Shown here: piece by piece, positions 1-58,464 of the stretch
Layout: each line of letters begins with the position of its first letter
Numbering within the stretch: the first letter of the stretch is position 1
NCBI GenBank assembly: GCA_022450565.1
Contig: JAKUOP010000012.1
Coordinates: 1-58,464, forward strand
Source of the DNA: Candidatus Nitrosopelagicus sp.
GTDB taxonomy: Archaea; Thermoproteota; Nitrososphaeria; Nitrososphaerales; Nitrosopumilaceae
Reading direction: 5' to 3'
Length of the DNA: 58,464 bases
Program-made: the position numbers and the translations under genes
Notes under the pieces: model-generated
Told to the model about the DNA's origin: nothing
Database searches by the model: none
What the model saw: the letters and a program-made list of their open reading frames with translations, nothing else

Positions 1-461
1 GAATCAATTGGTTTAGTTTGAGTAACAATTTCTTCTTGGACATCTGCATCTGCTGGTTTATCCATAAAATCACTAAAATCTGAAAATGACTGATCCTGAT
101 TTTGTTCAATTGGATTTGCTAATCCAACTTCCATTTGCTCATCTGGTTTTTTAAACTCTCTATATTCAGCAATTGTTCCACTACATTCATTGCAAGTGTA
201 TGTCCCTCTTTCAGCCAGAATTAAATTCTCGGCTACTTCCTCATTTGGATTTTCAAATTCAATATTTGGACTTCCCTCAAAATCTCTTTCACAACTATTA
301 CAAAAATATTTTGAAATTTGTTCAGATTCTAATCTTCCTATTGGTGCCAAAAAAAGATCTGGGCCACCTAAATTTCCTTTACTTTGTTGTTGATCGGTAA
401 CTTTAGCCATAACATAACCACCAGAACCCCTTAACTTTTTTAATCTTAATTCAGAACTCAT
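1..461 (-). CDS. Zinc-ribbon protein of unknown function (3' end outside window)
   Basis: The frame opens with ATG at 461 and runs off the left edge without a stop, so about 153 residues are visible. Two CxxC knuckles (C54/C57 and C90/C93) could bind one zinc as a split ribbon. The segment between them is acidic. After the second knuckle the chain becomes polar, rich in Asp, Gln, Ser and Phe, and probably disordered. There is no signal peptide or membrane segment. A TATA-like stretch at about 484-499 lies some 26 bp upstream. It diverges from the thioredoxin gene at 587. I do not recognise the family. A nucleic-acid or protein-binding role is only a guess from the zinc knuckles. Confidence 0.75.
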   Translation of the reverse strand, partial: MSSELRLKKLRGSGGYVMAKVTDQQQSKGNLGGPDLFLAPIGRLESEQISKYFCNSCERDFEGSPNIEFENPNEEVAENLILAERGTYTCNECSGTIAEYREFKKPDEQMEVGLANPIEQNQDQSFSDFSDFMDKPADADVQEEIVTQTKPID

Positions 462-586
462 GTTTTCAATAAATTATTCTGGTCATTTAAGTATATTTTC
501 TAGCAAGTATAGAATTTTTTACATTATCAAATCTTAGATGTATGTGAACATTTTTACATATCCATAGATGACAATTTCTGATAATC

Positions 587-919
587 ATGGGAATTACTCA
601 AATATCTGATGCAAAGTCATGGGAAACTGATGTGATAAATTCTGATAAACCGGTATTTGTCGACTTTTGGGCAGAATGGTGTGGACCATGTAGAATGGTT
701 AGTCCTGTTGTAGAAGAACTCGCAAGTGATTATGAGGGCAAAGTTAATTTTGTGAAAGTCAATGTTGATCAGGCAAATGAATTAGCCTCGAAATACAATG
801 TATTTAGCATCCCAACTCTCATTCTTCTTAACAGAGGCGAAATAATCGCTCAACAAGTAGGCGCAGGTTCTAAAGAAACTTATCAAAATATGATTGATAG
901 AGCACTAGAAAAAATTTAG
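587..919 (+). CDS. trxA: Thioredoxin
   Basis: Single-domain cytosolic dithiol-disulfide oxidoreductase of 110 residues, the normal family length. The redox motif WCGPC is at residues 31-35, preceded by the usual FVDFWAE strand, and the cis-proline loop appears as SIPT followed by LILLNRGE. ATG at 587 gives a standard N-terminus, and a TATA-like TTTACATA lies about 29 bp upstream. It is monocistronic: a T-rich stretch follows and the next gene has its own promoter. The window holds a second thioredoxin at 11544-11966 with an N-terminal extension. The partner reductase is not in the window. Confidence 0.95.
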   Translation: MGITQISDAKSWETDVINSDKPVFVDFWAEWCGPCRMVSPVVEELASDYEGKVNFVKVNVDQANELASKYNVFSIPTLILLNRGEIIAQQVGAGSKETYQNMIDRALEKI

Positions 920-929
920 GCTCTACTAA

Positions 930-945
930 TTTTCTTCTTTTTATT
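930..945 (+). terminator. T-rich terminator after thioredoxin
   Basis: A pyrimidine tract dominated by T begins about 10 bp after the thioredoxin stop codon. Runs of T on the coding strand are the usual archaeal termination signal. No hairpin is seen. Confidence 0.5.
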
Positions 946-981
946 CTAAACTATTAATATTACAATTATCCAGTTTAGTCT

Positions 982-1509
982 ATGTCACTAGGAGAAATTG
1001 ATACATTAAATCTCACTTTCGAAAAGCTACAAGCATTATTTGACGAATCTCAAGGATATTACGAATCTTTTCTTGACGCAAATAATTTGTACAAGGCAGG
1101 AAAACTTTCAGACAAAGAGTTCTTTCAAAAATTAGGTGATTACACAGTTGCTTATTCTGCTTTGGAGTTTTTAGCAATTAAAACACTAATGGAGATGAAA
1201 AAAACACTTGATAAGGTTGCAAGTGGATCTTCTACTGGTACACAATCTCCTGGCTTAATGCCTGGAATGGGACAACCTGGAATGATGCCAGGTATGAATC
1301 CAGGTGCACGTGTTGGTACTGCAGATAATCCTGTTGGAGGACCTCCCTCTGTAATGTCTGCACCTGATGCATTTAATCAACCTGGAACTTTACCATCACC
1401 TGATCCCTCGTTGCTTCCTCCAAAACAAAGTGCTGGAAACTGTCCTTCATGTGGTGCAGACCTTAGAGCAAATGCAAAGTTTTGTACTAAATGTGGCACA
1501 AAATTATAG
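982..1509 (+). CDS. Protein with C-terminal double-CxxC zinc ribbon
   Basis: A 175-residue protein of unknown function with three parts. Residues 1-75 look all-helical. Residues 80-145 are a low-complexity Pro/Gly/Met linker with repeated PGM units. The last 25 residues form a zinc ribbon with two CxxC-type knuckles (CPSC and CTKC), ending in CGTKL. This ribbon type is common in archaeal and bacterial adaptor proteins. A TATA-like TTAATATTAC at 953-962 lies about 25 bp before the ATG, so it probably has its own leaderless transcript. It converges with the gene at 1513-1878, whose protein ends in a very similar ribbon, with 3 bp between the stops. Confidence 0.8.
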   Translation: MSLGEIDTLNLTFEKLQALFDESQGYYESFLDANNLYKAGKLSDKEFFQKLGDYTVAYSALEFLAIKTLMEMKKTLDKVASGSSTGTQSPGLMPGMGQPGMMPGMNPGARVGTADNPVGGPPSVMSAPDAFNQPGTLPSPDPSLLPPKQSAGNCPSCGADLRANAKFCTKCGTKL

Positions 1510-1512
1510 TTA

Positions 1513-1878
1513 CTAAATTAAGTTCGTTCCACACTCTCTACAAAATTTGGCACTAGATGAATTTTTTCCACCACACTCTGAGCAAAACTGTTCTGAATCT
1601 GATGACTCATCAGAGTTTGCACTACCGTATAGTCCAGAACCCAACACTGCACCAGTTGGTACATATTTTTCGTCATCAATAATTTCAACCGGAGCAAAGT
1701 CTTTTTCATCTATATATGTCAGTAGCCTAGGAATACCTTCATCTTTATTCTCCGGGTCTGGCACCATATCTCCTAACCAAAACGAAAATCTCATCAAAGT
1801 TAATTCTGGAGTAGAAAATGCAAGTGTATGACTAGACATGTAATCATTTGCAGCTTCTTTTCCATTGAATACTTTCAT
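1513..1878 (-). CDS. Small protein with C-terminal zinc ribbon
   Basis: A 121-residue protein. Residues 1-90 form a domain I do not recognise, with a conserved-looking segment around SFWLGDMVPDPENKDEG. The last 25 residues form a zinc ribbon (CSEC then CREC, ending CGTNLI) closely resembling the C-terminus of the convergent protein at 982-1509. A TATA-like GGTGTATAAT (read on the plus strand) at 1898-1907 is centred about 25 bp before the ATG. No membrane segment is present. Function unknown. Confidence 0.8.
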   Translation of the reverse strand: MKVFNGKEAANDYMSSHTLAFSTPELTLMRFSFWLGDMVPDPENKDEGIPRLLTYIDEKDFAPVEIIDDEKYVPTGAVLGSGLYGSANSDESSDSEQFCSECGGKNSSSAKFCRECGTNLI

Positions 1879-1897
1879 GAATTAATAATTTTTGATA

Positions 1898-1907
1898 GGT
1901 GTATAAT
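1898..1907 (-). promoter_or_regulatory. TATA-like box for the 1513-1878 gene
   Basis: The plus-strand text is GGTGTATAAT, which reads ATTATACACC in the direction of transcription. Its centre is about 25 bp upstream of the start codon at 1878. The identical decamer recurs at 2012-2021, at the same distance from the tRNA-Ala 5' end. Confidence 0.5.
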
Positions 1908-1919
1908 GTTTTCTAGAAA

Positions 1920-1991
1920 TGGACCGAGAGGGAATCGAACCCTCGACATCCACGTTGCGAACGTGGCGCTATACCCCTAAACCATCGGCCC
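1920..1991 (-). tRNA. tRNA-Ala (anticodon CGC)
   Basis: The 72-nt reverse complement folds as a complete cloverleaf. The acceptor arm GGGCCGA pairs with TCGGTCC and contains the G3:U70 wobble pair that identifies alanine tRNAs. The discriminator base is A. The anticodon stem CCACG/CGTGG encloses TTCGCAA, giving anticodon CGC (codon GCG). The T arm is GAGGG-TTCGATT-CCCTC. CCA is not encoded after the discriminator and no intron is present. A TATA-like box lies about 26 bp upstream at 2012-2021. Confidence 0.95.
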
Positions 1992-2011
1992 AATTTTTAT
2001 CATTTTTATTC

Positions 2012-2021
2012 GGTGTATAAT
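2012..2021 (-). promoter_or_regulatory. TATA-like box for tRNA-Ala
   Basis: GGTGTATAAT on the plus strand reads ATTATACACC toward the tRNA. Its centre is about 26 bp from the mature 5' end at 1991, the expected archaeal spacing. Confidence 0.55.
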
Positions 2022-2063
2022 CATTTACTCAACTAATATAATGATAAAACGTTCAGAATAATT

Positions 2064-3452
2064 ATGACATATGATACTGTTATAGTAGGCTCGCATGTTG
2101 TACACCAATCAGGTATCATAGAGAAGAATATTGTAATTGATGAGGGTAAAATTATAGAATTTACAACTGACATTCCATCATGTGATAATAAAATTGACGC
2201 TATGGGACTGGTTAGCATTCCAGGTTTAATTGATACACACATGCATTATGGTGTATATTCTCCAATTGATCGGGCAGCTACAACAGAATCTCATGCAGCA
2301 GCAATTGGTGGTGTTACAACCATGATGAGGATGTTAAGATTGGATGGCTCTTTTAGTATAAATCTTGAAAAACAATTAGATGCAAGTTCTAATTCGCATT
2401 ATGTTGATTACGCAGTTCATGCATCAATATTTAATCAAACTCAGATTGATGAAATGGAGTTATGTGTTGAAAAAGGAATTACTTCTTTCAAGCTGTACAT
2501 GAATCTTGGTGGTGAAGTTGGACATGTTTACATGGAAATGAAACCAGGAGAGACAAAATTAATTGATTCACATGTAGAGGTAAATGATGGTATAGTTGAA
2601 AATGTTGTTAAAAATGCATCAGAATTAAAATGTCCTGTATTAGTTCATGCTGAAGATTATCAAGAATGTGAATGTGGAATTAAAACTGCAAAAGAAAAGA
2701 ATCGTGATGGATTAAATGCTTGGTCTGAAAGTCGTTCACCTGATTCTGAAGTGAAATCAATCAAAAAAATTTCTGAGTATGCAAGAAAATATGATTCAAC
2801 AATTTACTTTGTTCATATTGGCTCTGCAAGTGCATTAGAACAAATAAGAATTGAAAGGCAAAATGGAACAAAAATTTTTGTTGAAACATGTCCTCATTAT
2901 CTTACGTTATCACATGAAACACAAAAAGGATATCTTGCTAAAGTTATGCCTCCAATCAGAACCCAAAATGATGTTAATTCCGTATGGGAAGCAATTAAGC
3001 AAAATCAAATTAATACAATAGGAACAGATCATGTTGCTAATCAATTAAAACTAAAAACTGATGGAGATAGTGTTTGGGATGCACTTGCAGGTTTTCCTGG
3101 AGTGGGAACACTTCTGCCCATCTTGCTCAGTGAGGGTGTTAACAAAAACAAACTTTCTTTAAACCAGTTGATCGAGTTGACAAGTTTTAATGCATCAAAA
3201 ATATTTGGCATGACTTCTAAGGGCAGTATTGAAATTGGTTATGACGCTGATATTACGATCATAGATATGAAAAAAGAGCAAAAAGTGGATTCTTTTCTCT
3301 TTGGCGGATTTTCTGATTATCTGGTTTATGATGGTTGGAATCTCAAAGGCTGGCCAGTGAAAACAATTGTTAGAGGTGAAACAGTATCTGAAGACTTTGA
3401 AGTTGTTGGTAGACGTGGATTTGGCAAATTAGTACCTAGAATTTTAAGTTAA
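2064..3452 (+). CDS. Cyclic amidohydrolase (dihydroorotase/hydantoinase/allantoinase superfamily)
   Basis: A 462-residue metal-dependent TIM-barrel amidohydrolase that hydrolyses cyclic amides. Visible metal-site motifs are DTHMH near residue 58, SFKLYM with the lysine expected to be carboxylated, HAED, the HIGSAS segment and GTDH. The length and the C-terminal GKLVPR ending fit hydantoinase, dihydropyrimidinase or allantoinase somewhat better than a short dihydroorotase, but the substrate cannot be decided by eye. No other pyrimidine gene is adjacent. A TATA-like TAATATAATG lies about 26 bp before the ATG. Its 3' end overlaps the convergent rpiA by 9 bp. Confidence 0.85.
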   Translation: MTYDTVIVGSHVVHQSGIIEKNIVIDEGKIIEFTTDIPSCDNKIDAMGLVSIPGLIDTHMHYGVYSPIDRAATTESHAAAIGGVTTMMRMLRLDGSFSINLEKQLDASSNSHYVDYAVHASIFNQTQIDEMELCVEKGITSFKLYMNLGGEVGHVYMEMKPGETKLIDSHVEVNDGIVENVVKNASELKCPVLVHAEDYQECECGIKTAKEKNRDGLNAWSESRSPDSEVKSIKKISEYARKYDSTIYFVHIGSASALEQIRIERQNGTKIFVETCPHYLTLSHETQKGYLAKVMPPIRTQNDVNSVWEAIKQNQINTIGTDHVANQLKLKTDGDSVWDALAGFPGVGTLLPILLSEGVNKNKLSLNQLIELTSFNASKIFGMTSKGSIEIGYDADITIIDMKKEQKVDSFLFGGFSDYLVYDGWNLKGWPVKTIVRGETVSEDFEVVGRRGFGKLVPRILS

Positions 3453-4121
3453 GACATCAAACTTTCCGTTTGTTTTCGCTTTGTAAATAACATCTGGTTT
3501 TTTAGTAAATATTCCAACTTCTAAAACACCTGGGATTTGCAGAATTTTTTGTTGTAATGATTTTGGATTTTTTATCTCACCAAAATTACAATCCAATATT
3601 ATATTCCCATTTTCTGTTACAAATGGGTATCCTCTATCAAGAGAACGTAGAACAGACTCACCACCAATTTTAGTAACATTTTTTTTAACAATATTTCTTG
3701 CCAGTGGGTGAACTTCTACTGGAACAGATCTGTTAAAATTATTTACAAATTTTGTTTTATCTGCTATTATCACTACTTTTTTTGCTAAAGACATTAAGAT
3801 ATTTTCTCGTAGTAATGCTCCTCCACCACCTTTTATTAAAAATTTATTTTTGTCAATTTGATCTGCACCATCAAACACTACATCAATGTGTTCAACTTGA
3901 TCAGTTTCAATTAATGGAAGATTACCTTCTTCTGCCACTAATTTGATTTGTGTTGATGTAGGCACACATCTAATGCTAAAATTTTTTGTTTTTACAAATT
4001 TTGATAATGTTTTTACAAAAGTAGTTGCAGCTCTACCACTACCAAGTCCAACAACATAATCATCTTTTACAAATCTCAGTGCGTCCACAGACAATGCCTT
4101 AATGGCATTATCAAATGACAT
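3444..4121 (-). CDS. rpiA: Ribose-5-phosphate isomerase A
   Basis: Interconverts ribose 5-phosphate and ribulose 5-phosphate to supply PRPP for nucleotide and histidine synthesis. The 225-residue length is standard. Family motifs are VGLGSGRAATTF near the N-terminus, DGADQID, and KGGGGALLREN with the catalytic lysine-glutamate region. The start codon overlaps the stop of the upstream gene by one base (TAATG), and GAGGTG just upstream is a good Shine-Dalgarno. The two genes are therefore probably co-transcribed and the start is secure. Confidence 0.95.
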   Translation of the reverse strand: MSFDNAIKALSVDALRFVKDDYVVGLGSGRAATTFVKTLSKFVKTKNFSIRCVPTSTQIKLVAEEGNLPLIETDQVEHIDVVFDGADQIDKNKFLIKGGGGALLRENILMSLAKKVVIIADKTKFVNNFNRSVPVEVHPLARNIVKKNVTKIGGESVLRSLDRGYPFVTENGNIILDCNFGEIKNPKSLQQKILQIPGVLEVGIFTKKPDVIYKAKTNGKFDVLT

Positions 4122-4951
4122 TAATCCACCTCAGCTTGATCAATCTTTGATAAGGTGTCCATTACTCTTTTTTTAATAGCAGTTAGATCATCATCTTCCT
4201 CATCATCAATCTCAGGTTCTGGAGGAAGTTGTACTGTTGGTTTTACTTTTTCTTGTATATTTTGTTCTGGAATTGGTGGTTTAATTTCGGTTGTACTTAT
4301 TATTGGCTTTTGTTCTGTTTCTATTTTTGATTTTTTAGGTGGTGGTGTAATAACATCGCTATCTAATTGTGCTAACATTTGATCGTATTTTGTTTGTTTG
4401 TGTGAATCAAGTTTTGGAACAGACGTTAATGTAGTAATTTCAAATTTCTTTGCCACTTCATTTTTTATTTCTGGTGTTTCTAACTCTGATACAATATTAT
4501 CATTAACTTCATTTTTGTGTGTATCTATCGTTACGTTATGTTCTGTATGTTTTACTTGTGATTTAATTTCTTTGGTGGTTAATTCTACTTTCTCGGTTTG
4601 ACTTGCTTGGATTTTTGATGTCAATTCGTATAGTCTCTGATCTAATTGTGATAATTTTTGATCCATTAATGTGATTAAACCTTCACCTAATGGTCCTAGG
4701 TCTGGGTGTTTACTTACAATCTGCAGTTTTTCTATTCTAGCAATAATTACTCCAAGTTGGTGTTGATATCTTAGTAGTAATCTATCGCGTTGAATTTTTG
4801 ATAATCCTGAATCATCATCGTATAATCTAGAAATTGTCTTTGTTAGAATGTCCTTTTCAATTTCTAACGCATGTAATTGGTTTTGAACATGGGTATTTGC
4901 TCCAATCTTTGGCTGCTGATTATTTTTTAATGAAAAAAATTGATTTAACAT
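4121..4951 (-). CDS. Coiled-coil protein with acidic/proline-rich tail, function unknown
   Basis: A 276-residue protein I cannot place. Residues about 20-130 are a long, strongly helical, Gln/Leu/Lys/Glu-rich region likely to form a coiled coil. Residues 130-245 are polar, Thr/Pro/Lys-rich and low in hydrophobics, with PP segments. A DDEEDDD acidic patch follows and the chain ends in a short amphipathic helix containing AIKKRVMDTLSKI. No Cys or membrane segment is seen. It lies 3 bp beyond the region-proximal L37e stop and overlaps rpiA by one base, so it is the middle of an apparent LSm-L37e-X-rpiA string. The architecture suits a scaffold or adaptor, but that is inference. Confidence 0.75.
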   Translation of the reverse strand: MLNQFFSLKNNQQPKIGANTHVQNQLHALEIEKDILTKTISRLYDDDSGLSKIQRDRLLLRYQHQLGVIIARIEKLQIVSKHPDLGPLGEGLITLMDQKLSQLDQRLYELTSKIQASQTEKVELTTKEIKSQVKHTEHNVTIDTHKNEVNDNIVSELETPEIKNEVAKKFEITTLTSVPKLDSHKQTKYDQMLAQLDSDVITPPPKKSKIETEQKPIISTTEIKPPIPEQNIQEKVKPTVQLPPEPEIDDEEDDDLTAIKKRVMDTLSKIDQAEVD

Positions 4952-5119
4952 CTATGTGTACCATTTGATCCATGAGTATCTTCTTAGTTTTGCGTCAGGA
5001 TAACCGCAACTTGCACATCTTTCATGACGTTTATGATATGAGTTTTTACCACATCTTCTACATCTGATATGAGTTTTTTTCCTAGACATCAAGCCCATTG
5101 ATGGTGTTCCTCTACCCAT
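4952..5119 (-). CDS. rpl37e: 50S ribosomal protein L37e
   Basis: A 55-residue zinc-finger ribosomal protein. It starts MGRGTPSMG and carries THIRCRRCG followed by RCASCGYP, the two CxxC pairs that bind zinc, then the LRRYSWIKW ending typical of L37e. It binds 23S rRNA. The start at 5119 follows AGGTGA, which overlaps the LSm stop codon and gives an ideal Shine-Dalgarno spacing. LSm followed by L37e is a common archaeal operon. Confidence 0.96.
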
Positions 5120-5129
5120 AGTAATTCAC

Positions 5130-5360
5130 CTATTTTGGAGGTGGGGAAATCATAATTACATTATCCCCACGAACAACTATGGATCCAAGATTTTTTGAAT
5201 CGCCTTCAGAAGGGATCTCTTCTGATTGGTCGAGTAGCAGGTTCATGTGTTGATCAAAGCCCAACAAGTTTCCTCGTATTGTCTTATTACCTTTGAGCTT
5301 GATGAGTACTACCTTATTGATACTCTCATCCAGTACTTTTACTGCCATATCTACGGACAT
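5130..5360 (-). CDS. LSm / Sm-like archaeal RNA-binding protein
   Basis: A 76-residue Sm-fold protein. The Sm1 motif is seen in the [25 protein letters not shown] stretch (residues 17-41) and the Sm2 motif in [10 protein letters not shown] near the C-terminus. Archaeal Sm proteins form ring-shaped heptamers that bind U-rich RNA. It is followed 10 bp later by L37e, the usual partner gene. A TATA-like TTTAATAC around 5392-5401 sits upstream. Confidence 0.95.
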
Positions 5361-5437
5361 TTATTTCACTTATTGGATCACCTACTGAGGAGTGTATTAA
5401 ACGTTGACTGGTAAAATTTTCACCTTTGTTCGGTAAG

Positions 5438-6127
5438 TCAAGATTGACACTCTTTTACCAGATTTCGAACAATTTCACTAAGAAATCGTTGCCCATCCTT
5501 CTTTGTTGCACCTGTAGGATCGCCCCATACACCATTCTTTGTGACCTTAGGAAAACCACCAGCTTTAGTAGAAAGCTTACTAATTCTTTTCTTTTCTTTT
5601 TCGCTTAATTCCTTTGTAATAAGACCTTTTTTTGCCTTTTTCATTTTTACCTTGTTTGAGATAGCTAACATGAGTGATGTTTCTACAAATCCTGCATGAT
5701 CAAATTCATGATCCATAAAATGCCAATATGACAATGAAGAGACGTAAGTAAGTTTTTTCATGTGGTTTAAAACTTGTAAATTTCCATGATGACCATTTAA
5801 GATGAAAATTTTCTTAATGTGATTTTTTCTAAGTGAGAGAATAACATCATCTAGAATTTTCCTAAGATTGTTTGCTTTTAGGCTCGTATTGAAAAGAGGC
5901 TCATGCTCCCATGATACTCCATAACTAATGGTTGGAAAAACTATGAAACCACATTTTTTTGCTAAACGTGAGGCTATCTCTGTAACAATATCAGAATCAG
6001 TTGATATTGGTAGATGGGCTCCATGCTGCTCAATTGAGCCTACAGGAATGATTACTGTAGGCTTTTTTGATTTGATTAATTTTCTAAATTCGGGATCATA
6101 TAGATCGTTTATGTTCATTACTTTCAC
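5438..6127 (-). CDS. Creatininase-family amidohydrolase (ArfB-like formamide hydrolase candidate)
   Basis: A 229-residue member of the creatininase fold. Metal-ligand motifs are IPVGSIEQHGAHLP, the STDSD that follows, LNGHHGN, and HAGFVETS. In archaea one branch (ArfB) hydrolyses the formyl group from the FAPy intermediate of riboflavin and F420 synthesis, releasing formate. Other members act on creatinine or mature peptides. The ATG overlaps the purU stop by 4 bp, so the two are translationally coupled. Since PurU also releases formate, a deformylase role is attractive but not proven. Confidence 0.8.
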   Translation of the reverse strand: MKVMNINDLYDPEFRKLIKSKKPTVIIPVGSIEQHGAHLPISTDSDIVTEIASRLAKKCGFIVFPTISYGVSWEHEPLFNTSLKANNLRKILDDVILSLRKNHIKKIFILNGHHGNLQVLNHMKKLTYVSSLSYWHFMDHEFDHAGFVETSLMLAISNKVKMKKAKKGLITKELSEKEKKRISKLSTKAGGFPKVTKNGVWGDPTGATKKDGQRFLSEIVRNLVKECQS

Positions 6128-6972
6128 TTATTTTTAGTGTGAACTTTTCTCCAACGAACATCCAATTTATTTGAAAGATGCATTTTTGTTGCTTTAAGTA
6201 AAGTTTCAGCCTCTAACTTTTGACCTTCACGTTTTATTGATTCTAATGTATCATCAGGAGTAACTTTAAACGAATCTTGGAAAATTATTGGTCCTTGATC
6301 AAGATTTTCTGTTACATAATGAGATGTAACACCAATAATTTTTGTTCCTCTTTCAAATGCTTGTTCATATGCTAATGCACCAGGAAATGCTGGTAACAGT
6401 GAAGGGTGAATATTGATTATACGATTAGGATATCTCCAGACAAAATTCGGTGAGAGAATTCTCATATATCTTGCAAGAACAATTAAATCAATATCATATT
6501 TTTTACAAATCTGCAAGATCTTTGTCTCAGCTTTATCTTGATTTCTTTCATTAATCATGACAAATGGAATCTTTGCCTTTTTTGCTATTGAAGACAATGT
6601 TTTTTCAGTACCAACTATTACAGAAATATTTCCTTTAATCTCCTTTTTAGATCTAGATTTCAATATAGTATTCAGACAATGTGGCTCTTTTGTAACAAAA
6701 ACTGCAATATTTTTTTGAGAATTTGTTTCATGATGAGTATTAACCTGCATTTTTAATTTTTTAGCAAGTTTTTGTATATCAGAATCAAATTTTTCTGTAT
6801 TAATTTTTGATGTAAATGATACCTCAAGATACATGCCAAAAAGTCCTTTGATTACATTTTGGTTAACTTGTTCAAGATTACCATTCTTTTCAAATACAAA
6901 ATTTGTAAAATTAGCTACAATTCCTTCCTTGTCTTTACCTACAACAGTTATTCCAACTAGTCTTTTTTTCAT
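6124..6972 (-). CDS. purU: Formyltetrahydrofolate deformylase
   Basis: Hydrolyses 10-formyl-tetrahydrofolate to tetrahydrofolate and formate. The 282 residues divide into an N-terminal ACT domain (about 5-85, starting VGITVVGKDKEGIVANFT) and a C-terminal formyltransferase-fold domain. The catalytic set is present: NIHPSLLPAF supplies Asn and His, and ENLDQGPII supplies Asp. Length is normal. A CATATATG box lies 25 bp before the ATG, indicating a leaderless transcript. It is co-transcribed with the creatininase-family gene. Confidence 0.9.
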   Translation of the reverse strand: MKKRLVGITVVGKDKEGIVANFTNFVFEKNGNLEQVNQNVIKGLFGMYLEVSFTSKINTEKFDSDIQKLAKKLKMQVNTHHETNSQKNIAVFVTKEPHCLNTILKSRSKKEIKGNISVIVGTEKTLSSIAKKAKIPFVMINERNQDKAETKILQICKKYDIDLIVLARYMRILSPNFVWRYPNRIINIHPSLLPAFPGALAYEQAFERGTKIIGVTSHYVTENLDQGPIIFQDSFKVTPDDTLESIKREGQKLEAETLLKATKMHLSNKLDVRWRKVHTKNK

Positions 6973-6993
6973 GGCGTCGATGATCTTGTATTA

Positions 6994-7001
6994 CATATAT
7001 G
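6994..7001 (-). promoter_or_regulatory. TATA box for purU
   Basis: CATATATG, a palindromic TATA-like octamer, is centred 25 bp upstream of the purU ATG at 6972. This predicts initiation at or next to the start codon. Confidence 0.6.
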
Positions 7002-7018
7002 CTTAAGGTATTTGAGTC

Positions 7019-7025
7019 AAAAAAA
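7019..7025 (-). terminator. Oligo-T terminator after tRNA-Leu
   Basis: Seven consecutive T on the transcribed strand begin 4 nt after the tRNA-Leu discriminator base, a typical archaeal termination signal. Confidence 0.6.
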
Positions 7026-7029
7026 CTGG

Positions 7030-7114
7030 TGCGGGAGGTGGGATTCGAACCCACGAACTCCTAAGAGACAGGGTCCTAAGCCCTGCGCCTTTGACCAGGC
7101 TGGGCGACTCCCGC
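7030..7114 (-). tRNA. tRNA-Leu (anticodon TAG)
   Basis: The 85-nt reverse complement is a class II tRNA. The acceptor arm GCGGGAG pairs with CTCCCGC and the discriminator is A. The anticodon stem CAGGG/CCCTG encloses CTTAGGA, giving anticodon TAG (codon CTA). A 14-nt variable arm can pair internally. The T arm is GTGGG-TTCGAAT-CCCAC. There is no intron and no encoded CCA. An AT-rich promoter box at 7136-7143 lies about 25 bp upstream. Confidence 0.95.
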
Positions 7115-7135
7115 AAACAATTAGCAACAACAGAC

Positions 7136-7143
7136 AAATTTAT
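7136..7143. promoter_or_regulatory. Shared divergent TATA-like element (tRNA-Leu and glmM)
   Basis: The octamer AAATTTAT reads ATAAATTT on the other strand. Its centre (7139.5) is about 25 bp from both the tRNA-Leu 5' end at 7114 and the glmM ATG at 7164. No other TATA-like box exists at the expected distance for either gene, so one element may serve both. Confidence 0.45.
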
Positions 7144-7163
7144 CGGTATTGGAATGATTGTAA

Positions 7164-8510
7164 ATGGGTAAATTGTTTGGCACTAATGGCGTTCGTGGAA
7201 TTTTTGGCGAGGACTTTAATTTAGAATTCATTAATGATTTAGTCACATCAATTGCAAACCATTACCAAAGTGGAAAAATTTTAGTTGCAGTTGATGGAAG
7301 GAATTCAAGTTCCATAATTGAAAAAATTGTTTCTTCCGCATTGAATTATTCTGGATTAGATTGCCATTTAGCTGGTCTAATTCCAACTCCATGCTTAGAA
7401 CTTGCAACAAAAAGTCTAGGCTATGACGGTGGTATAATGATCACTGCTTCTCACAATCCTCCTGAATATAATGGAATTAAATCTGTAGCATCAGACGGTG
7501 TTGAAATTTCACGTGATGACGAAAAAAAAATCGAGGAGATATATTTTAACCAAAATTGGAAAAAAGCATCAAAATTTGGTGTTACAAAAAATGAGGATGG
7601 GGCAATTCAGGTATACGTTGATGGGATAAAATCTCATGTTGACGTCTCAAAGATAATTTCCAGAAAACTTAAAGTTGCGCTTGATCTTGGCAATGGTGCA
7701 CAAGCAATTACTGTAATCCGTTTATGTAAAGAGTTAGGATGTGATGTTTTTACAATAAATGAAAATATTGATGGTAATTTTCCTGGCCGAGGTTCAGAAC
7801 CTACACCACAAAATTTATCAGATCTTTCAAATCTGGTAAAAAATAATCAAGCAGACCTTGGAATAGCATTTGATGGAGATGGTGATCGAAGTATAATATG
7901 TGATAATGAGGGTAAAGTTATCACTGGAGATAGTTCTGCAATTCTATTATGTAATTACCTACTAGATAAAAATCCTAATTCGACAGTAATTACTTGCTTA
8001 AATTCTGGGACAACAATTGAAAAACTTGTATCACGTACTGACTCTAAAGTAATTAGAACTAAAGTAGGAAGTGTTGAAGTTTCAAGAAGAATGGTTGTTG
8101 AAGGTGCACTTGTTGGGTTTGAAGAAAATGGTGGTTTTATGTATGGAAAACATAACCAAGTTCGTGATGGAGCTATGACATTAGCATTAGTTCTAGATTT
8201 ACTGGCAGATTCAGAAAAATCTTTAGCTGAAAATATCAGATCTCTCCCTATTTCATATACCACAAAAGATAAGATTCCATGCTCAACTGATGATGCAGAC
8301 AAAGTCATATCTCAACTTTTGAATGAATTTCCAGATTCAGATACATCTGATGGCATAAAAATTACTTTTGACACTCAAAACTGGATAATGGTTAGACCTA
8401 GTGGTACTGAGCCAATTATTAGAATATATGCTGAATCAAATAATCAAAAAAACCTTGATGATTTAATGTCCAAGTATACTAAGAAAATTAATTCAATCAT
8501 ACTCAGATAA
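7164..8510 (+). CDS. glmM: Phosphoglucosamine mutase / phosphomannomutase family
   Basis: A 448-residue alpha-D-phosphohexomutase that moves phosphate between C6 and C1 of a hexose phosphate. It begins KLFGTNGVRG. The catalytic phosphoserine is S96 in ITASHNPP, the magnesium loop is DGDGDR near residue 238, the sugar-binding loop is EENGGF, and the phosphate-binding loop is RPSGTEP near the C-terminus. The archaeal family contains both phosphoglucosamine and phosphomannose mutases. glmS at 41129 in this window supports a glucosamine role, but that locus is distant. The ATG at 7164 fits the TATA element 25 bp upstream. Confidence 0.88.
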   Translation: MGKLFGTNGVRGIFGEDFNLEFINDLVTSIANHYQSGKILVAVDGRNSSSIIEKIVSSALNYSGLDCHLAGLIPTPCLELATKSLGYDGGIMITASHNPPEYNGIKSVASDGVEISRDDEKKIEEIYFNQNWKKASKFGVTKNEDGAIQVYVDGIKSHVDVSKIISRKLKVALDLGNGAQAITVIRLCKELGCDVFTINENIDGNFPGRGSEPTPQNLSDLSNLVKNNQADLGIAFDGDGDRSIICDNEGKVITGDSSAILLCNYLLDKNPNSTVITCLNSGTTIEKLVSRTDSKVIRTKVGSVEVSRRMVVEGALVGFEENGGFMYGKHNQVRDGAMTLALVLDLLADSEKSLAENIRSLPISYTTKDKIPCSTDDADKVISQLLNEFPDSDTSDGIKITFDTQNWIMVRPSGTEPIIRIYAESNNQKNLDDLMSKYTKKINSIILR

Positions 8511-8512
8511 CA

Positions 8513-8520
8513 TATTTAAG
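8513..8520 (+). promoter_or_regulatory. TATA box of the L7Ae translation operon
   Basis: TATTTAAG is centred about 26 bp upstream of the L7Ae ATG at 8543, immediately after the glmM stop. It suggests a leaderless transcript for the operon reaching aIF5B. Confidence 0.6.
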
Positions 8521-8542
8521 ACGAGTTCAAGGCATTTTTTGA

Positions 8543-8929
8543 ATGGCTAAAGCATATTACGTAAAAAATGAAACCCCAGCAGAGCTTGTCAATCCAATTT
8601 TGGAGGCATTAAGAGTAGCAGCTACTACTGGAAAAGTTAGAAAAGGTACTAACGAAGCAACCAAAGCCATTGAAAGAGGAATTAGTAAATTAATCATAAT
8701 TGCTGAAGATGTTGAACCACCAGAGGTAGTTGCACATCTTCCATTAATTTGTGAAGAACAGGGTGCAGCATATGCATTTGTTCCAGATAAACAAGAATTA
8801 GGAAAAGCACTTGGAATTGATGTAACATCTGCTGCCGCTGCAATCTTAGATGCAGGTGATGCACAACACATTATTGATGAAGTTGTTGCCTCCCTTACAA
8901 AAGCTAAAGGTGGCGATACTGAACAATGA
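8543..8929 (+). CDS. rpl7ae: 50S ribosomal protein L7Ae
   Basis: A 128-residue kink-turn RNA-binding protein. In archaea it works in the large subunit and also in C/D and H/ACA guide RNPs and RNase P. Diagnostic segments are [12 protein letters not shown], which contacts the kink-turn, and the [16 protein letters not shown] stretch, with a C-terminal part rich in Ala. It is the first gene of L7Ae-S28e-L24e-ndk-infB, a widely conserved archaeal order. Its stop overlaps the S28e start by 4 bp (ATGA). Confidence 0.97.
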
Positions 8930-9144
8930 GTCAGCAACCACAATCTGATGAACTAAGTTCTGCAGAAATTATTCAAATTGTTGGCAGAACTGGAATTGCT
9001 GGCGAGGTTATACAAGTAAGAGTTAAAATTTTAGAGGGAAAAGATAAAGGACGAGTTCTTACAAGAAATGTTAAAGGTTCTGTTAGAATGTCTGATATTA
9101 TCATATTACGAGAAACTGAACGTGAAGCTAAGAAAATACATTAG
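8926..9144 (+). CDS. rps28e: 30S ribosomal protein S28e
   Basis: A 72-residue OB-fold small-subunit protein. The central [19 protein letters not shown] and the [12 protein letters not shown] ending are typical of S28e, finishing with [10 protein letters not shown]. The start overlaps the L7Ae stop by 4 bp, showing translational coupling. The family is limited to archaea and eukaryotes. Confidence 0.97.
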
Positions 9145-9152
9145 TGATGTAA

Positions 9153-9356
9153 ATGAGTCTTTTAGTAAAACCATGCAATTTTTGTGATAGACCTGTTGCA
9201 AAAGGTTCAGGAACAATGCTTGCGTTAAACAATGGTACTGTTATGTGGTTTTGTTCAGCAAAATGCAAAAAGAATATGCTTGATTTAAAACGTGATCCAA
9301 GAAAATTAAAATGGACAAAAAAATACGTTAAAGGCGGAATTAAAGTCAAGAAGTAA
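9153..9356 (+). CDS. rpl24e: 50S ribosomal protein L24e
   Basis: A 67-residue zinc-binding large-subunit protein. The zinc site is CNFCDRPV followed by WFCSAKCKKN, and the RDPRKLKWTKKY segment is diagnostic. ATG at 9153 begins 8 bp after the S28e stop. The gene is followed by ndk with one base between stop and start. Confidence 0.97.
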   Translation: MSLLVKPCNFCDRPVAKGSGTMLALNNGTVMWFCSAKCKKNMLDLKRDPRKLKWTKKYVKGGIKVKK

Positions 9357-9357
9357 A

Positions 9358-9759
9358 TTGACTGAGCAAACTCTATTCATAGTTAAGCCTGATGGTGTTA
9401 AGCGACAATTAGTCGGTGAAATAATTTCTAGATTTGAAAAGAAAGGATTTGTTATACAAAAATTAAAGATGTTCACTTTTACCAAGGAACTTGCCTCAGA
9501 GTTTTATTCTGTTCACAAAGAAAAACCATTTTTTGATGAATTACTATCCTACATTACTTCAGGACCTGTAGTTGTTGCAGTAATTGAGGGAAATAATGCT
9601 GTTGCAACAACTAGACAAATGGTAGGTGCCACAAAATCATTTGAGGCTGAACCTGGTTCTATTAGAGGTGATTTTGGATTAGGATTCACTGAAAATATCA
9701 TACATGCTTCTGACTCTTTAGAAAGCTTTGAAAAGGAAGTGAATGTAGTATTCAAGTGA
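9358..9759 (+). CDS. ndk: Nucleoside diphosphate kinase
   Basis: Equilibrates the gamma-phosphate among nucleoside triphosphates through a phosphohistidine. The 133 residues begin TLFIVKPDGVKRQLVG after a TTG start at 9358. The catalytic histidine is in ENIIHASDSLESF, and the RQMVGAT and PGSIRGDFG loops are intact. The TTG start is forced because the preceding stop ends at 9356 and no upstream ATG is in frame. Position between L24e and aIF5B is the common archaeal arrangement. Confidence 0.96.
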   Translation: MTEQTLFIVKPDGVKRQLVGEIISRFEKKGFVIQKLKMFTFTKELASEFYSVHKEKPFFDELLSYITSGPVVVAVIEGNNAVATTRQMVGATKSFEAEPGSIRGDFGLGFTENIIHASDSLESFEKEVNVVFK

Positions 9760-9765
9760 TTAACG

Positions 9766-11547
9766 TTGCAAATAAGACAACCAATTGTGGCCGTTCTAGG
9801 TCACGTTGATTCAGGAAAAACATCAATCTTAGATAAGATTCGTGGAACAGGGGTTCAATCAAGAGAAGCTGGTGGTATAACACAGCATATTGGTGCAAGT
9901 TTTCTTCCAGATGAAACTATTAAGAAATTATGTGGTTCATTATATGATAAACTAGGTCAATCTGAAACTAAAGTACCTGGCATTCTTGTTATTGACACTC
10001 CTGGTCATGAGGTTTTTACAAATCTTAGAGCAAGAGGCGGTTCTGCTGCAGATATTGCAATTCTTGTAGTCGACATAAACAGAGGATTACAACCTCAAAC
10101 AAATGAAAGTTTGAAAATTTTAGAGAGTAGAAAAGTTCCTTTTGTTGTTGCCCTGAATAAAGTGGATATGATATCAGGTTGGCAAAAAAATGACCTTCCC
10201 TTAATTTCTCAAGCAATAAAAAGTCAGAGTGCACCTGTTCAAACAACAGTAGATGAACAGATCTACAATGTGGTTGGGGCTCTTTCAATTTTAGGCTACC
10301 AATCAGAGGCATTTTATCGAGTTCAAGATTTTTCTAAAGAAGTCTCAATTGTACCTATTAGTGCTAGAACAGGCGTGGGAATTCCCGAATTGCTAGGAGT
10401 ATTAGTTGGCTTAACACAACAATATTTGAAGAAAAAACTAGAGCAAGAAGAAAAAACTACTCGAGGCATTATTCTTGAAGTAAATGATGAAGTGGGTTTA
10501 GGACCAACAGCAAATATGATTTTAGTTGATGGATTTTTGAAAAAAGACGATAATGTTATTGTTGCTAAAAGAGATTCTGTTATTGTAACTAAACCAAAGG
10601 CATTACTACTACCAAAGCCATTAGATGAGATGCGCGATCCTAGGGATAAATTCAAGCCTATTGATGAAGTACAAGCAGCTGCAGGAATAAAAATTGCATC
10701 ACCAGATCTTGATGGCGTGTTGCCCGGTAGTACAGTGTATGCTACATCTGAAAATGCAGAGGCTGAAGAATTCAAAAAATCATTGGAATCTGAAATGAAA
10801 TCAGTATTTATTGATACTGAAACAACAGGTCTAATTTTGAAATGTGACACCATAGGGTCATTGGAAGCATTAACTGAGATGTTAAGACGGAAACAAATTC
10901 CAATATCCAAGGCTGACATTGGTCCTGTAACTCGTCGTGATGTTATGGAAGCAAAAGCAATTAAAGAAAAAGATCGACATTTGGGTGTAATTCTATCTTT
11001 TAATGTGAAAACGTTTGATGATGCAACCACTGAATCTGAAGAAAGCCATATTCGTATTTTTGAAGATAAAATAATCTATAGTTTAATTGATAATTACAGT
11101 CTATGGGTTGAACAAGATAGTGCTGATGTTGATAGTGCGATTTTTAATGAAATGACACCCATCACAAAATTTACATTCCTTAAGGGATATGCCTTTAGAA
11201 ATAACAATCCAGCAGTATTTGGAATTAGAGTTGATGCAGGATTACTACGTCAAAAAATACCATTTATGAATAAATCTGGAAAAAAAATAGGTATTATACA
11301 CCAACTTCAAAATGATGGAAAAACTGTACCTTCTGTAAAAACAGGTGAAGAAGTTGCATGTTCTGTTCAGAATGTTACTATAGGTAGACAGATATCTGAA
11401 GAAGATGTATTTTATTCACTTCCATCGCCTGATGAAGCAAAAAAAATTCTAAAAAAATATATGCATAAATTAGATTCAACCGAATCGGAAATTTTTAAGG
11501 AAATATTAGAGATACAAAGAAAAATTAATCCAGTTTATGGTTACTAA
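9766..11547 (+). CDS. infB: Translation initiation factor aIF5B
   Basis: A 593-residue GTPase that promotes subunit joining and placement of initiator tRNA, the archaeal counterpart of eIF5B/IF2. G1 is GHVDSGKTS, G3 is DTPGHE, G4 is NKVD and G5 is SARTG, followed by the beta-barrel domains II-IV and a C-terminal helix. The GITQHIGA switch 1 segment is intact. TTG at 9766 starts the frame 6 bp after ndk. Its 3' end overlaps the convergent thioredoxin by 4 bp. No intein is present in the G-domain, a common insertion site in other archaea. Confidence 0.96.
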   Translation: MQIRQPIVAVLGHVDSGKTSILDKIRGTGVQSREAGGITQHIGASFLPDETIKKLCGSLYDKLGQSETKVPGILVIDTPGHEVFTNLRARGGSAADIAILVVDINRGLQPQTNESLKILESRKVPFVVALNKVDMISGWQKNDLPLISQAIKSQSAPVQTTVDEQIYNVVGALSILGYQSEAFYRVQDFSKEVSIVPISARTGVGIPELLGVLVGLTQQYLKKKLEQEEKTTRGIILEVNDEVGLGPTANMILVDGFLKKDDNVIVAKRDSVIVTKPKALLLPKPLDEMRDPRDKFKPIDEVQAAAGIKIASPDLDGVLPGSTVYATSENAEAEEFKKSLESEMKSVFIDTETTGLILKCDTIGSLEALTEMLRRKQIPISKADIGPVTRRDVMEAKAIKEKDRHLGVILSFNVKTFDDATTESEESHIRIFEDKIIYSLIDNYSLWVEQDSADVDSAIFNEMTPITKFTFLKGYAFRNNNPAVFGIRVDAGLLRQKIPFMNKSGKKIGIIHQLQNDGKTVPSVKTGEEVACSVQNVTIGRQISEEDVFYSLPSPDEAKKILKKYMHKLDSTESEIFKEILEIQRKINPVYGY

Positions 11548-11966
11548 TTTAAGGAATATTTCTTACAGATCATATGAATTCCAGGTTCACCTACTGCTCC
11601 AATCATTTTATCAATAGGTTTTCCACTTCTAAACATAATGAAAGTTGGAATTGATTGAACACCAAATTTCATTGCAATGTTTTGATTCGTATCCACATTT
11701 ACTCGTGCAAAACTAACATGTTCATATTTTTTGGCAAGTCTAGTAAAAATTGGGTGCATTGATTTACATGGTCCACACCATTCTGCCCAAAAATCAACCA
11801 AAGTAAGATTATCCTTAGCAATTTGTTTTTCAAAATTTGATGCATCTAAATCAATTATCGAGGTTTTTCCAGAAATATTTGATTTATCATGAAGTTTCAA
11901 CATTTCTTCTAATTGTTTTTTCTTGAGTTTTTCTAATTCTTCATCTACCATATTTGATATTTCCAT
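11544..11966 (-). CDS. Thioredoxin with N-terminal charged helix
   Basis: A 140-residue thioredoxin. The WCGPC redox motif is at residues 63-67, with SIPTFIMFRSGK downstream. Unlike the 110-residue thioredoxin at 587, it has a roughly 30-residue N-terminal extension with repeated Glu-Leu-Lys patterns (DEELEKLKKKQLEEML) predicted to be a single charged helix. No signal peptide is visible, so it is cytosolic. It lies 17 bp after the archease stop and may share its transcript. Confidence 0.92.
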   Translation of the reverse strand: MEISNMVDEELEKLKKKQLEEMLKLHDKSNISGKTSIIDLDASNFEKQIAKDNLTLVDFWAEWCGPCKSMHPIFTRLAKKYEHVSFARVNVDTNQNIAMKFGVQSIPTFIMFRSGKPIDKMIGAVGEPGIHMICKKYSLN

Positions 11967-11983
11967 TCATTTAATAATAATTT

Positions 11984-12400
11984 TTACAAATCTAATAGAA
12001 ATCTCATAGTTACTAGTTTTTCTTGTTTTATTTCCATTTCATGAAAAGTTGGAGATTTGATTTCTACCTTGAATCCATGCTTTTTGATATCAATATCCTC
12101 ACCAAAGATTTGGGCTGAAATTGTGTATTCTTCATTTTTTTCAAGTGTAATATCGAGTTTTTTAATTGCAAATCCTTCTGTTATGATAAGATAGATAAGA
12201 TCTTCAAGCCAATTGTAGAGAAGATAATTCAGGTCTTTTCCCATTACAACAATATTTCGTTCTTCTTTCTCCTCAATCTTGGAATTATCTAGAATTGTGT
12301 CTACTACTGAATCTCCAGCCACCTTAAATGCTTCAGTTAATGAGGATGCCGTAACCTCGATAAATGCGTCAGTAGCGTGATCTAGAACTTTATAGCTCAT
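11984..12400 (-). CDS. Archease
   Basis: A 138-residue archease, the metal-binding cofactor that speeds guanylylation and turnover of the RNA ligase RtcB in tRNA splicing and RNA repair. The N-terminal DHATDAFIEV motif with the conserved acidic and His residues is present, and NWLEDLIYL is typical. RtcB is not in the window. The gene diverges from hisS, with 80 bp between the starts. Confidence 0.92.
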   Translation of the reverse strand: MSYKVLDHATDAFIEVTASSLTEAFKVAGDSVVDTILDNSKIEEKEERNIVVMGKDLNYLLYNWLEDLIYLIITEGFAIKKLDITLEKNEEYTISAQIFGEDIDIKKHGFKVEIKSPTFHEMEIKQEKLVTMRFLLDL

Positions 12401-12480
12401 TCACTTTGTAGGAATTTCTGTTATTAATGAGTTAAAGTAAACAGTAAAGTCTTAAAGGTACTTTTATGATTTTTTTTTGA

Positions 12481-13755
12481 ATGGAACTACCACGCGGAAT
12501 GAAGGATTTTGAAAACTCGGAGTATTCAAAAATTGAATCTATAAGAAAGAGATTTCTTGAATTATCTAAAATATTTGGATTTGAGATTATGGAACCATCT
12601 CCACTAGAATTGCTTTCTGTAATTGAGGCAAAAAGTGGACCTTCTATTAGGGACGACGTTTATTTTTTCAGCGATAAGGGTGACAGAGAGGTTGCACTAA
12701 GATTTGATTTTACTGTAGGTCTCACACGTTATGCTGCAGAGCAAAAATCAATGAAGATGCCAGCAAAAATCTCATCCTTTGGAGGTGTTTGGCGTTATGA
12801 TGAACCACAAAAAGGTCGTTATAGATTCTTTCATCAGTGGGATATTGAGATATTTAGTAAACCAAATCTAGAATATGACGCAGAGATTATAGAATTTACA
12901 TCAAAGTTTTTTGAAAAAATACAATTAAAAAATATTGTTATTGATATTTCACATAGAAAGTTAGTTGAATCCTACATCAAAAAAATATTCGATTCAGAAA
13001 ATAATGAACTAATTTCTGATATACTAAGAGCTGTTGATAAAATTCAGAAGAAACCTAGACAAGAAATTCTCAAAGAGTTTAAGGAAAAAGGTTATTCTAC
13101 TGATAATTTAGAAAAAATTATTACATTTTCTGAAATTCACGGGTCTCCTGAAGAAATAGAGAAAAAATTTGACACCAATTTACTTGAGAGTTGGGATGAG
13201 TTAAAAACAGTTTTCAAATCTTTACAAAATCGTAATGTAAATAATATTCAAATAAATTTTGGTATAGTTCGTGGATTGGACTATTATTCAGGTATAGTTT
13301 TTGAAGCCTTTGATACAAGTTTTGATATCGGTGCTTTGATTGGTGGTGGTAGATATGATAGTTTACCAAGTGTATTTGGAAGAAATGATCTTGGAGCTAC
13401 TGGTGTAGCCGGTGGTGTTGAAAGAATAATTTTATCACTTGAAAACCAAAATTCTATGTTACAAGAGCAAGATTCTAGAATATCTATATTATATGTAAAT
13501 GATGAAATGCAACCAATTGCAATTAATTTAGCTTCAACATTGCGTAGTAAAGGAATACTGGTAGATATTGATCTTGCAGGGAAATCATTAAAAAAACAAA
13601 TGGAACAATCAACTAGTGCAAAATTTGCATTAATTATTGCCCCAAAAGAATTTGCTAATGGAACTGTTATCATAAGAGATATGACTAATAGGACTGAGAA
13701 AGAAACTAAGGTCGAAAATTTACTTTCTGATCCACAATCAGTTCTTAATTTGTAA
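12481..13755 (+). CDS. hisS: Histidyl-tRNA synthetase
   Basis: A 424-residue class II synthetase that charges tRNA-His. Motif 1 leads into PRGMKDF at the N-terminus, motif 2 is WRYDEPQKGRYRFFHQWD, the histidine-specific motif is GIVRGLDYYSG, and motif 3 includes GGRYD and ATGVAGGVERI. Residues 335-424 form the anticodon-binding domain, which argues for the true synthetase over HisZ. A TATA-like CTTAAAGG is centred about 25 bp before the ATG. The 3' end overlaps convergent aIF6 by 11 bp. Confidence 0.95.
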   Translation: MELPRGMKDFENSEYSKIESIRKRFLELSKIFGFEIMEPSPLELLSVIEAKSGPSIRDDVYFFSDKGDREVALRFDFTVGLTRYAAEQKSMKMPAKISSFGGVWRYDEPQKGRYRFFHQWDIEIFSKPNLEYDAEIIEFTSKFFEKIQLKNIVIDISHRKLVESYIKKIFDSENNELISDILRAVDKIQKKPRQEILKEFKEKGYSTDNLEKIITFSEIHGSPEEIEKKFDTNLLESWDELKTVFKSLQNRNVNNIQINFGIVRGLDYYSGIVFEAFDTSFDIGALIGGGRYDSLPSVFGRNDLGATGVAGGVERIILSLENQNSMLQEQDSRISILYVNDEMQPIAINLASTLRSKGILVDIDLAGKSLKKQMEQSTSAKFALIIAPKEFANGTVIIRDMTNRTEKETKVENLLSDPQSVLNL

Positions 13756-14422
13756 ATGCTCTCGTTAACATCATTATTTCTGGTCCATTAGTTAGTGTTC
13801 CAACTACCATAGACTTACTATTTACCAATATGCCAGATGAAAGGAAAGGAAGTCCACCATTAATTGTTGCATGTTCAACTTTTACATCCAAAATGTTACT
13901 AATCATTTTTACATCTTCATCATCAGTTTCTGGGTGAACTACACAACCAGATTGTGATGCTGCCATAACGGCACCAACCTGATGAAATCCTGCAATTTTT
14001 GTCTGTAAAACTTCAATATCTAGAACATCTTCAATTTTTTGCATTGACTCTTTTGGTAAACTAGTAGACACTATGCCACCCTTATTATTTACACACATCA
14101 TATTTCCAAGTGCGTTTGATTTTACATCTAGAACATCTACATTGAGGTCGGTTTTCTTTTTTATTTTTCCAAGTTCTTCTTCAGAACATGTGTTAGGTAA
14201 TAGCATCCCATGATTATTCACAACCATCAATATACCTAATAATCTGGTATTTGCTACAGACGTTACAATATAATCTGTTTGTAAATATTCAGACAGTTTT
14301 TTTGATTTTGTGGCAGCAAATCCATTTGGAACAAAAACAAACTCATCGTTTACCTTGGTATATATGCCAATATTTGGTCCCCTGTATACGTCGAATTTTA
14401 TTATATCCAATATGATGTTCAT
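13745..14422 (-). CDS. eif6: Translation factor aIF6
   Basis: A 225-residue ribosome anti-association factor that binds the large subunit near L24e and L14. The pentein repeats are visible, with RGPNIGIYTKVND, VANTRLLGILMVVNNHG, and repeated GXXVHP-like turns such as GCVVHPETDDED. Length equals the family norm. A small-subunit-joining GTPase (aIF5B) lies nearby at 9766. Confidence 0.95.
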   Translation of the reverse strand: MNIILDIIKFDVYRGPNIGIYTKVNDEFVFVPNGFAATKSKKLSEYLQTDYIVTSVANTRLLGILMVVNNHGMLLPNTCSEEELGKIKKKTDLNVDVLDVKSNALGNMMCVNNKGGIVSTSLPKESMQKIEDVLDIEVLQTKIAGFHQVGAVMAASQSGCVVHPETDDEDVKMISNILDVKVEHATINGGLPFLSSGILVNSKSMVVGTLTNGPEIMMLTRAFTN

Positions 14423-14524
14423 CTTTGAAAACGATATGAACGTACGCTAATTTGTGTAAAAACAGCGTTATAAAAAATAAATTTTTGATAATAGATCGTT
14501 TAGTTTGTACTAATATTGTCTAGA

Positions 14525-15111
<587 letters not shown>

Positions 15112-15125
15112 AAATAATATCTAAT

Positions 15126-15149
15126 CTTTTCTTTATTTTTCATTTTTTA
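15126..15149 (+). terminator. T-rich terminator after ferredoxin
   Basis: Three T runs broken by C or A follow the ferredoxin stop by about 15 bp. This fits termination of a monocistronic, probably abundant transcript. Confidence 0.55.
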
Positions 15150-15174
15150 TCTATGAGTGGTGTGTATACTAATC

Positions 15175-16044
15175 ATGCATAAAATTGGAATTGACCTTGG
15201 TGGGACAAAGACAGAGGGGATTCTATTAGATGATAATTTTGAAATTATTGAAAGGACAAGAGTCAAAACAAATCAACAAGAAGGATACTCGTCAATCCTT
15301 GATTTAATTAAAAATCTTGTTGATGACTTGAGACAGAAAACTGATCAAAAAACATCTCTAGGAATATGCACGCCAGGTTCATTATCAAAAAAATCTGGTT
15401 TGATAAAAAATAGTAATACACAATGTCTAATTGGTAAAGATCTTAAAACTGATCTAGAAAATATTTTCAAACATGATATTTCTATTGAAAATGATGCAAA
15501 TTGTTTTGCGTTAGCAGAATCAAAACTTGGAGTGGCAAAAAATTTTGATGTTGTCTTTGGTGTAATAATGGGTACTGGTGTTGGTGGTGGTCTGATAATA
15601 AATGATCATATTCACAATGGTAGAACAAATATTGCTGGTGAATGGGGTCACCATTGCATTTGGCCCCAAGGGAACTCTTGCTATTGTGGAAAACAGGGAT
15701 GTGTGGAAACTTACCTTAGTGGCCCTGCACTAGAAAAAAGATGGGAACAGCTTACAAATAAACGACAATCATTAACTGAAATTATTCAGAAAAGTGACGA
15801 TAATTTACTCCAGAAATGGAAAACTGAATTTCTAGACAACTTTGGTTTGGCACTTGGAAATGTGATTGATATCTTAGATCCAGACGTAATTGTTTTAGGC
15901 GGAGGACTATCCAACATTCCATTCCTATATGATGAAGGTAAAAATTCAGTATACCAGAAAGTCTTCAGCGATCAAATTGATACCCCAATTCTAAAAAATA
16001 GTTTGGGTGATTCTGCTGGAGTTTTTGGCGCTTGTATGATATGA
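15175..16044 (+). CDS. ROK-family sugar kinase
   Basis: A 289-residue kinase with the ASKHA fold. The N-terminal phosphate loop is GIDLGGTKTEG, the catalytic aspartate lies in ENDANCFALAE, and the ROK zinc site is present as GHHCIW followed by CYCGKQGCVE. Likely substrates are glucose, N-acetylglucosamine or a related hexose with ATP, but specificity cannot be read directly. ATG at 15175 starts with MHKIGIDLGG. An upstream GTG at 15157 would add only six residues. It converges with guaA, leaving 4 bp between stops. Confidence 0.88.
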   Translation: MHKIGIDLGGTKTEGILLDDNFEIIERTRVKTNQQEGYSSILDLIKNLVDDLRQKTDQKTSLGICTPGSLSKKSGLIKNSNTQCLIGKDLKTDLENIFKHDISIENDANCFALAESKLGVAKNFDVVFGVIMGTGVGGGLIINDHIHNGRTNIAGEWGHHCIWPQGNSCYCGKQGCVETYLSGPALEKRWEQLTNKRQSLTEIIQKSDDNLLQKWKTEFLDNFGLALGNVIDILDPDVIVLGGGLSNIPFLYDEGKNSVYQKVFSDQIDTPILKNSLGDSAGVFGACMI

Positions 16045-16048
16045 TGAT

Positions 16049-17572
16049 TTATTGAGGTTCTATTGTTGCTGGAGGTTTACTGGAAATTACATAAGATACC
16101 CAAGTTACTTCTTCAATTTCATTTGTAATTCTATTACTAATTTTCTCTAAAATTCCATGTGGAAGTCTAGTCCAATCTGCAGTCATTGCATCAATTGAAT
16201 CAACAATTCGTACAGTAACAATGCGTCCATATTTTCTTTCATCACCAACTACACCAACTGCTTTATCATCTCCCACAGCAGCAAATGCCTGCCAAACCTC
16301 ATTATATAATCCAGCATCCCATAATTCTTCCTCTATGATCTTACTAGCTTTTCTTGAAATTGATAGTTTTGTCGGGGTTACTTCTCCGATGACTCTTACG
16401 GACAATCCAGGTCCTGGAAATGGATGTCTTTTGACTAATTTTTCAGGAACACCAAGAATTTTTGCAACTTCTCTAACTTCATCTTTATATAATTCCCTTA
16501 ATGGTTCTAAAATTTCTAAATTCAACCAATCTGGCAAACCACCAACGTTATGATGTGATTTTATTACAGACGCTGGTCCTTTTGAAACTCCACTCTCAAT
16601 TACATCCGGATACAATGTTCCTTGTGCTAGCCATTTGAATGGACCATTTTTTTCAGCGAAATCTGTAAAAACTCTAATAAACTCTTCACCTACAATTTTT
16701 CTCTTCTGTTCCGGATCCAAAACCCCTCTTAATTTTGAAAGAAATTTTTCTTGAGCCTCTATTTTATGGAAATTTAATGAAAAATTTTTCATAAACATTT
16801 CTTCAATCTCTTCTGATTCATTCAGACGTAACAAGCCGTTATCAACAAAAACTCCTGTTAATCTCTCTCCTATTGCTTTATGAATTAGTAGCGCTGCCAC
16901 CGTTGAATCTATTCCTCCACTAACGCCACACAATACATTTCCATCAATTTTTGTTAATTCATTTACGGTTTTTTCAATAAATCCTTCCATTGTCCAATCT
17001 TGTTTTGCTTTACAAATTTTCAAGACAAAATTCTTCAAAATGTCAGTTCCTTGTTCAGTATGGATAACCTCAGGATGAAACTGAATGCCAAATACAGTTC
17101 TATCTTTATTAGCTATAGCTGCTGCATGTGCATTATCAGTGTGACCAATAATATCAAATTCATCAGGAATCTTTTCTGCCTCATCACCATGACTCATCCA
17201 TGCTCTAATTGATTCACCCAACCCATCTAATAATTCAGAATTATCATCCATCATCAGTAATGATGAACCATATTCTTTGTTTGCTCGTTTGACCTTTCCA
17301 CCAAATTTATTGACAATTAGTTGGTGACCATAACAAATTCCAAGTATTGGTAGTTCAAACTCAAAAATTTCGTTCTCTGGAAATGGTGCATCTGAATTAT
17401 AAACACTTGAAGGTCCACCAGAAAAAATTATTCCTTTTGCTTCTTTCTTTTTTAATTCATCTATTGATATATCGAATGGAACTAATTCGGCATATACTGA
17501 GAGTTCTCTAATTCTTCTACAAATTAGATGGCTGTATTGAGAACCAAAATCTAAAACAACGATTTTATCCAT
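16049..17572 (-). CDS. guaA: GMP synthase (glutamine-hydrolysing), single chain
   Basis: Converts XMP to GMP using glutamine and ATP. The 507 residues contain a glutamine amidotransferase domain with C80 in GICYGH and H166/E168 in FHPE, then the ATP pyrophosphatase domain with SGGIDS at 218-223, and the C-terminal dimerisation domain ending SSKPPATIEP. Many euryarchaea split these domains between two genes, but here they are fused as in bacteria. The start lies 4 bp after the upstream hypothetical gene's stop. guaB is nearby at 19857. Confidence 0.97.
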   Translation of the reverse strand: MDKIVVLDFGSQYSHLICRRIRELSVYAELVPFDISIDELKKKEAKGIIFSGGPSSVYNSDAPFPENEIFEFELPILGICYGHQLIVNKFGGKVKRANKEYGSSLLMMDDNSELLDGLGESIRAWMSHGDEAEKIPDEFDIIGHTDNAHAAAIANKDRTVFGIQFHPEVIHTEQGTDILKNFVLKICKAKQDWTMEGFIEKTVNELTKIDGNVLCGVSGGIDSTVAALLIHKAIGERLTGVFVDNGLLRLNESEEIEEMFMKNFSLNFHKIEAQEKFLSKLRGVLDPEQKRKIVGEEFIRVFTDFAEKNGPFKWLAQGTLYPDVIESGVSKGPASVIKSHHNVGGLPDWLNLEILEPLRELYKDEVREVAKILGVPEKLVKRHPFPGPGLSVRVIGEVTPTKLSISRKASKIIEEELWDAGLYNEVWQAFAAVGDDKAVGVVGDERKYGRIVTVRIVDSIDAMTADWTRLPHGILEKISNRITNEIEEVTWVSYVISSKPPATIEPQ

Positions 17573-17576
17573 TCTA

Positions 17577-18146
17577 TCACTTTGAAGAATTTTCTATCAT
17601 TCGTGTTAATGACCATGTAGCAGTATTGATAATTTCATCAATTCTATTTTTTTCGCGATAATTTTTGATAATTATCTCTCTAATTGCACTTCCATTTTTA
17701 TTAATAATACAATTAATAACAGATTCTTCAGGAATCTGACCATTTTCAACTAGTCTATCATCACTTTTTTTCATCTCACCAATAATTCGTTCAACAAAAA
17801 ATGTTCTTAGTGGTGGAATTTCGGGCGTTAATCCAATCCCGTCTTCTAGAATGATTGATACTTGTTCTGGTGTAACAATTGCATTAGCAATAATTTCACC
17901 ATTTTTACTTTTTTTAATTGGTATTGTTTTATCTGTTTTTTCTAGTACTTCTGAGTTATTTTTTGAAATGGAATTACTTTTTGGTAAATCAGATGCTTTT
18001 GTGAAACTTGAATCTTTAAGACTCACATCTAATATGTCTAAAGTTTTTTGTAAAAATGCAATTTCGTCTTCATATTTAGCTAGTTTTTCGATTATTGTCT
18101 CTTTTAGTTGTACCATATTCTGAATTTGTTCATCAGTATATTGCAT
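17577..18146 (-). CDS. Hypothetical protein, coiled-coil N-terminus
   Basis: A 189-residue protein of unknown function. Residues 5-50 are a heptad-like helix, residues 55-80 are polar and probably disordered, and residues 80-189 look like a folded mainly helical domain containing VTPEQVSIILEDGIGL and FFVERIIGEMKK. There are no Cys clusters or membrane segments. A TTTTAATAC element around 18168-18177 is about 26 bp before the ATG, so it has its own promoter. It is followed after 4 bp by guaA, so the two are likely co-transcribed. No functional claim is made. Confidence 0.7.
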   Translation of the reverse strand: MQYTDEQIQNMVQLKETIIEKLAKYEDEIAFLQKTLDILDVSLKDSSFTKASDLPKSNSISKNNSEVLEKTDKTIPIKKSKNGEIIANAIVTPEQVSIILEDGIGLTPEIPPLRTFFVERIIGEMKKSDDRLVENGQIPEESVINCIINKNGSAIREIIIKNYREKNRIDEIINTATWSLTRMIENSSK

Positions 18147-18182
18147 ATTTGTTAGAGAACGTATTCCGTATTAAAACGCATT

Positions 18183-18923
18183 CTAATTGCCTACGATGCA
18201 CTGAAGGTCAACCATACTAATTTTTTTGAATCCTTTAATCGATCTTGATGTAGTATAAAGCTCAGAATCAGATTTTCTCGCAAGCCATTCTAGTAATTTT
18301 TTGCCACATTCTAATTTTTTCAATTTAGTTTTTCGATCGATCACTTGCTTTTTTGAATATTTACCAATTTTATTACCAAAATCCATTCCAAACAAAATAA
18401 TTTTTTTTGCATTAAAATTTTCCGCCAAGAAAACACATCTATCACCATCAGTAAATCCACCAAAATTTTCTAACTTTCCAAATTTTTCTGTTTGTGTTGT
18501 GCCAATTTTATTTTGAAACTCTGCAACAATACCTAATTTATCATAGTTATTTCCATGTGCATGTATAATTATTGGAATTTTTGTCTTACCAATTTTTTTG
18601 ATGCTTGCAATATCACCATCTAGATCTGTAACTAAAATTTGTGGCTTAATATTATGCTCAAGTAATGCTTTAACCGCACCATCTGCAACAATTTTAGTAA
18701 CATTTGGGTATTTTTTGAGTGTTGAAATTGATCTAGAAAGAGATGGCCCAGCCCCAATTATGAAAACTGTTTGTCCTTTGATAGTTTTTTTAATTTCTGA
18801 TATAGGATATTTTCTTCCAATTTTTGAATTTAATTTCTTTGCAGAAACGAGATCATCATATTTTCTATATCCAAAAACATTCCTAATTTCATGATATCTT
18901 GTTTTCCATCCCCGTATTGTCAT
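18183..18923 (-). CDS. mptE: 6-hydroxymethyl-7,8-dihydropterin pyrophosphokinase, MptE type
   Basis: Archaeal enzyme that adds diphosphate to 6-hydroxymethyldihydropterin before coupling to p-aminobenzoate; it is unrelated in fold to bacterial FolK. The 246 residues carry the family motifs FIIGAGPSLSRS, VADGAVKALL and ILVTDLDGD. Further downstream are HAHGNNYDKL, GFTDGDRCVFLAE and FGMDFG. It diverges from folP with only 33 bp between the start codons, so the two consecutive folate steps lie back to back. A TTTATGAA box is about 25 bp upstream of the ATG. Confidence 0.9.
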   Translation of the reverse strand: MTIRGWKTRYHEIRNVFGYRKYDDLVSAKKLNSKIGRKYPISEIKKTIKGQTVFIIGAGPSLSRSISTLKKYPNVTKIVADGAVKALLEHNIKPQILVTDLDGDIASIKKIGKTKIPIIIHAHGNNYDKLGIVAEFQNKIGTTQTEKFGKLENFGGFTDGDRCVFLAENFNAKKIILFGMDFGNKIGKYSKKQVIDRKTKLKKLECGKKLLEWLARKSDSELYTTSRSIKGFKKISMVDLQCIVGN

Positions 18924-18956
18924 AAACTCAAATTAGATGACCTTTTCATAAATCAT

Positions 18957-19826
18957 ATGGCAAAATTAGGAAAATTATCAGTTGGAGGAAAAAATGAAAC
19001 AAAAATTATGGGCATAATTAATGTCAGTCCTGAATCATTTTTCAAAAAGTCGATTAATACCACTAAATTAGAAATTTCTAAAACCATAAAAAAAATGGAG
19101 GATGACGGTGTAAACATTATAGATGTTGGTGGAATGTCGACTGCACCTTATCTCAAAACAGTAATCACTGAAAAAGAAGAAGAAAAACGCGTCTCAAAGG
19201 CCATAAAGATTATTCAAAATATTACAAATATTCCAATCTCTGTTGATACATGTAGATCAAAAATTGCACAATCTGCATTAGAATTAGGTGTTCAAATAAT
19301 CAATGATGTTTCTGGTTTAAAATTTGACAAAGACATGCCAAAAATTATAGAAAGATTTCAACCCTCACTAATTGTTTGTGCCTATAGCAACAAAATAGTT
19401 GGAAACAATCATGCTGTTGAAGCAAAAAAATTACTCCAAGAAAGTATCATGATTGCCAGAAAGGCAAAAATTTCCACTGATAAAATTGTGGTTGACCCAG
19501 CAATTGGTTTTTTTAGAACAAGTGGTAGAGGATTCCCATTCACAAAAATTCGTTCTAATTGGGTTTCGAGGGATTTAGCAGTTCTACAAAATTTACGTTT
19601 TATTAAAAATAAATTTCCAGCCTTAGTTTCAGTTTCCAATAAATCGTTCATAGGAGAAATTTTACAAAAAGATGATCCAAGTGATCGATTCTATGGGACC
19701 ATGGCTGCAGAACTGATTTCAATAATGCATGGTGCAGATATTCTACGAACACATAATGTGGCTGCAGCCAAAGATATTTTGAAGATAGCAAAGAGAATGT
19801 TGAAAAACACTAAGAAAGGCTTATAA
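18957..19826 (+). CDS. folP: Dihydropteroate synthase
   Basis: Joins the pterin diphosphate to p-aminobenzoate to give dihydropteroate. The 289-residue TIM barrel has MGIINVSPESFF near the N-terminus, IDVGGMST, SVDTCRS, INDVSGL, and the DPAIGF and SNKSFIGE stretches. The start is ATG 18957; an in-frame ATG further upstream lies inside the divergent mptE and is unlikely. The GGMST and SNKSF variants differ slightly from bacterial GGxST and SRKxF. The gene is followed by guaB, whose TATA box overlaps the folP stop. Confidence 0.9.
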   Translation: MAKLGKLSVGGKNETKIMGIINVSPESFFKKSINTTKLEISKTIKKMEDDGVNIIDVGGMSTAPYLKTVITEKEEEKRVSKAIKIIQNITNIPISVDTCRSKIAQSALELGVQIINDVSGLKFDKDMPKIIERFQPSLIVCAYSNKIVGNNHAVEAKKLLQESIMIARKAKISTDKIVVDPAIGFFRTSGRGFPFTKIRSNWVSRDLAVLQNLRFIKNKFPALVSVSNKSFIGEILQKDDPSDRFYGTMAAELISIMHGADILRTHNVAAAKDILKIAKRMLKNTKKGL

Positions 19827-19827
19827 C
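19820..19827 (+). promoter_or_regulatory. TATA-like box for guaB
   Basis: CTTATAAC overlaps the folP stop codon and lies about 33 bp before the TTG start of guaB. It leaves a short leader in which GAGGT (19848-19852) serves as Shine-Dalgarno. Confidence 0.4.
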
Positions 19828-19856
19828 GGTTTTTCATTCTCTGGTATGAGGTTCAT

Positions 19857-21293
19857 TTGAGCATAAGAGAAGGAGTAACGTTTGATGATGTGCTCCTAGT
19901 ACCCAAATTTTCTGATATTAGTAGTAGAACACAAACTGACTTATCAACAAAGTTATCAAAAAATATCACATTAAACATTCCACTAATCAGTGCAAACATG
20001 GATACTGTAACAGAATCGACTATGGCAGTAACTATGGCTAGACAGGGTGGAATCGGAATCATTCATCGCTTTTTAACAATTCAAGAGCAAGCAAATCAGG
20101 TTCTAAAAGTGAAACGCTCTGGAAGTGTAATGATTGAGAATCCATATCAGATAAGTCAAGATGAAACAATTAGTACTGCACTTGATATAATGACTGAAAA
20201 AGAAGTTTCAGGTTTGCTGGTTGTTGATTCTGAATCCAAGCTTGTTGGGATTCTCACTGAACGTGATGTATTGTTTGAATCTCTAGATTCTACAAAATTA
20301 GTTAGAGAACTAATGACAAAAGACGTCATAACCTCAAAACCTAGTATAAATGTGGATGAGGCAAAAGACATTCTAAAAAACAATAGAATTGAAAAATTAC
20401 CTCTTGTTGACGATGATCAAAAAATTCATGGACTTTATACTACTCAAGACATACTAAATACTGAAAACTATCCAATTGCATCTCATGACAGTAAAGGAAG
20501 ACCACTTGTAGGTGCTGCAGTTGGAGTGAAGGGTGACTTTTTGGAAAGAACAGAAGCACTTCTAGAAGCTGGTACTGATGCAATTGTAGTAGATATTGCA
20601 CATGGACATAGCGAAAATGCAATCAGCACAGTGAAGAATATCAAAAAAGCGTTTCCTAACTGTGAATTGATTGCAGGAAATGTTGCTACTGCACAAGGAA
20701 CTGAAGATCTGATAAAGGCAGGAGTTGATGCTGTAAAAGTTGGTGTTGGCTCTGGCTCAATTTGTATTACTAGAGTGATAACAGGTTCCGGTGTTCCTCA
20801 GTTAACAGCAGTTTTAGATTGTGCAGAAATTGGTAAGAAATATGATATTCCAATCATATCAGATGGTGGTACTAGAACATCAGGCGATGCAACAAAGGCT
20901 CTTGCTGCAGGTGCATCTTCAGTAATGCTAGGAAGTATGTTAGGTGGAACAGATGAAAGTCCAGGTTCTACTATTAGTAAAAATGGTAAGCGTTACAAAA
21001 TTTACAGAGGTATGGCATCACTAGCTGCTGCAAGAGGAAGAAAATCAAAAGAAACTGGATTAGGAGATTTAGGTGATGATCTTAATGATTATGTAGCAGA
21101 AGGTGTAGAAGCATTTGTTCCATACAAGGGTTCAGTAACCGATATACTTACACAAATTACTGGAGGAATACGTTCTGGTCTCAGTTATTGTGGTGGACAT
21201 ACAATTCAACAAATGCAAGAAAATGCTGAATTTATCAAAATGTCTGGGGCTGGTTTTGCTGAAAGTAAGCCACATGATGTAGATTTGATGTAG
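19857..21293 (+). CDS. guaB: Inosine-5'-monophosphate dehydrogenase
   Basis: Oxidises IMP to XMP with NAD, the step before GuaA. The 478 residues begin with [13 protein letters not shown]. Two CBS domains span about 90-205, inserted in the TIM barrel. The catalytic cysteine is C303 in GSGSICITR, and the mobile flap contains [12 protein letters not shown] at 19857 is the start, preceded by GAGGT at 4 bp. An ATG at 19846 opens only a five-codon frame. T runs follow the stop. Confidence 0.96.
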
Positions 21294-21297
21294 CTAG

Positions 21298-21327
21298 TTT
21301 TTTATTGTTTTAGAATACAGTTTTTTT
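21298..21327 (+). terminator. T-run terminator region after guaB
   Basis: A six-T run begins 4 bp after the guaB stop and a seven-T run ends directly before the next ATG. Either could terminate guaB. Confidence 0.4.
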
Positions 21328-21798
21328 ATGTTAAATAAATTTACTATAGTTGGTCTTATAATTGGAAGTATAATTTCAATTCTTGGTGCATCTTCAATGA
21401 TTGGTTCTCTAAGCAGTCCAAATGAAATACAAGAAGATTCCGCAACATTTGCAATTGGTGGTATGGATAAAATTCAGTTTAATGCACCCAAAAATTCATC
21501 CCAATCATTAACTGTTACCGGAGATTCATTTGACATTAAAATCACAACACCAGATTCGGCTAATGATGTAGATGAAAGTTTTAAGAACAAAGCAAGCTTC
21601 TCATGGACTTCGGCTAATTCTGGTGAAATAACTATCATGATACAAAATACTGGTGATTCTGAATTTACTGAAGATTATAAATTTGAATTAGAACGAGATC
21701 CTTTGTTTTTTACTTACTCAATTTTAGTAATTATTGCGGGAATTGTGATTATTGGTTTTAGTGCAGGATTTAGTGCTAGAAAGCCGAAGGGTTTTTAG
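21328..21798 (+). CDS. Membrane protein with extracytoplasmic domain, function unknown
   Basis: A 156-residue protein with one hydrophobic segment at about 6-27 and a second at about 128-150, followed by a short basic tail (SARKPKGF). The 100 residues between them are polar, rich in Ser, Thr, Asn and Asp, and probably beta-structured, facing outward. The family is not recognised. The 3' end overlaps the convergent pheA by 4 bp. The T-rich leader makes its promoter hard to place. Confidence 0.75.
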   Translation: MLNKFTIVGLIIGSIISILGASSMIGSLSSPNEIQEDSATFAIGGMDKIQFNAPKNSSQSLTVTGDSFDIKITTPDSANDVDESFKNKASFSWTSANSGEITIMIQNTGDSEFTEDYKFELERDPLFFTYSILVIIAGIVIIGFSAGFSARKPKGF

Positions 21799-22610
21799 CT
21801 CAACGTTGCAATAGGATAAGAACCAATTACTCTTAGAAATGATGTACATTTTTTAATTTCTGATAGAACTTTGGTAATATCTTCATTCAATTGATGTCCA
21901 ATAAAATCTACATAGAAATTATATTCCCATGTTTTACCAATTTTTGGTCTAGATTCTATCTTTGTTAAATTTATTTTATTTTCATAGAATATTCTAATTA
22001 TTTCATATAATGTACCAGGTTCATGTTTTATGGAAAAAATTATAGATGTTTTGTCATTATTTGTTAAATCAGTTCCACTTTTTGATAATATTAAAAATCT
22101 AGTATAATTGTTAGAATCATTTTCTATGTTCTCTTTGATTATTGGCATGCTGTATATTGTTGCTGCATTTTTACTCGCTATACATGCAACATTTTTGTCA
22201 TTCATATCTTTAACAATTTTTACACTACCTGCAGTATCATAAGTTGGAACAGTTTTGTACGAACCATTTTGTAAGAAATTCCTACACTGGCCCAGTGCTT
22301 GGGGATGTGAATAAACCGTATTTACATCATCCAATTTTCCATTTCCAATCAAACAATGTTCAATTTTGTGATATATCTCTCCAATTGCATAAAGATTTGA
22401 TGAAAATAGTGCATCATAACTCTCACCAACATTTCCTTCAATAGAATTTTCAACTGGTAAAATAGAAAAATCTGATATTTCTTTTTCAGTATTATCTAAT
22501 ACCTGTTTGAAAGTTGAACAAGGAATAGTTGTTATTTTATCTTGGAAAAATATCTTTGATGCACTTTCACTATATGCACCACTTTCTCCTTGAAATGAAA
22601 CTTTACTCAT
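21795..22610 (-). CDS. pheA: Prephenate dehydratase
   Basis: Converts prephenate to phenylpyruvate in phenylalanine synthesis. The 271 residues begin with SFQGESGAYSESA and contain PVENSIEGNVGES and the YDTAGSVK segment with the catalytic threonine region. A C-terminal ACT domain (about 185-270), containing the ESRP motif for feedback binding of phenylalanine, follows. No chorismate mutase domain is fused. The ATG overlaps the csl4 stop by 4 bp, so an unrelated RNA-processing gene is coupled to it. Confidence 0.95.
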   Translation of the reverse strand: MSKVSFQGESGAYSESASKIFFQDKITTIPCSTFKQVLDNTEKEISDFSILPVENSIEGNVGESYDALFSSNLYAIGEIYHKIEHCLIGNGKLDDVNTVYSHPQALGQCRNFLQNGSYKTVPTYDTAGSVKIVKDMNDKNVACIASKNAATIYSMPIIKENIENDSNNYTRFLILSKSGTDLTNNDKTSIIFSIKHEPGTLYEIIRIFYENKINLTKIESRPKIGKTWEYNFYVDFIGHQLNEDITKVLSEIKKCTSFLRVIGSYPIATLS

Positions 22611-23161
22611 TTAATTTCATCAAACTTTAGAAAATCAGCTTGTTCAAAATCAGACGATAATTTACGATCATCAATCCAACCACATTCGCTGCATTTAACA
22701 GCATCACGAACTTTGACTACTTTTCCAAAACATTTCCTACATTTTGTATACAAAACTCCCAAATCGTGTTCATCAATCCCTGCATGAATTGTTCCATTTA
22801 CATGATTGATAATTTTTAATTTAACAACATCCTTAACTAAAGCAGCATTTTTTTTCCTCAAGTGTCTTATTGTGCATATACATTCAATGTTTGATTCATT
22901 CTCTACACCATTGATGTATTTTATTGAAACTGCCATCATTGAACCCAGATTTGCTTCGACAGTTCCAACAATAATATCACCTATCTTTGGAACCATGGGG
23001 GATTTCTTATTTTGTATCGAAACTAATTGCTCTGTTTTGTTTAATTCCACAGTACCAACTGATGCAGATCTTATTGCATCCCCATCTTCAAACGTGTTAT
23101 CTCCAGGAAGGTATTCTTCTATAGTTGCTACCTTTTCCCCAGGTAATCTATTTTCAGACAT
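22607..23161 (-). CDS. csl4: Exosome RNA-binding subunit Csl4
   Basis: A 184-residue cap subunit of the archaeal exosome. It has an N-terminal domain with the conserved PGEKVATIEEYLPG, a central S1 RNA-binding domain starting about residue 58 (VGDIIVGTVE-like), and a C-terminal zinc ribbon (CRKC then CSECGW). It recruits RNA and partner proteins to the Rrp41/Rrp42 ring. The gene lies 40 bp after dph2 and overlaps pheA by 4 bp. Confidence 0.95.
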   Translation of the reverse strand: MSENRLPGEKVATIEEYLPGDNTFEDGDAIRSASVGTVELNKTEQLVSIQNKKSPMVPKIGDIIVGTVEANLGSMMAVSIKYINGVENESNIECICTIRHLRKKNAALVKDVVKLKIINHVNGTIHAGIDEHDLGVLYTKCRKCFGKVVKVRDAVKCSECGWIDDRKLSSDFEQADFLKFDEIK

Positions 23162-23201
23162 CGAATAATTTCTTCTTATATGACTATTAATTGTTTTTTT
23201 A

Positions 23202-24197
23202 TTAAAGCCAATGTGGGATCTCGAAATAGTTGTTAATCTCTTCGTTTCGTAATAATTTCAATAATGCAGTTGCTTGTGGTGTGGAAAGTACTGGTTTATC
23301 AAATTGATTATCTGTAGATATTCTTGGACATGCTACTTGAATAAATGCATCGATTCCTGTGAAATTTTTCAATCTATCATTTGTAATATCTGTCATTGCA
23401 AAAAGTTGAACTGATTTTCCTTCAAGTTCTAATTCTTTTTTAAATTTTAGGGCTGTTAATTGTGCAAATTGACCCTCTTTAAGACCAACAATTATTCCAA
23501 AAGTTTGTGCATTTGTAGCTTTAAAAATTGTTAAAGTTGCTTTTTTCTCTAAAGTTTCAGAAAATTTTGTAACATCTCTTAATTCATTAAAATATGGATC
23601 TAGCACATATGTTGGTTTTTTTGTAGATAACGCAATGCCAGCAGCATGAAAATTACTTTGCCCAAGAAATAGATTAGCATCAGCAGTTTCCTTAGTTTCT
23701 ATTGCTGGATAAAACTCACAGCCAAAAACCTGCCCATCATTTAACTGTCCTTTACCTTTTCCAATTTTTACTATAATGTCATTTTTTTCAAGATAATTTT
23801 TTACATTTTCTATTTCATGTAGATGTTGACTATCAGTAATCAGTGAAATTGTTTTGCCTTTGAATTTTTCAATGCATTTAGGAAGAACTCTTTCAAAAGA
23901 AATATCATCAAAAGCGTTAATCATTACTACATTATTTTCAAAAGTTTCAAGTTTATTGGTATGACCTATGTTAAAGAGAATTTCTGCACCAAGTACTTTT
24001 GCACCATTAGAATTAAGATCACAAGTTCCCCAAGTTGTATCTGCTAAAATGAAAGCAGGAATTCCAAATTTTTCCATAATGTTTGTAGCTGTTTTCTGAA
24101 CTTTAGGTAAGATGCCATCTGGACCATTAAGTGCCACTGAGATTGGTTTCCTTTCTGAGATCACTTGGAAAATCCTTTCCTCGTCAATTATTATCAT
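23202..24197 (-). CDS. dph2: Diphthamide biosynthesis enzyme Dph2 (radical SAM-like)
   Basis: Catalyses the first step of diphthamide formation on aEF2 by transferring the aminocarboxypropyl group of SAM to histidine. The 331 residues carry the three widely separated cluster cysteines: C59 in TWGTCD, C160 in FGCEFYP and C290 in VACPRI. All are present, so the noncanonical 4Fe-4S radical chemistry should be intact. Length is typical. It precedes csl4 and diverges from tiaS with 84 bp between starts. Confidence 0.95.
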   Translation of the reverse strand: MIIIDEERIFQVISERKPISVALNGPDGILPKVQKTATNIMEKFGIPAFILADTTWGTCDLNSNGAKVLGAEILFNIGHTNKLETFENNVVMINAFDDISFERVLPKCIEKFKGKTISLITDSQHLHEIENVKNYLEKNDIIVKIGKGKGQLNDGQVFGCEFYPAIETKETADANLFLGQSNFHAAGIALSTKKPTYVLDPYFNELRDVTKFSETLEKKATLTIFKATNAQTFGIIVGLKEGQFAQLTALKFKKELELEGKSVQLFAMTDITNDRLKNFTGIDAFIQVACPRISTDNQFDKPVLSTPQATALLKLLRNEEINNYFEIPHWL

Positions 24198-24281
24198 TTA
24201 TACTAAAAACTTCTATTTTGAATTTAAACTAAACTAACATTCATCAAATAACTAAAATTGAAATCGTTTCTATCGTAGAGT

Positions 24282-25601
24282 ATGGAGTCACAGGTAATGT
24301 ATATCGGATTTGATGATACTGATTCGCCTAAGGGTATGTGTACAACGTATCTTGCATACAAAATGGTGAAAACACTCAAAAAAGAGAAAGTGACATTTCT
24401 GGATTTTCCTAATTTGATTAGATTTAATCCAAACATTCCATGGAAAACACGAGGAAACGGTGCAGTAGGTCTGACAATTTCAACAGATAATCCTCAAAAA
24501 ATAAAGCGTATGATAAAAAATCTTGTTGAAAAATACTCTGATACAAAAAATGGTGCTAATCCAGGGTTAGTATTTTTTGAAAAACAAGACATACCTGACG
24601 AATTTTTGCAGTTTAGTTCAAAGGCTCTCTGGAAGTTAATTCATAGGGTGGATGCAAAGAAATTTGTTTCAAAACATAATCTAGATTCATTTTATCTGGG
24701 AAATGGTCAAGGCTTAGTTGGCGCAATTGGTGTAATTGGGTACAAATTTCTTGATCAAACTTATGAGTTACTAAGCTATAGAAATAAATCCAAATTTGGA
24801 ACAAAACGAAATATTGATCACACAAAAGTTAAAGAAATGCAAGAAAAAACATTTCCACAGACATTTAACAATTATGATAAAGAAAAAGGTCGAGTTCTGA
24901 TCACACCACACGGACCTGATCCAGTTTTTTATGGAATTCGAGGAGAAGATCCTTCCACACTCATTTCTGCATCAAAACTCATCAAACCTGAAGAAAAATT
25001 ACACGGGTATTTAATTTTCAAGTCAAATCAGGGAACTGGTGATCATTTAAAAAATAAAATTACACTTGAAAATTTTGAACCATATACGTCTGGTACAATT
25101 ACTGGAATTGTTTCTACAGTACCTATTGTAATGAAAGGCGGACATGTATTTTTTTCTGTACGCTCCGGAAATGATATTTTTAGATGTGCTGTTTACAAAC
25201 CAACTAAAATTACTAACATCGCTAGAAATTTGATCATTGGTGATCGAATTCAAATTGGTGGTGGCGTAAGAAAAGCGACAAAAACTTTTGAAAGACTTGT
25301 TAATATTGAATTCATTAATGTATTAGAACTGAAAAAGAAACTTCAAACCATCAATCCTGTATGTAAAAAATGTAAAAAAAGAATGAAGTCAAAAGGAAAA
25401 AACCAAGGTTATCAGTGTGTAAAATGTGGTAGAAAATTAAAGAATAAGCAAGTCATTAAACTTCCACGTTTAATTTCTAAAACTTTGTATGTTCCAACCA
25501 TTTCAGCCCATCGTCATCTTACTAGACCAAGACAGCGATTAGGAACAATAAACCAAAAAAACCAATTTTCTAGAAAAATTCAATGGATTAATACCTTCTA
25601 A
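24282..25601 (+). CDS. tiaS: tRNA(Ile2) 2-agmatinylcytidine synthetase
   Basis: Attaches agmatine to C34 of tRNA-Ile(CAU), allowing it to read AUA. The 439 residues begin with YIGFDDTDSPKGMCTTYLA, the family signature at the kinase-like domain. Further on come the GNGQGLVGAIG segment, an OB-fold around 290-350, and a C-terminal zinc ribbon (CKKC then CVKCGR). An alternative ATG at 24297 would remove five residues. The gene converges with initiator tRNA-Met, 6 bp apart. Confidence 0.95.
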   Translation: MESQVMYIGFDDTDSPKGMCTTYLAYKMVKTLKKEKVTFLDFPNLIRFNPNIPWKTRGNGAVGLTISTDNPQKIKRMIKNLVEKYSDTKNGANPGLVFFEKQDIPDEFLQFSSKALWKLIHRVDAKKFVSKHNLDSFYLGNGQGLVGAIGVIGYKFLDQTYELLSYRNKSKFGTKRNIDHTKVKEMQEKTFPQTFNNYDKEKGRVLITPHGPDPVFYGIRGEDPSTLISASKLIKPEEKLHGYLIFKSNQGTGDHLKNKITLENFEPYTSGTITGIVSTVPIVMKGGHVFFSVRSGNDIFRCAVYKPTKITNIARNLIIGDRIQIGGGVRKATKTFERLVNIEFINVLELKKKLQTINPVCKKCKKRMKSKGKNQGYQCVKCGRKLKNKQVIKLPRLISKTLYVPTISAHRHLTRPRQRLGTINQKNQFSRKIQWINTF

Positions 25602-25607
25602 ATTTAG

Positions 25608-25682
25608 TAGCGGGGAGTAGATTTGAACTACTGATTTTCGGGTTATGAGCCCGACGGGATGACCTGACTTCCCCACCCCGCT
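25608..25682 (-). tRNA. Initiator tRNA-Met (anticodon CAT)
   Basis: The 75-nt reverse complement folds completely. The acceptor arm AGCGGGG pairs with CCCCGCT, giving the A1:U72 pair of archaeal initiators, and the discriminator is A. The anticodon stem TCGGG/CCCGA has the three consecutive G:C pairs next to the loop that mark initiators. The loop CTCATAA gives CAT. The T arm is AGTAG-TTCAAAT-CTACT. No intron and no encoded CCA are present. A TATATA box is at 25704-25709. Confidence 0.94.
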
Positions 25683-25703
25683 GAAAAAAAACACATGATG
25701 TGG

Positions 25704-25709
25704 TATATA
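25704..25709 (-). promoter_or_regulatory. TATA box for initiator tRNA-Met
   Basis: The TATATA core, read in either direction, is centred 24-25 bp upstream of the mature tRNA 5' end at 25682. Confidence 0.6.
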
Positions 25710-25752
25710 CGCCTTTCAGATGCACAAATTAATAATAATATTCAATTAGATT

Positions 25753-26859
25753 TTGATTGTGAACAAAAAAATACGTATTGCTGGAATTATTGGTGCATTA
25801 TTAGTATCTGTTATAATATTAACATCACCTTCAAGCCCACCGCCAATTCCAGAACCACCTCAAAATAATGCACAAAATGAGTTTATTGAAATTCTAGCTA
25901 CCCATCTTGAAAAACCATGGTCAATCGATTTTGCAGATGAAAGAATATTCATAAGCGAAAAAGGTGGAACTATTAGAGTAATTAATTCTGGTGAATTATT
26001 AGAACAACCATTAGTTACATTAAGAACTGCTGATGTATTTGATGGTGGATTATTAGGCATAGCAGTACATCCTAACTTTGAACAAAATAATATTCTATAT
26101 GCATACTACACGTATTCTGAAGAAGGAGAACTATGGAATAAACTAATTCAAATTAAAGAATCGGATAGTAAAATTATTGAGGCAAAGACAATACTTGATA
26201 AAGTTCCTGGTTCATCATTCAGTAACGGTGGAATTATCAAATTCGGCCCAGACTCAAAACTTTATGTTGGCACAGGGATAGTTTCTGATCTTTCTCACGA
26301 ATCACAAAACTTGGAATCATTACAAGGAAAAATTCTAAGATTAAACGATGATGGAACAGTTCCCGACGACAATCCATTTGATGATTCTCTTGTTTATACA
26401 TATGGACATAGAAATCCTAAGGGAATGGCATGGGATTCATTAGGAAATTTCTATCTAACTGAGATTGGTCCAACTAAAAATGATGAAATTAATCTAATTA
26501 CTCCGGGAAAAAATTATGGTTGGCCTGATGTTCAATGTTACAGTACAAACGCAGAGTTTGTTAATCCTTTGAAATGTTTTGACCCAAGTCTTGAACCAGG
26601 AGGTATAATTTTCTATACTGGTGATAAGTTAGGTCTAGAAAATTTTATGATTTTGGCTTCTCAGAAAGCGTCAAATCTTTACAAAGCAGAAGTTGATGAG
26701 AATGGTGTGAACTTGGAAGGCAGTATTTTAAGTGGTGTAGGCAGAATACGAGATGTGGCTCAAGGTCCAGACGGCTATTTGTATGTGATTACATCAAATA
26801 CAGATGGAAAAGCATTTCCAAGTGATGATGATGATAAATTATTGAGGATAATGAAGTAA
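25753..26859 (+). CDS. Membrane-anchored sugar-dehydrogenase-like beta-propeller (GSDH family)
   Basis: A 368-residue protein with an N-terminal hydrophobic anchor or signal at about 8-25, then a Pro-rich spacer and a six-bladed propeller resembling PQQ-dependent aldose sugar dehydrogenases. Recognisable parts are LEKPWSIDF, GGLLGIAVHPNF, FGPDSKLYVGTG, GHRNPKG at 218-224 and the PGKNYGWP loop. Two signature histidines appear lost: the usual HNGG reads SNGG at 157-160, and the usual EHGP reads EIGP at 237-240. It may therefore not be an active dehydrogenase. The start is TTG 25753 or GTG 25759. It ends 1 bp before the HMG-CoA reductase gene. Confidence 0.82.
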   Translation: MIVNKKIRIAGIIGALLVSVIILTSPSSPPPIPEPPQNNAQNEFIEILATHLEKPWSIDFADERIFISEKGGTIRVINSGELLEQPLVTLRTADVFDGGLLGIAVHPNFEQNNILYAYYTYSEEGELWNKLIQIKESDSKIIEAKTILDKVPGSSFSNGGIIKFGPDSKLYVGTGIVSDLSHESQNLESLQGKILRLNDDGTVPDDNPFDDSLVYTYGHRNPKGMAWDSLGNFYLTEIGPTKNDEINLITPGKNYGWPDVQCYSTNAEFVNPLKCFDPSLEPGGIIFYTGDKLGLENFMILASQKASNLYKAEVDENGVNLEGSILSGVGRIRDVAQGPDGYLYVITSNTDGKAFPSDDDDKLLRIMK

Positions 26860-26860
26860 T

Positions 26861-28015
26861 ATGGCCAATTCAGCAATACCAAAATTTTTTGAAAAAAATC
26901 CAAAAGAAAGATTGTCTATTGTACAAGAATTTGCAAATTTAACAGACGAGGAAACTAAGATATTAGAAAATGCAACTGGTGGAATTGATTTTTCACATGC
27001 AGATAAAATGATTGAGAATGCGATTGGTACTTTCTCATTGCCAATAGGAATTGCCACTAATTTTAGAATTAATGAAAAGGACTATCTTATCCCAATGGTT
27101 ATTGAAGAACCATCAGTCGTCGCAGCATCATCTAAGGCTGCAAAAATCGCAAGAAATCATGGAGGATTTAAGGCAACTGCAGAAGGTAATTTCAGTATAG
27201 GTCAGATTCAGGTTGTTGATGTAGACGTACAGGAGACTATTCCCAAAATAATTTCATCGTCATCTGAAATTATTGAACTAGCAAATTCCAAAAGTGATAC
27301 ACTTTCAAAACTTGGTAAAGGTGTGAAAGAGATTACGTGCAAGGAGGTAAAAACTGACTCTAACTCTATGCTAGTTGTTGAGTTGCTAATTGATGTAGGG
27401 GATGCAATGGGTGCTAACGTTACAAATACAATGTGTGAAACAGTTGCCCCGTTAATTGAAAAATTAAGTGATGGAAGAACATTATTACGAATACTTTCGA
27501 ATTATTCAACAAAAAGAATGGTTACAGCATCTGCAGTTTTTGACAAAGACGGTGTTGGTGGTGAACAAATAGTTGATGATATTATTTCTGCGTTTCAATT
27601 TGCAAATAATGATACGTTTAGGGCTGTCACACATAACAAAGGAGTAATGAATGGAACAATTTCAGTTGCAAACGCAACTGGTCAAGACAGCAGAGCAATA
27701 GAGGCAGCAGCACATGCATATGCAGCAAAAAGTGGAATGTACAGATCATTAACTGAATGGTCAAAAGATGATAGCGGAAACCTACTTGGAAAATTTGAGA
27801 TTCCTTTATCTGTAGGCATAGTAGGAGGTGTCATAAATGATCATCCTATAGCAAAAATCTCAAAAAAAATCTTAGGCGTGAACTCTGCACAGGAGTTAGC
27901 GTGCGTAATGGCATCTGTTGGTCTTGCTCAGAATTTTGCTGCAATGAGAGCGCTTGTGACTGAGGGAATTCAAAAAGGACACATGAAACTTCACGCACGA
28001 AAACAAGATCAATAA
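26861..28015 (+). CDS. hmgA: Hydroxymethylglutaryl-CoA reductase, class II
   Basis: Reduces HMG-CoA to mevalonate, the committed step toward archaeal isoprenoid lipids. The 384 residues show ENAIGTF with E52, EEPSVVAA at 82-89, GDAMGAN at 180-186, and the C-terminal stretch ending LVTEGIQKGHMKLHAR with the catalytic His at about 374. These sequences match the class II (Pseudomonas mevalonii-like) branch rather than the class I enzyme of eukaryotes and most archaea. It follows the propeller gene by 1 bp, so the two are co-transcribed. Confidence 0.93.
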   Translation: MANSAIPKFFEKNPKERLSIVQEFANLTDEETKILENATGGIDFSHADKMIENAIGTFSLPIGIATNFRINEKDYLIPMVIEEPSVVAASSKAAKIARNHGGFKATAEGNFSIGQIQVVDVDVQETIPKIISSSSEIIELANSKSDTLSKLGKGVKEITCKEVKTDSNSMLVVELLIDVGDAMGANVTNTMCETVAPLIEKLSDGRTLLRILSNYSTKRMVTASAVFDKDGVGGEQIVDDIISAFQFANNDTFRAVTHNKGVMNGTISVANATGQDSRAIEAAAHAYAAKSGMYRSLTEWSKDDSGNLLGKFEIPLSVGIVGGVINDHPIAKISKKILGVNSAQELACVMASVGLAQNFAAMRALVTEGIQKGHMKLHARKQDQ

Positions 28016-28030
28016 TTTAGACAAATTCAG

Positions 28031-28038
28031 TTTATATA
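28031..28038 (+). promoter_or_regulatory. TATA-like box upstream of the his operon
   Basis: TTTATATA is the only strong TATA-like sequence before hisG, but its centre is only 17-18 bp from the ATG, closer than the roughly 25 bp seen at other promoters here. Confidence 0.4.
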
Positions 28039-28051
28039 ACCTAGTTGAACC

Positions 28052-29038
28052 ATGATAAAAATTGCATCAGTAAAATTCGCTATTCCTAAAGGAAGTCTTG
28101 AAGAAGCTACATTCAAGCTACTCGAAAATTCTTGGACAAAAGTTAACAGAAAAAGCAGAACTTATCGGGTATACCTAGACGATTCTGAAATCAAAGTAAA
28201 GATGTTAAGACCACAAGAGATTCCTAACCTAGTTTCTGATGGTCTTTATGACGTTGGAATAACAGGTAAGGACTGGATTAACGAAACAAAGTCAGATGTA
28301 GAACCATTAGTTGATTTGGAATATGGAAAGATCAAACTTGTCATAGCCATGCCAGACAATTTCAGATACAAATCATTAGACGATATGATTTTGGATTATT
28401 CCAAAAAGAAGAAAGTTCTTCGAATATCCTCAGAATATCTGACGAATGCTTCAAAATTCATTAAAAGTTGCAAGAGTTACAAAAAGCGATATGGCTCAAA
28501 GGATCCTATGATTGTCACACCATGGATGCGTGTTGGAACCAACAAGAATGTCCAAGTTCATTTGTCATTCGGTGCAACAGAGGCAAAACCCCCAGACGAT
28601 GTGGATGCCATAATGGATGTTACAGAGACTGGAACTACTTTACAGCAAAACGGACTCAAGATTACCGATGTTGTGATGGAGTCCAGTGCACACCTAATTG
28701 CCAATAAAAAATCATTGAAGGATAAGAAAAAGCGTGAAAAGATATTCGATATTGTCACTCTAATGAAAGGAGCAGTACAAGGAAGAAAGTACTTGCACCT
28801 ATACATGAACATCAGAAAGACAAATTTGAAAAGATTACTGAAAGACATCCCGTCACTGAAAAAACCAACAGTTAGTCCTCTAAGTGAGGAAGGCTGGTAT
28901 GGTGTAAATACTGTAATTCTCAAATCAGATTTCCACAAATTAATTCCAAAATTGCGAAAGATCGCGCAGGGATTAGTGGTACATGAACCAAGACAGATTC
29001 TTGAGCTTGAGGAGATAAAGCGTGACGAAGAGAATTGA
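28052..29038 (+). CDS. hisG: ATP phosphoribosyltransferase, long form
   Basis: First step of histidine synthesis, joining ATP and PRPP. The 328 residues include the catalytic part starting FAIPKGSLEEAT, the GITGKDW segment, and the PRPP loop around DAIMDVTETGTTLQ. A C-terminal ACT-like regulatory domain (about 240-315) is present, so this is the self-sufficient long form and needs no HisZ. It opens an apparent eight-gene operon; its TGA overlaps the hisD TTG start. Confidence 0.95.
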   Translation: MIKIASVKFAIPKGSLEEATFKLLENSWTKVNRKSRTYRVYLDDSEIKVKMLRPQEIPNLVSDGLYDVGITGKDWINETKSDVEPLVDLEYGKIKLVIAMPDNFRYKSLDDMILDYSKKKKVLRISSEYLTNASKFIKSCKSYKKRYGSKDPMIVTPWMRVGTNKNVQVHLSFGATEAKPPDDVDAIMDVTETGTTLQQNGLKITDVVMESSAHLIANKKSLKDKKKREKIFDIVTLMKGAVQGRKYLHLYMNIRKTNLKRLLKDIPSLKKPTVSPLSEEGWYGVNTVILKSDFHKLIPKLRKIAQGLVVHEPRQILELEEIKRDEEN

Positions 29039-30288
29039 TCAAGATATTACAGGTTCGTAACGTAGACAGTTTCGTAGAATCTAGACGTCAGAAAACCTCC
29101 ACAAAAGATAGGAAAATTGTTCAGGCAATACTTGATGACGTTAGAAAGAATGGAGATACAGCTGTTAAGAAATACGAACAGAAATTCAATCGAAGAAAGA
29201 CCACACAACTACGCGTAAGTAAAAAAGAGATCAAGGAAGCAAAAATCACTAAAGCACAGTTTGATGCATTACGATTATCTGCCTTAAGACTATCAAAAGC
29301 TCAAAGAACTCTTAAAAAAAGATTATTTGAATCAGTTAGTAAACTTGCTGGAATTTCTTTTACACCAATTTCAAGTGTAGGTTGTTATGTACCTGGGGGT
29401 CAAGCTAGGTACCCAAGTTCTGCCATAATGTCTACTATCACTGCTGCTGAAGCAGGTGTTAGCAGAATCGTAGTTGTTTCACCACCAGGTCCTGACGGAA
29501 AAATTGATCCAATGACAGTTTATGTTGCAGAAAAATGTGGTGCAGAACTCTACAAAGTTGGTGGTGCACAAGCAATAGGTGCTTTGGCATTTGGAACCAA
29601 ATCAATACCAAAAGTTGATAAAATTGTTGGACCTGGAGGAAAATTTGTTAGTATTGCTAAATCATTAGTTAGTGATGAAACTGCAATTGATATGATTGCA
29701 GGACCAACAGAGCTTGGAATTATAGTAGATACAACTGCAGATCCTGAATTAGTTGTCATAGATCTGATTTCTCAAGCAGAACACAGTAATGATACCATGT
29801 GTTTTGTTATCACAACATCAAAAACTATGGCAAAAAAAATTCAAAAGACATTTGAGAAATTAATTCTAGATGTAGAAAGAAGCACAATTGTAAAGCAAAG
29901 TATAACAAAAAACGGATTTATTGCAATATGCAAGAATCAAAATGAAGTAATTGATTTAGCAAATAAAATTGCACCAGAACACATGGAATTAATGGTGAAA
30001 AATGCCAAAACACTATCAAAAAGAATTACTGGTCCCGGCTTACTTCTAATTGGAAAATATACACCATCATCTGCAAGTGACTATCTCCTAGGAACCAATC
30101 ACATACTTCCAACTAGTGGATTTGGAAGAACTAGAGGTGGTTTGTCCGTATTAGATTTTCTAAAATTACAAACTGTGGTTGAGGCTAAAAAATCACTACT
30201 AAATGATATCTCAGATAATCTAGATACACTGACAGATGCAGAAGGATTGCCAAATCACTATAAAGCTGTTGAAAGGAGACTAAAATGA
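29035..30288 (+). CDS. hisD: Histidinol dehydrogenase
   Basis: Carries out the last two oxidations from histidinol to histidine with NAD and zinc. The 417-residue length is normal. The VGCYVPGGQARYPSS segment, KVGGAQAIGALAFGT, DMIAGPTE, QAEH, and NHILPTSGFGRTRGGLSV are all present. TTG at 29035 starts inside the hisG stop (TTGA overlap). The 3' end overlaps hisC by 4 bp. Confidence 0.96.
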   Translation: MIKILQVRNVDSFVESRRQKTSTKDRKIVQAILDDVRKNGDTAVKKYEQKFNRRKTTQLRVSKKEIKEAKITKAQFDALRLSALRLSKAQRTLKKRLFESVSKLAGISFTPISSVGCYVPGGQARYPSSAIMSTITAAEAGVSRIVVVSPPGPDGKIDPMTVYVAEKCGAELYKVGGAQAIGALAFGTKSIPKVDKIVGPGGKFVSIAKSLVSDETAIDMIAGPTELGIIVDTTADPELVVIDLISQAEHSNDTMCFVITTSKTMAKKIQKTFEKLILDVERSTIVKQSITKNGFIAICKNQNEVIDLANKIAPEHMELMVKNAKTLSKRITGPGLLLIGKYTPSSASDYLLGTNHILPTSGFGRTRGGLSVLDFLKLQTVVEAKKSLLNDISDNLDTLTDAEGLPNHYKAVERRLK

Positions 30289-31352
30289 ATCGCACATTTG
30301 AAAAAAAACTAAATGATCTTTCCAATCTAAAGGGATATCAAAAACCGGAAAAGGTTTCAGATGCAATCAAGCTTGACTCAAACGAAAACTTTGCAATCAA
30401 AAAAGAATTTCAGGCAGAATTAATACGTGAGGCACAGAAACGTTGTGATGTAAGACAGTATCCATTAGGCGATGTTGAAAATCTCATTTCAGCACTAGCA
30501 AAATACCTTAAGATTCCTGCTAACATGATTGGAGTTGGAAATGGTTCAGACCAAATTCTTGACTTAATGTTAGTAAACCTGTGTTCCAAGAAAACTAAAA
30601 TTCTAACATCTGATCCAACTTTTGGATTCTTTGAGGAAAGATGTAAGCTTTATTCAATTCCAACGATTAAAATCCCATTTTCTGAAAAAATGAAGCTCAA
30701 CATAGACGATTTCATAAGAAAATCCAAATCTGCAGACATGATTTATCTTGATTCTCCAAATAATCCTACAGGATTCCAGTTCACAAGAAACGAACTGAAG
30801 AAGCTAATCAAATCATTCAAGGGACCAATAATCATTGATGAGGCATATGTAGAATTTGCAGATACATCAGTGGTTAGTCTCGTTAAGCAATTTGATAATT
30901 TAATCGTAGTACGAACACTATCCAAGGCATTTGGATTAGCTGGTTTAAGATTAGGATATTTTGCAGCAAGCAAGAAAATAGCCGACGTCTTTACAAAAAT
31001 TATACAGTATCCATATCCATTAAACACACTAGCAATTCAATGTGGAATACTGGCTTTGGAGAAATCAAACAAGATATCATCAATTTTTTCATTAATCAAA
31101 AATGAAAGAAAAAAAATCATACAAAGTTTGAAAAAAACTGGAGCATTTGACGTATTTGATTCAAATGCAAATTTTGTACTGTTTGATGCAAGAGGAGCAG
31201 ATAGAAGGGTATACAATGCACTAATCGAACAAGGAATTTCTATTCGTAAACTCGGAAAACTAGGCGTGCACAAAGGGTGTCTACGAGTAACTGTAGGAAC
31301 TTCTGAAATGAACTCAAAATTCTTGCTGGCAATACGTGATCTTTTAGAATGA
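30285..31352 (+). CDS. hisC: Histidinol-phosphate aminotransferase
   Basis: PLP enzyme converting imidazole acetol phosphate to histidinol phosphate. The 355 residues include LDSNENF, GNGSDQILDL, DSPNNPTGF, IIDEAYVEF, and the PLP lysine in RTLSKAFGLAGLRLGY. The start overlaps hisD and the end overlaps the following HAD gene by 4 bp each (ATGA), so translation is coupled through this part of the operon. Confidence 0.95.
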   Translation: MNRTFEKKLNDLSNLKGYQKPEKVSDAIKLDSNENFAIKKEFQAELIREAQKRCDVRQYPLGDVENLISALAKYLKIPANMIGVGNGSDQILDLMLVNLCSKKTKILTSDPTFGFFEERCKLYSIPTIKIPFSEKMKLNIDDFIRKSKSADMIYLDSPNNPTGFQFTRNELKKLIKSFKGPIIIDEAYVEFADTSVVSLVKQFDNLIVVRTLSKAFGLAGLRLGYFAASKKIADVFTKIIQYPYPLNTLAIQCGILALEKSNKISSIFSLIKNERKKIIQSLKKTGAFDVFDSNANFVLFDARGADRRVYNALIEQGISIRKLGKLGVHKGCLRVTVGTSEMNSKFLLAIRDLLE

Positions 31353-32326
31353 CCATGAAAGACAATTCAAGCAATATGCTTGTCTCAGATTCAGTTGTTA
31401 ATGATGTAAAAGATGTTGATGCAATAATTTTTGATTGTGATGGTGTACTTGTTGATATTACAGAATCATATGATACCGCAATAAACAAAACCGTATCGTA
31501 TATCTTAAACGATGTCTTAGATGTTCAAGCTGATAATATTGTTACACCAGAGATTCTCTATGGTTTTAAATCAAAAGGTGGATTTAATGATGAAGTTGCA
31601 GTTTGCTATGCAGTAATACTCACTTCATATGCAGCAAAAGAATTAGAAAAACCATTTACAGAAATAATCAAAGGCGTAATTGATAATTCAAATGAAACAG
31701 GAATACTTTCAGTGGATAAATATCTCACAAGTATTAATGTAGAAATTACTAGTATCAAAGAAAAATTGAATTATTTTGGTTCACATGAAACAAGTTATAT
31801 CTATACTGTATTTGATCAGATTTTCTATGGAGCAAAACTGTATGAACAGATTTACAGTAAACCTGCAACAATAGAAACTACTGGTTTGATAGAAAAAGAC
31901 AAGGTTTTAATCAATTCAGAAATAGTTTCTGCCCTACAAAGAAAATTTAGAAACAAAATTGCAATAGTTACTGGTAGAGGAAAGTTTGCTTTTTCCTATT
32001 CATTAAAAGACTTCTTGGATAGTTTTGATATTTCAAATTCTATATTTCTAGAAGACGAATCAAAAGAACTTGCAAAACCAAACGTTGAACCACTTTTAAA
32101 ATCAATTAGAGGCTTAAATTCAAAACACTGTATCTATGTAGGTGATTCAATGGAAGACATGTTGATGGCAAATAAAGCCACAGAAATGGGCTTTAAAACC
32201 ACTTTTTGTGGAATTTATGGAACAAGCAAAAAACCTGAAATTAAACTTGAGATGTTCAAAAATAACAATGTGCCTATAATTCTAGATTCAATTTCACAGA
32301 TTCCGAAGGCATTAAATCTGGTCTAA
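31349..32326 (+). CDS. HAD-superfamily phosphatase, candidate histidinol-phosphate phosphatase
   Basis: A 325-residue HAD hydrolase. Motif I is DCDGVLVD with Asp29 and Asp31, motif II is VTGR at 207-210, motif III is LAKP with Lys243, and motif IV is GDSMEDM at 265-271. The long stretch between motifs I and II (about 155 residues) is a large, mainly helical cap. It overlaps hisC by 4 bp and sits 24 bp before hisB. No other gene in the operon could remove phosphate from histidinol phosphate, so this is the natural candidate. The substrate is inferred from position only; other HAD substrates are possible. Confidence 0.82.
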   Translation: MTMKDNSSNMLVSDSVVNDVKDVDAIIFDCDGVLVDITESYDTAINKTVSYILNDVLDVQADNIVTPEILYGFKSKGGFNDEVAVCYAVILTSYAAKELEKPFTEIIKGVIDNSNETGILSVDKYLTSINVEITSIKEKLNYFGSHETSYIYTVFDQIFYGAKLYEQIYSKPATIETTGLIEKDKVLINSEIVSALQRKFRNKIAIVTGRGKFAFSYSLKDFLDSFDISNSIFLEDESKELAKPNVEPLLKSIRGLNSKHCIYVGDSMEDMLMANKATEMGFKTTFCGIYGTSKKPEIKLEMFKNNNVPIILDSISQIPKALNLV

Positions 32327-32350
32327 TTACATATCAAACTCGGTGTTTTC

Positions 32351-32938
32351 ATGAAATCAAGAAAATCAAATCTAAAAAGAGAAACCAAAGAAACTAGCGT
32401 GACGGTAAATCTGAACCTAGATGGTACTGGAAAGACTACAATTAACACTGGAATTAACTTTCTAGATCACCTAATCATATCATTTGGCAAGCACTCTATG
32501 ATAGATCTTTCTGTCAAGGCCAAATCAAAGGATGGTATTGAACACCATTTGATCGAGGACACTGCTATAACAATTGGCTCTGCAGTAGACAAAGCATTAG
32601 GAAAGAGAACAGGAATTACAAGATTTAGTTATGCATCTGTTCCCATGGATGAATCACTTGCAGAAGCATCAATTGACTTGGTAAAACGACCATTCAATAA
32701 GATATCACTCTCTATGAAAAGGAGTAAGATTGAAGGAATGTCTAAAGAAGACATAGAACATTTCTTTCAATCGCTCACCCAGAATCTGAATTGTTGTATC
32801 CACGTTACTGTAAAGTATGGAGACAATGATCACCACAAAATTGAGGCTGCAATTAAGTCAATTGCAGTTGGACTGAGAAATGCTTCTTCAAAAGATTCAA
32901 AACAAAAAGGAATTCCAAGTACCAAAGGCGCTATGTAA
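32351..32938 (+). CDS. hisB: Imidazoleglycerol-phosphate dehydratase
   Basis: Manganese enzyme that dehydrates imidazole glycerol phosphate. The 195 residues have the metal motifs [18 protein letters not shown], and DNDHHKIEA, plus the GKRTGITRF segment. It lacks the N-terminal phosphatase half found in E. coli HisB, which may be replaced by the separate HAD gene just upstream. GGTG 6 bp before the ATG may act as a ribosome site. Its stop overlaps the hisH start (TAATG). Confidence 0.95.
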
Positions 32939-33546
32939 TGGTTAGTGTTGCAATATTTGATTATGGTGCAGGAAACATCTTTAGTCTAAAGACTTCACTT
33001 GAAAAAAATGGAGCATCTGTAGATGTAATTACCAGTTTTGATCAAGCAAAAAATTTTGCTGGAATATTATTACCAGGAGTTGGAAATTTTGATCCAGCTA
33101 TACGTAGTATACGAGATTACTCTGCAACAAAATTCAAAGATTTTGTACAAGATAAGATACCAGTTTTAGGAATATGTCTTGGAATGGAGATGTTTTTTGC
33201 AAAAAGCGAGGAAGGAAAAGAAAAAGGTCTTGATGTTCTTAATGGTGAAGTCGTATTATTACCAAAAGAAATGAAGATTCCTCATATGGGGTGGAATAGT
33301 TTGCAGATAAAAAAAGAAAGTAAAATTCTAAACGGTGTAGATGATGGTGCTTGGGTATATTTTGTACACTCATACAGGGCAAAACCATTGGATGAAGAGA
33401 TTGTTGTCGCAGATGCAGACTATGGAATCAGTGTGCCTGCTGTAGTAGAAAAAGGAATTTACTTTGGAACACAGTTCCATCCTGAAAAATCTGGAAAAGT
33501 GGGGTCATTAATGATAAAAAATTTTCTCAGAGAGTGCAAAAAATGA
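32938..33546 (+). CDS. hisH: Imidazole glycerol phosphate synthase, glutaminase subunit
   Basis: Class I glutamine amidotransferase that supplies ammonia to HisF. The 202 residues have FDYGAGNIFSL, the nucleophile in LGICLGMEMFF, the PHMGWNSL segment and the histidine-glutamate pair in TQFHPEKSG. It overlaps hisB by one base and hisA by 4 bp. hisF follows directly after hisA, giving both subunits of the complex. Confidence 0.96.
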   Translation: MVSVAIFDYGAGNIFSLKTSLEKNGASVDVITSFDQAKNFAGILLPGVGNFDPAIRSIRDYSATKFKDFVQDKIPVLGICLGMEMFFAKSEEGKEKGLDVLNGEVVLLPKEMKIPHMGWNSLQIKKESKILNGVDDGAWVYFVHSYRAKPLDEEIVVADADYGISVPAVVEKGIYFGTQFHPEKSGKVGSLMIKNFLRECKK

Positions 33547-34262
33547 AGATAATTCCAGCAATTGATTTAATGAATGGAGAAGTAGTTCGCCTTTTCAAAG
33601 GTGATCCAAATCAAAAAACTGTTTACAGCAAAAATCCAGTTGAGATAGCAAAAAAATGGGAAGATTCTGGTGCAGACATGCTACATCTTGTAGATCTTGA
33701 TGCAACAATTGGATTAGGTGAGAATTATGAGACAATACGAGAAATCAGCAAAAATATTTCTATCCCAGTTCAGGTAGCAGGTGGACTAAGGGACATTACA
33801 AAAATTGCTAGCACACTAGACTTTGCGGAAAGAGTTGTTATTGGAACTTTAGCAATGCAACTAAAACAAAGTGAGCAAGAACAGATCTTATTAGAAATGA
33901 TTTCACAATTTGGGAAACAACGTCTTGTTGTATCAATTGATCACGTTAATGGTGAAATTGTTACACATGGATGGCAGAAAAATACTGGTGTAAAATTACT
34001 AAATGCCACTAACGAGTTTACCAATGATGGATTTTCAGAATTTTTAACTACAAATGTTTCAAAAGATGGAACATTAGAAGGTCCCGACATTATGTCATTA
34101 AAACAAATATGTCAAATTAATGGAACAAATATTATTGCAAGCGGCGGAATATCAAAACTTGAAGATGTGGAAGAAATCAAAAAATGTAATCCATATGGAG
34201 TAATTTTAGGAAAAGCACTTTATGAAGGATTAATCTCAATTGAGGAGGCAAAAACAATTTGA
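33543..34262 (+). CDS. hisA: ProFAR isomerase
   Basis: Amadori isomerase of histidine synthesis with a TIM barrel of 239 residues. It begins KIIPAIDLMNGEVVRL; the DLDATIG, VAGGLRD, and SGGISKLED motifs are phosphate-binding and catalytic. ATG 33543 overlaps the hisH stop (ATGA); a codon nine bases upstream would add three residues but is less likely. The stop overlaps the hisF TTG start. Confidence 0.95.
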   Translation: MKIIPAIDLMNGEVVRLFKGDPNQKTVYSKNPVEIAKKWEDSGADMLHLVDLDATIGLGENYETIREISKNISIPVQVAGGLRDITKIASTLDFAERVVIGTLAMQLKQSEQEQILLEMISQFGKQRLVVSIDHVNGEIVTHGWQKNTGVKLLNATNEFTNDGFSEFLTTNVSKDGTLEGPDIMSLKQICQINGTNIIASGGISKLEDVEEIKKCNPYGVILGKALYEGLISIEEAKTI

Positions 34263-35062
34263 CATTAACTAAACGTGTAATTCCGTGTCTTGATGTAGCT
34301 AATGGTAGAGTTGTCAAAGGGCTACATTTTGAATCAATAAAAGATGCAGGTGACCCTGTTTTGTTGGCAGAAAAATATAGTAACGAGGGAGCTGACGAAC
34401 TAATCTTTCTTGATATTACAGCGTCATCTGAACAGCGTGAAACGATAAAATCACTTGTGAAAAAAGTGGCTGAGGTAATTGACATTCCATTTACAGTTGG
34501 GGGAGGAGTCAAATCACTACAACATGCTAGGGATATCTTGCTTAATGGTGCTGATAAAGTAGCAATCAACACTGGAGCCGTGAAAAATCCTAGCGTTTTA
34601 ACGGAATTAATGGAATTATTTGGTCGTCAATGTGTAGTTGTAGCAATAGATGCAAAAAGAAACTATAACGTTGAAAAAGGAAAAAATATTTTTACTGAGG
34701 ACAATAAACAATTTTGGTTTGAAGTTTTCATTTATGGTGGAAAAAAGAGTACTGGTTTAGATGTGATTGATTGGGCACAAAAAGTTGAAACTTATGGTGC
34801 GGGTGAAATACTACTAACTAGTATAGATAGAGATGGAACAAAAGATGGTTATGATACTTTGCTAACACAGAAGATAGTAAGTAGTGTATCTATCCCTGTT
34901 ATCGCTTCTGGTGGTTGTGGAAGTCCGGAACATATGATTGAAATATTTAAAGAAAGTGAAGTAAGTGCCGCTTTGGCTGCATCAATATTTCATTATGAAG
35001 ATCATTCTGTTGACCGTGTAAAACAGATGATTAAGAATAATGGAATTGATGTAAGGTATTAG
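34259..35062 (+). CDS. hisF: Imidazole glycerol phosphate synthase, cyclase subunit
   Basis: TIM-barrel cyclase that uses HisH-derived ammonia to form imidazole glycerol phosphate and AICAR. The 267 residues begin TKRVIPCLDVANGRVVKG with the catalytic aspartate, and include FTVGGGVKS, the AIDAKRN loop, and SGGCGSPEH. TTG is the start, overlapping the hisA stop. It is the last gene of the operon: the next gene is on the other strand and overlaps by 4 bp. hisI and hisE do not follow. Confidence 0.96.
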   Translation: MTLTKRVIPCLDVANGRVVKGLHFESIKDAGDPVLLAEKYSNEGADELIFLDITASSEQRETIKSLVKKVAEVIDIPFTVGGGVKSLQHARDILLNGADKVAINTGAVKNPSVLTELMELFGRQCVVVAIDAKRNYNVEKGKNIFTEDNKQFWFEVFIYGGKKSTGLDVIDWAQKVETYGAGEILLTSIDRDGTKDGYDTLLTQKIVSSVSIPVIASGGCGSPEHMIEIFKESEVSAALAASIFHYEDHSVDRVKQMIKNNGIDVRY

Positions 35063-35586
35063 TTTTCACAGATATTACCTTTCCATCTTTCTTCTGTTCC
35101 AGGTAACACCTTATCTACAAATTGAAACGTTAATTCTTTTGGTTCTACAGTCAAATTCTTACGGTCTTCTGTGAGAGTTTTTCCTGTTATTATAACAGTC
35201 CATGTTCCAACAACATCATCTTTTGTACAAATATCCCATAGTTGTTCTAGATTTGCTCTGAAATAGAATTTGGGATCTGGATCTAGACTCCCATTGAAAT
35301 TAACTTGGTAATGTAGACTACCATCTGGTCTATAGAATGATACTTCTCCATCTTCTAGTGGATGGAGACTAAGCCAACCAAAAACATTTTCTCCAAGCAT
35401 ATATTTTGAATTGTTAATTGTTAAGGGACCAACTGTTTGTAAATCCTCTGGAAATGGTCCATCTTCGAAGAACCCCAAATCACTAAGCTGATATGCAATT
35501 ATTCCTGCAATAATAATAGTAGCACCTATTGCTATTCCAGCTGTTTTCTTCACATTTTGGAGTATTTTTTTTCTCTTTAAATTCAT
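35059..35586 (-). CDS. Membrane-anchored extracellular protein, function unknown
   Basis: A 175-residue protein with a basic N-terminus, one hydrophobic segment at about 15-33, and an outward-facing domain predicted to be beta-rich. The domain contains VFGWLSLHPLEDGEVSFYRPDG and GTWTVIITG, suggesting an Ig-like or beta-sandwich fold, and has two Cys (one in the CTKDD region and one near the C-terminus) that could form a disulfide. The specific family is not recognised. It converges with hisF by 4 bp and diverges from thrC. Confidence 0.75.
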   Translation of the reverse strand: MNLKRKKILQNVKKTAGIAIGATIIIAGIIAYQLSDLGFFEDGPFPEDLQTVGPLTINNSKYMLGENVFGWLSLHPLEDGEVSFYRPDGSLHYQVNFNGSLDPDPKFYFRANLEQLWDICTKDDVVGTWTVIITGKTLTEDRKNLTVEPKELTFQFVDKVLPGTEERWKGNICEN

Positions 35587-35775
35587 TCTTACTCAAAGAT
35601 TTTTTTCAAAAACTGTAATTTCAGCTACAATTTTTTTAATAAAACTAAGTTTTTTTCCAACATTTGGATAATTAGTCAAAAAATTAATAATTATACTATT
35701 AATTTTAGGCATAGAAAAGTTAAGTAGTACTTAACTTGATATTAGGATATTTTAAGAATATACTTTGGAACAAAT
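35587..35775. other. 189-bp divergent intergenic region
   Basis: Contains the palindrome at 35717-35737 and the thrC TATA-like box; the rest is A/T tracts with no open frame of note. Confidence 0.6.
35717..35737. promoter_or_regulatory. Perfect 21-bp palindrome upstream of thrC (candidate operator)
   Basis: AAGTTAAGTA, one central G, and its exact reverse complement TACTTAACTT make two perfect 10-bp arms. It is centred about 25 bp upstream of a TATA-like TATTTTAAG (35748-35756) of thrC and 140 bp from the divergent gene's start, so it most likely belongs to thrC. The position suits a dimeric regulator such as an Lrp/AsnC or other HTH protein; which one is unknown. Confidence 0.6.
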
Positions 35776-36996
35776 ATGATAATGGCTAAAACCAATCTAA
35801 AATGCAGAGAATGTACAAAGGAGTATGAACCTACGTTCAAGTATATCTGTGATGAATGTTTTGGACCTCTTGATGTACACTATGATTTTCCAGAAGTAAC
35901 TAAAGAAACATTTCAAAATAGGGAAAAAACATACTGGCGTTATCATGAACTTTTACCAATTCACGATAAGAAAAACATAGTAAGTATTGATGCAGGAATG
36001 ACTCCATTAGTAAAAGCGGAGAAACTTGGTGACGAACTAGGTCTAAGAAATCTATACATTAAAAATGATTCAGTAAATCCAACATTTTCATTCAAAGACA
36101 GACCTGCTGGAGTTGCAATTTCTAAAGCAAAGGAGTTTGGTCTAAAATCTGTTGGTTGTGCATCTACAGGTAATTTGGCTTCTGCAACTGCAGCTCATGC
36201 AGCAAAAGCAAACATGCCATGTTACATCTTTGCACCAAGTAATATTGAGACAGCAAAAATTGCACAAGCACTATCTTACGGTGCTGAATACATTTCTGTT
36301 GACGGTACTTATGATGAGGCAAATAGAATTGCAGCACAAATTGGTGACAGAAAGGGTGTAGGTGTAGTTAACATCAATATGAGGTCATATTATGTAGAAG
36401 GATCCAAAACTTTGGCTTATGAAGTAGCAGAACAATTACATTGGAATGTTCCAAACCACCTGATAGTTCCTACTGGTAGTGGTGCAATGTTAAATGCAAT
36501 TTGTAAAGGATTTGAAGAATTACAAACTGTTTCATTACTTGATAATTTGTCATCAATGCACATGCATTGTGCACAACCGCATGGATGTGCACCTATAGTT
36601 GATGCATTTAAGAAAAATTCTGACAAAGTAATCCCAGTAGAACAACCTGAAACTGTTGCAAAAAGCCTAGCAATTGGTGATCCTGGAGATGGTCGTTATG
36701 TACTAAAAAGATTAAAACAATACAATGGGATTGCAGAAGAAACAAATGATAAAGAAATTCTAGACGCAATTTTACTTTTAGCCAAAACCGAAGGAATATT
36801 CACAGAGCCTGCTGGTGGAGTCTCTGTTTCTATTTTAAAGAAAATGGTGGAGGAAGGCAAGATTGACAAAGATGAAATTACCGTATGTTATGTCACAGGT
36901 AATGGTCTAAAAGCTACTGAGTCAATTATGAGTGTATTAACAAAACCACAGGTAATGCAAGCTGATGTTGCAAAGATTTCAGCAGTAATAGGATGA
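35776..36996 (+). CDS. thrC: Threonine synthase (zinc-ribbon type, PLP fold II)
   Basis: Converts O-phosphohomoserine to threonine. The 406 residues have an N-terminal zinc ribbon (two CxxC) and PLP lysine in PTFSFKDRPAG. Other conserved parts are the SGNLASATAAHAA segment and GSGAML. ATG 35776 or 35782 could start it; the latter gives MAKTNLKC. It is followed after 10 bp by a ubiquitin-like/E1 fusion, so the two share a transcript. Archaeal threonine-synthase homologues can have other substrates (cysteate synthase is one), so the alternative of a sulfur-accepting enzyme fed by the neighbour is worth testing. Confidence 0.88.
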   Translation: MIMAKTNLKCRECTKEYEPTFKYICDECFGPLDVHYDFPEVTKETFQNREKTYWRYHELLPIHDKKNIVSIDAGMTPLVKAEKLGDELGLRNLYIKNDSVNPTFSFKDRPAGVAISKAKEFGLKSVGCASTGNLASATAAHAAKANMPCYIFAPSNIETAKIAQALSYGAEYISVDGTYDEANRIAAQIGDRKGVGVVNINMRSYYVEGSKTLAYEVAEQLHWNVPNHLIVPTGSGAMLNAICKGFEELQTVSLLDNLSSMHMHCAQPHGCAPIVDAFKKNSDKVIPVEQPETVAKSLAIGDPGDGRYVLKRLKQYNGIAEETNDKEILDAILLLAKTEGIFTEPAGGVSVSILKKMVEEGKIDKDEITVCYVTGNGLKATESIMSVLTKPQVMQADVAKISAVIG

Positions 36997-37006
36997 TGAT
37001 TGTATA

Positions 37007-38326
37007 ATGGCAAAGATTACTTTTACAATTCCATCAGTTCTCAATGCAGGTGGTGGCGAAAAAAAGACAGAACTTGATACTTCAACATTAAAAGATGCTT
37101 TTGAGAAAATTTCAGAGATTATGGGTGATGACTTTAAGAGAAGAGTATTAGAGTCAGATGGGTCTCCACGTTCACTGATTAATATTTACGTTAATGGAAA
37201 GAACGCAGCATTTTCTGATGGATTGGATACGCCTCTAAAAGATGGTGATGAAATTTACATACTTCCAGCCGTAGCTGGAGGTTCTGATCTTTCTGAAAAA
37301 GAACTTGATCGATTTTCTAGACAAGTAATGCTAGAACAGATTGGATATGATGGACAATTAAAATTAAAGAATTCTACAGTTTGTGTTGTAGGTGTTGGGG
37401 GTCTTGGTAATCCAATCACATCACGTTTAGCTGCAATGGGTGTTGGTAAACTTCGAGTTGTTGATAGAGATGTAATTGAACTCTCAAACTTGCACAGGCA
37501 AACAATGTTCAACGAAGATGATGTAGGTCAAGTTAAGGTTGAGGTTGCAGCGAAGAAATTAAAAAAAATCAATCCAGAAGTTGAGATTGAAGCACTCCCT
37601 ATTTCCATAAATGATTATACTGCACTTGATGTTGTAGAAGGTTGTGATGTGGTAGTAGATGCACTTGACAGTGTTAACGCTCGCTATTCTTTAAACAAAG
37701 CATGTGTAGAAAAAAACATTCCTTTTGTTACAGGAGCTGCGGTTGGTGTAACAGGTCAAGTGTTTACAGTTTTGCCAAAAAAAACAGCATGTTACAATTG
37801 CTTGTTTCCAACATTGGATGAGGATTCAATGCCAACTTGTAGCATAGAGGGTGTACACCCATCAATTCTTTCTGTTATTGGCGGTCTAGAAGTTCATGAA
37901 GCAGTAGATGTTTTAATTGGAAAAATACCAAAATCTTCAGAAAAGTTCCTGAGTATTGATTTAGAGAACTTGGAATTTTCATCTGTTAGGATGTTCAAAC
38001 AAGAAGAGTGCTCAGTATGTGGTTCTGGTAAGAGAGATGAAGTCCCAAAGCAGGAGCTTATTCTAGAAGAATTATGCGGAAGAAACATGGGAAGCCGTAC
38101 ATTCTCAATTACGCCTACATACAATGTGGAACTAAATGTCGATAACGTTACAAGTATTGCAAAAGACAAAGGGTTCCTAGTTGAAAATCAAGGCAAGCTA
38201 GGTTTGTCACTTCGCACAAATGATCTTTCTGTTAGTTTTATGAAAAGTGGTTCAGCTGTAGTAGTAGGACCAAAGGATGAGTCTGAGGCAATATCACTCT
38301 ATAAAGAGCTCATAAAAAGATCGTAG
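37007..38326 (+). CDS. MoaD/ThiS-like ubiquitin-fold domain fused to MoeB/ThiF-type E1 enzyme
   Basis: A 439-residue fusion. Residues 1-92 are a beta-grasp sulfur-carrier-like domain ending in AVAGG, Gly91-Gly92. Residues 93-345 are an adenylating E1-like domain: ATP loop around GVGGLG at 129-134, RQTMF region, zinc cysteines C262/C265 and C335/C338, and a likely catalytic Cys278 in PTCSIEGV. Residues 345-439 are an extra C-terminal domain that I do not recognise. E1 domains normally activate the free diglycine end of a separate carrier, but here it is internal and continues directly into the E1 part. It is likely in one operon with thrC (10 bp apart). Confidence 0.87.
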   Translation: MAKITFTIPSVLNAGGGEKKTELDTSTLKDAFEKISEIMGDDFKRRVLESDGSPRSLINIYVNGKNAAFSDGLDTPLKDGDEIYILPAVAGGSDLSEKELDRFSRQVMLEQIGYDGQLKLKNSTVCVVGVGGLGNPITSRLAAMGVGKLRVVDRDVIELSNLHRQTMFNEDDVGQVKVEVAAKKLKKINPEVEIEALPISINDYTALDVVEGCDVVVDALDSVNARYSLNKACVEKNIPFVTGAAVGVTGQVFTVLPKKTACYNCLFPTLDEDSMPTCSIEGVHPSILSVIGGLEVHEAVDVLIGKIPKSSEKFLSIDLENLEFSSVRMFKQEECSVCGSGKRDEVPKQELILEELCGRNMGSRTFSITPTYNVELNVDNVTSIAKDKGFLVENQGKLGLSLRTNDLSVSFMKSGSAVVVGPKDESEAISLYKELIKRS

Positions 38327-38338
38327 ACTTTATAGAGT
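38296..38338 (+). repeat. 11-bp inverted repeat at the 3' end of the ubiquitin-like/E1 gene
   Basis: ACTCTATAAAG at 38296-38306 and its exact complement CTTTATAGAGT at 38328-38338 are separated by 21 bp and flank the stop codon at 38324-38326. The second arm also forms the TATA-like box about 26 bp before the next gene's TTG. It could be an RNA hairpin, a protein site or chance. Confidence 0.5.
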
Positions 38339-38358
38339 AAAAATACAGTTAAAATTAA

Positions 38359-39273
38359 TTGAACATTCTTGTAACTGGTGGAGCTGGGTTTATCGGTAGT
38401 CATCTAACTTCTTCATTGTTAGAAGACGGACATTCTGTTACAATTTATGATTCACTAATTAATAGCTCGGAAGAAAATGCCAAAAGATTACAGAAGTTAG
38501 ATGCAAATTTTATCTGTGGTGATATAACGGATTTTGAAAACCTATCCAACTCGGTATCTGGTCATGATATTTGCATTCATCTAGCTGCACAGATTGATGT
38601 TTTACATTCTATAAACGATCCACAATACAATAACTTGGTAAATATTTCTGGTACAAAGAATGTTCTTAATTCATGCGTAAAGCATAACGTCGATGTAATT
38701 GCAGCATCTAGTGCAGCCGTATATGAGGAATCCCATGAACCATTGTCAGAAACTTCATCAATTAAACCACAATCACCATATGGTGAAAGTAAACTTGCCA
38801 TGGAGCAACTTCTTGATGATTATTCAAAGATCCATGAGATTAATTGTTTAGGTTTGAGAATGTTTAATGTGTATGGAAAAGGGCAAAATATCAATTATGC
38901 AGGCGTAATTACAAAATTTCTTGAAAATATCAAAAATGGAACAGATCTAACGATTTTTGGTGATGGTAACTCCACCAGAGATTTTGTGTCTATAAATGAT
39001 GTAATTGATGCTATTGTTTTATCAATACAAAAAATTGGGCAGAATAAAGGTCGAGTGTTTAATATTGCAAGTGGGATTAGTACTAAAATTGTTGAGCTTG
39101 CAGAAACCATGATTAGTATTTCCAATGATGATTCCATCTCAATAAGATATGCACCAATGAATAGTGGTGAGATAATTAATAGTCAAGCGGATATATCACT
39201 TGCGAGAAAATCTCTTGATTTTTGTCCAAAATTATCTCTTAGAGATGGACTTGAACAATTGATAAAACCATGA
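38359..39273 (+). CDS. NAD-dependent sugar-nucleotide epimerase/dehydratase
   Basis: A 304-residue extended SDR enzyme of the UDP-glucose 4-epimerase type. It begins NILVTGGAGFIGSHL with the NAD loop, has the serine-active site region (SSAAVYEE), the YxxxK pair in SPYGESK, and RMFNVYGKGQ. TTG is the start with a TTTATAGAG box 26 bp upstream. The substrate cannot be decided. It opens the glycan region. The following 48 bp hold a promoter for the secreted-protein gene. Confidence 0.88.
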   Translation: MNILVTGGAGFIGSHLTSSLLEDGHSVTIYDSLINSSEENAKRLQKLDANFICGDITDFENLSNSVSGHDICIHLAAQIDVLHSINDPQYNNLVNISGTKNVLNSCVKHNVDVIAASSAAVYEESHEPLSETSSIKPQSPYGESKLAMEQLLDDYSKIHEINCLGLRMFNVYGKGQNINYAGVITKFLENIKNGTDLTIFGDGNSTRDFVSINDVIDAIVLSIQKIGQNKGRVFNIASGISTKIVELAETMISISNDDSISIRYAPMNSGEIINSQADISLARKSLDFCPKLSLRDGLEQLIKP

Positions 39274-39321
39274 ATCTTTTCTTGGATATGATTTAATATA
39301 ATAACTTGCAAACAAAAAATA

Positions 39322-39807
39322 ATGAATATTAGAATTATTTCATCAATATTATTTGTCTTAGCTTTAGTTCCTATATTATCAGTAGCAACAGCACAAAATG
39401 ATGTTACTCAATTTCAACCATCAGTAGAAATAATGTACAAAGAAGAAGTTCCTGTTTACGTCTTTGTCCAGATAGTACATAGAGATTCTTCTGGAAACCT
39501 CATGGCATATATTGAATCTGATAGAATAGGTCAAATTGATAAAAAAACTTTCGATGAATTAATTCAATATGAAAGTTCTCAGGGTTTAGATCCGATTTAT
39601 AATTTGAATAACGGAAAAAGCGTTGAAGTAATTTCTAGACAACAAATTACACAAATTGAAGAAACAATGTTGTCCACCGATACTGAACTTCGCTCCACAT
39701 CTGAAAATGGTAAAGACCTAATTACACTTAGAATGATTCATGACGGTTATATGGCATATTCAGGTGATACGGTAACAACATATTGGAATTTTGTTAGAAC
39801 TATCTAA
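39322..39807 (+). CDS. Secreted protein of unknown function
   Basis: A 161-residue protein with a clear signal peptide: MNIR, a hydrophobic core to about residue 22, then ATAQ as a cleavage site. The mature part has no recognised domain; it is polar with two or three predicted beta-strands (VYVFVQIVHRDSSG) and no Cys. A TATA-like TTTAATATAA is centred 26 bp before the ATG. It converges with the next gene by 8 bp. Confidence 0.75.
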   Translation: MNIRIISSILFVLALVPILSVATAQNDVTQFQPSVEIMYKEEVPVYVFVQIVHRDSSGNLMAYIESDRIGQIDKKTFDELIQYESSQGLDPIYNLNNGKSVEVISRQQITQIEETMLSTDTELRSTSENGKDLITLRMIHDGYMAYSGDTVTTYWNFVRTI

Positions 39808-41032
39808 TTTTTCTATTAGTAAAGATCATTCCAACACTAATTGAAAAGAACACTATGAATGGTAAGAATCTATACGGTTGGTTTGTTTGATCTGTTAACC
39901 CTGTTACAAATGGTGCACTAAGCAAAGTTCCTGCAAGTAGAATTAAGAGACTATTTGCATGCCTATTGGTCTTTGTTATTATGAATAATCCAACTATTAA
40001 TGGAAGTAAAAATAGTACAAAAATGCTGTCAAGTCTCATTTGAAATGCAAATGCTGAAAATCCTAACCAAAATTCATCAGCACTCCATTTTACTTCAACA
40101 CTAGTTTGTGTTGTTGATATAGTGATTCCAATTATTATAATAATTAAAATTGATACTGCAACAATTATTTTTTGTTGCTTTTTCATATTTGAATTTAAAA
40201 CAAAAAAGATTGACATTGGTCCGAAAAATAATGTTAAAGTTTTTGAAAATATTGATACGATATAGAAAATTGGTGATAGTGGCCATGCCTTTATTGCTAG
40301 ATATAATGATAGTAAATAGAAAAAAATCCAAAATGAAGAAAAAGCTGCTGAAGTATCAAATGTTAAAAATAAGTTGCTTTGTAAAACCAATAACATGGAA
40401 ATTAATCCAGCAAGTCTACTATGTGCTACTTGACTTGTAAATAGATATGTGATAATTAATAGTCCTATACTTGATAGAAATGGTATAACAAAGAAATTTC
40501 CGAAAACAGCCTCAGAAATTTTTAGTAGTGAATGTTTTACATGAGGTTCAAAACTTGCAACTTCTTCTGGCCATATGTTTTCCATATTAGATAATTTGTG
40601 CTTTAATCTATCCCAATCACCATATATCTCACCAATCTCGCTAACATTCTTACCAAATTGTATCTCACCGACAGATACAGACGAGTAGCCTAGAATTATA
40701 ATAATTACAATAATTATTGATATCTTTCTGGATATTTTGAACCGTCTTAGATAATCTATTCTTTCTACAAGTTCCCTTTTTTTAAAGAAATAAAACATTC
40801 CAAAAATTATAATGTTTGTTACAACCAGTGGAAGTGCCAATCCACCAATCTCAAATGGGTTCAAACTGAAATGTTCAGAAATTCCATATCCATCTAGTTC
40901 ATTTTGAAAAAATGTTTCAGTAAATAATGCAGGAAAAACTACAGAAACTAAACTAATCAGAACCACTGTAATTGTAAACAAAAAAACAGCCCAGGAAACT
41001 TTACTGAATTCCTTTATCTCATTTTTTTCCAA
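39800..41032 (-). CDS. Polytopic membrane protein, possibly GT-C-type glycosyltransferase
   Basis: A 410-residue protein with about nine or ten transmembrane segments, starting at about 14-36. A loop after the third segment contains acidic and aromatic residues (GEIYGDWDRL). The overall pattern resembles GT-C membrane glycosyltransferases, which use lipid-phosphate sugars, but no clear signature was matched. Its position between sugar genes supports such a role. It ends by overlapping the secreted-protein gene and diverges from glmS with 96 bp between starts. Confidence 0.6.
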   Translation of the reverse strand: MEKNEIKEFSKVSWAVFLFTITVVLISLVSVVFPALFTETFFQNELDGYGISEHFSLNPFEIGGLALPLVVTNIIIFGMFYFFKKRELVERIDYLRRFKISRKISIIIVIIIILGYSSVSVGEIQFGKNVSEIGEIYGDWDRLKHKLSNMENIWPEEVASFEPHVKHSLLKISEAVFGNFFVIPFLSSIGLLIITYLFTSQVAHSRLAGLISMLLVLQSNLFLTFDTSAAFSSFWIFFYLLSLYLAIKAWPLSPIFYIVSIFSKTLTLFFGPMSIFFVLNSNMKKQQKIIVAVSILIIIIIGITISTTQTSVEVKWSADEFWLGFSAFAFQMRLDSIFVLFLLPLIVGLFIITKTNRHANSLLILLAGTLLSAPFVTGLTDQTNQPYRFLPFIVFFSISVGMIFTNRKIR

Positions 41033-41106
41033 TATGTTTGAAAAAACACCTTCATTTTAAGACTTTTACATTAAATTCTGTATGAATCATTGTAAAAGTT
41101 TGTATG

Positions 41107-41113
41107 TATATAA
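41107..41113 (+). promoter_or_regulatory. TATA-like box for glmS
   Basis: TATATAA is centred about 19 bp upstream of the glmS ATG, slightly closer than other promoters in the window. Confidence 0.45.
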
Positions 41114-41128
41114 TTTGAATATCGTCTA

Positions 41129-42883
41129 ATGTGCTCAATTATAGGTTACATTGGAAGTAACGATGCCGCACCGATTTTAGTTAGAGCCTTAGAAAAAATG
41201 GAATATCGTGGATATGATAGTGTCGGAATAGCTACAAAGACCAAAAACGAGATTAATATCAAAAAAGGAGTTGGAAAAGTTGCCGAGGTAAAAACTAATG
41301 AAAATCTACAACAAATGGCAGGAAAAATCGGAATAGGTCATACCAGATGGGCTACACATGGTGGCGTTACAAAACAAAATGCACATCCACATTATAGTAA
41401 TTCAAGCAATGTTGCTATTGTGCATAATGGGATCATTGAAAATTTTCAAGAGTTAAAAGCTGATTTAGTATCTGATGGGTACAAATTTGAAAGTGAAACT
41501 GACACAGAAGTAATTGTTAATCTAATCCAGCAAAATTTCGAGAAAACATCAGACGTTAAAGATGCGATAACTAAAACTATTTCCAAATTAAAAGGTCATT
41601 ATGCATTTGTGGCTATGTTTCAGGATGGAACTTTAGCTGCTGCAAGATTCCATGAACCATTAATAATTGGTATTGAGAAAGATAATTACTATATTTCAAG
41701 TGATGTTTTAGGATTCATTGAAAAAACTGATGATGCAATTTACATTGATAATGAAAATTTTATAATTGTAAATGATTCTGGCTTAGAAATTTTTAATTTT
41801 GAAGGTGAAAAAGTAAAATCTAGTATTACTAAAGTTTCAAAAGAATTTGCAGATGTATACAAAGGTGACTATGCACATTTTACACTAAAGGAAATTTCAG
41901 AACAGCCACAAACAATTCTTAAATCTGCTAATAAAAAAGACATTCAGAAATTTGTAGAATCCATTAAAAATTCAGACAGTTTATACATTACTGGAAGTGG
42001 TAGTAGTTACAATGCAGCAGAAGTTACAAAATATTTAATGTCTAAATTTACTAAAACTAGTATAACCCCAATAATATCAAGTGAACTTCCTTTTTCAATC
42101 AATAATATAGGAAAAAACTCTACATTTATTGCAATTTCACAAAGTGGTGAAAGTGCAGATGTATTACATGCAATTAGAATTGCAAAAGAATCAAATTCCA
42201 AAATTTTTTCAATTATTAACCATCAAAATTCATCCTTGTCACAGGAATCTGAATTAACATTAGGCATAAACTGTGGTCCAGAGATTGGTGTGGCAGCAAC
42301 AAAAAGTTTTACATCACAACTTGCTGTCTTATACCAGATCACAAATCAGTTATGTGATAATTGTATATCTACTGATTGGCAAAAAATTTCCGATGCTTTC
42401 TCATACATATTAGATAATGATTCTAAAATCAAACAAATTGCAAAACAATTGAATGAAATATCTGACATTTATGTACTTGGAAGAGGAATTCATTTTCCAA
42501 TTGCTAAAGAGGCTGCATTAAAACTTAAAGAACTGACCTATATTCATGCAGAGGGTATAGCTGGTGGTGAGTTAAAGCATGGACCATTAGCTTTAATGGA
42601 TTCGAGTGTTTTTGTGATCATAATTAACCCAACTGATTCAACTTATGGTGATACCATGAATAGTGCAAATGAAATTAAAGCAAGGGGAGCCAAAATTATT
42701 GGAATTTCCAATAAAAATGACAGTGTTTATGACTATTGGATTGAAATTCCAGAAATGGATGATTCTAGCTACCCATTAGTTGAGATAATTCCAATACAAT
42801 TGCTATCATATTATGCAGCGTTAGAAAAAAATACTGATCCTGACTATCCTAGAAATCTTGCAAAATCAGTCACTGTTAAGTAG
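41129..42883 (+). CDS. glmS: Glutamine-fructose-6-phosphate aminotransferase (isomerising)
   Basis: Makes glucosamine 6-phosphate from fructose 6-phosphate and glutamine. The 584 residues comprise an N-terminal glutaminase domain with nucleophile Cys2 (MCSIIGYIG), GHTRWATHG and HNGIIEN, and two SIS domains (ITGSGSSYNA, SQSGESAD and the C-terminal KSVTV tail). The start is fixed by the need for Cys2. It is followed 73 bp later by PGI/PMI, and feeds GlmM-type activity encoded at 7164. Confidence 0.96.
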   Translation: MCSIIGYIGSNDAAPILVRALEKMEYRGYDSVGIATKTKNEINIKKGVGKVAEVKTNENLQQMAGKIGIGHTRWATHGGVTKQNAHPHYSNSSNVAIVHNGIIENFQELKADLVSDGYKFESETDTEVIVNLIQQNFEKTSDVKDAITKTISKLKGHYAFVAMFQDGTLAAARFHEPLIIGIEKDNYYISSDVLGFIEKTDDAIYIDNENFIIVNDSGLEIFNFEGEKVKSSITKVSKEFADVYKGDYAHFTLKEISEQPQTILKSANKKDIQKFVESIKNSDSLYITGSGSSYNAAEVTKYLMSKFTKTSITPIISSELPFSINNIGKNSTFIAISQSGESADVLHAIRIAKESNSKIFSIINHQNSSLSQESELTLGINCGPEIGVAATKSFTSQLAVLYQITNQLCDNCISTDWQKISDAFSYILDNDSKIKQIAKQLNEISDIYVLGRGIHFPIAKEAALKLKELTYIHAEGIAGGELKHGPLALMDSSVFVIIINPTDSTYGDTMNSANEIKARGAKIIGISNKNDSVYDYWIEIPEMDDSSYPLVEIIPIQLLSYYAALEKNTDPDYPRNLAKSVTVK

Positions 42884-42956
42884 TATTTTTCACAAAAATC
42901 AATAAAATGATTTCTTAGAATAAAATAAATGGATTAATTTTTGTATAAGATTGCTT

Positions 42957-43961
42957 ATGAATGAAAATTTAAAAAAATATGACTGTGAAGGGATGCATAA
43001 CACATATGATAAATGGCCAGATTTAGCAAAAGAAGCATATAGTTCAGATATTCAACCAGTTGATTACAAAAACATAGATCATGTAGTTTTCTCTGGAATG
43101 GGCGGTTCAGGTGCAATAGGTGACCTTTTCTCATCGATATTATCTAAAACCGATATACATACTACAGTAGTAAAAGGATACACATTACCTAAAACTGTGG
43201 ATAAGAATACACTTGTAGTTTGTACAAGTGTATCTGGTAATACAGATGAAACTTTGTCAATATTAGAAACTTGCACTAAATTAGATTGTAAAACAATTGG
43301 GTTTTCATCTGGTAACATGTTAGAATCATTATGTCAAAAAAATAATATTGAATTTAGAAATATTCCACAAACACACTCACCCAGATCATCTTTTCCTAGC
43401 TATGTTTTTTCTATATTAAAAACTATTAGAGATTTGATTCCGATAAAAGAAGACGATATATCATCCTGTATAGATAATTTAGAAAATTTAAAAAAACAAA
43501 TTTCATCTGATAATCTTTCTGAACAAAATATTTCATTAAATCTTGCAAACTGGATATCAGGAATTCCTGTTATTTATTATCCATGGGGATTAGAATCATC
43601 AGCTATACGTTTCAAAAATTCCTTACAAGAAAATGCAAAGACTCATGCAATAATTGAAAATATCATAGAAAGTGGTCATAATGGCATTGTTTCATGGGAA
43701 AGAGAATCAACAATGACACCTATACTTCTTACTGGAAAAGATGACCACAAGAAAACTAAAGAAAGATGGAATATAATTCATGAATATTTCGAGATGAAAA
43801 ACATAGATTACAAAGAAGTTTCTACAATAGATGGTGGAATTTTATCAAAAGTTATTTGTATGATTTACATTTTAGATTATACTTCAATATATTATGCTGT
43901 AAGACTAGGAATAGACCCCTCGCCAATAAACTCAATTGATTTTATTAAAGATAGATTATAA
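42957..43961 (+). CDS. Bifunctional phosphoglucose/phosphomannose isomerase
   Basis: Archaeal PGI/PMI interconverts fructose, glucose and mannose 6-phosphates. The 334 residues show two SIS domains with GMGGSGAIGDL, SVSGNTDET, the HSPRSSFPSYVF segment, and ESGHNGIVSWE with the catalytic Glu-His region. ATG 42957 is preferred over TTG 42951. It supplies mannose and glucosamine precursors for the neighbouring glycosyltransferases. Confidence 0.88.
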   Translation: MNENLKKYDCEGMHNTYDKWPDLAKEAYSSDIQPVDYKNIDHVVFSGMGGSGAIGDLFSSILSKTDIHTTVVKGYTLPKTVDKNTLVVCTSVSGNTDETLSILETCTKLDCKTIGFSSGNMLESLCQKNNIEFRNIPQTHSPRSSFPSYVFSILKTIRDLIPIKEDDISSCIDNLENLKKQISSDNLSEQNISLNLANWISGIPVIYYPWGLESSAIRFKNSLQENAKTHAIIENIIESGHNGIVSWERESTMTPILLTGKDDHKKTKERWNIIHEYFEMKNIDYKEVSTIDGGILSKVICMIYILDYTSIYYAVRLGIDPSPINSIDFIKDRL

Positions 43962-44002
43962 ATTGTTAATTAACATAACAATTTCATTAATATGAATTCA
44001 TT

Positions 44003-44884
44003 ATGACACAAAACCAACTTGTTTCAGTAGTAATTCCAGTTTACAACTCTGAGAAATATTTAGAAAAATGCTTGGATTCCATCTTAGAACAAACATATCA
44101 AAATATTGAGATTATAGCAATAGATGATGAATCAAACGATTCTTCACTAGAAATTTTAAAAAATTATTCAAGTAAAATTAAGATTTTTTCCCAAAAAAAC
44201 CAGGGTCTTGCAGAATCATTAACACATGGAATCAGTAAAATTCAAGGCCATTGGTTCAAATGGTTTTCGCCAGATGATGAAATGTATCAAGATGCAATAG
44301 AAATTCTAGTTAAAGAAGCACAAAGCCAACCTAATAACACAATTCTTTATTCAGATTGGAACATAATAGACGATAATGGAGAATTAATTCGAGAATTTCA
44401 TGAAACTGACTATAATAATTTGTCTGACTTTGATTATAGTGTAAGACTTCTAGATGGACAGCAGATTAATGTCAATACAACACTAATTCCTACTCAATTA
44501 CTCAGAAATTGTAGTATGAGAAACCTTGACGATCCTGTAGCAATTGACTATGATTTTTTTTTACGTGCAGCGCTATTACATAATACAAAATTTCATCTAA
44601 TCCCAAAACCATTAGTCAAATATAGAATTCATTCAGAACAACTGTCACACAAAAATATATCAAACACTTTAGAATATATTCAACAAGTAAAGGATGAGAT
44701 TTTACACCAAATTGACCAGTCATTAGAATCTAAATTTATTTCTGAATTAACAAATTACCAAAAAACAAAACCTATGACAAAAAAGACAATGGAATTTGGA
44801 ATGAAATTACTTTCGTCAACACCCTCTTGGGCTTCTGATAGGATTTTAACATTATATCTTAATAAAATCCGTCGTGGACGATAA
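44003..44884 (+). CDS. Family 2 glycosyltransferase
   Basis: A 293-residue GT-A enzyme using a nucleotide-sugar donor. The N-terminal VSVVIPVYNSEKYLEKCLDS is diagnostic; IDDESNDSS follows and the metal site is SPDDE near residue 91. The C-terminal half has the acceptor region (DPVAIDYDFFLRAAL). No transmembrane segment. It is the first of two adjacent plus-strand GT2 genes, which are 21 bp apart. Confidence 0.9.
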   Translation: MTQNQLVSVVIPVYNSEKYLEKCLDSILEQTYQNIEIIAIDDESNDSSLEILKNYSSKIKIFSQKNQGLAESLTHGISKIQGHWFKWFSPDDEMYQDAIEILVKEAQSQPNNTILYSDWNIIDDNGELIREFHETDYNNLSDFDYSVRLLDGQQINVNTTLIPTQLLRNCSMRNLDDPVAIDYDFFLRAALLHNTKFHLIPKPLVKYRIHSEQLSHKNISNTLEYIQQVKDEILHQIDQSLESKFISELTNYQKTKPMTKKTMEFGMKLLSSTPSWASDRILTLYLNKIRRGR

Positions 44885-44905
44885 CAATCATTCAATATAC
44901 TTTTT

Positions 44906-45928
44906 ATGTCGAAAAAATCATTCCAAGATATATTGCTTCCAAAAGTATCTGTTATTATTGTTAATTATAATGGAAAACATCTTCTTTCAAAATGTTTAGA
45001 GTCATTATCTACTATTAATTATAAAAATCTGGAGGTAATTCTTGTTGATAATAATTCAACAGATGAATCTATAGAGTTTGTCACAAAAAATTATCCAAGT
45101 ATAATTTTATTAAAACTTAATAAAAACAAAGGTTTTGCTGAACCAAACAATCTTGGTGCAAAGCTTGCAAAAGGTGAGTATCTATTATTTTTAAATAACG
45201 ATACTGTTGTAACTGAGAATTTTATAGATGAGATGATCAAAGTCATAGATAATGATAAAAAAATTGCAATATGCCAAAGTCTTTTATTAAAACCTGATGG
45301 AAGCATTGATTCAAGTGGAGATTTTCTGGATGATCTTGGTGTTGTGTATAATTCTAAAACAAAAATTGATCAGATACGAGAAATCTCTAGCGCAAGAGGT
45401 GCATCAATGCTTATTCGTAGTGATGTCTTTAAAGAGCTAAACGGATTTGATGAAAAGTTCTTTGTATCTTTTGAGGATGTAGATATTTGTTGGCGTGCAT
45501 GGATACTTGGATACCGTGTACTAGTAATTCCTACATCAACTGTTTTCCATTCAGGAGGATCAACAATTAAAAAAATTAAATCGGAAATTGCATTTCATGG
45601 ATTTAAAAATCAGCTTGCAATGAAAGTAACTAATTTTGAACCAGGCTTATCAGTGAAAAAGATGTTATTGTTTTTTTGTACTTATGGAGTTAGGGAATTA
45701 AAAATCTGGCTAGATTATACAATTTCTGGCTCAACAAAAATTTCATCAACAGAATATGAGGATAATATAGCACCCAAGCCAAGTTTTAGAATAATTGCTA
45801 AAAGCATTCTCTGGATTATATCAAATTACGGATATTTGCTCAAAAAACAAAGGAAAATCAACAAAAATCGTGTTTATAGTACCGCAGTTTTGAAGAAAAT
45901 GAACGTATTACATAATGTAAAGCAGTAG
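44906..45928 (+). CDS. Family 2 glycosyltransferase (WbbL/rhamnosyltransferase-like)
   Basis: A 340-residue GT2. VSVIIVNYNGKHLLSKCLESL and VDNNSTDES are at the N-terminus, the LNNDT segment is the metal site and FEDVDICWRAWILGYRV the later acceptor motif common in rhamnosyl- and N-acetylglycosaminyltransferases such as WbbL. The last 90 residues include a possible amphipathic membrane-binding helix. Donor and acceptor unknown. It converges with wecB (6 bp between stops). Confidence 0.9.
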   Translation: MSKKSFQDILLPKVSVIIVNYNGKHLLSKCLESLSTINYKNLEVILVDNNSTDESIEFVTKNYPSIILLKLNKNKGFAEPNNLGAKLAKGEYLLFLNNDTVVTENFIDEMIKVIDNDKKIAICQSLLLKPDGSIDSSGDFLDDLGVVYNSKTKIDQIREISSARGASMLIRSDVFKELNGFDEKFFVSFEDVDICWRAWILGYRVLVIPTSTVFHSGGSTIKKIKSEIAFHGFKNQLAMKVTNFEPGLSVKKMLLFFCTYGVRELKIWLDYTISGSTKISSTEYEDNIAPKPSFRIIAKSILWIISNYGYLLKKQRKINKNRVYSTAVLKKMNVLHNVKQ

Positions 45929-45934
45929 ATAGCT

Positions 45935-47017
45935 TCAGAGATATTTTTCTAATACATTAAGAATTTTGCTTGCCGAATTTCCATTTCCATATGGTGATAT
46001 TCCAATTTTAACCTCCTTTTTGTCCCATTCTTTTAAAATTGATTTTATAATTTTTTGATATTTTAAGGGAATTAATGTGGCTATGCCTGCATTGATTGCT
46101 TCAGGTCGTTCTGATGACTCCCGTAAAACAAGCACTCTTTTTGACAAAAATGGTGAAGTGCCCTCCTCTTGAATACCACCAGAATCTGTCATGATAAACT
46201 TACAATTATTCATTAACGTAAGAAAGTCAAGATATCCTTGAGGGTTTAAAATTTGAATATGTTTACAATTATCAAACTTCCTCATTATACCAAATTTTTT
46301 TAACATTTTTTTTGTTCGTGGATGTAATGGAATTATTGTAGGTATTTTTCCACCAATAATTCCTTTTGCAATATTGTTTAACACAATTTCATTATCTACA
46401 TTTTCTGCTCTATGAAATGTAGCAAGTATAAACTCTGGGAATTTTACATCTTGTAAAATTTTTGATTTTTTTCTTGATAATGGAAGATGTTGTTTTATTG
46501 CATCCATAACTGTATTTCCAGAAATGCTAATTTTACCACTTACATTTTCATCAAGTAGATTTTCTTTCGAGTTTCTGGTTGGTGCGAATAAGAAATCTGA
46601 AATATGATCCACCATTCTTCTATTATGTTCCTCAGGCATTCTCCAATCAAAACTTCGAAGTCCAGCTTCAATGTGACCGATTTTTCTTTTTAGTTTCACT
46701 GCAAGTAAGGCAGTAGCAAGAACACTGTTTGTATCACCTTGAGCTAAAACAATATCGTTCTTCGTCCCTATCTGTTTTTCCAAGTTTGTCATAATTTCAG
46801 CTATTTGTGTAGATGGTGTTTTTGATTTTAATTTTAAACTAAAATCTGGTATAGGTAGTTCCAAGTCATTAATAATTTGAGTTGATAAGCGATGATCATA
46901 ATGCTGACCTGAATAAATAAATTTAAAATCTTTCTTTTTCTCAATTAATTTTCTTATTATTGGTGCTACTTTGATTATCTCAGGTCTAGTTCCTGCAACT
47001 ATAACAAATTTATTCAT
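45935..47017 (-). CDS. wecB: UDP-N-acetylglucosamine 2-epimerase (non-hydrolysing)
   Basis: Interconverts UDP-GlcNAc and UDP-ManNAc. The 360 residues have VAGTRPEIIKVAP, the SGQHYDHRLS segment, HIEAGLRSFDWRMPEEHNRR and GGIQEEG, all conserved in this GT-B-fold family. ATG at 47017 is preceded by a TTTAATAAC element about 30 bp upstream. The next gene upstream (wecC, 42 bp away) acts on its product. Confidence 0.94.
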   Translation of the reverse strand: MNKFVIVAGTRPEIIKVAPIIRKLIEKKKDFKFIYSGQHYDHRLSTQIINDLELPIPDFSLKLKSKTPSTQIAEIMTNLEKQIGTKNDIVLAQGDTNSVLATALLAVKLKRKIGHIEAGLRSFDWRMPEEHNRRMVDHISDFLFAPTRNSKENLLDENVSGKISISGNTVMDAIKQHLPLSRKKSKILQDVKFPEFILATFHRAENVDNEIVLNNIAKGIIGGKIPTIIPLHPRTKKMLKKFGIMRKFDNCKHIQILNPQGYLDFLTLMNNCKFIMTDSGGIQEEGTSPFLSKRVLVLRESSERPEAINAGIATLIPLKYQKIIKSILKEWDKKEVKIGISPYGNGNSASKILNVLEKYL

Positions 47018-47058
47018 GATTCAAAAAATTAAGATGTAATGGGTTATTAAACTCTAAT

Positions 47059-48402
47059 TTAATTCTCTTTCAAATTATGGTATCCAACTGATACATACAA
47101 AAAGCCAGCATCATCTGCTTCATGTTTATCAAAAATTCTTTTAGTATCAACCAAGATTGGCTCTTCATTCATGATTTCTTTTAGAGCCTTCAAATCTAAT
47201 TCGCTATATTCATCGTGATCTGTCAGCATAATCATCAAATCAGAGTTTTCTATCGTATCTAGAACATTTTTTGAGTATGCGCCTCCAAAAGCAGATTCTG
47301 TATTTGGGTCATTTACCTTAATTTTACAACCTAAATCTAAGAGTTTTCCAATAATTTCTTTTGCAGGTGAGAATCTTGTATCACTAACATTTGCTTTGTA
47401 TGCAGTTCCTAAAATTGCAATTGCTGAATCCTTTAGCTCTTTATTTTTTTCTTGGAATGATCTCTTAATCAGATCTATAACATGATTTGGCATTGTGTCA
47501 TTAATTTTTCTAGCATTAAGAATTATGTCAGAATCTATTTTTTCGGAGTTAAATGGATTAAGGAGTAGATGTGGATCTTTTGGTAAGCACGGTCCACCTA
47601 CACCTGGTCCTGCTTGGTGAAGGTTAACCCTTGGATGTGAATTACAAACACGTGATAATTCATCAAAATCAATCCCATACTTTTCGCAAATAATTCCTAT
47701 TTCGTTTGCTAATGCGATATTTACATCTCGATATGTATTTTCCACAAGTTTTGAGATTTCAGCTACCTTAAATGTAGTAAGAACAATTTCTGCGTTCACA
47801 ATTGTCTTGTAAAGTTCTTGCGCCAAGACTCCAGATTCAGAATCTAATTCTCCGATAAGTCTGGGTGCATCTTTGATTTCACTAAATGCATGTCCTGGTA
47901 CCAGTCTTTCAGGCACATAACAACTCCAGCAAATTTGATCTGCTTTTTGAATAGATGGAAGAATTAATCCTTCAAATGTGCCAGGAGGTAATGAGCTCTC
48001 GATGAGAATTAATTTTTCATTGAGGTTGTAGTCACCTAGAGAATCACATACTGCTTTGAGATTTTTCATATCCGGTCTAACATCTTCAGTTATAGGGGTA
48101 GCAACACATACAATTATCACATCAGAGTCTTGAATTGATTCTTCAATTTTTACAGAAGCATGAAATCTTTTATTTGTTTGATTATTTTTAATAAATTCTT
48201 GTAAATTTTCTTCTTCAAAAGGAGGTATTCCATTATTTATTTTGCTAACCAGTTCTTCATTGATATCAACACCAGTAACACTAAATCCAGAATTTGCAAA
48301 TGATAGTGCTGTAGGTAAGCCAACTTGACCTAGACCAATTATGCACAACCTTACTTTTTTATTTTCTATTTTTTCCTTTAATTCTTCAAATTGTGGGCTC
48401 AA
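47059..48402 (-). CDS. wecC: UDP-N-acetylmannosamine dehydrogenase (UDP-sugar 6-dehydrogenase family)
   Basis: Oxidises a UDP-sugar at C6 to a uronic acid using NAD. The 447 residues show GLGQVGLPTALSFANSG near residue 23, YVPERLVPG at 162-170, the catalytic Cys272 in GGPCLPKD, and the C-terminal sugar-binding domain with GTAYKANVSDTR. The start is TTG 48402 with AGGTGG nine bases upstream, because the nearest upstream ATG runs into a stop. The neighbour wecB implies UDP-ManNAc as substrate; UDP-glucose or UDP-GlcNAc remain possible. Confidence 0.9.
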   Translation of the reverse strand: MSPQFEELKEKIENKKVRLCIIGLGQVGLPTALSFANSGFSVTGVDINEELVSKINNGIPPFEEENLQEFIKNNQTNKRFHASVKIEESIQDSDVIIVCVATPITEDVRPDMKNLKAVCDSLGDYNLNEKLILIESSLPPGTFEGLILPSIQKADQICWSCYVPERLVPGHAFSEIKDAPRLIGELDSESGVLAQELYKTIVNAEIVLTTFKVAEISKLVENTYRDVNIALANEIGIICEKYGIDFDELSRVCNSHPRVNLHQAGPGVGGPCLPKDPHLLLNPFNSEKIDSDIILNARKINDTMPNHVIDLIKRSFQEKNKELKDSAIAILGTAYKANVSDTRFSPAKEIIGKLLDLGCKIKVNDPNTESAFGGAYSKNVLDTIENSDLMIMLTDHDEYSELDLKALKEIMNEEPILVDTKRIFDKHEADDAGFLYVSVGYHNLKEN

Positions 48403-48446
48403 ACGATATTTCCACCTATGCCCTAAATTAATATGATATGCATGAA

Positions 48447-51400
48447 TTATTCAGACTTCTCAATTTTTTGTCTTCTGTACTTATGTCTAGATACAAAATG
48501 TATTGCTACTAGAATAAATGCAGTAATTACTGATATGATTATGCCTATTTCATATGATGTTGGTAAATATGCAAATTCTACTGTATGAGTACCTTCTGGA
48601 ACATAAACCGCCCGAACCAAACCATCAGCACGATAAATTTCTGACTCTATACCATTAACGTACACTGTCCAACCAGGATAATAGATATCAGTTAAAATCA
48701 ATAAAGATGCATTATTACTTTTAGTTTCAATTACAATGTTATCATATTCATATGCAACAATTTCAGCAGTGTCATTTTCATTTAGATTTGATAATTCTAG
48801 GTTTTTTCTTAATTCATTAGGCAAATCACCTTCTAAAATTACTTTCTGGCGTAAATCAAAACTAGGATTTTGCAGCAAATATTCATGCGCAGTATCCTCT
48901 TCTACCATCTCATAATCATTAACAAGAAAGACTCTTGGAAAAATATCAGTATTTTCATGAATAAAGATATCTTCAAATTGAAATACCATATTATTTTCAT
49001 TCGAATCTGATGTAATAGAAAATATCATCTGCTTTGCACTAATTTCTGAATCATTCTCATAAAAAATTCCCTTCAATTCATTTTTAATGTAATCAAACCC
49101 ACTTTCTTTTTCATTAATTGTGTGAACTACTAGAAATTTTTCATCATTAACTTGTGGATAATGTAAAGAAAATATCAATTCTTTATGTTGAACGTTTTCT
49201 AATGCTGGTTCTATATTAAACTGATTATATTTCTGATTATTTACATGCTTTAAAACAGATGTTCTGGTAAATTTTTCATCATATGGTATTGAATTTATTG
49301 ATAAAACAATCTCATCATCCTCAACTAATTGGAATGCAGATACTGATACACCCAAACTAGTAATTGTCTCAACAGGCGAAATAAATTTTTGAGATACACT
49401 AGATTCACTTGTTTTAATTTCAGAAAATTCTCTTGTATTACCAGGAATTCCAGTTGCAATCGAATCAAGACTATAACCTTGTGTTATGACATATTTTACG
49501 CCTAGAAAGTCATAATATTTTTTATTATCACTGAATTTCTTTATTGATTCCATTGGACCATAAGAATATGTCCAAGGTGGGAATCCTAATCTTCCACTAT
49601 CCATATCAGCATCTAGAAAATTATTACTGAAAGTTTTGAATGAATCAATTGTGAATGGCGTAATAAGTCCAATACTGTTTATACCATAGGCAGACGGATA
49701 ATTCGGTCCCATAGTATAATCAAATGAAAACATTCTATGCTCACCTAAATTATCTTTTAGAAATTCTGTGATTGGATTTTCTTCAAATGAATCCATTTTT
49801 TTCATCATTCCAAATGAACTAAATTCAGAAATTAGCAGTCCACCAATGAAAACAATTATTAAAATTCCAAAGATGATTGGCAATTTAATTTCATTAGTAT
49901 CAAAGTCCCATGTGAATTTGTTCGGTTTGAAAGATAAAAGAGTCAGAGCAGTAATTCCAATAAATAAAATAATAAATTTGTAAGCAAGAAATATTGGATG
50001 TAGACCAACCGGAATGTATAATGATAATTCAAGTAATACTAATGGAATAACAATAATAACTGCAGATCTGTTTTTTGTAATTGCAACTGCAATAGCAAAT
50101 GCCATTATTGCAAATAATATTGCCTGTAAAGTTTGAAACCCAACATAATTTCTAGCATCATCAGCACTTACATATCCAGGAAATTCAGAATCTGGTTGTA
50201 AATGGGAATATAGTGGAATCAAAAGAAGTAGAACTATTGAGATTGTAAGAAAAAGAATAATGCCTAGGGTCTTAACACTAATTTTTATTTTTGGTAATAA
50301 ATTAATTCCAAAAGCCAGAGATACAGCAAAACCAAATGGGATAATTACACCCAAATAATTTGTAAATGTCAGTATATCAAGAATTGGTAAATAACCTATC
50401 CAATTTGCAATCGGGACACCTATTGTTTTCATTATGAAGAATATTGATACGCAGACAAAGAACAATGGAGTAAATCTGTGAACTTTATCATCCTTGTTTT
50501 TTAATGACAGATATACGCCTAAAATGGAAAAAAATAATGCAAAAATTCCAACATATCCCCAGAATCCAATAAGCCCAGCAGCAGGTCCTATCCAGTAAGC
50601 ATTAATTTGTCCTAGTGCATATGGAACAAAAGATGTTATTACATTAATTGTGGAATAATGTGATAAACCAATACCAGGTTCGTGTTCTAGTATATTATTA
50701 TCAATTAATTCATAAACAGGAAGAATGAAAAACATACTTAATCCTAATCCAATAAAAAAACCTAGCAAACAGAAAAAAACAACAGATAATTTTTTTCTAT
50801 CAATTCTTTTACTATAATTACCTTTTATGATTATTCGATAGAAAAAATAAATTCCAACAAAAACAAATTGTAGCACTATGGTCTCAAGATGTCCTGCTAA
50901 TATTGTAAGTAAAAATGAGATACTTAGAACAGTAATAAATCTCGGATCCCTGTTTTGAATAATTTTTTCTAATGAATATAGAATGAGGGGAGTCATCATT
51001 ACGACAAGAAAATTTGGATTTGTTAGGTACCATGTTATTCCACCTGACAACATAAAGCAAATTCCACCTGTGACGGCTGCAAAAAATTTTAGTTTTAATG
51101 AACGCAAAAAAAGGAATGTAAAAAATCCAGCCAACCAAACTCCAATTAAAATAGGAACATCCCATAATGATGATGGTAAAAAAAATCCTAAATTGTATGG
51201 CGAAAATATATGAAAAGTTGAATCTGCTCCAAGAGGGGTACCAATACCAGCATGAGGATTCCATAATGGGATATTTCCATTTGAAATTTGTTCGGTTGCC
51301 AATTTAACATATGGCCAAACTCCAATATCTGAATAATCTGCAGTCACGCCAAAAATTGTTGTCTTATTTTCATATCCTAAAAATTCTGGTGGAATAGGTG

Positions 51401-51524
51401 TATTTCTGTAGTATGTTTGATCTAGAAACACAACTGGGGCAAAGGCTGCAATTACTACAAGCGCGAATATTATACTAGCCTTAAGTAATTCTGGTTTTTC
51501 ATTTTTTTCTCTTGTTTTTTGCAT
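48447..51524 (-). CDS. Large YfhO-like membrane protein
   Basis: A 1025-residue polytopic protein. Roughly twelve to fourteen transmembrane segments span residues about 18-580, with short loops such as PLWNPHAGIGTPLGAD after the first segment, typical of YfhO/GT-C-like proteins. A large soluble domain (about 580-990) ends with YPGWTVYVNG and the VYVPEGTHTVEFAY-like beta domain, followed by a last membrane helix at about 990-1010. Bacterial YfhO proteins act in glycosylation of wall polymers; here an acceptor role in S-layer or lipid-linked glycan addition is inferred. It precedes wecC by 44 bp. Confidence 0.82.
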   Translation of the reverse strand: MQKTREKNEKPELLKASIIFALVVIAAFAPVVFLDQTYYRNTPIPPEFLGYENKTTIFGVTADYSDIGVWPYVKLATEQISNGNIPLWNPHAGIGTPLGADSTFHIFSPYNLGFFLPSSLWDVPILIGVWLAGFFTFLFLRSLKLKFFAAVTGGICFMLSGGITWYLTNPNFLVVMMTPLILYSLEKIIQNRDPRFITVLSISFLLTILAGHLETIVLQFVFVGIYFFYRIIIKGNYSKRIDRKKLSVVFFCLLGFFIGLGLSMFFILPVYELIDNNILEHEPGIGLSHYSTINVITSFVPYALGQINAYWIGPAAGLIGFWGYVGIFALFFSILGVYLSLKNKDDKVHRFTPLFFVCVSIFFIMKTIGVPIANWIGYLPILDILTFTNYLGVIIPFGFAVSLAFGINLLPKIKISVKTLGIILFLTISIVLLLLIPLYSHLQPDSEFPGYVSADDARNYVGFQTLQAILFAIMAFAIAVAITKNRSAVIIVIPLVLLELSLYIPVGLHPIFLAYKFIILFIGITALTLLSFKPNKFTWDFDTNEIKLPIIFGILIIVFIGGLLISEFSSFGMMKKMDSFEENPITEFLKDNLGEHRMFSFDYTMGPNYPSAYGINSIGLITPFTIDSFKTFSNNFLDADMDSGRLGFPPWTYSYGPMESIKKFSDNKKYYDFLGVKYVITQGYSLDSIATGIPGNTREFSEIKTSESSVSQKFISPVETITSLGVSVSAFQLVEDDEIVLSINSIPYDEKFTRTSVLKHVNNQKYNQFNIEPALENVQHKELIFSLHYPQVNDEKFLVVHTINEKESGFDYIKNELKGIFYENDSEISAKQMIFSITSDSNENNMVFQFEDIFIHENTDIFPRVFLVNDYEMVEEDTAHEYLLQNPSFDLRQKVILEGDLPNELRKNLELSNLNENDTAEIVAYEYDNIVIETKSNNASLLILTDIYYPGWTVYVNGIESEIYRADGLVRAVYVPEGTHTVEFAYLPTSYEIGIIISVITAFILVAIHFVSRHKYRRQKIEKSE

Positions 51525-51586
51525 TTTCTTGATAATATGAGAGCGATAATTTATTGCATAAATCTAATGCTGTTAAATGATTTTTC

Positions 51587-53530
51587 TTAATTGCGTATAA
51601 TTTCAAAATTTATTGGGGTTTCAGACAACTTGTTCGAATCAAACTTGCATGTTTTACCTCTTCTGCCGTACCAAATTGCCTTCTTATTCCACTCAAAATC
51701 GTCTTTTTCAACTATTTGGTTTTTGTAGTTATAATTTTTCTCAATTTTTCTTAATTGAGACGAGCTTGCAAAAAATTCTTTCCAATCATATTCAAAAGTT
51801 TCTGATTTTGTTACATTTTGATTTTCTTTTGTAGAAATTAAAAACAGTTGGAATTTTGCAAGATCTCTCAAGATTTCTTTAGGTGTAGCATAACCTAATT
51901 TTGTTTCTAGATATTCTAAAAATAAATTAATTCCATCTAAGGTTCTACTTTTTTGTGAAGCTAATCTTAGCCATGTGGCTTCTTCAATTGGCCAATTGAT
52001 ATCGCCTAATTTTGGATCGTAATGATTCCAACCTTCTCCTTTGTAACCGATTTCGCTATGTTTTACCACTTTTTCATATTCTTCTGAGAAAATAGAATTT
52101 TCAGTCTTACAGAATTCAAGAACCTCTTCATAGAATTTCATATATGACATACCATGAATTTTATTATAATATCTTGAAACATATTCTAAAATTCCAAAAC
52201 TATGCATTGAGAGTGTAATCCATGAGTAAAGATACATTTGTTTAATGTCTTCTTGCGTAGCTGTACTGGTACTTGTTACAACATTTTCATATTCTTCTAT
52301 TGTTCTATTATTAATGGACGAATGTCCTAAGTAAATCGGTGATCTAATTGTTTTCAATTTGTATTTTTCTCTATATTCGGGAATGTTCATAGGTGCATTT
52401 GGAAGAACTATACAATGAAAAATGTATATTGTATCAATTTTGCTTTCCCCTACCAATTGCTCTAAACCTTCTTTGAATGACTCTAATGTTTCCCCTGGTA
52501 AACCACGGATGACTTCACTGTATGTAGGCAAACCTTCTTCCCTAAATTGATTCGATAGGTTAGAAAATCTATCGAATTTCATATTTGCCCGTTTGATGAT
52601 AGTTAATGTATTTTCATCAAGTGATTGAACTGAAAGTGTTACTGCAGTAAGCAGACCGCCTTCTTGTAATTCTTTTGCTATTGGTATGATTTTTTCCGAT
52701 GAATTTTTTGCCCATGACTGTTGAAATGTTTGTGGAAATCCCTTTGTTGTTGCTAATTCATTTAGTTTTTTTGCAATGCGAAGATCTCTTACAAAGAATA
52801 TACCAAAGTTAGCATCACAACAATCTATGTAAGTCATTTTATTCTCAGCAAACCAATCTAATTCTTTCATTAATGTCTCTTCAGAGAATCGTCTCATTTT
52901 TGTAAAAGTTGCACTTCCCCAATCGCAAAATGTACATAAATATGGACATCCACGATGTGTTTCCCAAGAACAAATCCATCTAATCCCCTCAACATTTTCA
53001 ACCAATTCCCAAATAGTGTTTGTAAGATATGGTGAAGGAAGAATATCTAAATCGTTTATACGTTCTGCAAACATTGTTTGAAATTCTTTTGTACTAATCC
53101 CTTTAACATTAGAAAAATCTTTGTTATTCAAATATTCAGTAAAAATCTCTTCACTAATTTTTTCTCCCTCACCATGTACTAACATGTCAACAAATGGATA
53201 TTTGTCAAAAAATCCTGCAGAATTTTCTGGAACATGAGGACCTCCAAGAATTATAAGACAATCTGGATTGATCTTTTTTACTTGTTCAGCAAGATGAATT
53301 GTTAATTCCCAATTCCAAACATAGCATGAACATAAGAGAACGTCTGAATTTTTACATCTGTTTATATCGTCTTTAATATTTTCTCTAAAGACAAATGTTT
53401 TTTCAAACTTAAAATTCTCTTTTATTTTCTGATTATTTTTTAGATAAGTTACTAAACATGCGATACTATATGGAAGATGAATTCTATCTCCATATTGATA
53501 GTTGTACTGACTACTACTAACTGTTAACAT
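51587..53530 (-). CDS. B12-binding-domain radical SAM protein
   Basis: A 647-residue enzyme. Residues 1-150 form a Rossmann B12-binding-like domain (LIILGGPHVPENS and VHGEGEKIS), though the classic Asp-x-His-x2-Gly motif is not evident. The radical SAM core holds the cluster cysteines C195, C199 and C202 in GCPYLCTFCDW. Residues 330-647 are a long C-terminal domain without a recognised family. Such proteins often methylate or rearrange unactivated carbons in lipids or sugars. Placement between sugar genes suggests a glycan or lipid-linked substrate; the actual reaction is unknown. Its start ATG 53530 has a TATA-like box about 27 bp upstream. Confidence 0.88.
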   Translation of the reverse strand: MLTVSSSQYNYQYGDRIHLPYSIACLVTYLKNNQKIKENFKFEKTFVFRENIKDDINRCKNSDVLLCSCYVWNWELTIHLAEQVKKINPDCLIILGGPHVPENSAGFFDKYPFVDMLVHGEGEKISEEIFTEYLNNKDFSNVKGISTKEFQTMFAERINDLDILPSPYLTNTIWELVENVEGIRWICSWETHRGCPYLCTFCDWGSATFTKMRRFSEETLMKELDWFAENKMTYIDCCDANFGIFFVRDLRIAKKLNELATTKGFPQTFQQSWAKNSSEKIIPIAKELQEGGLLTAVTLSVQSLDENTLTIIKRANMKFDRFSNLSNQFREEGLPTYSEVIRGLPGETLESFKEGLEQLVGESKIDTIYIFHCIVLPNAPMNIPEYREKYKLKTIRSPIYLGHSSINNRTIEEYENVVTSTSTATQEDIKQMYLYSWITLSMHSFGILEYVSRYYNKIHGMSYMKFYEEVLEFCKTENSIFSEEYEKVVKHSEIGYKGEGWNHYDPKLGDINWPIEEATWLRLASQKSRTLDGINLFLEYLETKLGYATPKEILRDLAKFQLFLISTKENQNVTKSETFEYDWKEFFASSSQLRKIEKNYNYKNQIVEKDDFEWNKKAIWYGRRGKTCKFDSNKLSETPINFEIIRN

Positions 53531-53719
53531 TTATCATATTTTTATAAATAAATGATATAATGTTTTGCTAGATATCCATATTTTATCTAAAATATCTCAT
53601 GTAATTTTATTAGAATCATTCAAAAATCATCTAGTTAGAAACTATATCATATTTTTACTAATAGTTACACACGTTTTAGAAGTAATTAATTTATTAGTTA
53701 AAGTATAAGAAATTGAAAA
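53531..53719. other. 189-bp AT-rich divergent intergenic region
   Basis: Over 75% A+T. It holds TATA-like sequences for both neighbours, near 53553-53560 for the radical SAM gene and near 53687-53697 for the GT2 gene. I see no RNA gene or long repeat. Confidence 0.55.
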
Positions 53720-54742
53720 ATGAAAAAATTCTTTTTTATACTAGTTAGCACATTTGTTGCACTTTTTATTATTAATATTTCATGGATTATAGCTAATTTA
53801 TTTTATTGGTCAATTTCAGGAATTGATGTAATTTTATCAGAGACAACATTACTTGAAGATATTTACCTATCTACTTATTTTATCTGGATAGTTTGGGCTG
53901 ATGTAGTATGGTGGATTACATTGTTAATTTATGCCAAACAAAGAAAAGCATACAAATCCGATTCAGAACATTATTTAATTCATAATCCATTAGACACTAA
54001 AAAAATTTGTGTTACCATGTCTGCATATAACGAAGAAGAAATAATCAAAGATGCTGTTACAGATTTTATTAAGCAACCTAATGTTGAAAGAGTAATTGTA
54101 ATAGATAATCATAGTACTGATAAAACAGTGGAAATAGCAGAATCTGCTGGAGCAAAAGTAATTACTAAAAAATCAAATAAAGGCTATGCACATTCATGGT
54201 ATACTGGATTAAAAGAGACACTAAACACTGATGCCAATATTATTGTACTTACTGATGCTGATGGAACGTTCAGTGGTTATGATATGGCAAAAATGATTCC
54301 ATATCTAGATAATTGTGATATGGTAATAGGATCAAGAATGACGCAGGTATTATCTGAGGAAACAAATCAAAATGATACATTTCTTGTTTGGGGAAATAAA
54401 TTCTTGGGGGCATTTTTCCAACTAAAATATTTTAACTCTAGGCATATGGGTGTAACACAATTTACAGATGTTGGTTGTTCTTATCGGTGTATGCGAAGGG
54501 AATCATTAGAAAAAATAATTGGAGACTTTACTAAAAATGATTCTGAAGAATTTGTAGATGAAGTTGATGATATTACAATTGGATTATTTACTACACAGCG
54601 TGCAATTGAAAATGATTTACGTATAGTTGAGATACCTATTACATTCAAAGAAAGAAAAGGTACTTCCAAAAGTGGTGTCACACAAAAAGATAAGGCAATT
54701 AAATATGGTCTACAATTTATAAAATTCATACTTACCAGTTAA
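53720..54742 (+). CDS. Membrane-anchored family 2 glycosyltransferase
   Basis: A 340-residue enzyme with two N-terminal transmembrane helices (about 3-30 and 50-72), then a GT2 catalytic domain with VTMSAYNEEEIIKDAV, VIDNHSTDKT, and the metal site LTDADGTFSG, followed by GSRM. A C-terminal basic segment (KERKGTSKSGVTQK) resembles that of polyprenyl-phosphate mannose/glucose synthases. Topology at the N-terminus rather than the C-terminus is less usual. Substrate unknown. Confidence 0.88.
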   Translation: MKKFFFILVSTFVALFIINISWIIANLFYWSISGIDVILSETTLLEDIYLSTYFIWIVWADVVWWITLLIYAKQRKAYKSDSEHYLIHNPLDTKKICVTMSAYNEEEIIKDAVTDFIKQPNVERVIVIDNHSTDKTVEIAESAGAKVITKKSNKGYAHSWYTGLKETLNTDANIIVLTDADGTFSGYDMAKMIPYLDNCDMVIGSRMTQVLSEETNQNDTFLVWGNKFLGAFFQLKYFNSRHMGVTQFTDVGCSYRCMRRESLEKIIGDFTKNDSEEFVDEVDDITIGLFTTQRAIENDLRIVEIPITFKERKGTSKSGVTQKDKAIKYGLQFIKFILTS

Positions 54743-54760
54743 CCGACTTTGATTTTTCAT

Positions 54761-55651
54761 TTATTCTTCAAAAAAATATGGTAATTCTTCCGAAATCGTG
54801 TCTAATGAAGAATATTTGGGCTTGTAATCTAACACTTCTGCTTTTTTAGACTGAGAAAAGTAATTCTTCTTGAACCCTGTAGGACTAGAAAATCCAGAAT
54901 TGGGTTTTATTTCGTACTGCAAATCATATTTGTCTTGTAATGAGTCTAAAAGCTCAAATTTTGCTATTGGTTTCTTACTATACAAATCGAATGCGTCATT
55001 GATAGTATTCTTCTCAATACATTTTTTCAAGAATGAAAAAAGATCTTTGGGATGTATGTAATCTCTAAAAAAATCAGATTCATTCGTAACTAGTGTCTTA
55101 TTTTCTTCAATGGAACGAATAATTTCAGAAATCAAGAATCTAGAATTTAAATCCATAAACCTACTAAAAAAGGAAAACAGTCTCAAATCAATTATATTTA
55201 ATTTGTCTTGTTCTCGGTGCCGCATTTCTGATTTTATCTTTGCAATTGCATATGATGAAACAGTATTATCTTCTTGAAGATTTTTTGGTAAAGTTGAATC
55301 TTTAACAGGAGAATCAAATTCCTCTCCGTAGACTGCACCACTACTAAAATTAATTAATTTTGTGTTAGTGTTTTTTTGCATATATTCCAATATCATTGAA
55401 TCTATATCCCCAGTTAATTTCAAAATTGAATTACCTTCAGATTCTATTTTTGCAGGATCACTGATTCCTATGCAATTAATTATTACATCATAATCTAATT
55501 CATGAAATTTATCATACGTCAAAAGTTGCATATTTTGGGCATTTCTATACCTAGAAAATAAATACAATTGATCAGTCTTTTCCCTTGCAAAAAGATACTG
55601 GATATTTTTTCCTAAGTGGCCTGTAACACCAAGTATTGCAATTTTCATCAT
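54761..55651 (-). CDS. SDR sugar reductase/epimerase (RmlD-like)
   Basis: A 296-residue NAD(P)-binding enzyme with an AILGVTGHLGKNIQ loop at the N-terminus, the catalytic serine region SSGAVYGE, and Tyr/Lys in SYAIAKIKSE. Its short length and GxxGxxG form resemble dTDP-4-dehydrorhamnose reductase. No companion rmlA-C gene is visible, so the substrate is open. It follows the TPP enzyme by 33 bp on the same strand. Confidence 0.82.
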   Translation of the reverse strand: MMKIAILGVTGHLGKNIQYLFAREKTDQLYLFSRYRNAQNMQLLTYDKFHELDYDVIINCIGISDPAKIESEGNSILKLTGDIDSMILEYMQKNTNTKLINFSSGAVYGEEFDSPVKDSTLPKNLQEDNTVSSYAIAKIKSEMRHREQDKLNIIDLRLFSFFSRFMDLNSRFLISEIIRSIEENKTLVTNESDFFRDYIHPKDLFSFLKKCIEKNTINDAFDLYSKKPIAKFELLDSLQDKYDLQYEIKPNSGFSSPTGFKKNYFSQSKKAEVLDYKPKYSSLDTISEELPYFFEE

Positions 55652-55684
55652 ATGAAACTATAATTTTACAATAATAAAGGTAAT

Positions 55685-57484
55685 TTATTCATCAACTTCT
55701 TTAACAAATAAATTATTTTTGTATTCTTTTCTATCTAAGAATGGATACATATCTTCAAGTGGTCTTGATGACATACTACCATCGTCATTTACTCTTGATG
55801 CAACTGTAGGTATAATCTCTTGTTCCCTAGGAACAATTACATCACATATGACTGGTCCATCATAGTCTAAGACTTGATTTACTACAGAATTAATTTCAGA
55901 TGGTTGATTGATTCTAAATGCTTTGATACCATACACTTCAGCAATTTTTACTGTGTCAGGAAATGAAATTCCAGACTGTGAACTTTCGCCGATATATCGT
56001 TTTTCAAAATAATTTGTTTGTGATGTACGTATAGAATGATATCCATCATTATTCAACACAAATAGTTTTACTGGCAAGTTATATTCAACCAATGTCTGAA
56101 ATTCTTGAATATTTTGTTGTAGAGAACCATCACCAGTAAAAGAAATTACCCTATTACCTGTTGCAGCTGATATTCCTATTGCAGCCGGCAGACTATATCC
56201 CATTGTAGCCATAGCACTAGATGGTATGTAGCGTTGATTTGGTTTTGTTAGTGTAACAGCTTGCGATACAGCATAAAAAGTTCCACCTGCATCAGCAACA
56301 AATATGTCTCCTTCCTTAGAATTTTTACAGATCTGGTCAATCAAGAAATATGAATTAACTTCATTTTCTGTATTTTCATATTCAGGTAGACATGTTGGGT
56401 ACTTTTTCTTCCAATCATTACATTTTTCTAACCATGATGCATAATTTAGTGAATTTTCTTCTGTTAATTTCTCTAACAATAAATTTAGAAAATCTTTTGC
56501 ATCTGCATGTACAAACTGATCAATGGCTATAGTTTTTTTTGCATGCGAAATCTCATCTATATCAACAATTATTTTTTTTGATTCTCGTCCAAATTGTTTG
56601 TAATTATATCCAATGACAGAAACGTGTAAACTAGAACCTATGGATAATATCAAATCTGAATTTTGCATTGCAAGGTTTGCTGCACGTTCACCTTTTACAC
56701 CAGTTTTGCCAATGTAAAATTCTTCATCATGTCTAATCGTATCAATCCCTAGATAAGGAGTAACAACAGGTATTTTGAATAATTTAACAAGTTTTGAAAG
56801 CATCTCTATAGCTCCAGAGATTCTTACTCCTTGACCAGAAATTATTATTGGGCGTTCTGATTTTTCTAATAATTTGACTATTAATTCAATCTGGTTTCTA
56901 TCAATCTCTGGTTTTTCTTTCTCTTTGATTTCAAATTTTTCTAAATCATCACTAATTGTAGCACTTTGTACATCCATAGGGATTTCAACCCAGACTGGTC
57001 CGGGTCTTCCTGATTTTGCAATATGAACTGCTTTTTCTAACTCATAACGTATTTTTTCAGGTTTTGTAACTGTAACTGCATATTTTGTTATTGACTCAAC
57101 AATAGGTATGATATCTAATTCTTGAACCCCAAATTGTCGTAGTTTTTTTATTCCCGTTTGAGATGATGCTTCGGCAACCTTTACTTGTCCAGAGATAAAT
57201 AAACATGGAACAGAATCTTGCCATGCACCCGCTAATCCAGTTATTGCATTAGTACTTCCTGGACCAGTAGTGAAGATACCAACTCCAAAATTTTCTGTAG
57301 CACGTGAATATGCTTCTAGTGCCATTGATGCAGTTTGTTCATGGTGTGGGCAAATTGTTTTAATTTTTTTATTGGAGGCAAGACCATCTGTTAAATGCAT
57401 AATTCCTGCCCCAGTTAATGTAAAAACATGTTCAACACCTAGTTCTTCAACAATGAACTTGGCCAAAAAATCTGCAACACGCAT
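55685..57484 (-). CDS. Thiamine-pyrophosphate enzyme, acetolactate-synthase-like
   Basis: A 599-residue TPP enzyme. The catalytic glutamate is in HHEQTASMALEAYSRAT near residue 49; GPGSTNAITGLAGA follows, the central domain runs about 190-330, and the TPP/Mg motif spans GDGSLQQN to LNNDGY near 430-460. Acetolactate synthases are similar, but there is no regulatory subunit and the gene lies between a sugar SDR and an aminotransferase. YerE-type enzymes in sugar clusters use the same fold to add a two-carbon unit to keto sugars. Either role is possible. Confidence 0.85.
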   Translation of the reverse strand: MRVADFLAKFIVEELGVEHVFTLTGAGIMHLTDGLASNKKIKTICPHHEQTASMALEAYSRATENFGVGIFTTGPGSTNAITGLAGAWQDSVPCLFISGQVKVAEASSQTGIKKLRQFGVQELDIIPIVESITKYAVTVTKPEKIRYELEKAVHIAKSGRPGPVWVEIPMDVQSATISDDLEKFEIKEKEKPEIDRNQIELIVKLLEKSERPIIISGQGVRISGAIEMLSKLVKLFKIPVVTPYLGIDTIRHDEEFYIGKTGVKGERAANLAMQNSDLILSIGSSLHVSVIGYNYKQFGRESKKIIVDIDEISHAKKTIAIDQFVHADAKDFLNLLLEKLTEENSLNYASWLEKCNDWKKKYPTCLPEYENTENEVNSYFLIDQICKNSKEGDIFVADAGGTFYAVSQAVTLTKPNQRYIPSSAMATMGYSLPAAIGISAATGNRVISFTGDGSLQQNIQEFQTLVEYNLPVKLFVLNNDGYHSIRTSQTNYFEKRYIGESSQSGISFPDTVKIAEVYGIKAFRINQPSEINSVVNQVLDYDGPVICDVIVPREQEIIPTVASRVNDDGSMSSRPLEDMYPFLDRKEYKNNLFVKEVDE

Positions 57485-57489
57485 AGTTT

Positions 57490-58464
57490 CTACAAATCTA
57501 ACTTGCTTATTGATTTTTTGATTCTTTCCAGTGCGTTTTTTATTTTATCTTGATTGACAGCATAACATATTCGAACGAATCCTTCCCCAAATTCACCAAA
57601 ACTTGTTCCTGGAAGTATTGCTACACCAGCATCTTCAAGTATGTAATCGCAAAAAGATTCACTTGTCATTCCAGTTTTCTTAATATTAATAAAAACATAA
57701 AATGCTCCGCCCGGAGTTATACAGCTTAATCCATGAATAGAATTTATACCATCCACAACAATATTCCTCCTTTGTTCATATTCATCATACATGCTTTTTT
57801 GTGATGTCTGTTCACCTTCAATTGCCTCGATCCCAGCTTTTTGTATGAATGGTGGAACGCATGATGATGTTGTTTCTAGTAATAATTTCATTTTCTCAAC
57901 CACATTTGATGGTCCAATGACTGCACCTAATCTCCATCCAGTCATAGCAAATGCCTTACTAAATCCATTAGAGATAATTGTACGTTCTTGGCATTTATCA
58001 TATACAGATGGTGAATTAAAAACTGAGTCTTTGTAAACCATTCTTGCATAAATCTCATCACTGTAAAGATACAGATCATGTTTTTCTGCAATTTCATAAG
58101 TCATTCTGATTTCTTCTTTGGTCATAACAGAACCTGTTGGATTTTGTGGGGAGTTAATTATTATCATTCTAGTTTTTTCTGTAATAGAATTTTCAATATC
58201 TTTTGGATTCATTCTAAATTTATTAGATTCAAGAAGTGGTACATGTACAGCTTTTGTATTACACATTTTTATTGTTGAAAAATAAGTTGGAAACCCAGGA
58301 TCAGGTACAATAACTTCTTCTCCAGGATTAACTATACAACTAATTGCATAAAATATTGCAATATTTGCACCTGGAGTAACAAGTACCTGATCTATATTTG
58401 GTTTAAAACCTCTAGAAACTTCAGTAGTTTCACAAATTTTCTGTCGAAATTCTGTCAAACCAGA
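57490..58464 (-). CDS. PLP aminotransferase, class I/II (5' end outside window)
   Basis: The frame continues to the right edge, with the final visible codons reading SGLTEFRQK, the start of a conserved region about 60-80 residues into the usual protein. The 324 visible residues contain NSPQNPTG, the cofactor Asp-Tyr region YSDEIYARM, and the PLP lysine in SNGFSKAFAMTGWRLG. Aspartate-aminotransferase family is clear but the acceptor keto acid is not. It lies 5 bp before the TPP enzyme, so the pair is co-transcribed and probably acts in one pathway. Confidence 0.9.
   Translation of the reverse strand, partial: SGLTEFRQKICETTEVSRGFKPNIDQVLVTPGANIAIFYAISCIVNPGEEVIVPDPGFPTYFSTIKMCNTKAVHVPLLESNKFRMNPKDIENSITEKTRMIIINSPQNPTGSVMTKEEIRMTYEIAEKHDLYLYSDEIYARMVYKDSVFNSPSVYDKCQERTIISNGFSKAFAMTGWRLGAVIGPSNVVEKMKLLLETTSSCVPPFIQKAGIEAIEGEQTSQKSMYDEYEQRRNIVVDGINSIHGLSCITPGGAFYVFINIKKTGMTSESFCDYILEDAGVAILPGTSFGEFGEGFVRICYAVNQDKIKNALERIKKSISKLDL

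What the first reader, a model, noticed from the sequence alone, without database searches (positions are those of the whole stretch)
37007..38326. Ubiquitin-like sulfur-carrier domain fused in cis to its own E1, with an internal Gly-Gly
Residues 1-92 look like a MoaD/ThiS/SAMP beta-grasp ending in AVAGG, and residue 93 onward is a complete MoeB/ThiF-like adenylating enzyme with intact ATP loop, zinc cysteines and a candidate catalytic Cys278. An E1 normally acts on a free C-terminal diglycine. Here the Gly-Gly is followed at once by the E1. The carrier must be cut out after translation, or work in cis as a modified substrate, or be inactive with a separate carrier used in trans. There is also an unrecognised C-terminal domain of about 95 residues. 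ThiS/MoaD-E1 fusions have been noted in surveys of prokaryotic ubiquitin relatives, so the novelty is the processing question and the pairing with thrC.
Basis: partly seen in the sequence, partly recalled or inferred. Interest (0 to 1): 0.75.

Follow-up and report, generated by a model that had tools for sequence, protein, structure and literature searches.

The report
Ubiquitin-like carrier fused to its activator
In ammonia-oxidising archaea a small ubiquitin-like sulfur carrier is made as one chain with the enzyme that activates it; the fusion has been known since 2010, but comparative evidence here says the carrier must be cut free after its Gly-Gly tail before it can work.

Summary
ORF 37007-38326 encodes a ThiS/MoaD-type ubiquitin-like protein (Ubl, residues 1-92, ending LPAVAGG), joined to a complete MoeB/ThiF-type E1 (about 103-340). 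The 'unrecognised' C-terminal domain is a TBP-like domain. This exact architecture, 'Ubl-E1-TBP in Thaumarchaeota', was published in 2010 (PMC2948915), so the fusion is not new.

New evidence bears on the processing question. (1) In relatives, thrC, ubl and E1 are separate genes and the Ubl stops directly after GG; in five genomes a single in-frame stop separates Ubl from E1. (2) In the fused clade LPAV[AS]GG is invariant, while the next residue and the linker vary. (3) In one genus the genes have split again and the free Ubl carries 8-15 residues beyond GG. (4) Complete Nitrosopumilaceae genomes encode no free Ubl. (5) Every genome scanned had a JAMM-type protease match.

Most likely the chain is a precursor cut after Gly92, probably by a JAMM protease, and the freed Ubl carries sulfur for tRNA thiolation. 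Molybdenum cofactor is unlikely: MoaE is absent. The thrC pairing is real (109 of 109 loci, median gap 1 nt) and unexplained. Cleavage itself is inferred, not shown.

The parts
35776..36996 (+). threonine synthase-like PLP enzyme (thrC), first gene of the conserved pair; 10-nt gap to the fusion
   Evidence: NCBIfam PRK08197 threonine synthase 305.8 bits over cut-off 303; directly upstream of the Ubl in 109 of 109 loci with enough flank, median gap 1 nt
37007..38326 (+). Ubl-E1-TBP fusion protein, 439 aa
   Evidence: ORF and domains; found in most genomes of the family and order
37007..37282 (+). residues 1-92: ThiS/MoaD/SAMP-type beta-grasp Ubl, ending LPAVAGG
   Evidence: Pfam PF02597, TIGR01687 above cut-off; 6 of its last 7 residues invariant in 28 orthologues
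37277..37282 (+). codons of Gly91-Gly92, inferred processing point (after Gly92)
   Evidence: both glycines invariant in the fused set; C-terminal in orthologous separate Ubls; cleavage itself not tested
37283..37312 (+). residues 93-102: linker between Gly92 and the E1 core
   Evidence: first residue S/A/T/E/L in fused proteins; 10-23 residues from GG to the [YF]SRQ motif; model pLDDT below 50 around it
37313..38023 (+). residues 103-339: MoeB/ThiF/UbaA-type adenylating E1 core
   Evidence: Pfam PF00899 E 2e-75; fold match to ThiF/MoeB
37391..37408 (+). ATP-binding loop GVGGLG (129-134)
   Evidence: Gly129/131/132/134 invariant
37790..37801 (+). first zinc pair CYNC (Cys262, Cys265)
   Evidence: invariant cysteines; position as in MoeB/ThiF
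37838..37840 (+). Cys278, candidate catalytic cysteine
   Evidence: invariant; aligned to the cysteine of the corresponding E. coli ThiF loop
38009..38020 (+). second zinc pair CSVC (Cys335, Cys338)
   Evidence: invariant
38054..38323 (+). residues 350-439: TBP-like C-terminal domain
   Evidence: profile hits TATA-binding proteins; model pLDDT 92 with top PDB fold hits all TBP; described in PMC2948915

Best explanation
The ORF encodes a precursor: an archaeal Ubl sulfur carrier joined to its own E1 (UbaA/MoeB type, with TBP-like domain), second gene of a thrC-ubl-E1 operon. Shown: domains, invariance of the tail, split relatives, gene order. Inferred: the fusion arose when the stop codon directly after the Ubl's Gly-Gly was lost in the ancestor of ammonia-oxidising archaea. 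Inferred: a protease, most likely a JAMM-type desampylase, cuts after Gly92 and so provides carrier and enzyme in equal amounts. The E1 then adenylates the freed Gly92 and, with Cys278 and a persulfide donor, makes a thiocarboxylate. Inferred: the main sulfur acceptor is the TtuA/Ncs6 tRNA-thiolation enzyme; conjugation to proteins is possible as well.
For: Tail: in 28 fused proteins 6 of residues 86-92 are invariant (22 of 92 in the whole Ubl; hypergeometric p 6e-4); mean entropy 0.03 bit there, 1.04 in the rest of the Ubl, 1.47 in 93-101. Origin: in other families of the order the Ubl ends at GG, and in G085, G032, G075, G061 and G053 one in-frame stop lies between PAVSGG and the E1. Re-split Ubls: in genus g2 (G019, one contig, 99% complete; G054; G219) the Ubl ends GGNSKGYGYG, GGSRSSINITSSTGVWI and GGNSSIKKGYG in one frame and the E1 starts in another; in the tree this trio is a supported group (98/90) inside a clade with fused members. 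No other source of a free tail: five one-contig Nitrosopumilaceae genomes have just two Ubl domains each, both inside long proteins; 18 genomes of the window's genus with a hit show no free one. No separate E1 start: 21 of 28 have no ATG/GTG/TTG between GG and the E1 core. Protease: the own genome has two Prok-JAB proteins with the HxHx7SxxD motif, one related to desampylase; all 54 genomes scanned had a match. Precedent: MoaX is cut between Gly82 and Ser83 (PMC4326299); HvJAMM1 cuts SAMP1-MoaE after the terminal Gly (PMC4443979); DRJAMM cuts MoaD-MoaE (PMC8832034). Acceptor: TtuA with its LIM domain is in the complete same-genus genome G105 and MoaE is missing from all 13 fused-clade genomes tested.
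Against: No cleavage has been observed. The JAMM genes are not next to the fusion. Gly-Gly is equally invariant in the second fused Ubl (Ubl-Cgi121, IHGG in 22 of 22), for which nothing shows processing, so invariance alone does not prove cutting. A strong TtuA hit was not found in the window's own 95%-complete genome, only in its relatives. The operon partner is thrC, not a tRNA-thiolation gene.
Confidence: 0.66

Rival explanations
1. The chain is never cut. The Ubl is a built-in structural or regulatory domain of the E1, and the E1 acts without it as substrate.
For: The fusion has been kept across the ammonia-oxidising clade. In bacterial ThiF proteins with a fused N-terminal Ub-like domain a separate ThiS usually co-occurs, suggesting another role for the fused one (PMC1779556). 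The Ubl-Cgi121 fusion also keeps GG.
Against: Complete Nitrosopumilaceae genomes have no free Ubl for the E1 to act on. A structural domain does not explain why the floppy tail is its most conserved stretch, nor why the re-split genus kept an intact Ubl as a separate protein.
Confidence: 0.2
2. The carrier feeds sulfur to the adjacent ThrC-like PLP enzyme, which makes cysteine or homocysteine instead of, or besides, threonine, in the manner of CysO-CysM.
For: thrC is directly upstream in 109 of 109 loci, both fused and split, median gap 1 nt. A related cluster in G022 has cysteine synthase, JAMM and Ubl-E1-rhodanese side by side. Many relatives carry a second ThrC-like protein.
Against: In the window's genome this is the only ThrC-like PALP protein found (others are IlvA, TrpB and a CysK-like one), and it scores as threonine synthase above cut-off, so it is probably needed for threonine. 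A CysK-like protein is already present. No JAMM lies in the operon.
Confidence: 0.14
3. The freed Ubl acts mainly as a protein modifier (SAMPylation-like), the E1 serving conjugation rather than sulfur transfer.
For: Archaeal SAMPs do both jobs (PMC4443979); one JAMM is desampylase-like; the Ubl matches SAMP1 though under its cut-off.
Against: Nothing here separates it from sulfur transfer, and TtuA is widely present in the fused clade.
Confidence: 0.2
4. The fusion cuts itself by an acyl shift at Gly92-Ser93.
For: Ser follows GG in most orthologues (88 of 112).
Against: Ala, Glu, Leu or Thr stands there in other fused proteins, and linker length varies.
Confidence: 0.05

Closest known systems
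Thaumarchaeal Ubl-E1-TBP protein (arCOG01676 survey, Makarova and Koonin 2010, PMC2948915)
   Same: Same lineage and same domain order; this gene is a member.
   Different: That paper, as far as the passages searched in its main text show, does not discuss processing of this fusion, split relatives, or thrC.
MoaX, fused MoaD-MoaE of Mycobacterium tuberculosis (PMC4326299)
   Same: MoaD-type Ubl with internal Gly-Gly followed by Ser; cut after the second Gly is needed for function.
   Different: Fused to the sulfur-using enzyme MoaE, not to the E1; a free MoaD also exists there.
SAMP1-MoaE fusion and HvJAMM1 of Haloferax; MoaD-MoaE and DRJAMM of Deinococcus (PMC4443979, PMC8832034)
   Same: JAMM protease releases a Ubl from a linear fusion; JAMM homologues are present here.
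   Different: The partner is MoaE; the Haloferax fusion is artificial.
ThiF with N-terminal Ub-like domain in bacteria (PMC1779556)
   Same: Ubl fused in front of an E1.
   Different: Usually accompanied by free ThiS, and in thiamine operons.
CysO-CysM-Mec+ cysteine synthesis
   Same: Ubl carrier, PLP enzyme and JAMM as possible partners.
   Different: Carrier is a separate protein; here the PLP enzyme is ThrC-like and JAMM is elsewhere.

Membership tests
ThiS/MoaD-type ubiquitin-like sulfur carrier | profile match of the family | tested here: met
   PF02597 and TIGR01687 above cut-off
ThiS/MoaD-type ubiquitin-like sulfur carrier | free C-terminal Gly-Gly in the encoded protein | tested here: not met
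   GG is internal, followed by Ser93; orthologues in split lineages do end at GG
ThiS/MoaD-type ubiquitin-like sulfur carrier | thiocarboxylate formed at the last Gly | not testable with these tools
   needs biochemistry
MoeB/ThiF/UbaA E1 | ATP loop, four zinc cysteines, catalytic cysteine, E1 fold | tested here: met
Thaumarchaeal Ubl-E1-TBP | Ubl, E1, TBP-like domain in this order, in this lineage | tested here: met
   PMC2948915
Proteolytically matured Ubl fusion (MoaX kind) | internal Gly-Gly conserved in the fusion | tested here: met
Proteolytically matured Ubl fusion (MoaX kind) | JAMM protease present in the genome | tested here: met
Proteolytically matured Ubl fusion (MoaX kind) | cleavage after the second Gly in cells | not testable with these tools
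   needs proteomics or in vitro assay
CysO-CysM-Mec+ type amino-acid pathway | adjacent JAMM gene and PLP sulfhydrylase | tested here: not met
   neighbour is ThrC-like and no JAMM is adjacent
Molybdopterin synthase system | MoaE present in the genome | tested here: not met
   no MoaE in G000, in G105 or in 11 other fused-clade genomes; controls rang in 11 of 14

The most novel reading that the evidence does not exclude
A whole archaeal family (Nitrosopumilaceae) encodes no ubiquitin-like protein with a free diglycine end: both Ubls of a genome are made as fusions (Ubl-E1-TBP, Ubl-Cgi121), so the sulfur or modifier pathway runs only after a processing protease acts, making that protease a master switch; the thrC partner ties it to amino-acid synthesis.
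Probability: 0.4. Interest if true: 0.62.

Novelty: new member of a known kind. Interest (0 to 1): 0.45.

Why it matters
Ammonia-oxidising archaea are abundant, and their Ubl chemistry seems to depend on an untested processing step. The re-split genus, the one-stop-codon relatives and the lack of any free Ubl make the question directly testable by looking for a peptide ending at Gly92. The fixed pairing with threonine synthase is an unexplained lead.

Tried and rejected
Natural knock-outs: eleven 96-99% complete Nitrosopumilaceae genomes gave no E1 match and most also lacked thrC. This looked like co-loss, but in seven genomes the contig ends just after the upstream his genes and in others hisF itself is missing, so most are assembly gaps; I dropped the argument. 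Only G148 has its his genes inside a long contig with no thrC after them, which is unresolved. Self-cleavage at Ser93: rejected because the residue varies. Separate translation of the E1: no conserved start codon. Molybdenum cofactor role: MoaE absent. A paper on archaeal Urm1 in yeast had nothing on this fusion.

Full report
What is there. The ORF at 37007-38326 on the + strand is intact and codes for 439 residues. Its N-terminus matches ThiS/MoaD profiles, its middle the ThiF/MoeB E1 family; solved relatives include ThiF, MoeB and Uba4, and for the Ubl a ThiS/MoaD protein (4n6e) and a mycobacterial 9.5 kDa protein (3dwg). The ATP-loop glycines, the four zinc cysteines and Cys278 are invariant in 28 fused orthologues. 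The model (mean pLDDT 81) has an N-terminal domain with beta-grasp-like elements, an E1 core matching ThiF/MoeB, and its lowest confidence at 89-95 and 97-110, the stretch with the Gly-Gly. The C-terminal 90 residues fold with pLDDT 92 and match TATA-binding proteins by profile and by fold, weakly but consistently.

Where it comes from. The nearest named loci are Candidatus Nitrosopelagicus (94% identity). The genome is a 1.1 Mb draft, 95% complete. In the order, 178 of 200 genomes have a match. Full-length fused matches occur in groups f1, f3, f8 and part of f2, which I read as the ammonia-oxidising archaea (inference; group codes carry no names). In f4, f7, f11, f13 and f14 a separate Ubl lies just before a separate E1.

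How the fusion arose. In five f14 genomes the translation runs thrC end, Ubl, PAVSGG, one stop, then E1 in the same frame. Loss of that stop would give the fused form. The E1 tree needs two changes between fused and split. It is not reliably rooted, so direction is inferred from the outlying split families. The second change lies in genus g2: three genomes have Ubl and E1 in different frames, with a Ubl tail of 8, 9 or 15 residues beyond GG, while G035 and G046 of the same genus are fused with long linkers. The three linkers differ and one genome is a single contig, so a sequencing slip is unlikely, though not excluded.

Why cutting is likely. An E1 adenylates a free C-terminal carboxylate (established knowledge). 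In five one-contig Nitrosopumilaceae genomes the only two Ubl domains found lie inside this fusion and inside a Ubl-Cgi121 protein; the own genome is the same, and no genome of the window's genus in that scan showed a free one. G020, G025 and G019, from f3, f8 and f2, have one extra short Ubl, so the argument is strongest for Nitrosopumilaceae. Residues 86-92 are nearly frozen while 93-101 drift and the linker ranges from 10 to 23 residues. Seven of 28 have some start codon in the linker, 21 none, so separate translation of the E1 is not a general solution. Every one of 54 genomes scanned had a Prok-JAB match, although a few matches were partial; the two in the own genome carry HSHPNSNALPSNTD and HSHPTGSEEPSLED, which fit HxHx7SxxD, and one matches the halobacterial desampylase model, below its cut-off. 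Linear Ubl fusions are cut after the last Gly in three published cases. A caution: Ubl-Cgi121 keeps IHGG in 22 of 22 genomes with no evidence of processing, so conservation alone is not proof.

What it is for. MoaE is absent from all 13 fused-clade genomes tested and present in all five split-lineage ones, so molybdopterin is an unlikely product. A PP-loop protein with a TtuA N-terminal LIM domain is in the complete genome G105 of the same genus, and strong PP-loop family hits occur through the fused clade, so tRNA 2-thiolation is the best candidate; the own draft genome shows only a weak hit, perhaps a gap. The operon partner is always thrC: 109 of 109 loci, gap -4 to 53 nt, median 1. In the own genome this is the only ThrC-like protein, so it probably makes threonine; a second ThrC-like protein exists in a number of relatives. 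Whether ThrC takes sulfur from the carrier is open.

What is known. Makarova and Koonin (PMC2948915) named both fusions, Ubl-E1-TBP and Ubl-Cgi121, in Thaumarchaea. Iyer and colleagues (PMC1779556) noted Ubl-ThiF fusions and suggested that JAB proteases may free fused Ubls. I found no paper in the held library treating the processing of this fusion; the library lacks most subscription journals.

Verdict. The architecture is known; the evidence on stop loss, tailed re-split Ubls, absence of any free Ubl in the family and the fixed thrC pairing is what this study adds. Cleavage is inferred.

Noticed in passing
L060 145-1710 (genome G023, contig 143): One 521-aa ORF joins a Ubl ending PPVGGG to what reads like a MiaB/MtaB-type radical-SAM methylthiotransferase (tRNA sulfur enzyme).
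   Followed up: no
L062 137-2907 (genome G022, contig 90): Cysteine synthase-like gene, JAMM gene and a Ubl-E1-rhodanese fusion in a row, a separate kind of Ubl-E1 fusion with PSVAGGS at the joint.
   Followed up: partly
L002 1363-2136 (own genome, contig 6): Ubl-Cgi121 (KEOPS subunit) fusion with invariant IHGG in 22 of 22 genomes; already reported in PMC2948915, but why the internal GG is kept is unexplained.
   Followed up: partly
L109 1-1404 (own genome, contig 11): CysK-like PLP enzyme with a C-terminal extension that reads like rhodanese (VCMAGRTS); no Pfam rhodanese hit, so this is by eye.
   Followed up: partly
L193 1204-2580 and similar loci L194-L208: A second ThrC-like protein of about 450 aa, above the TIGR00260 cut-off in the one tested, in many relatives but not found in the window's genome.
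   Followed up: partly
his operon to thrC to E1 region in relatives (contig ends in L230, L231, L234-L238): Draft genomes of this family often break just after hisF/hisI, before thrC-Ubl-E1, so apparent loss of these genes in drafts should not be trusted.
   Followed up: yes
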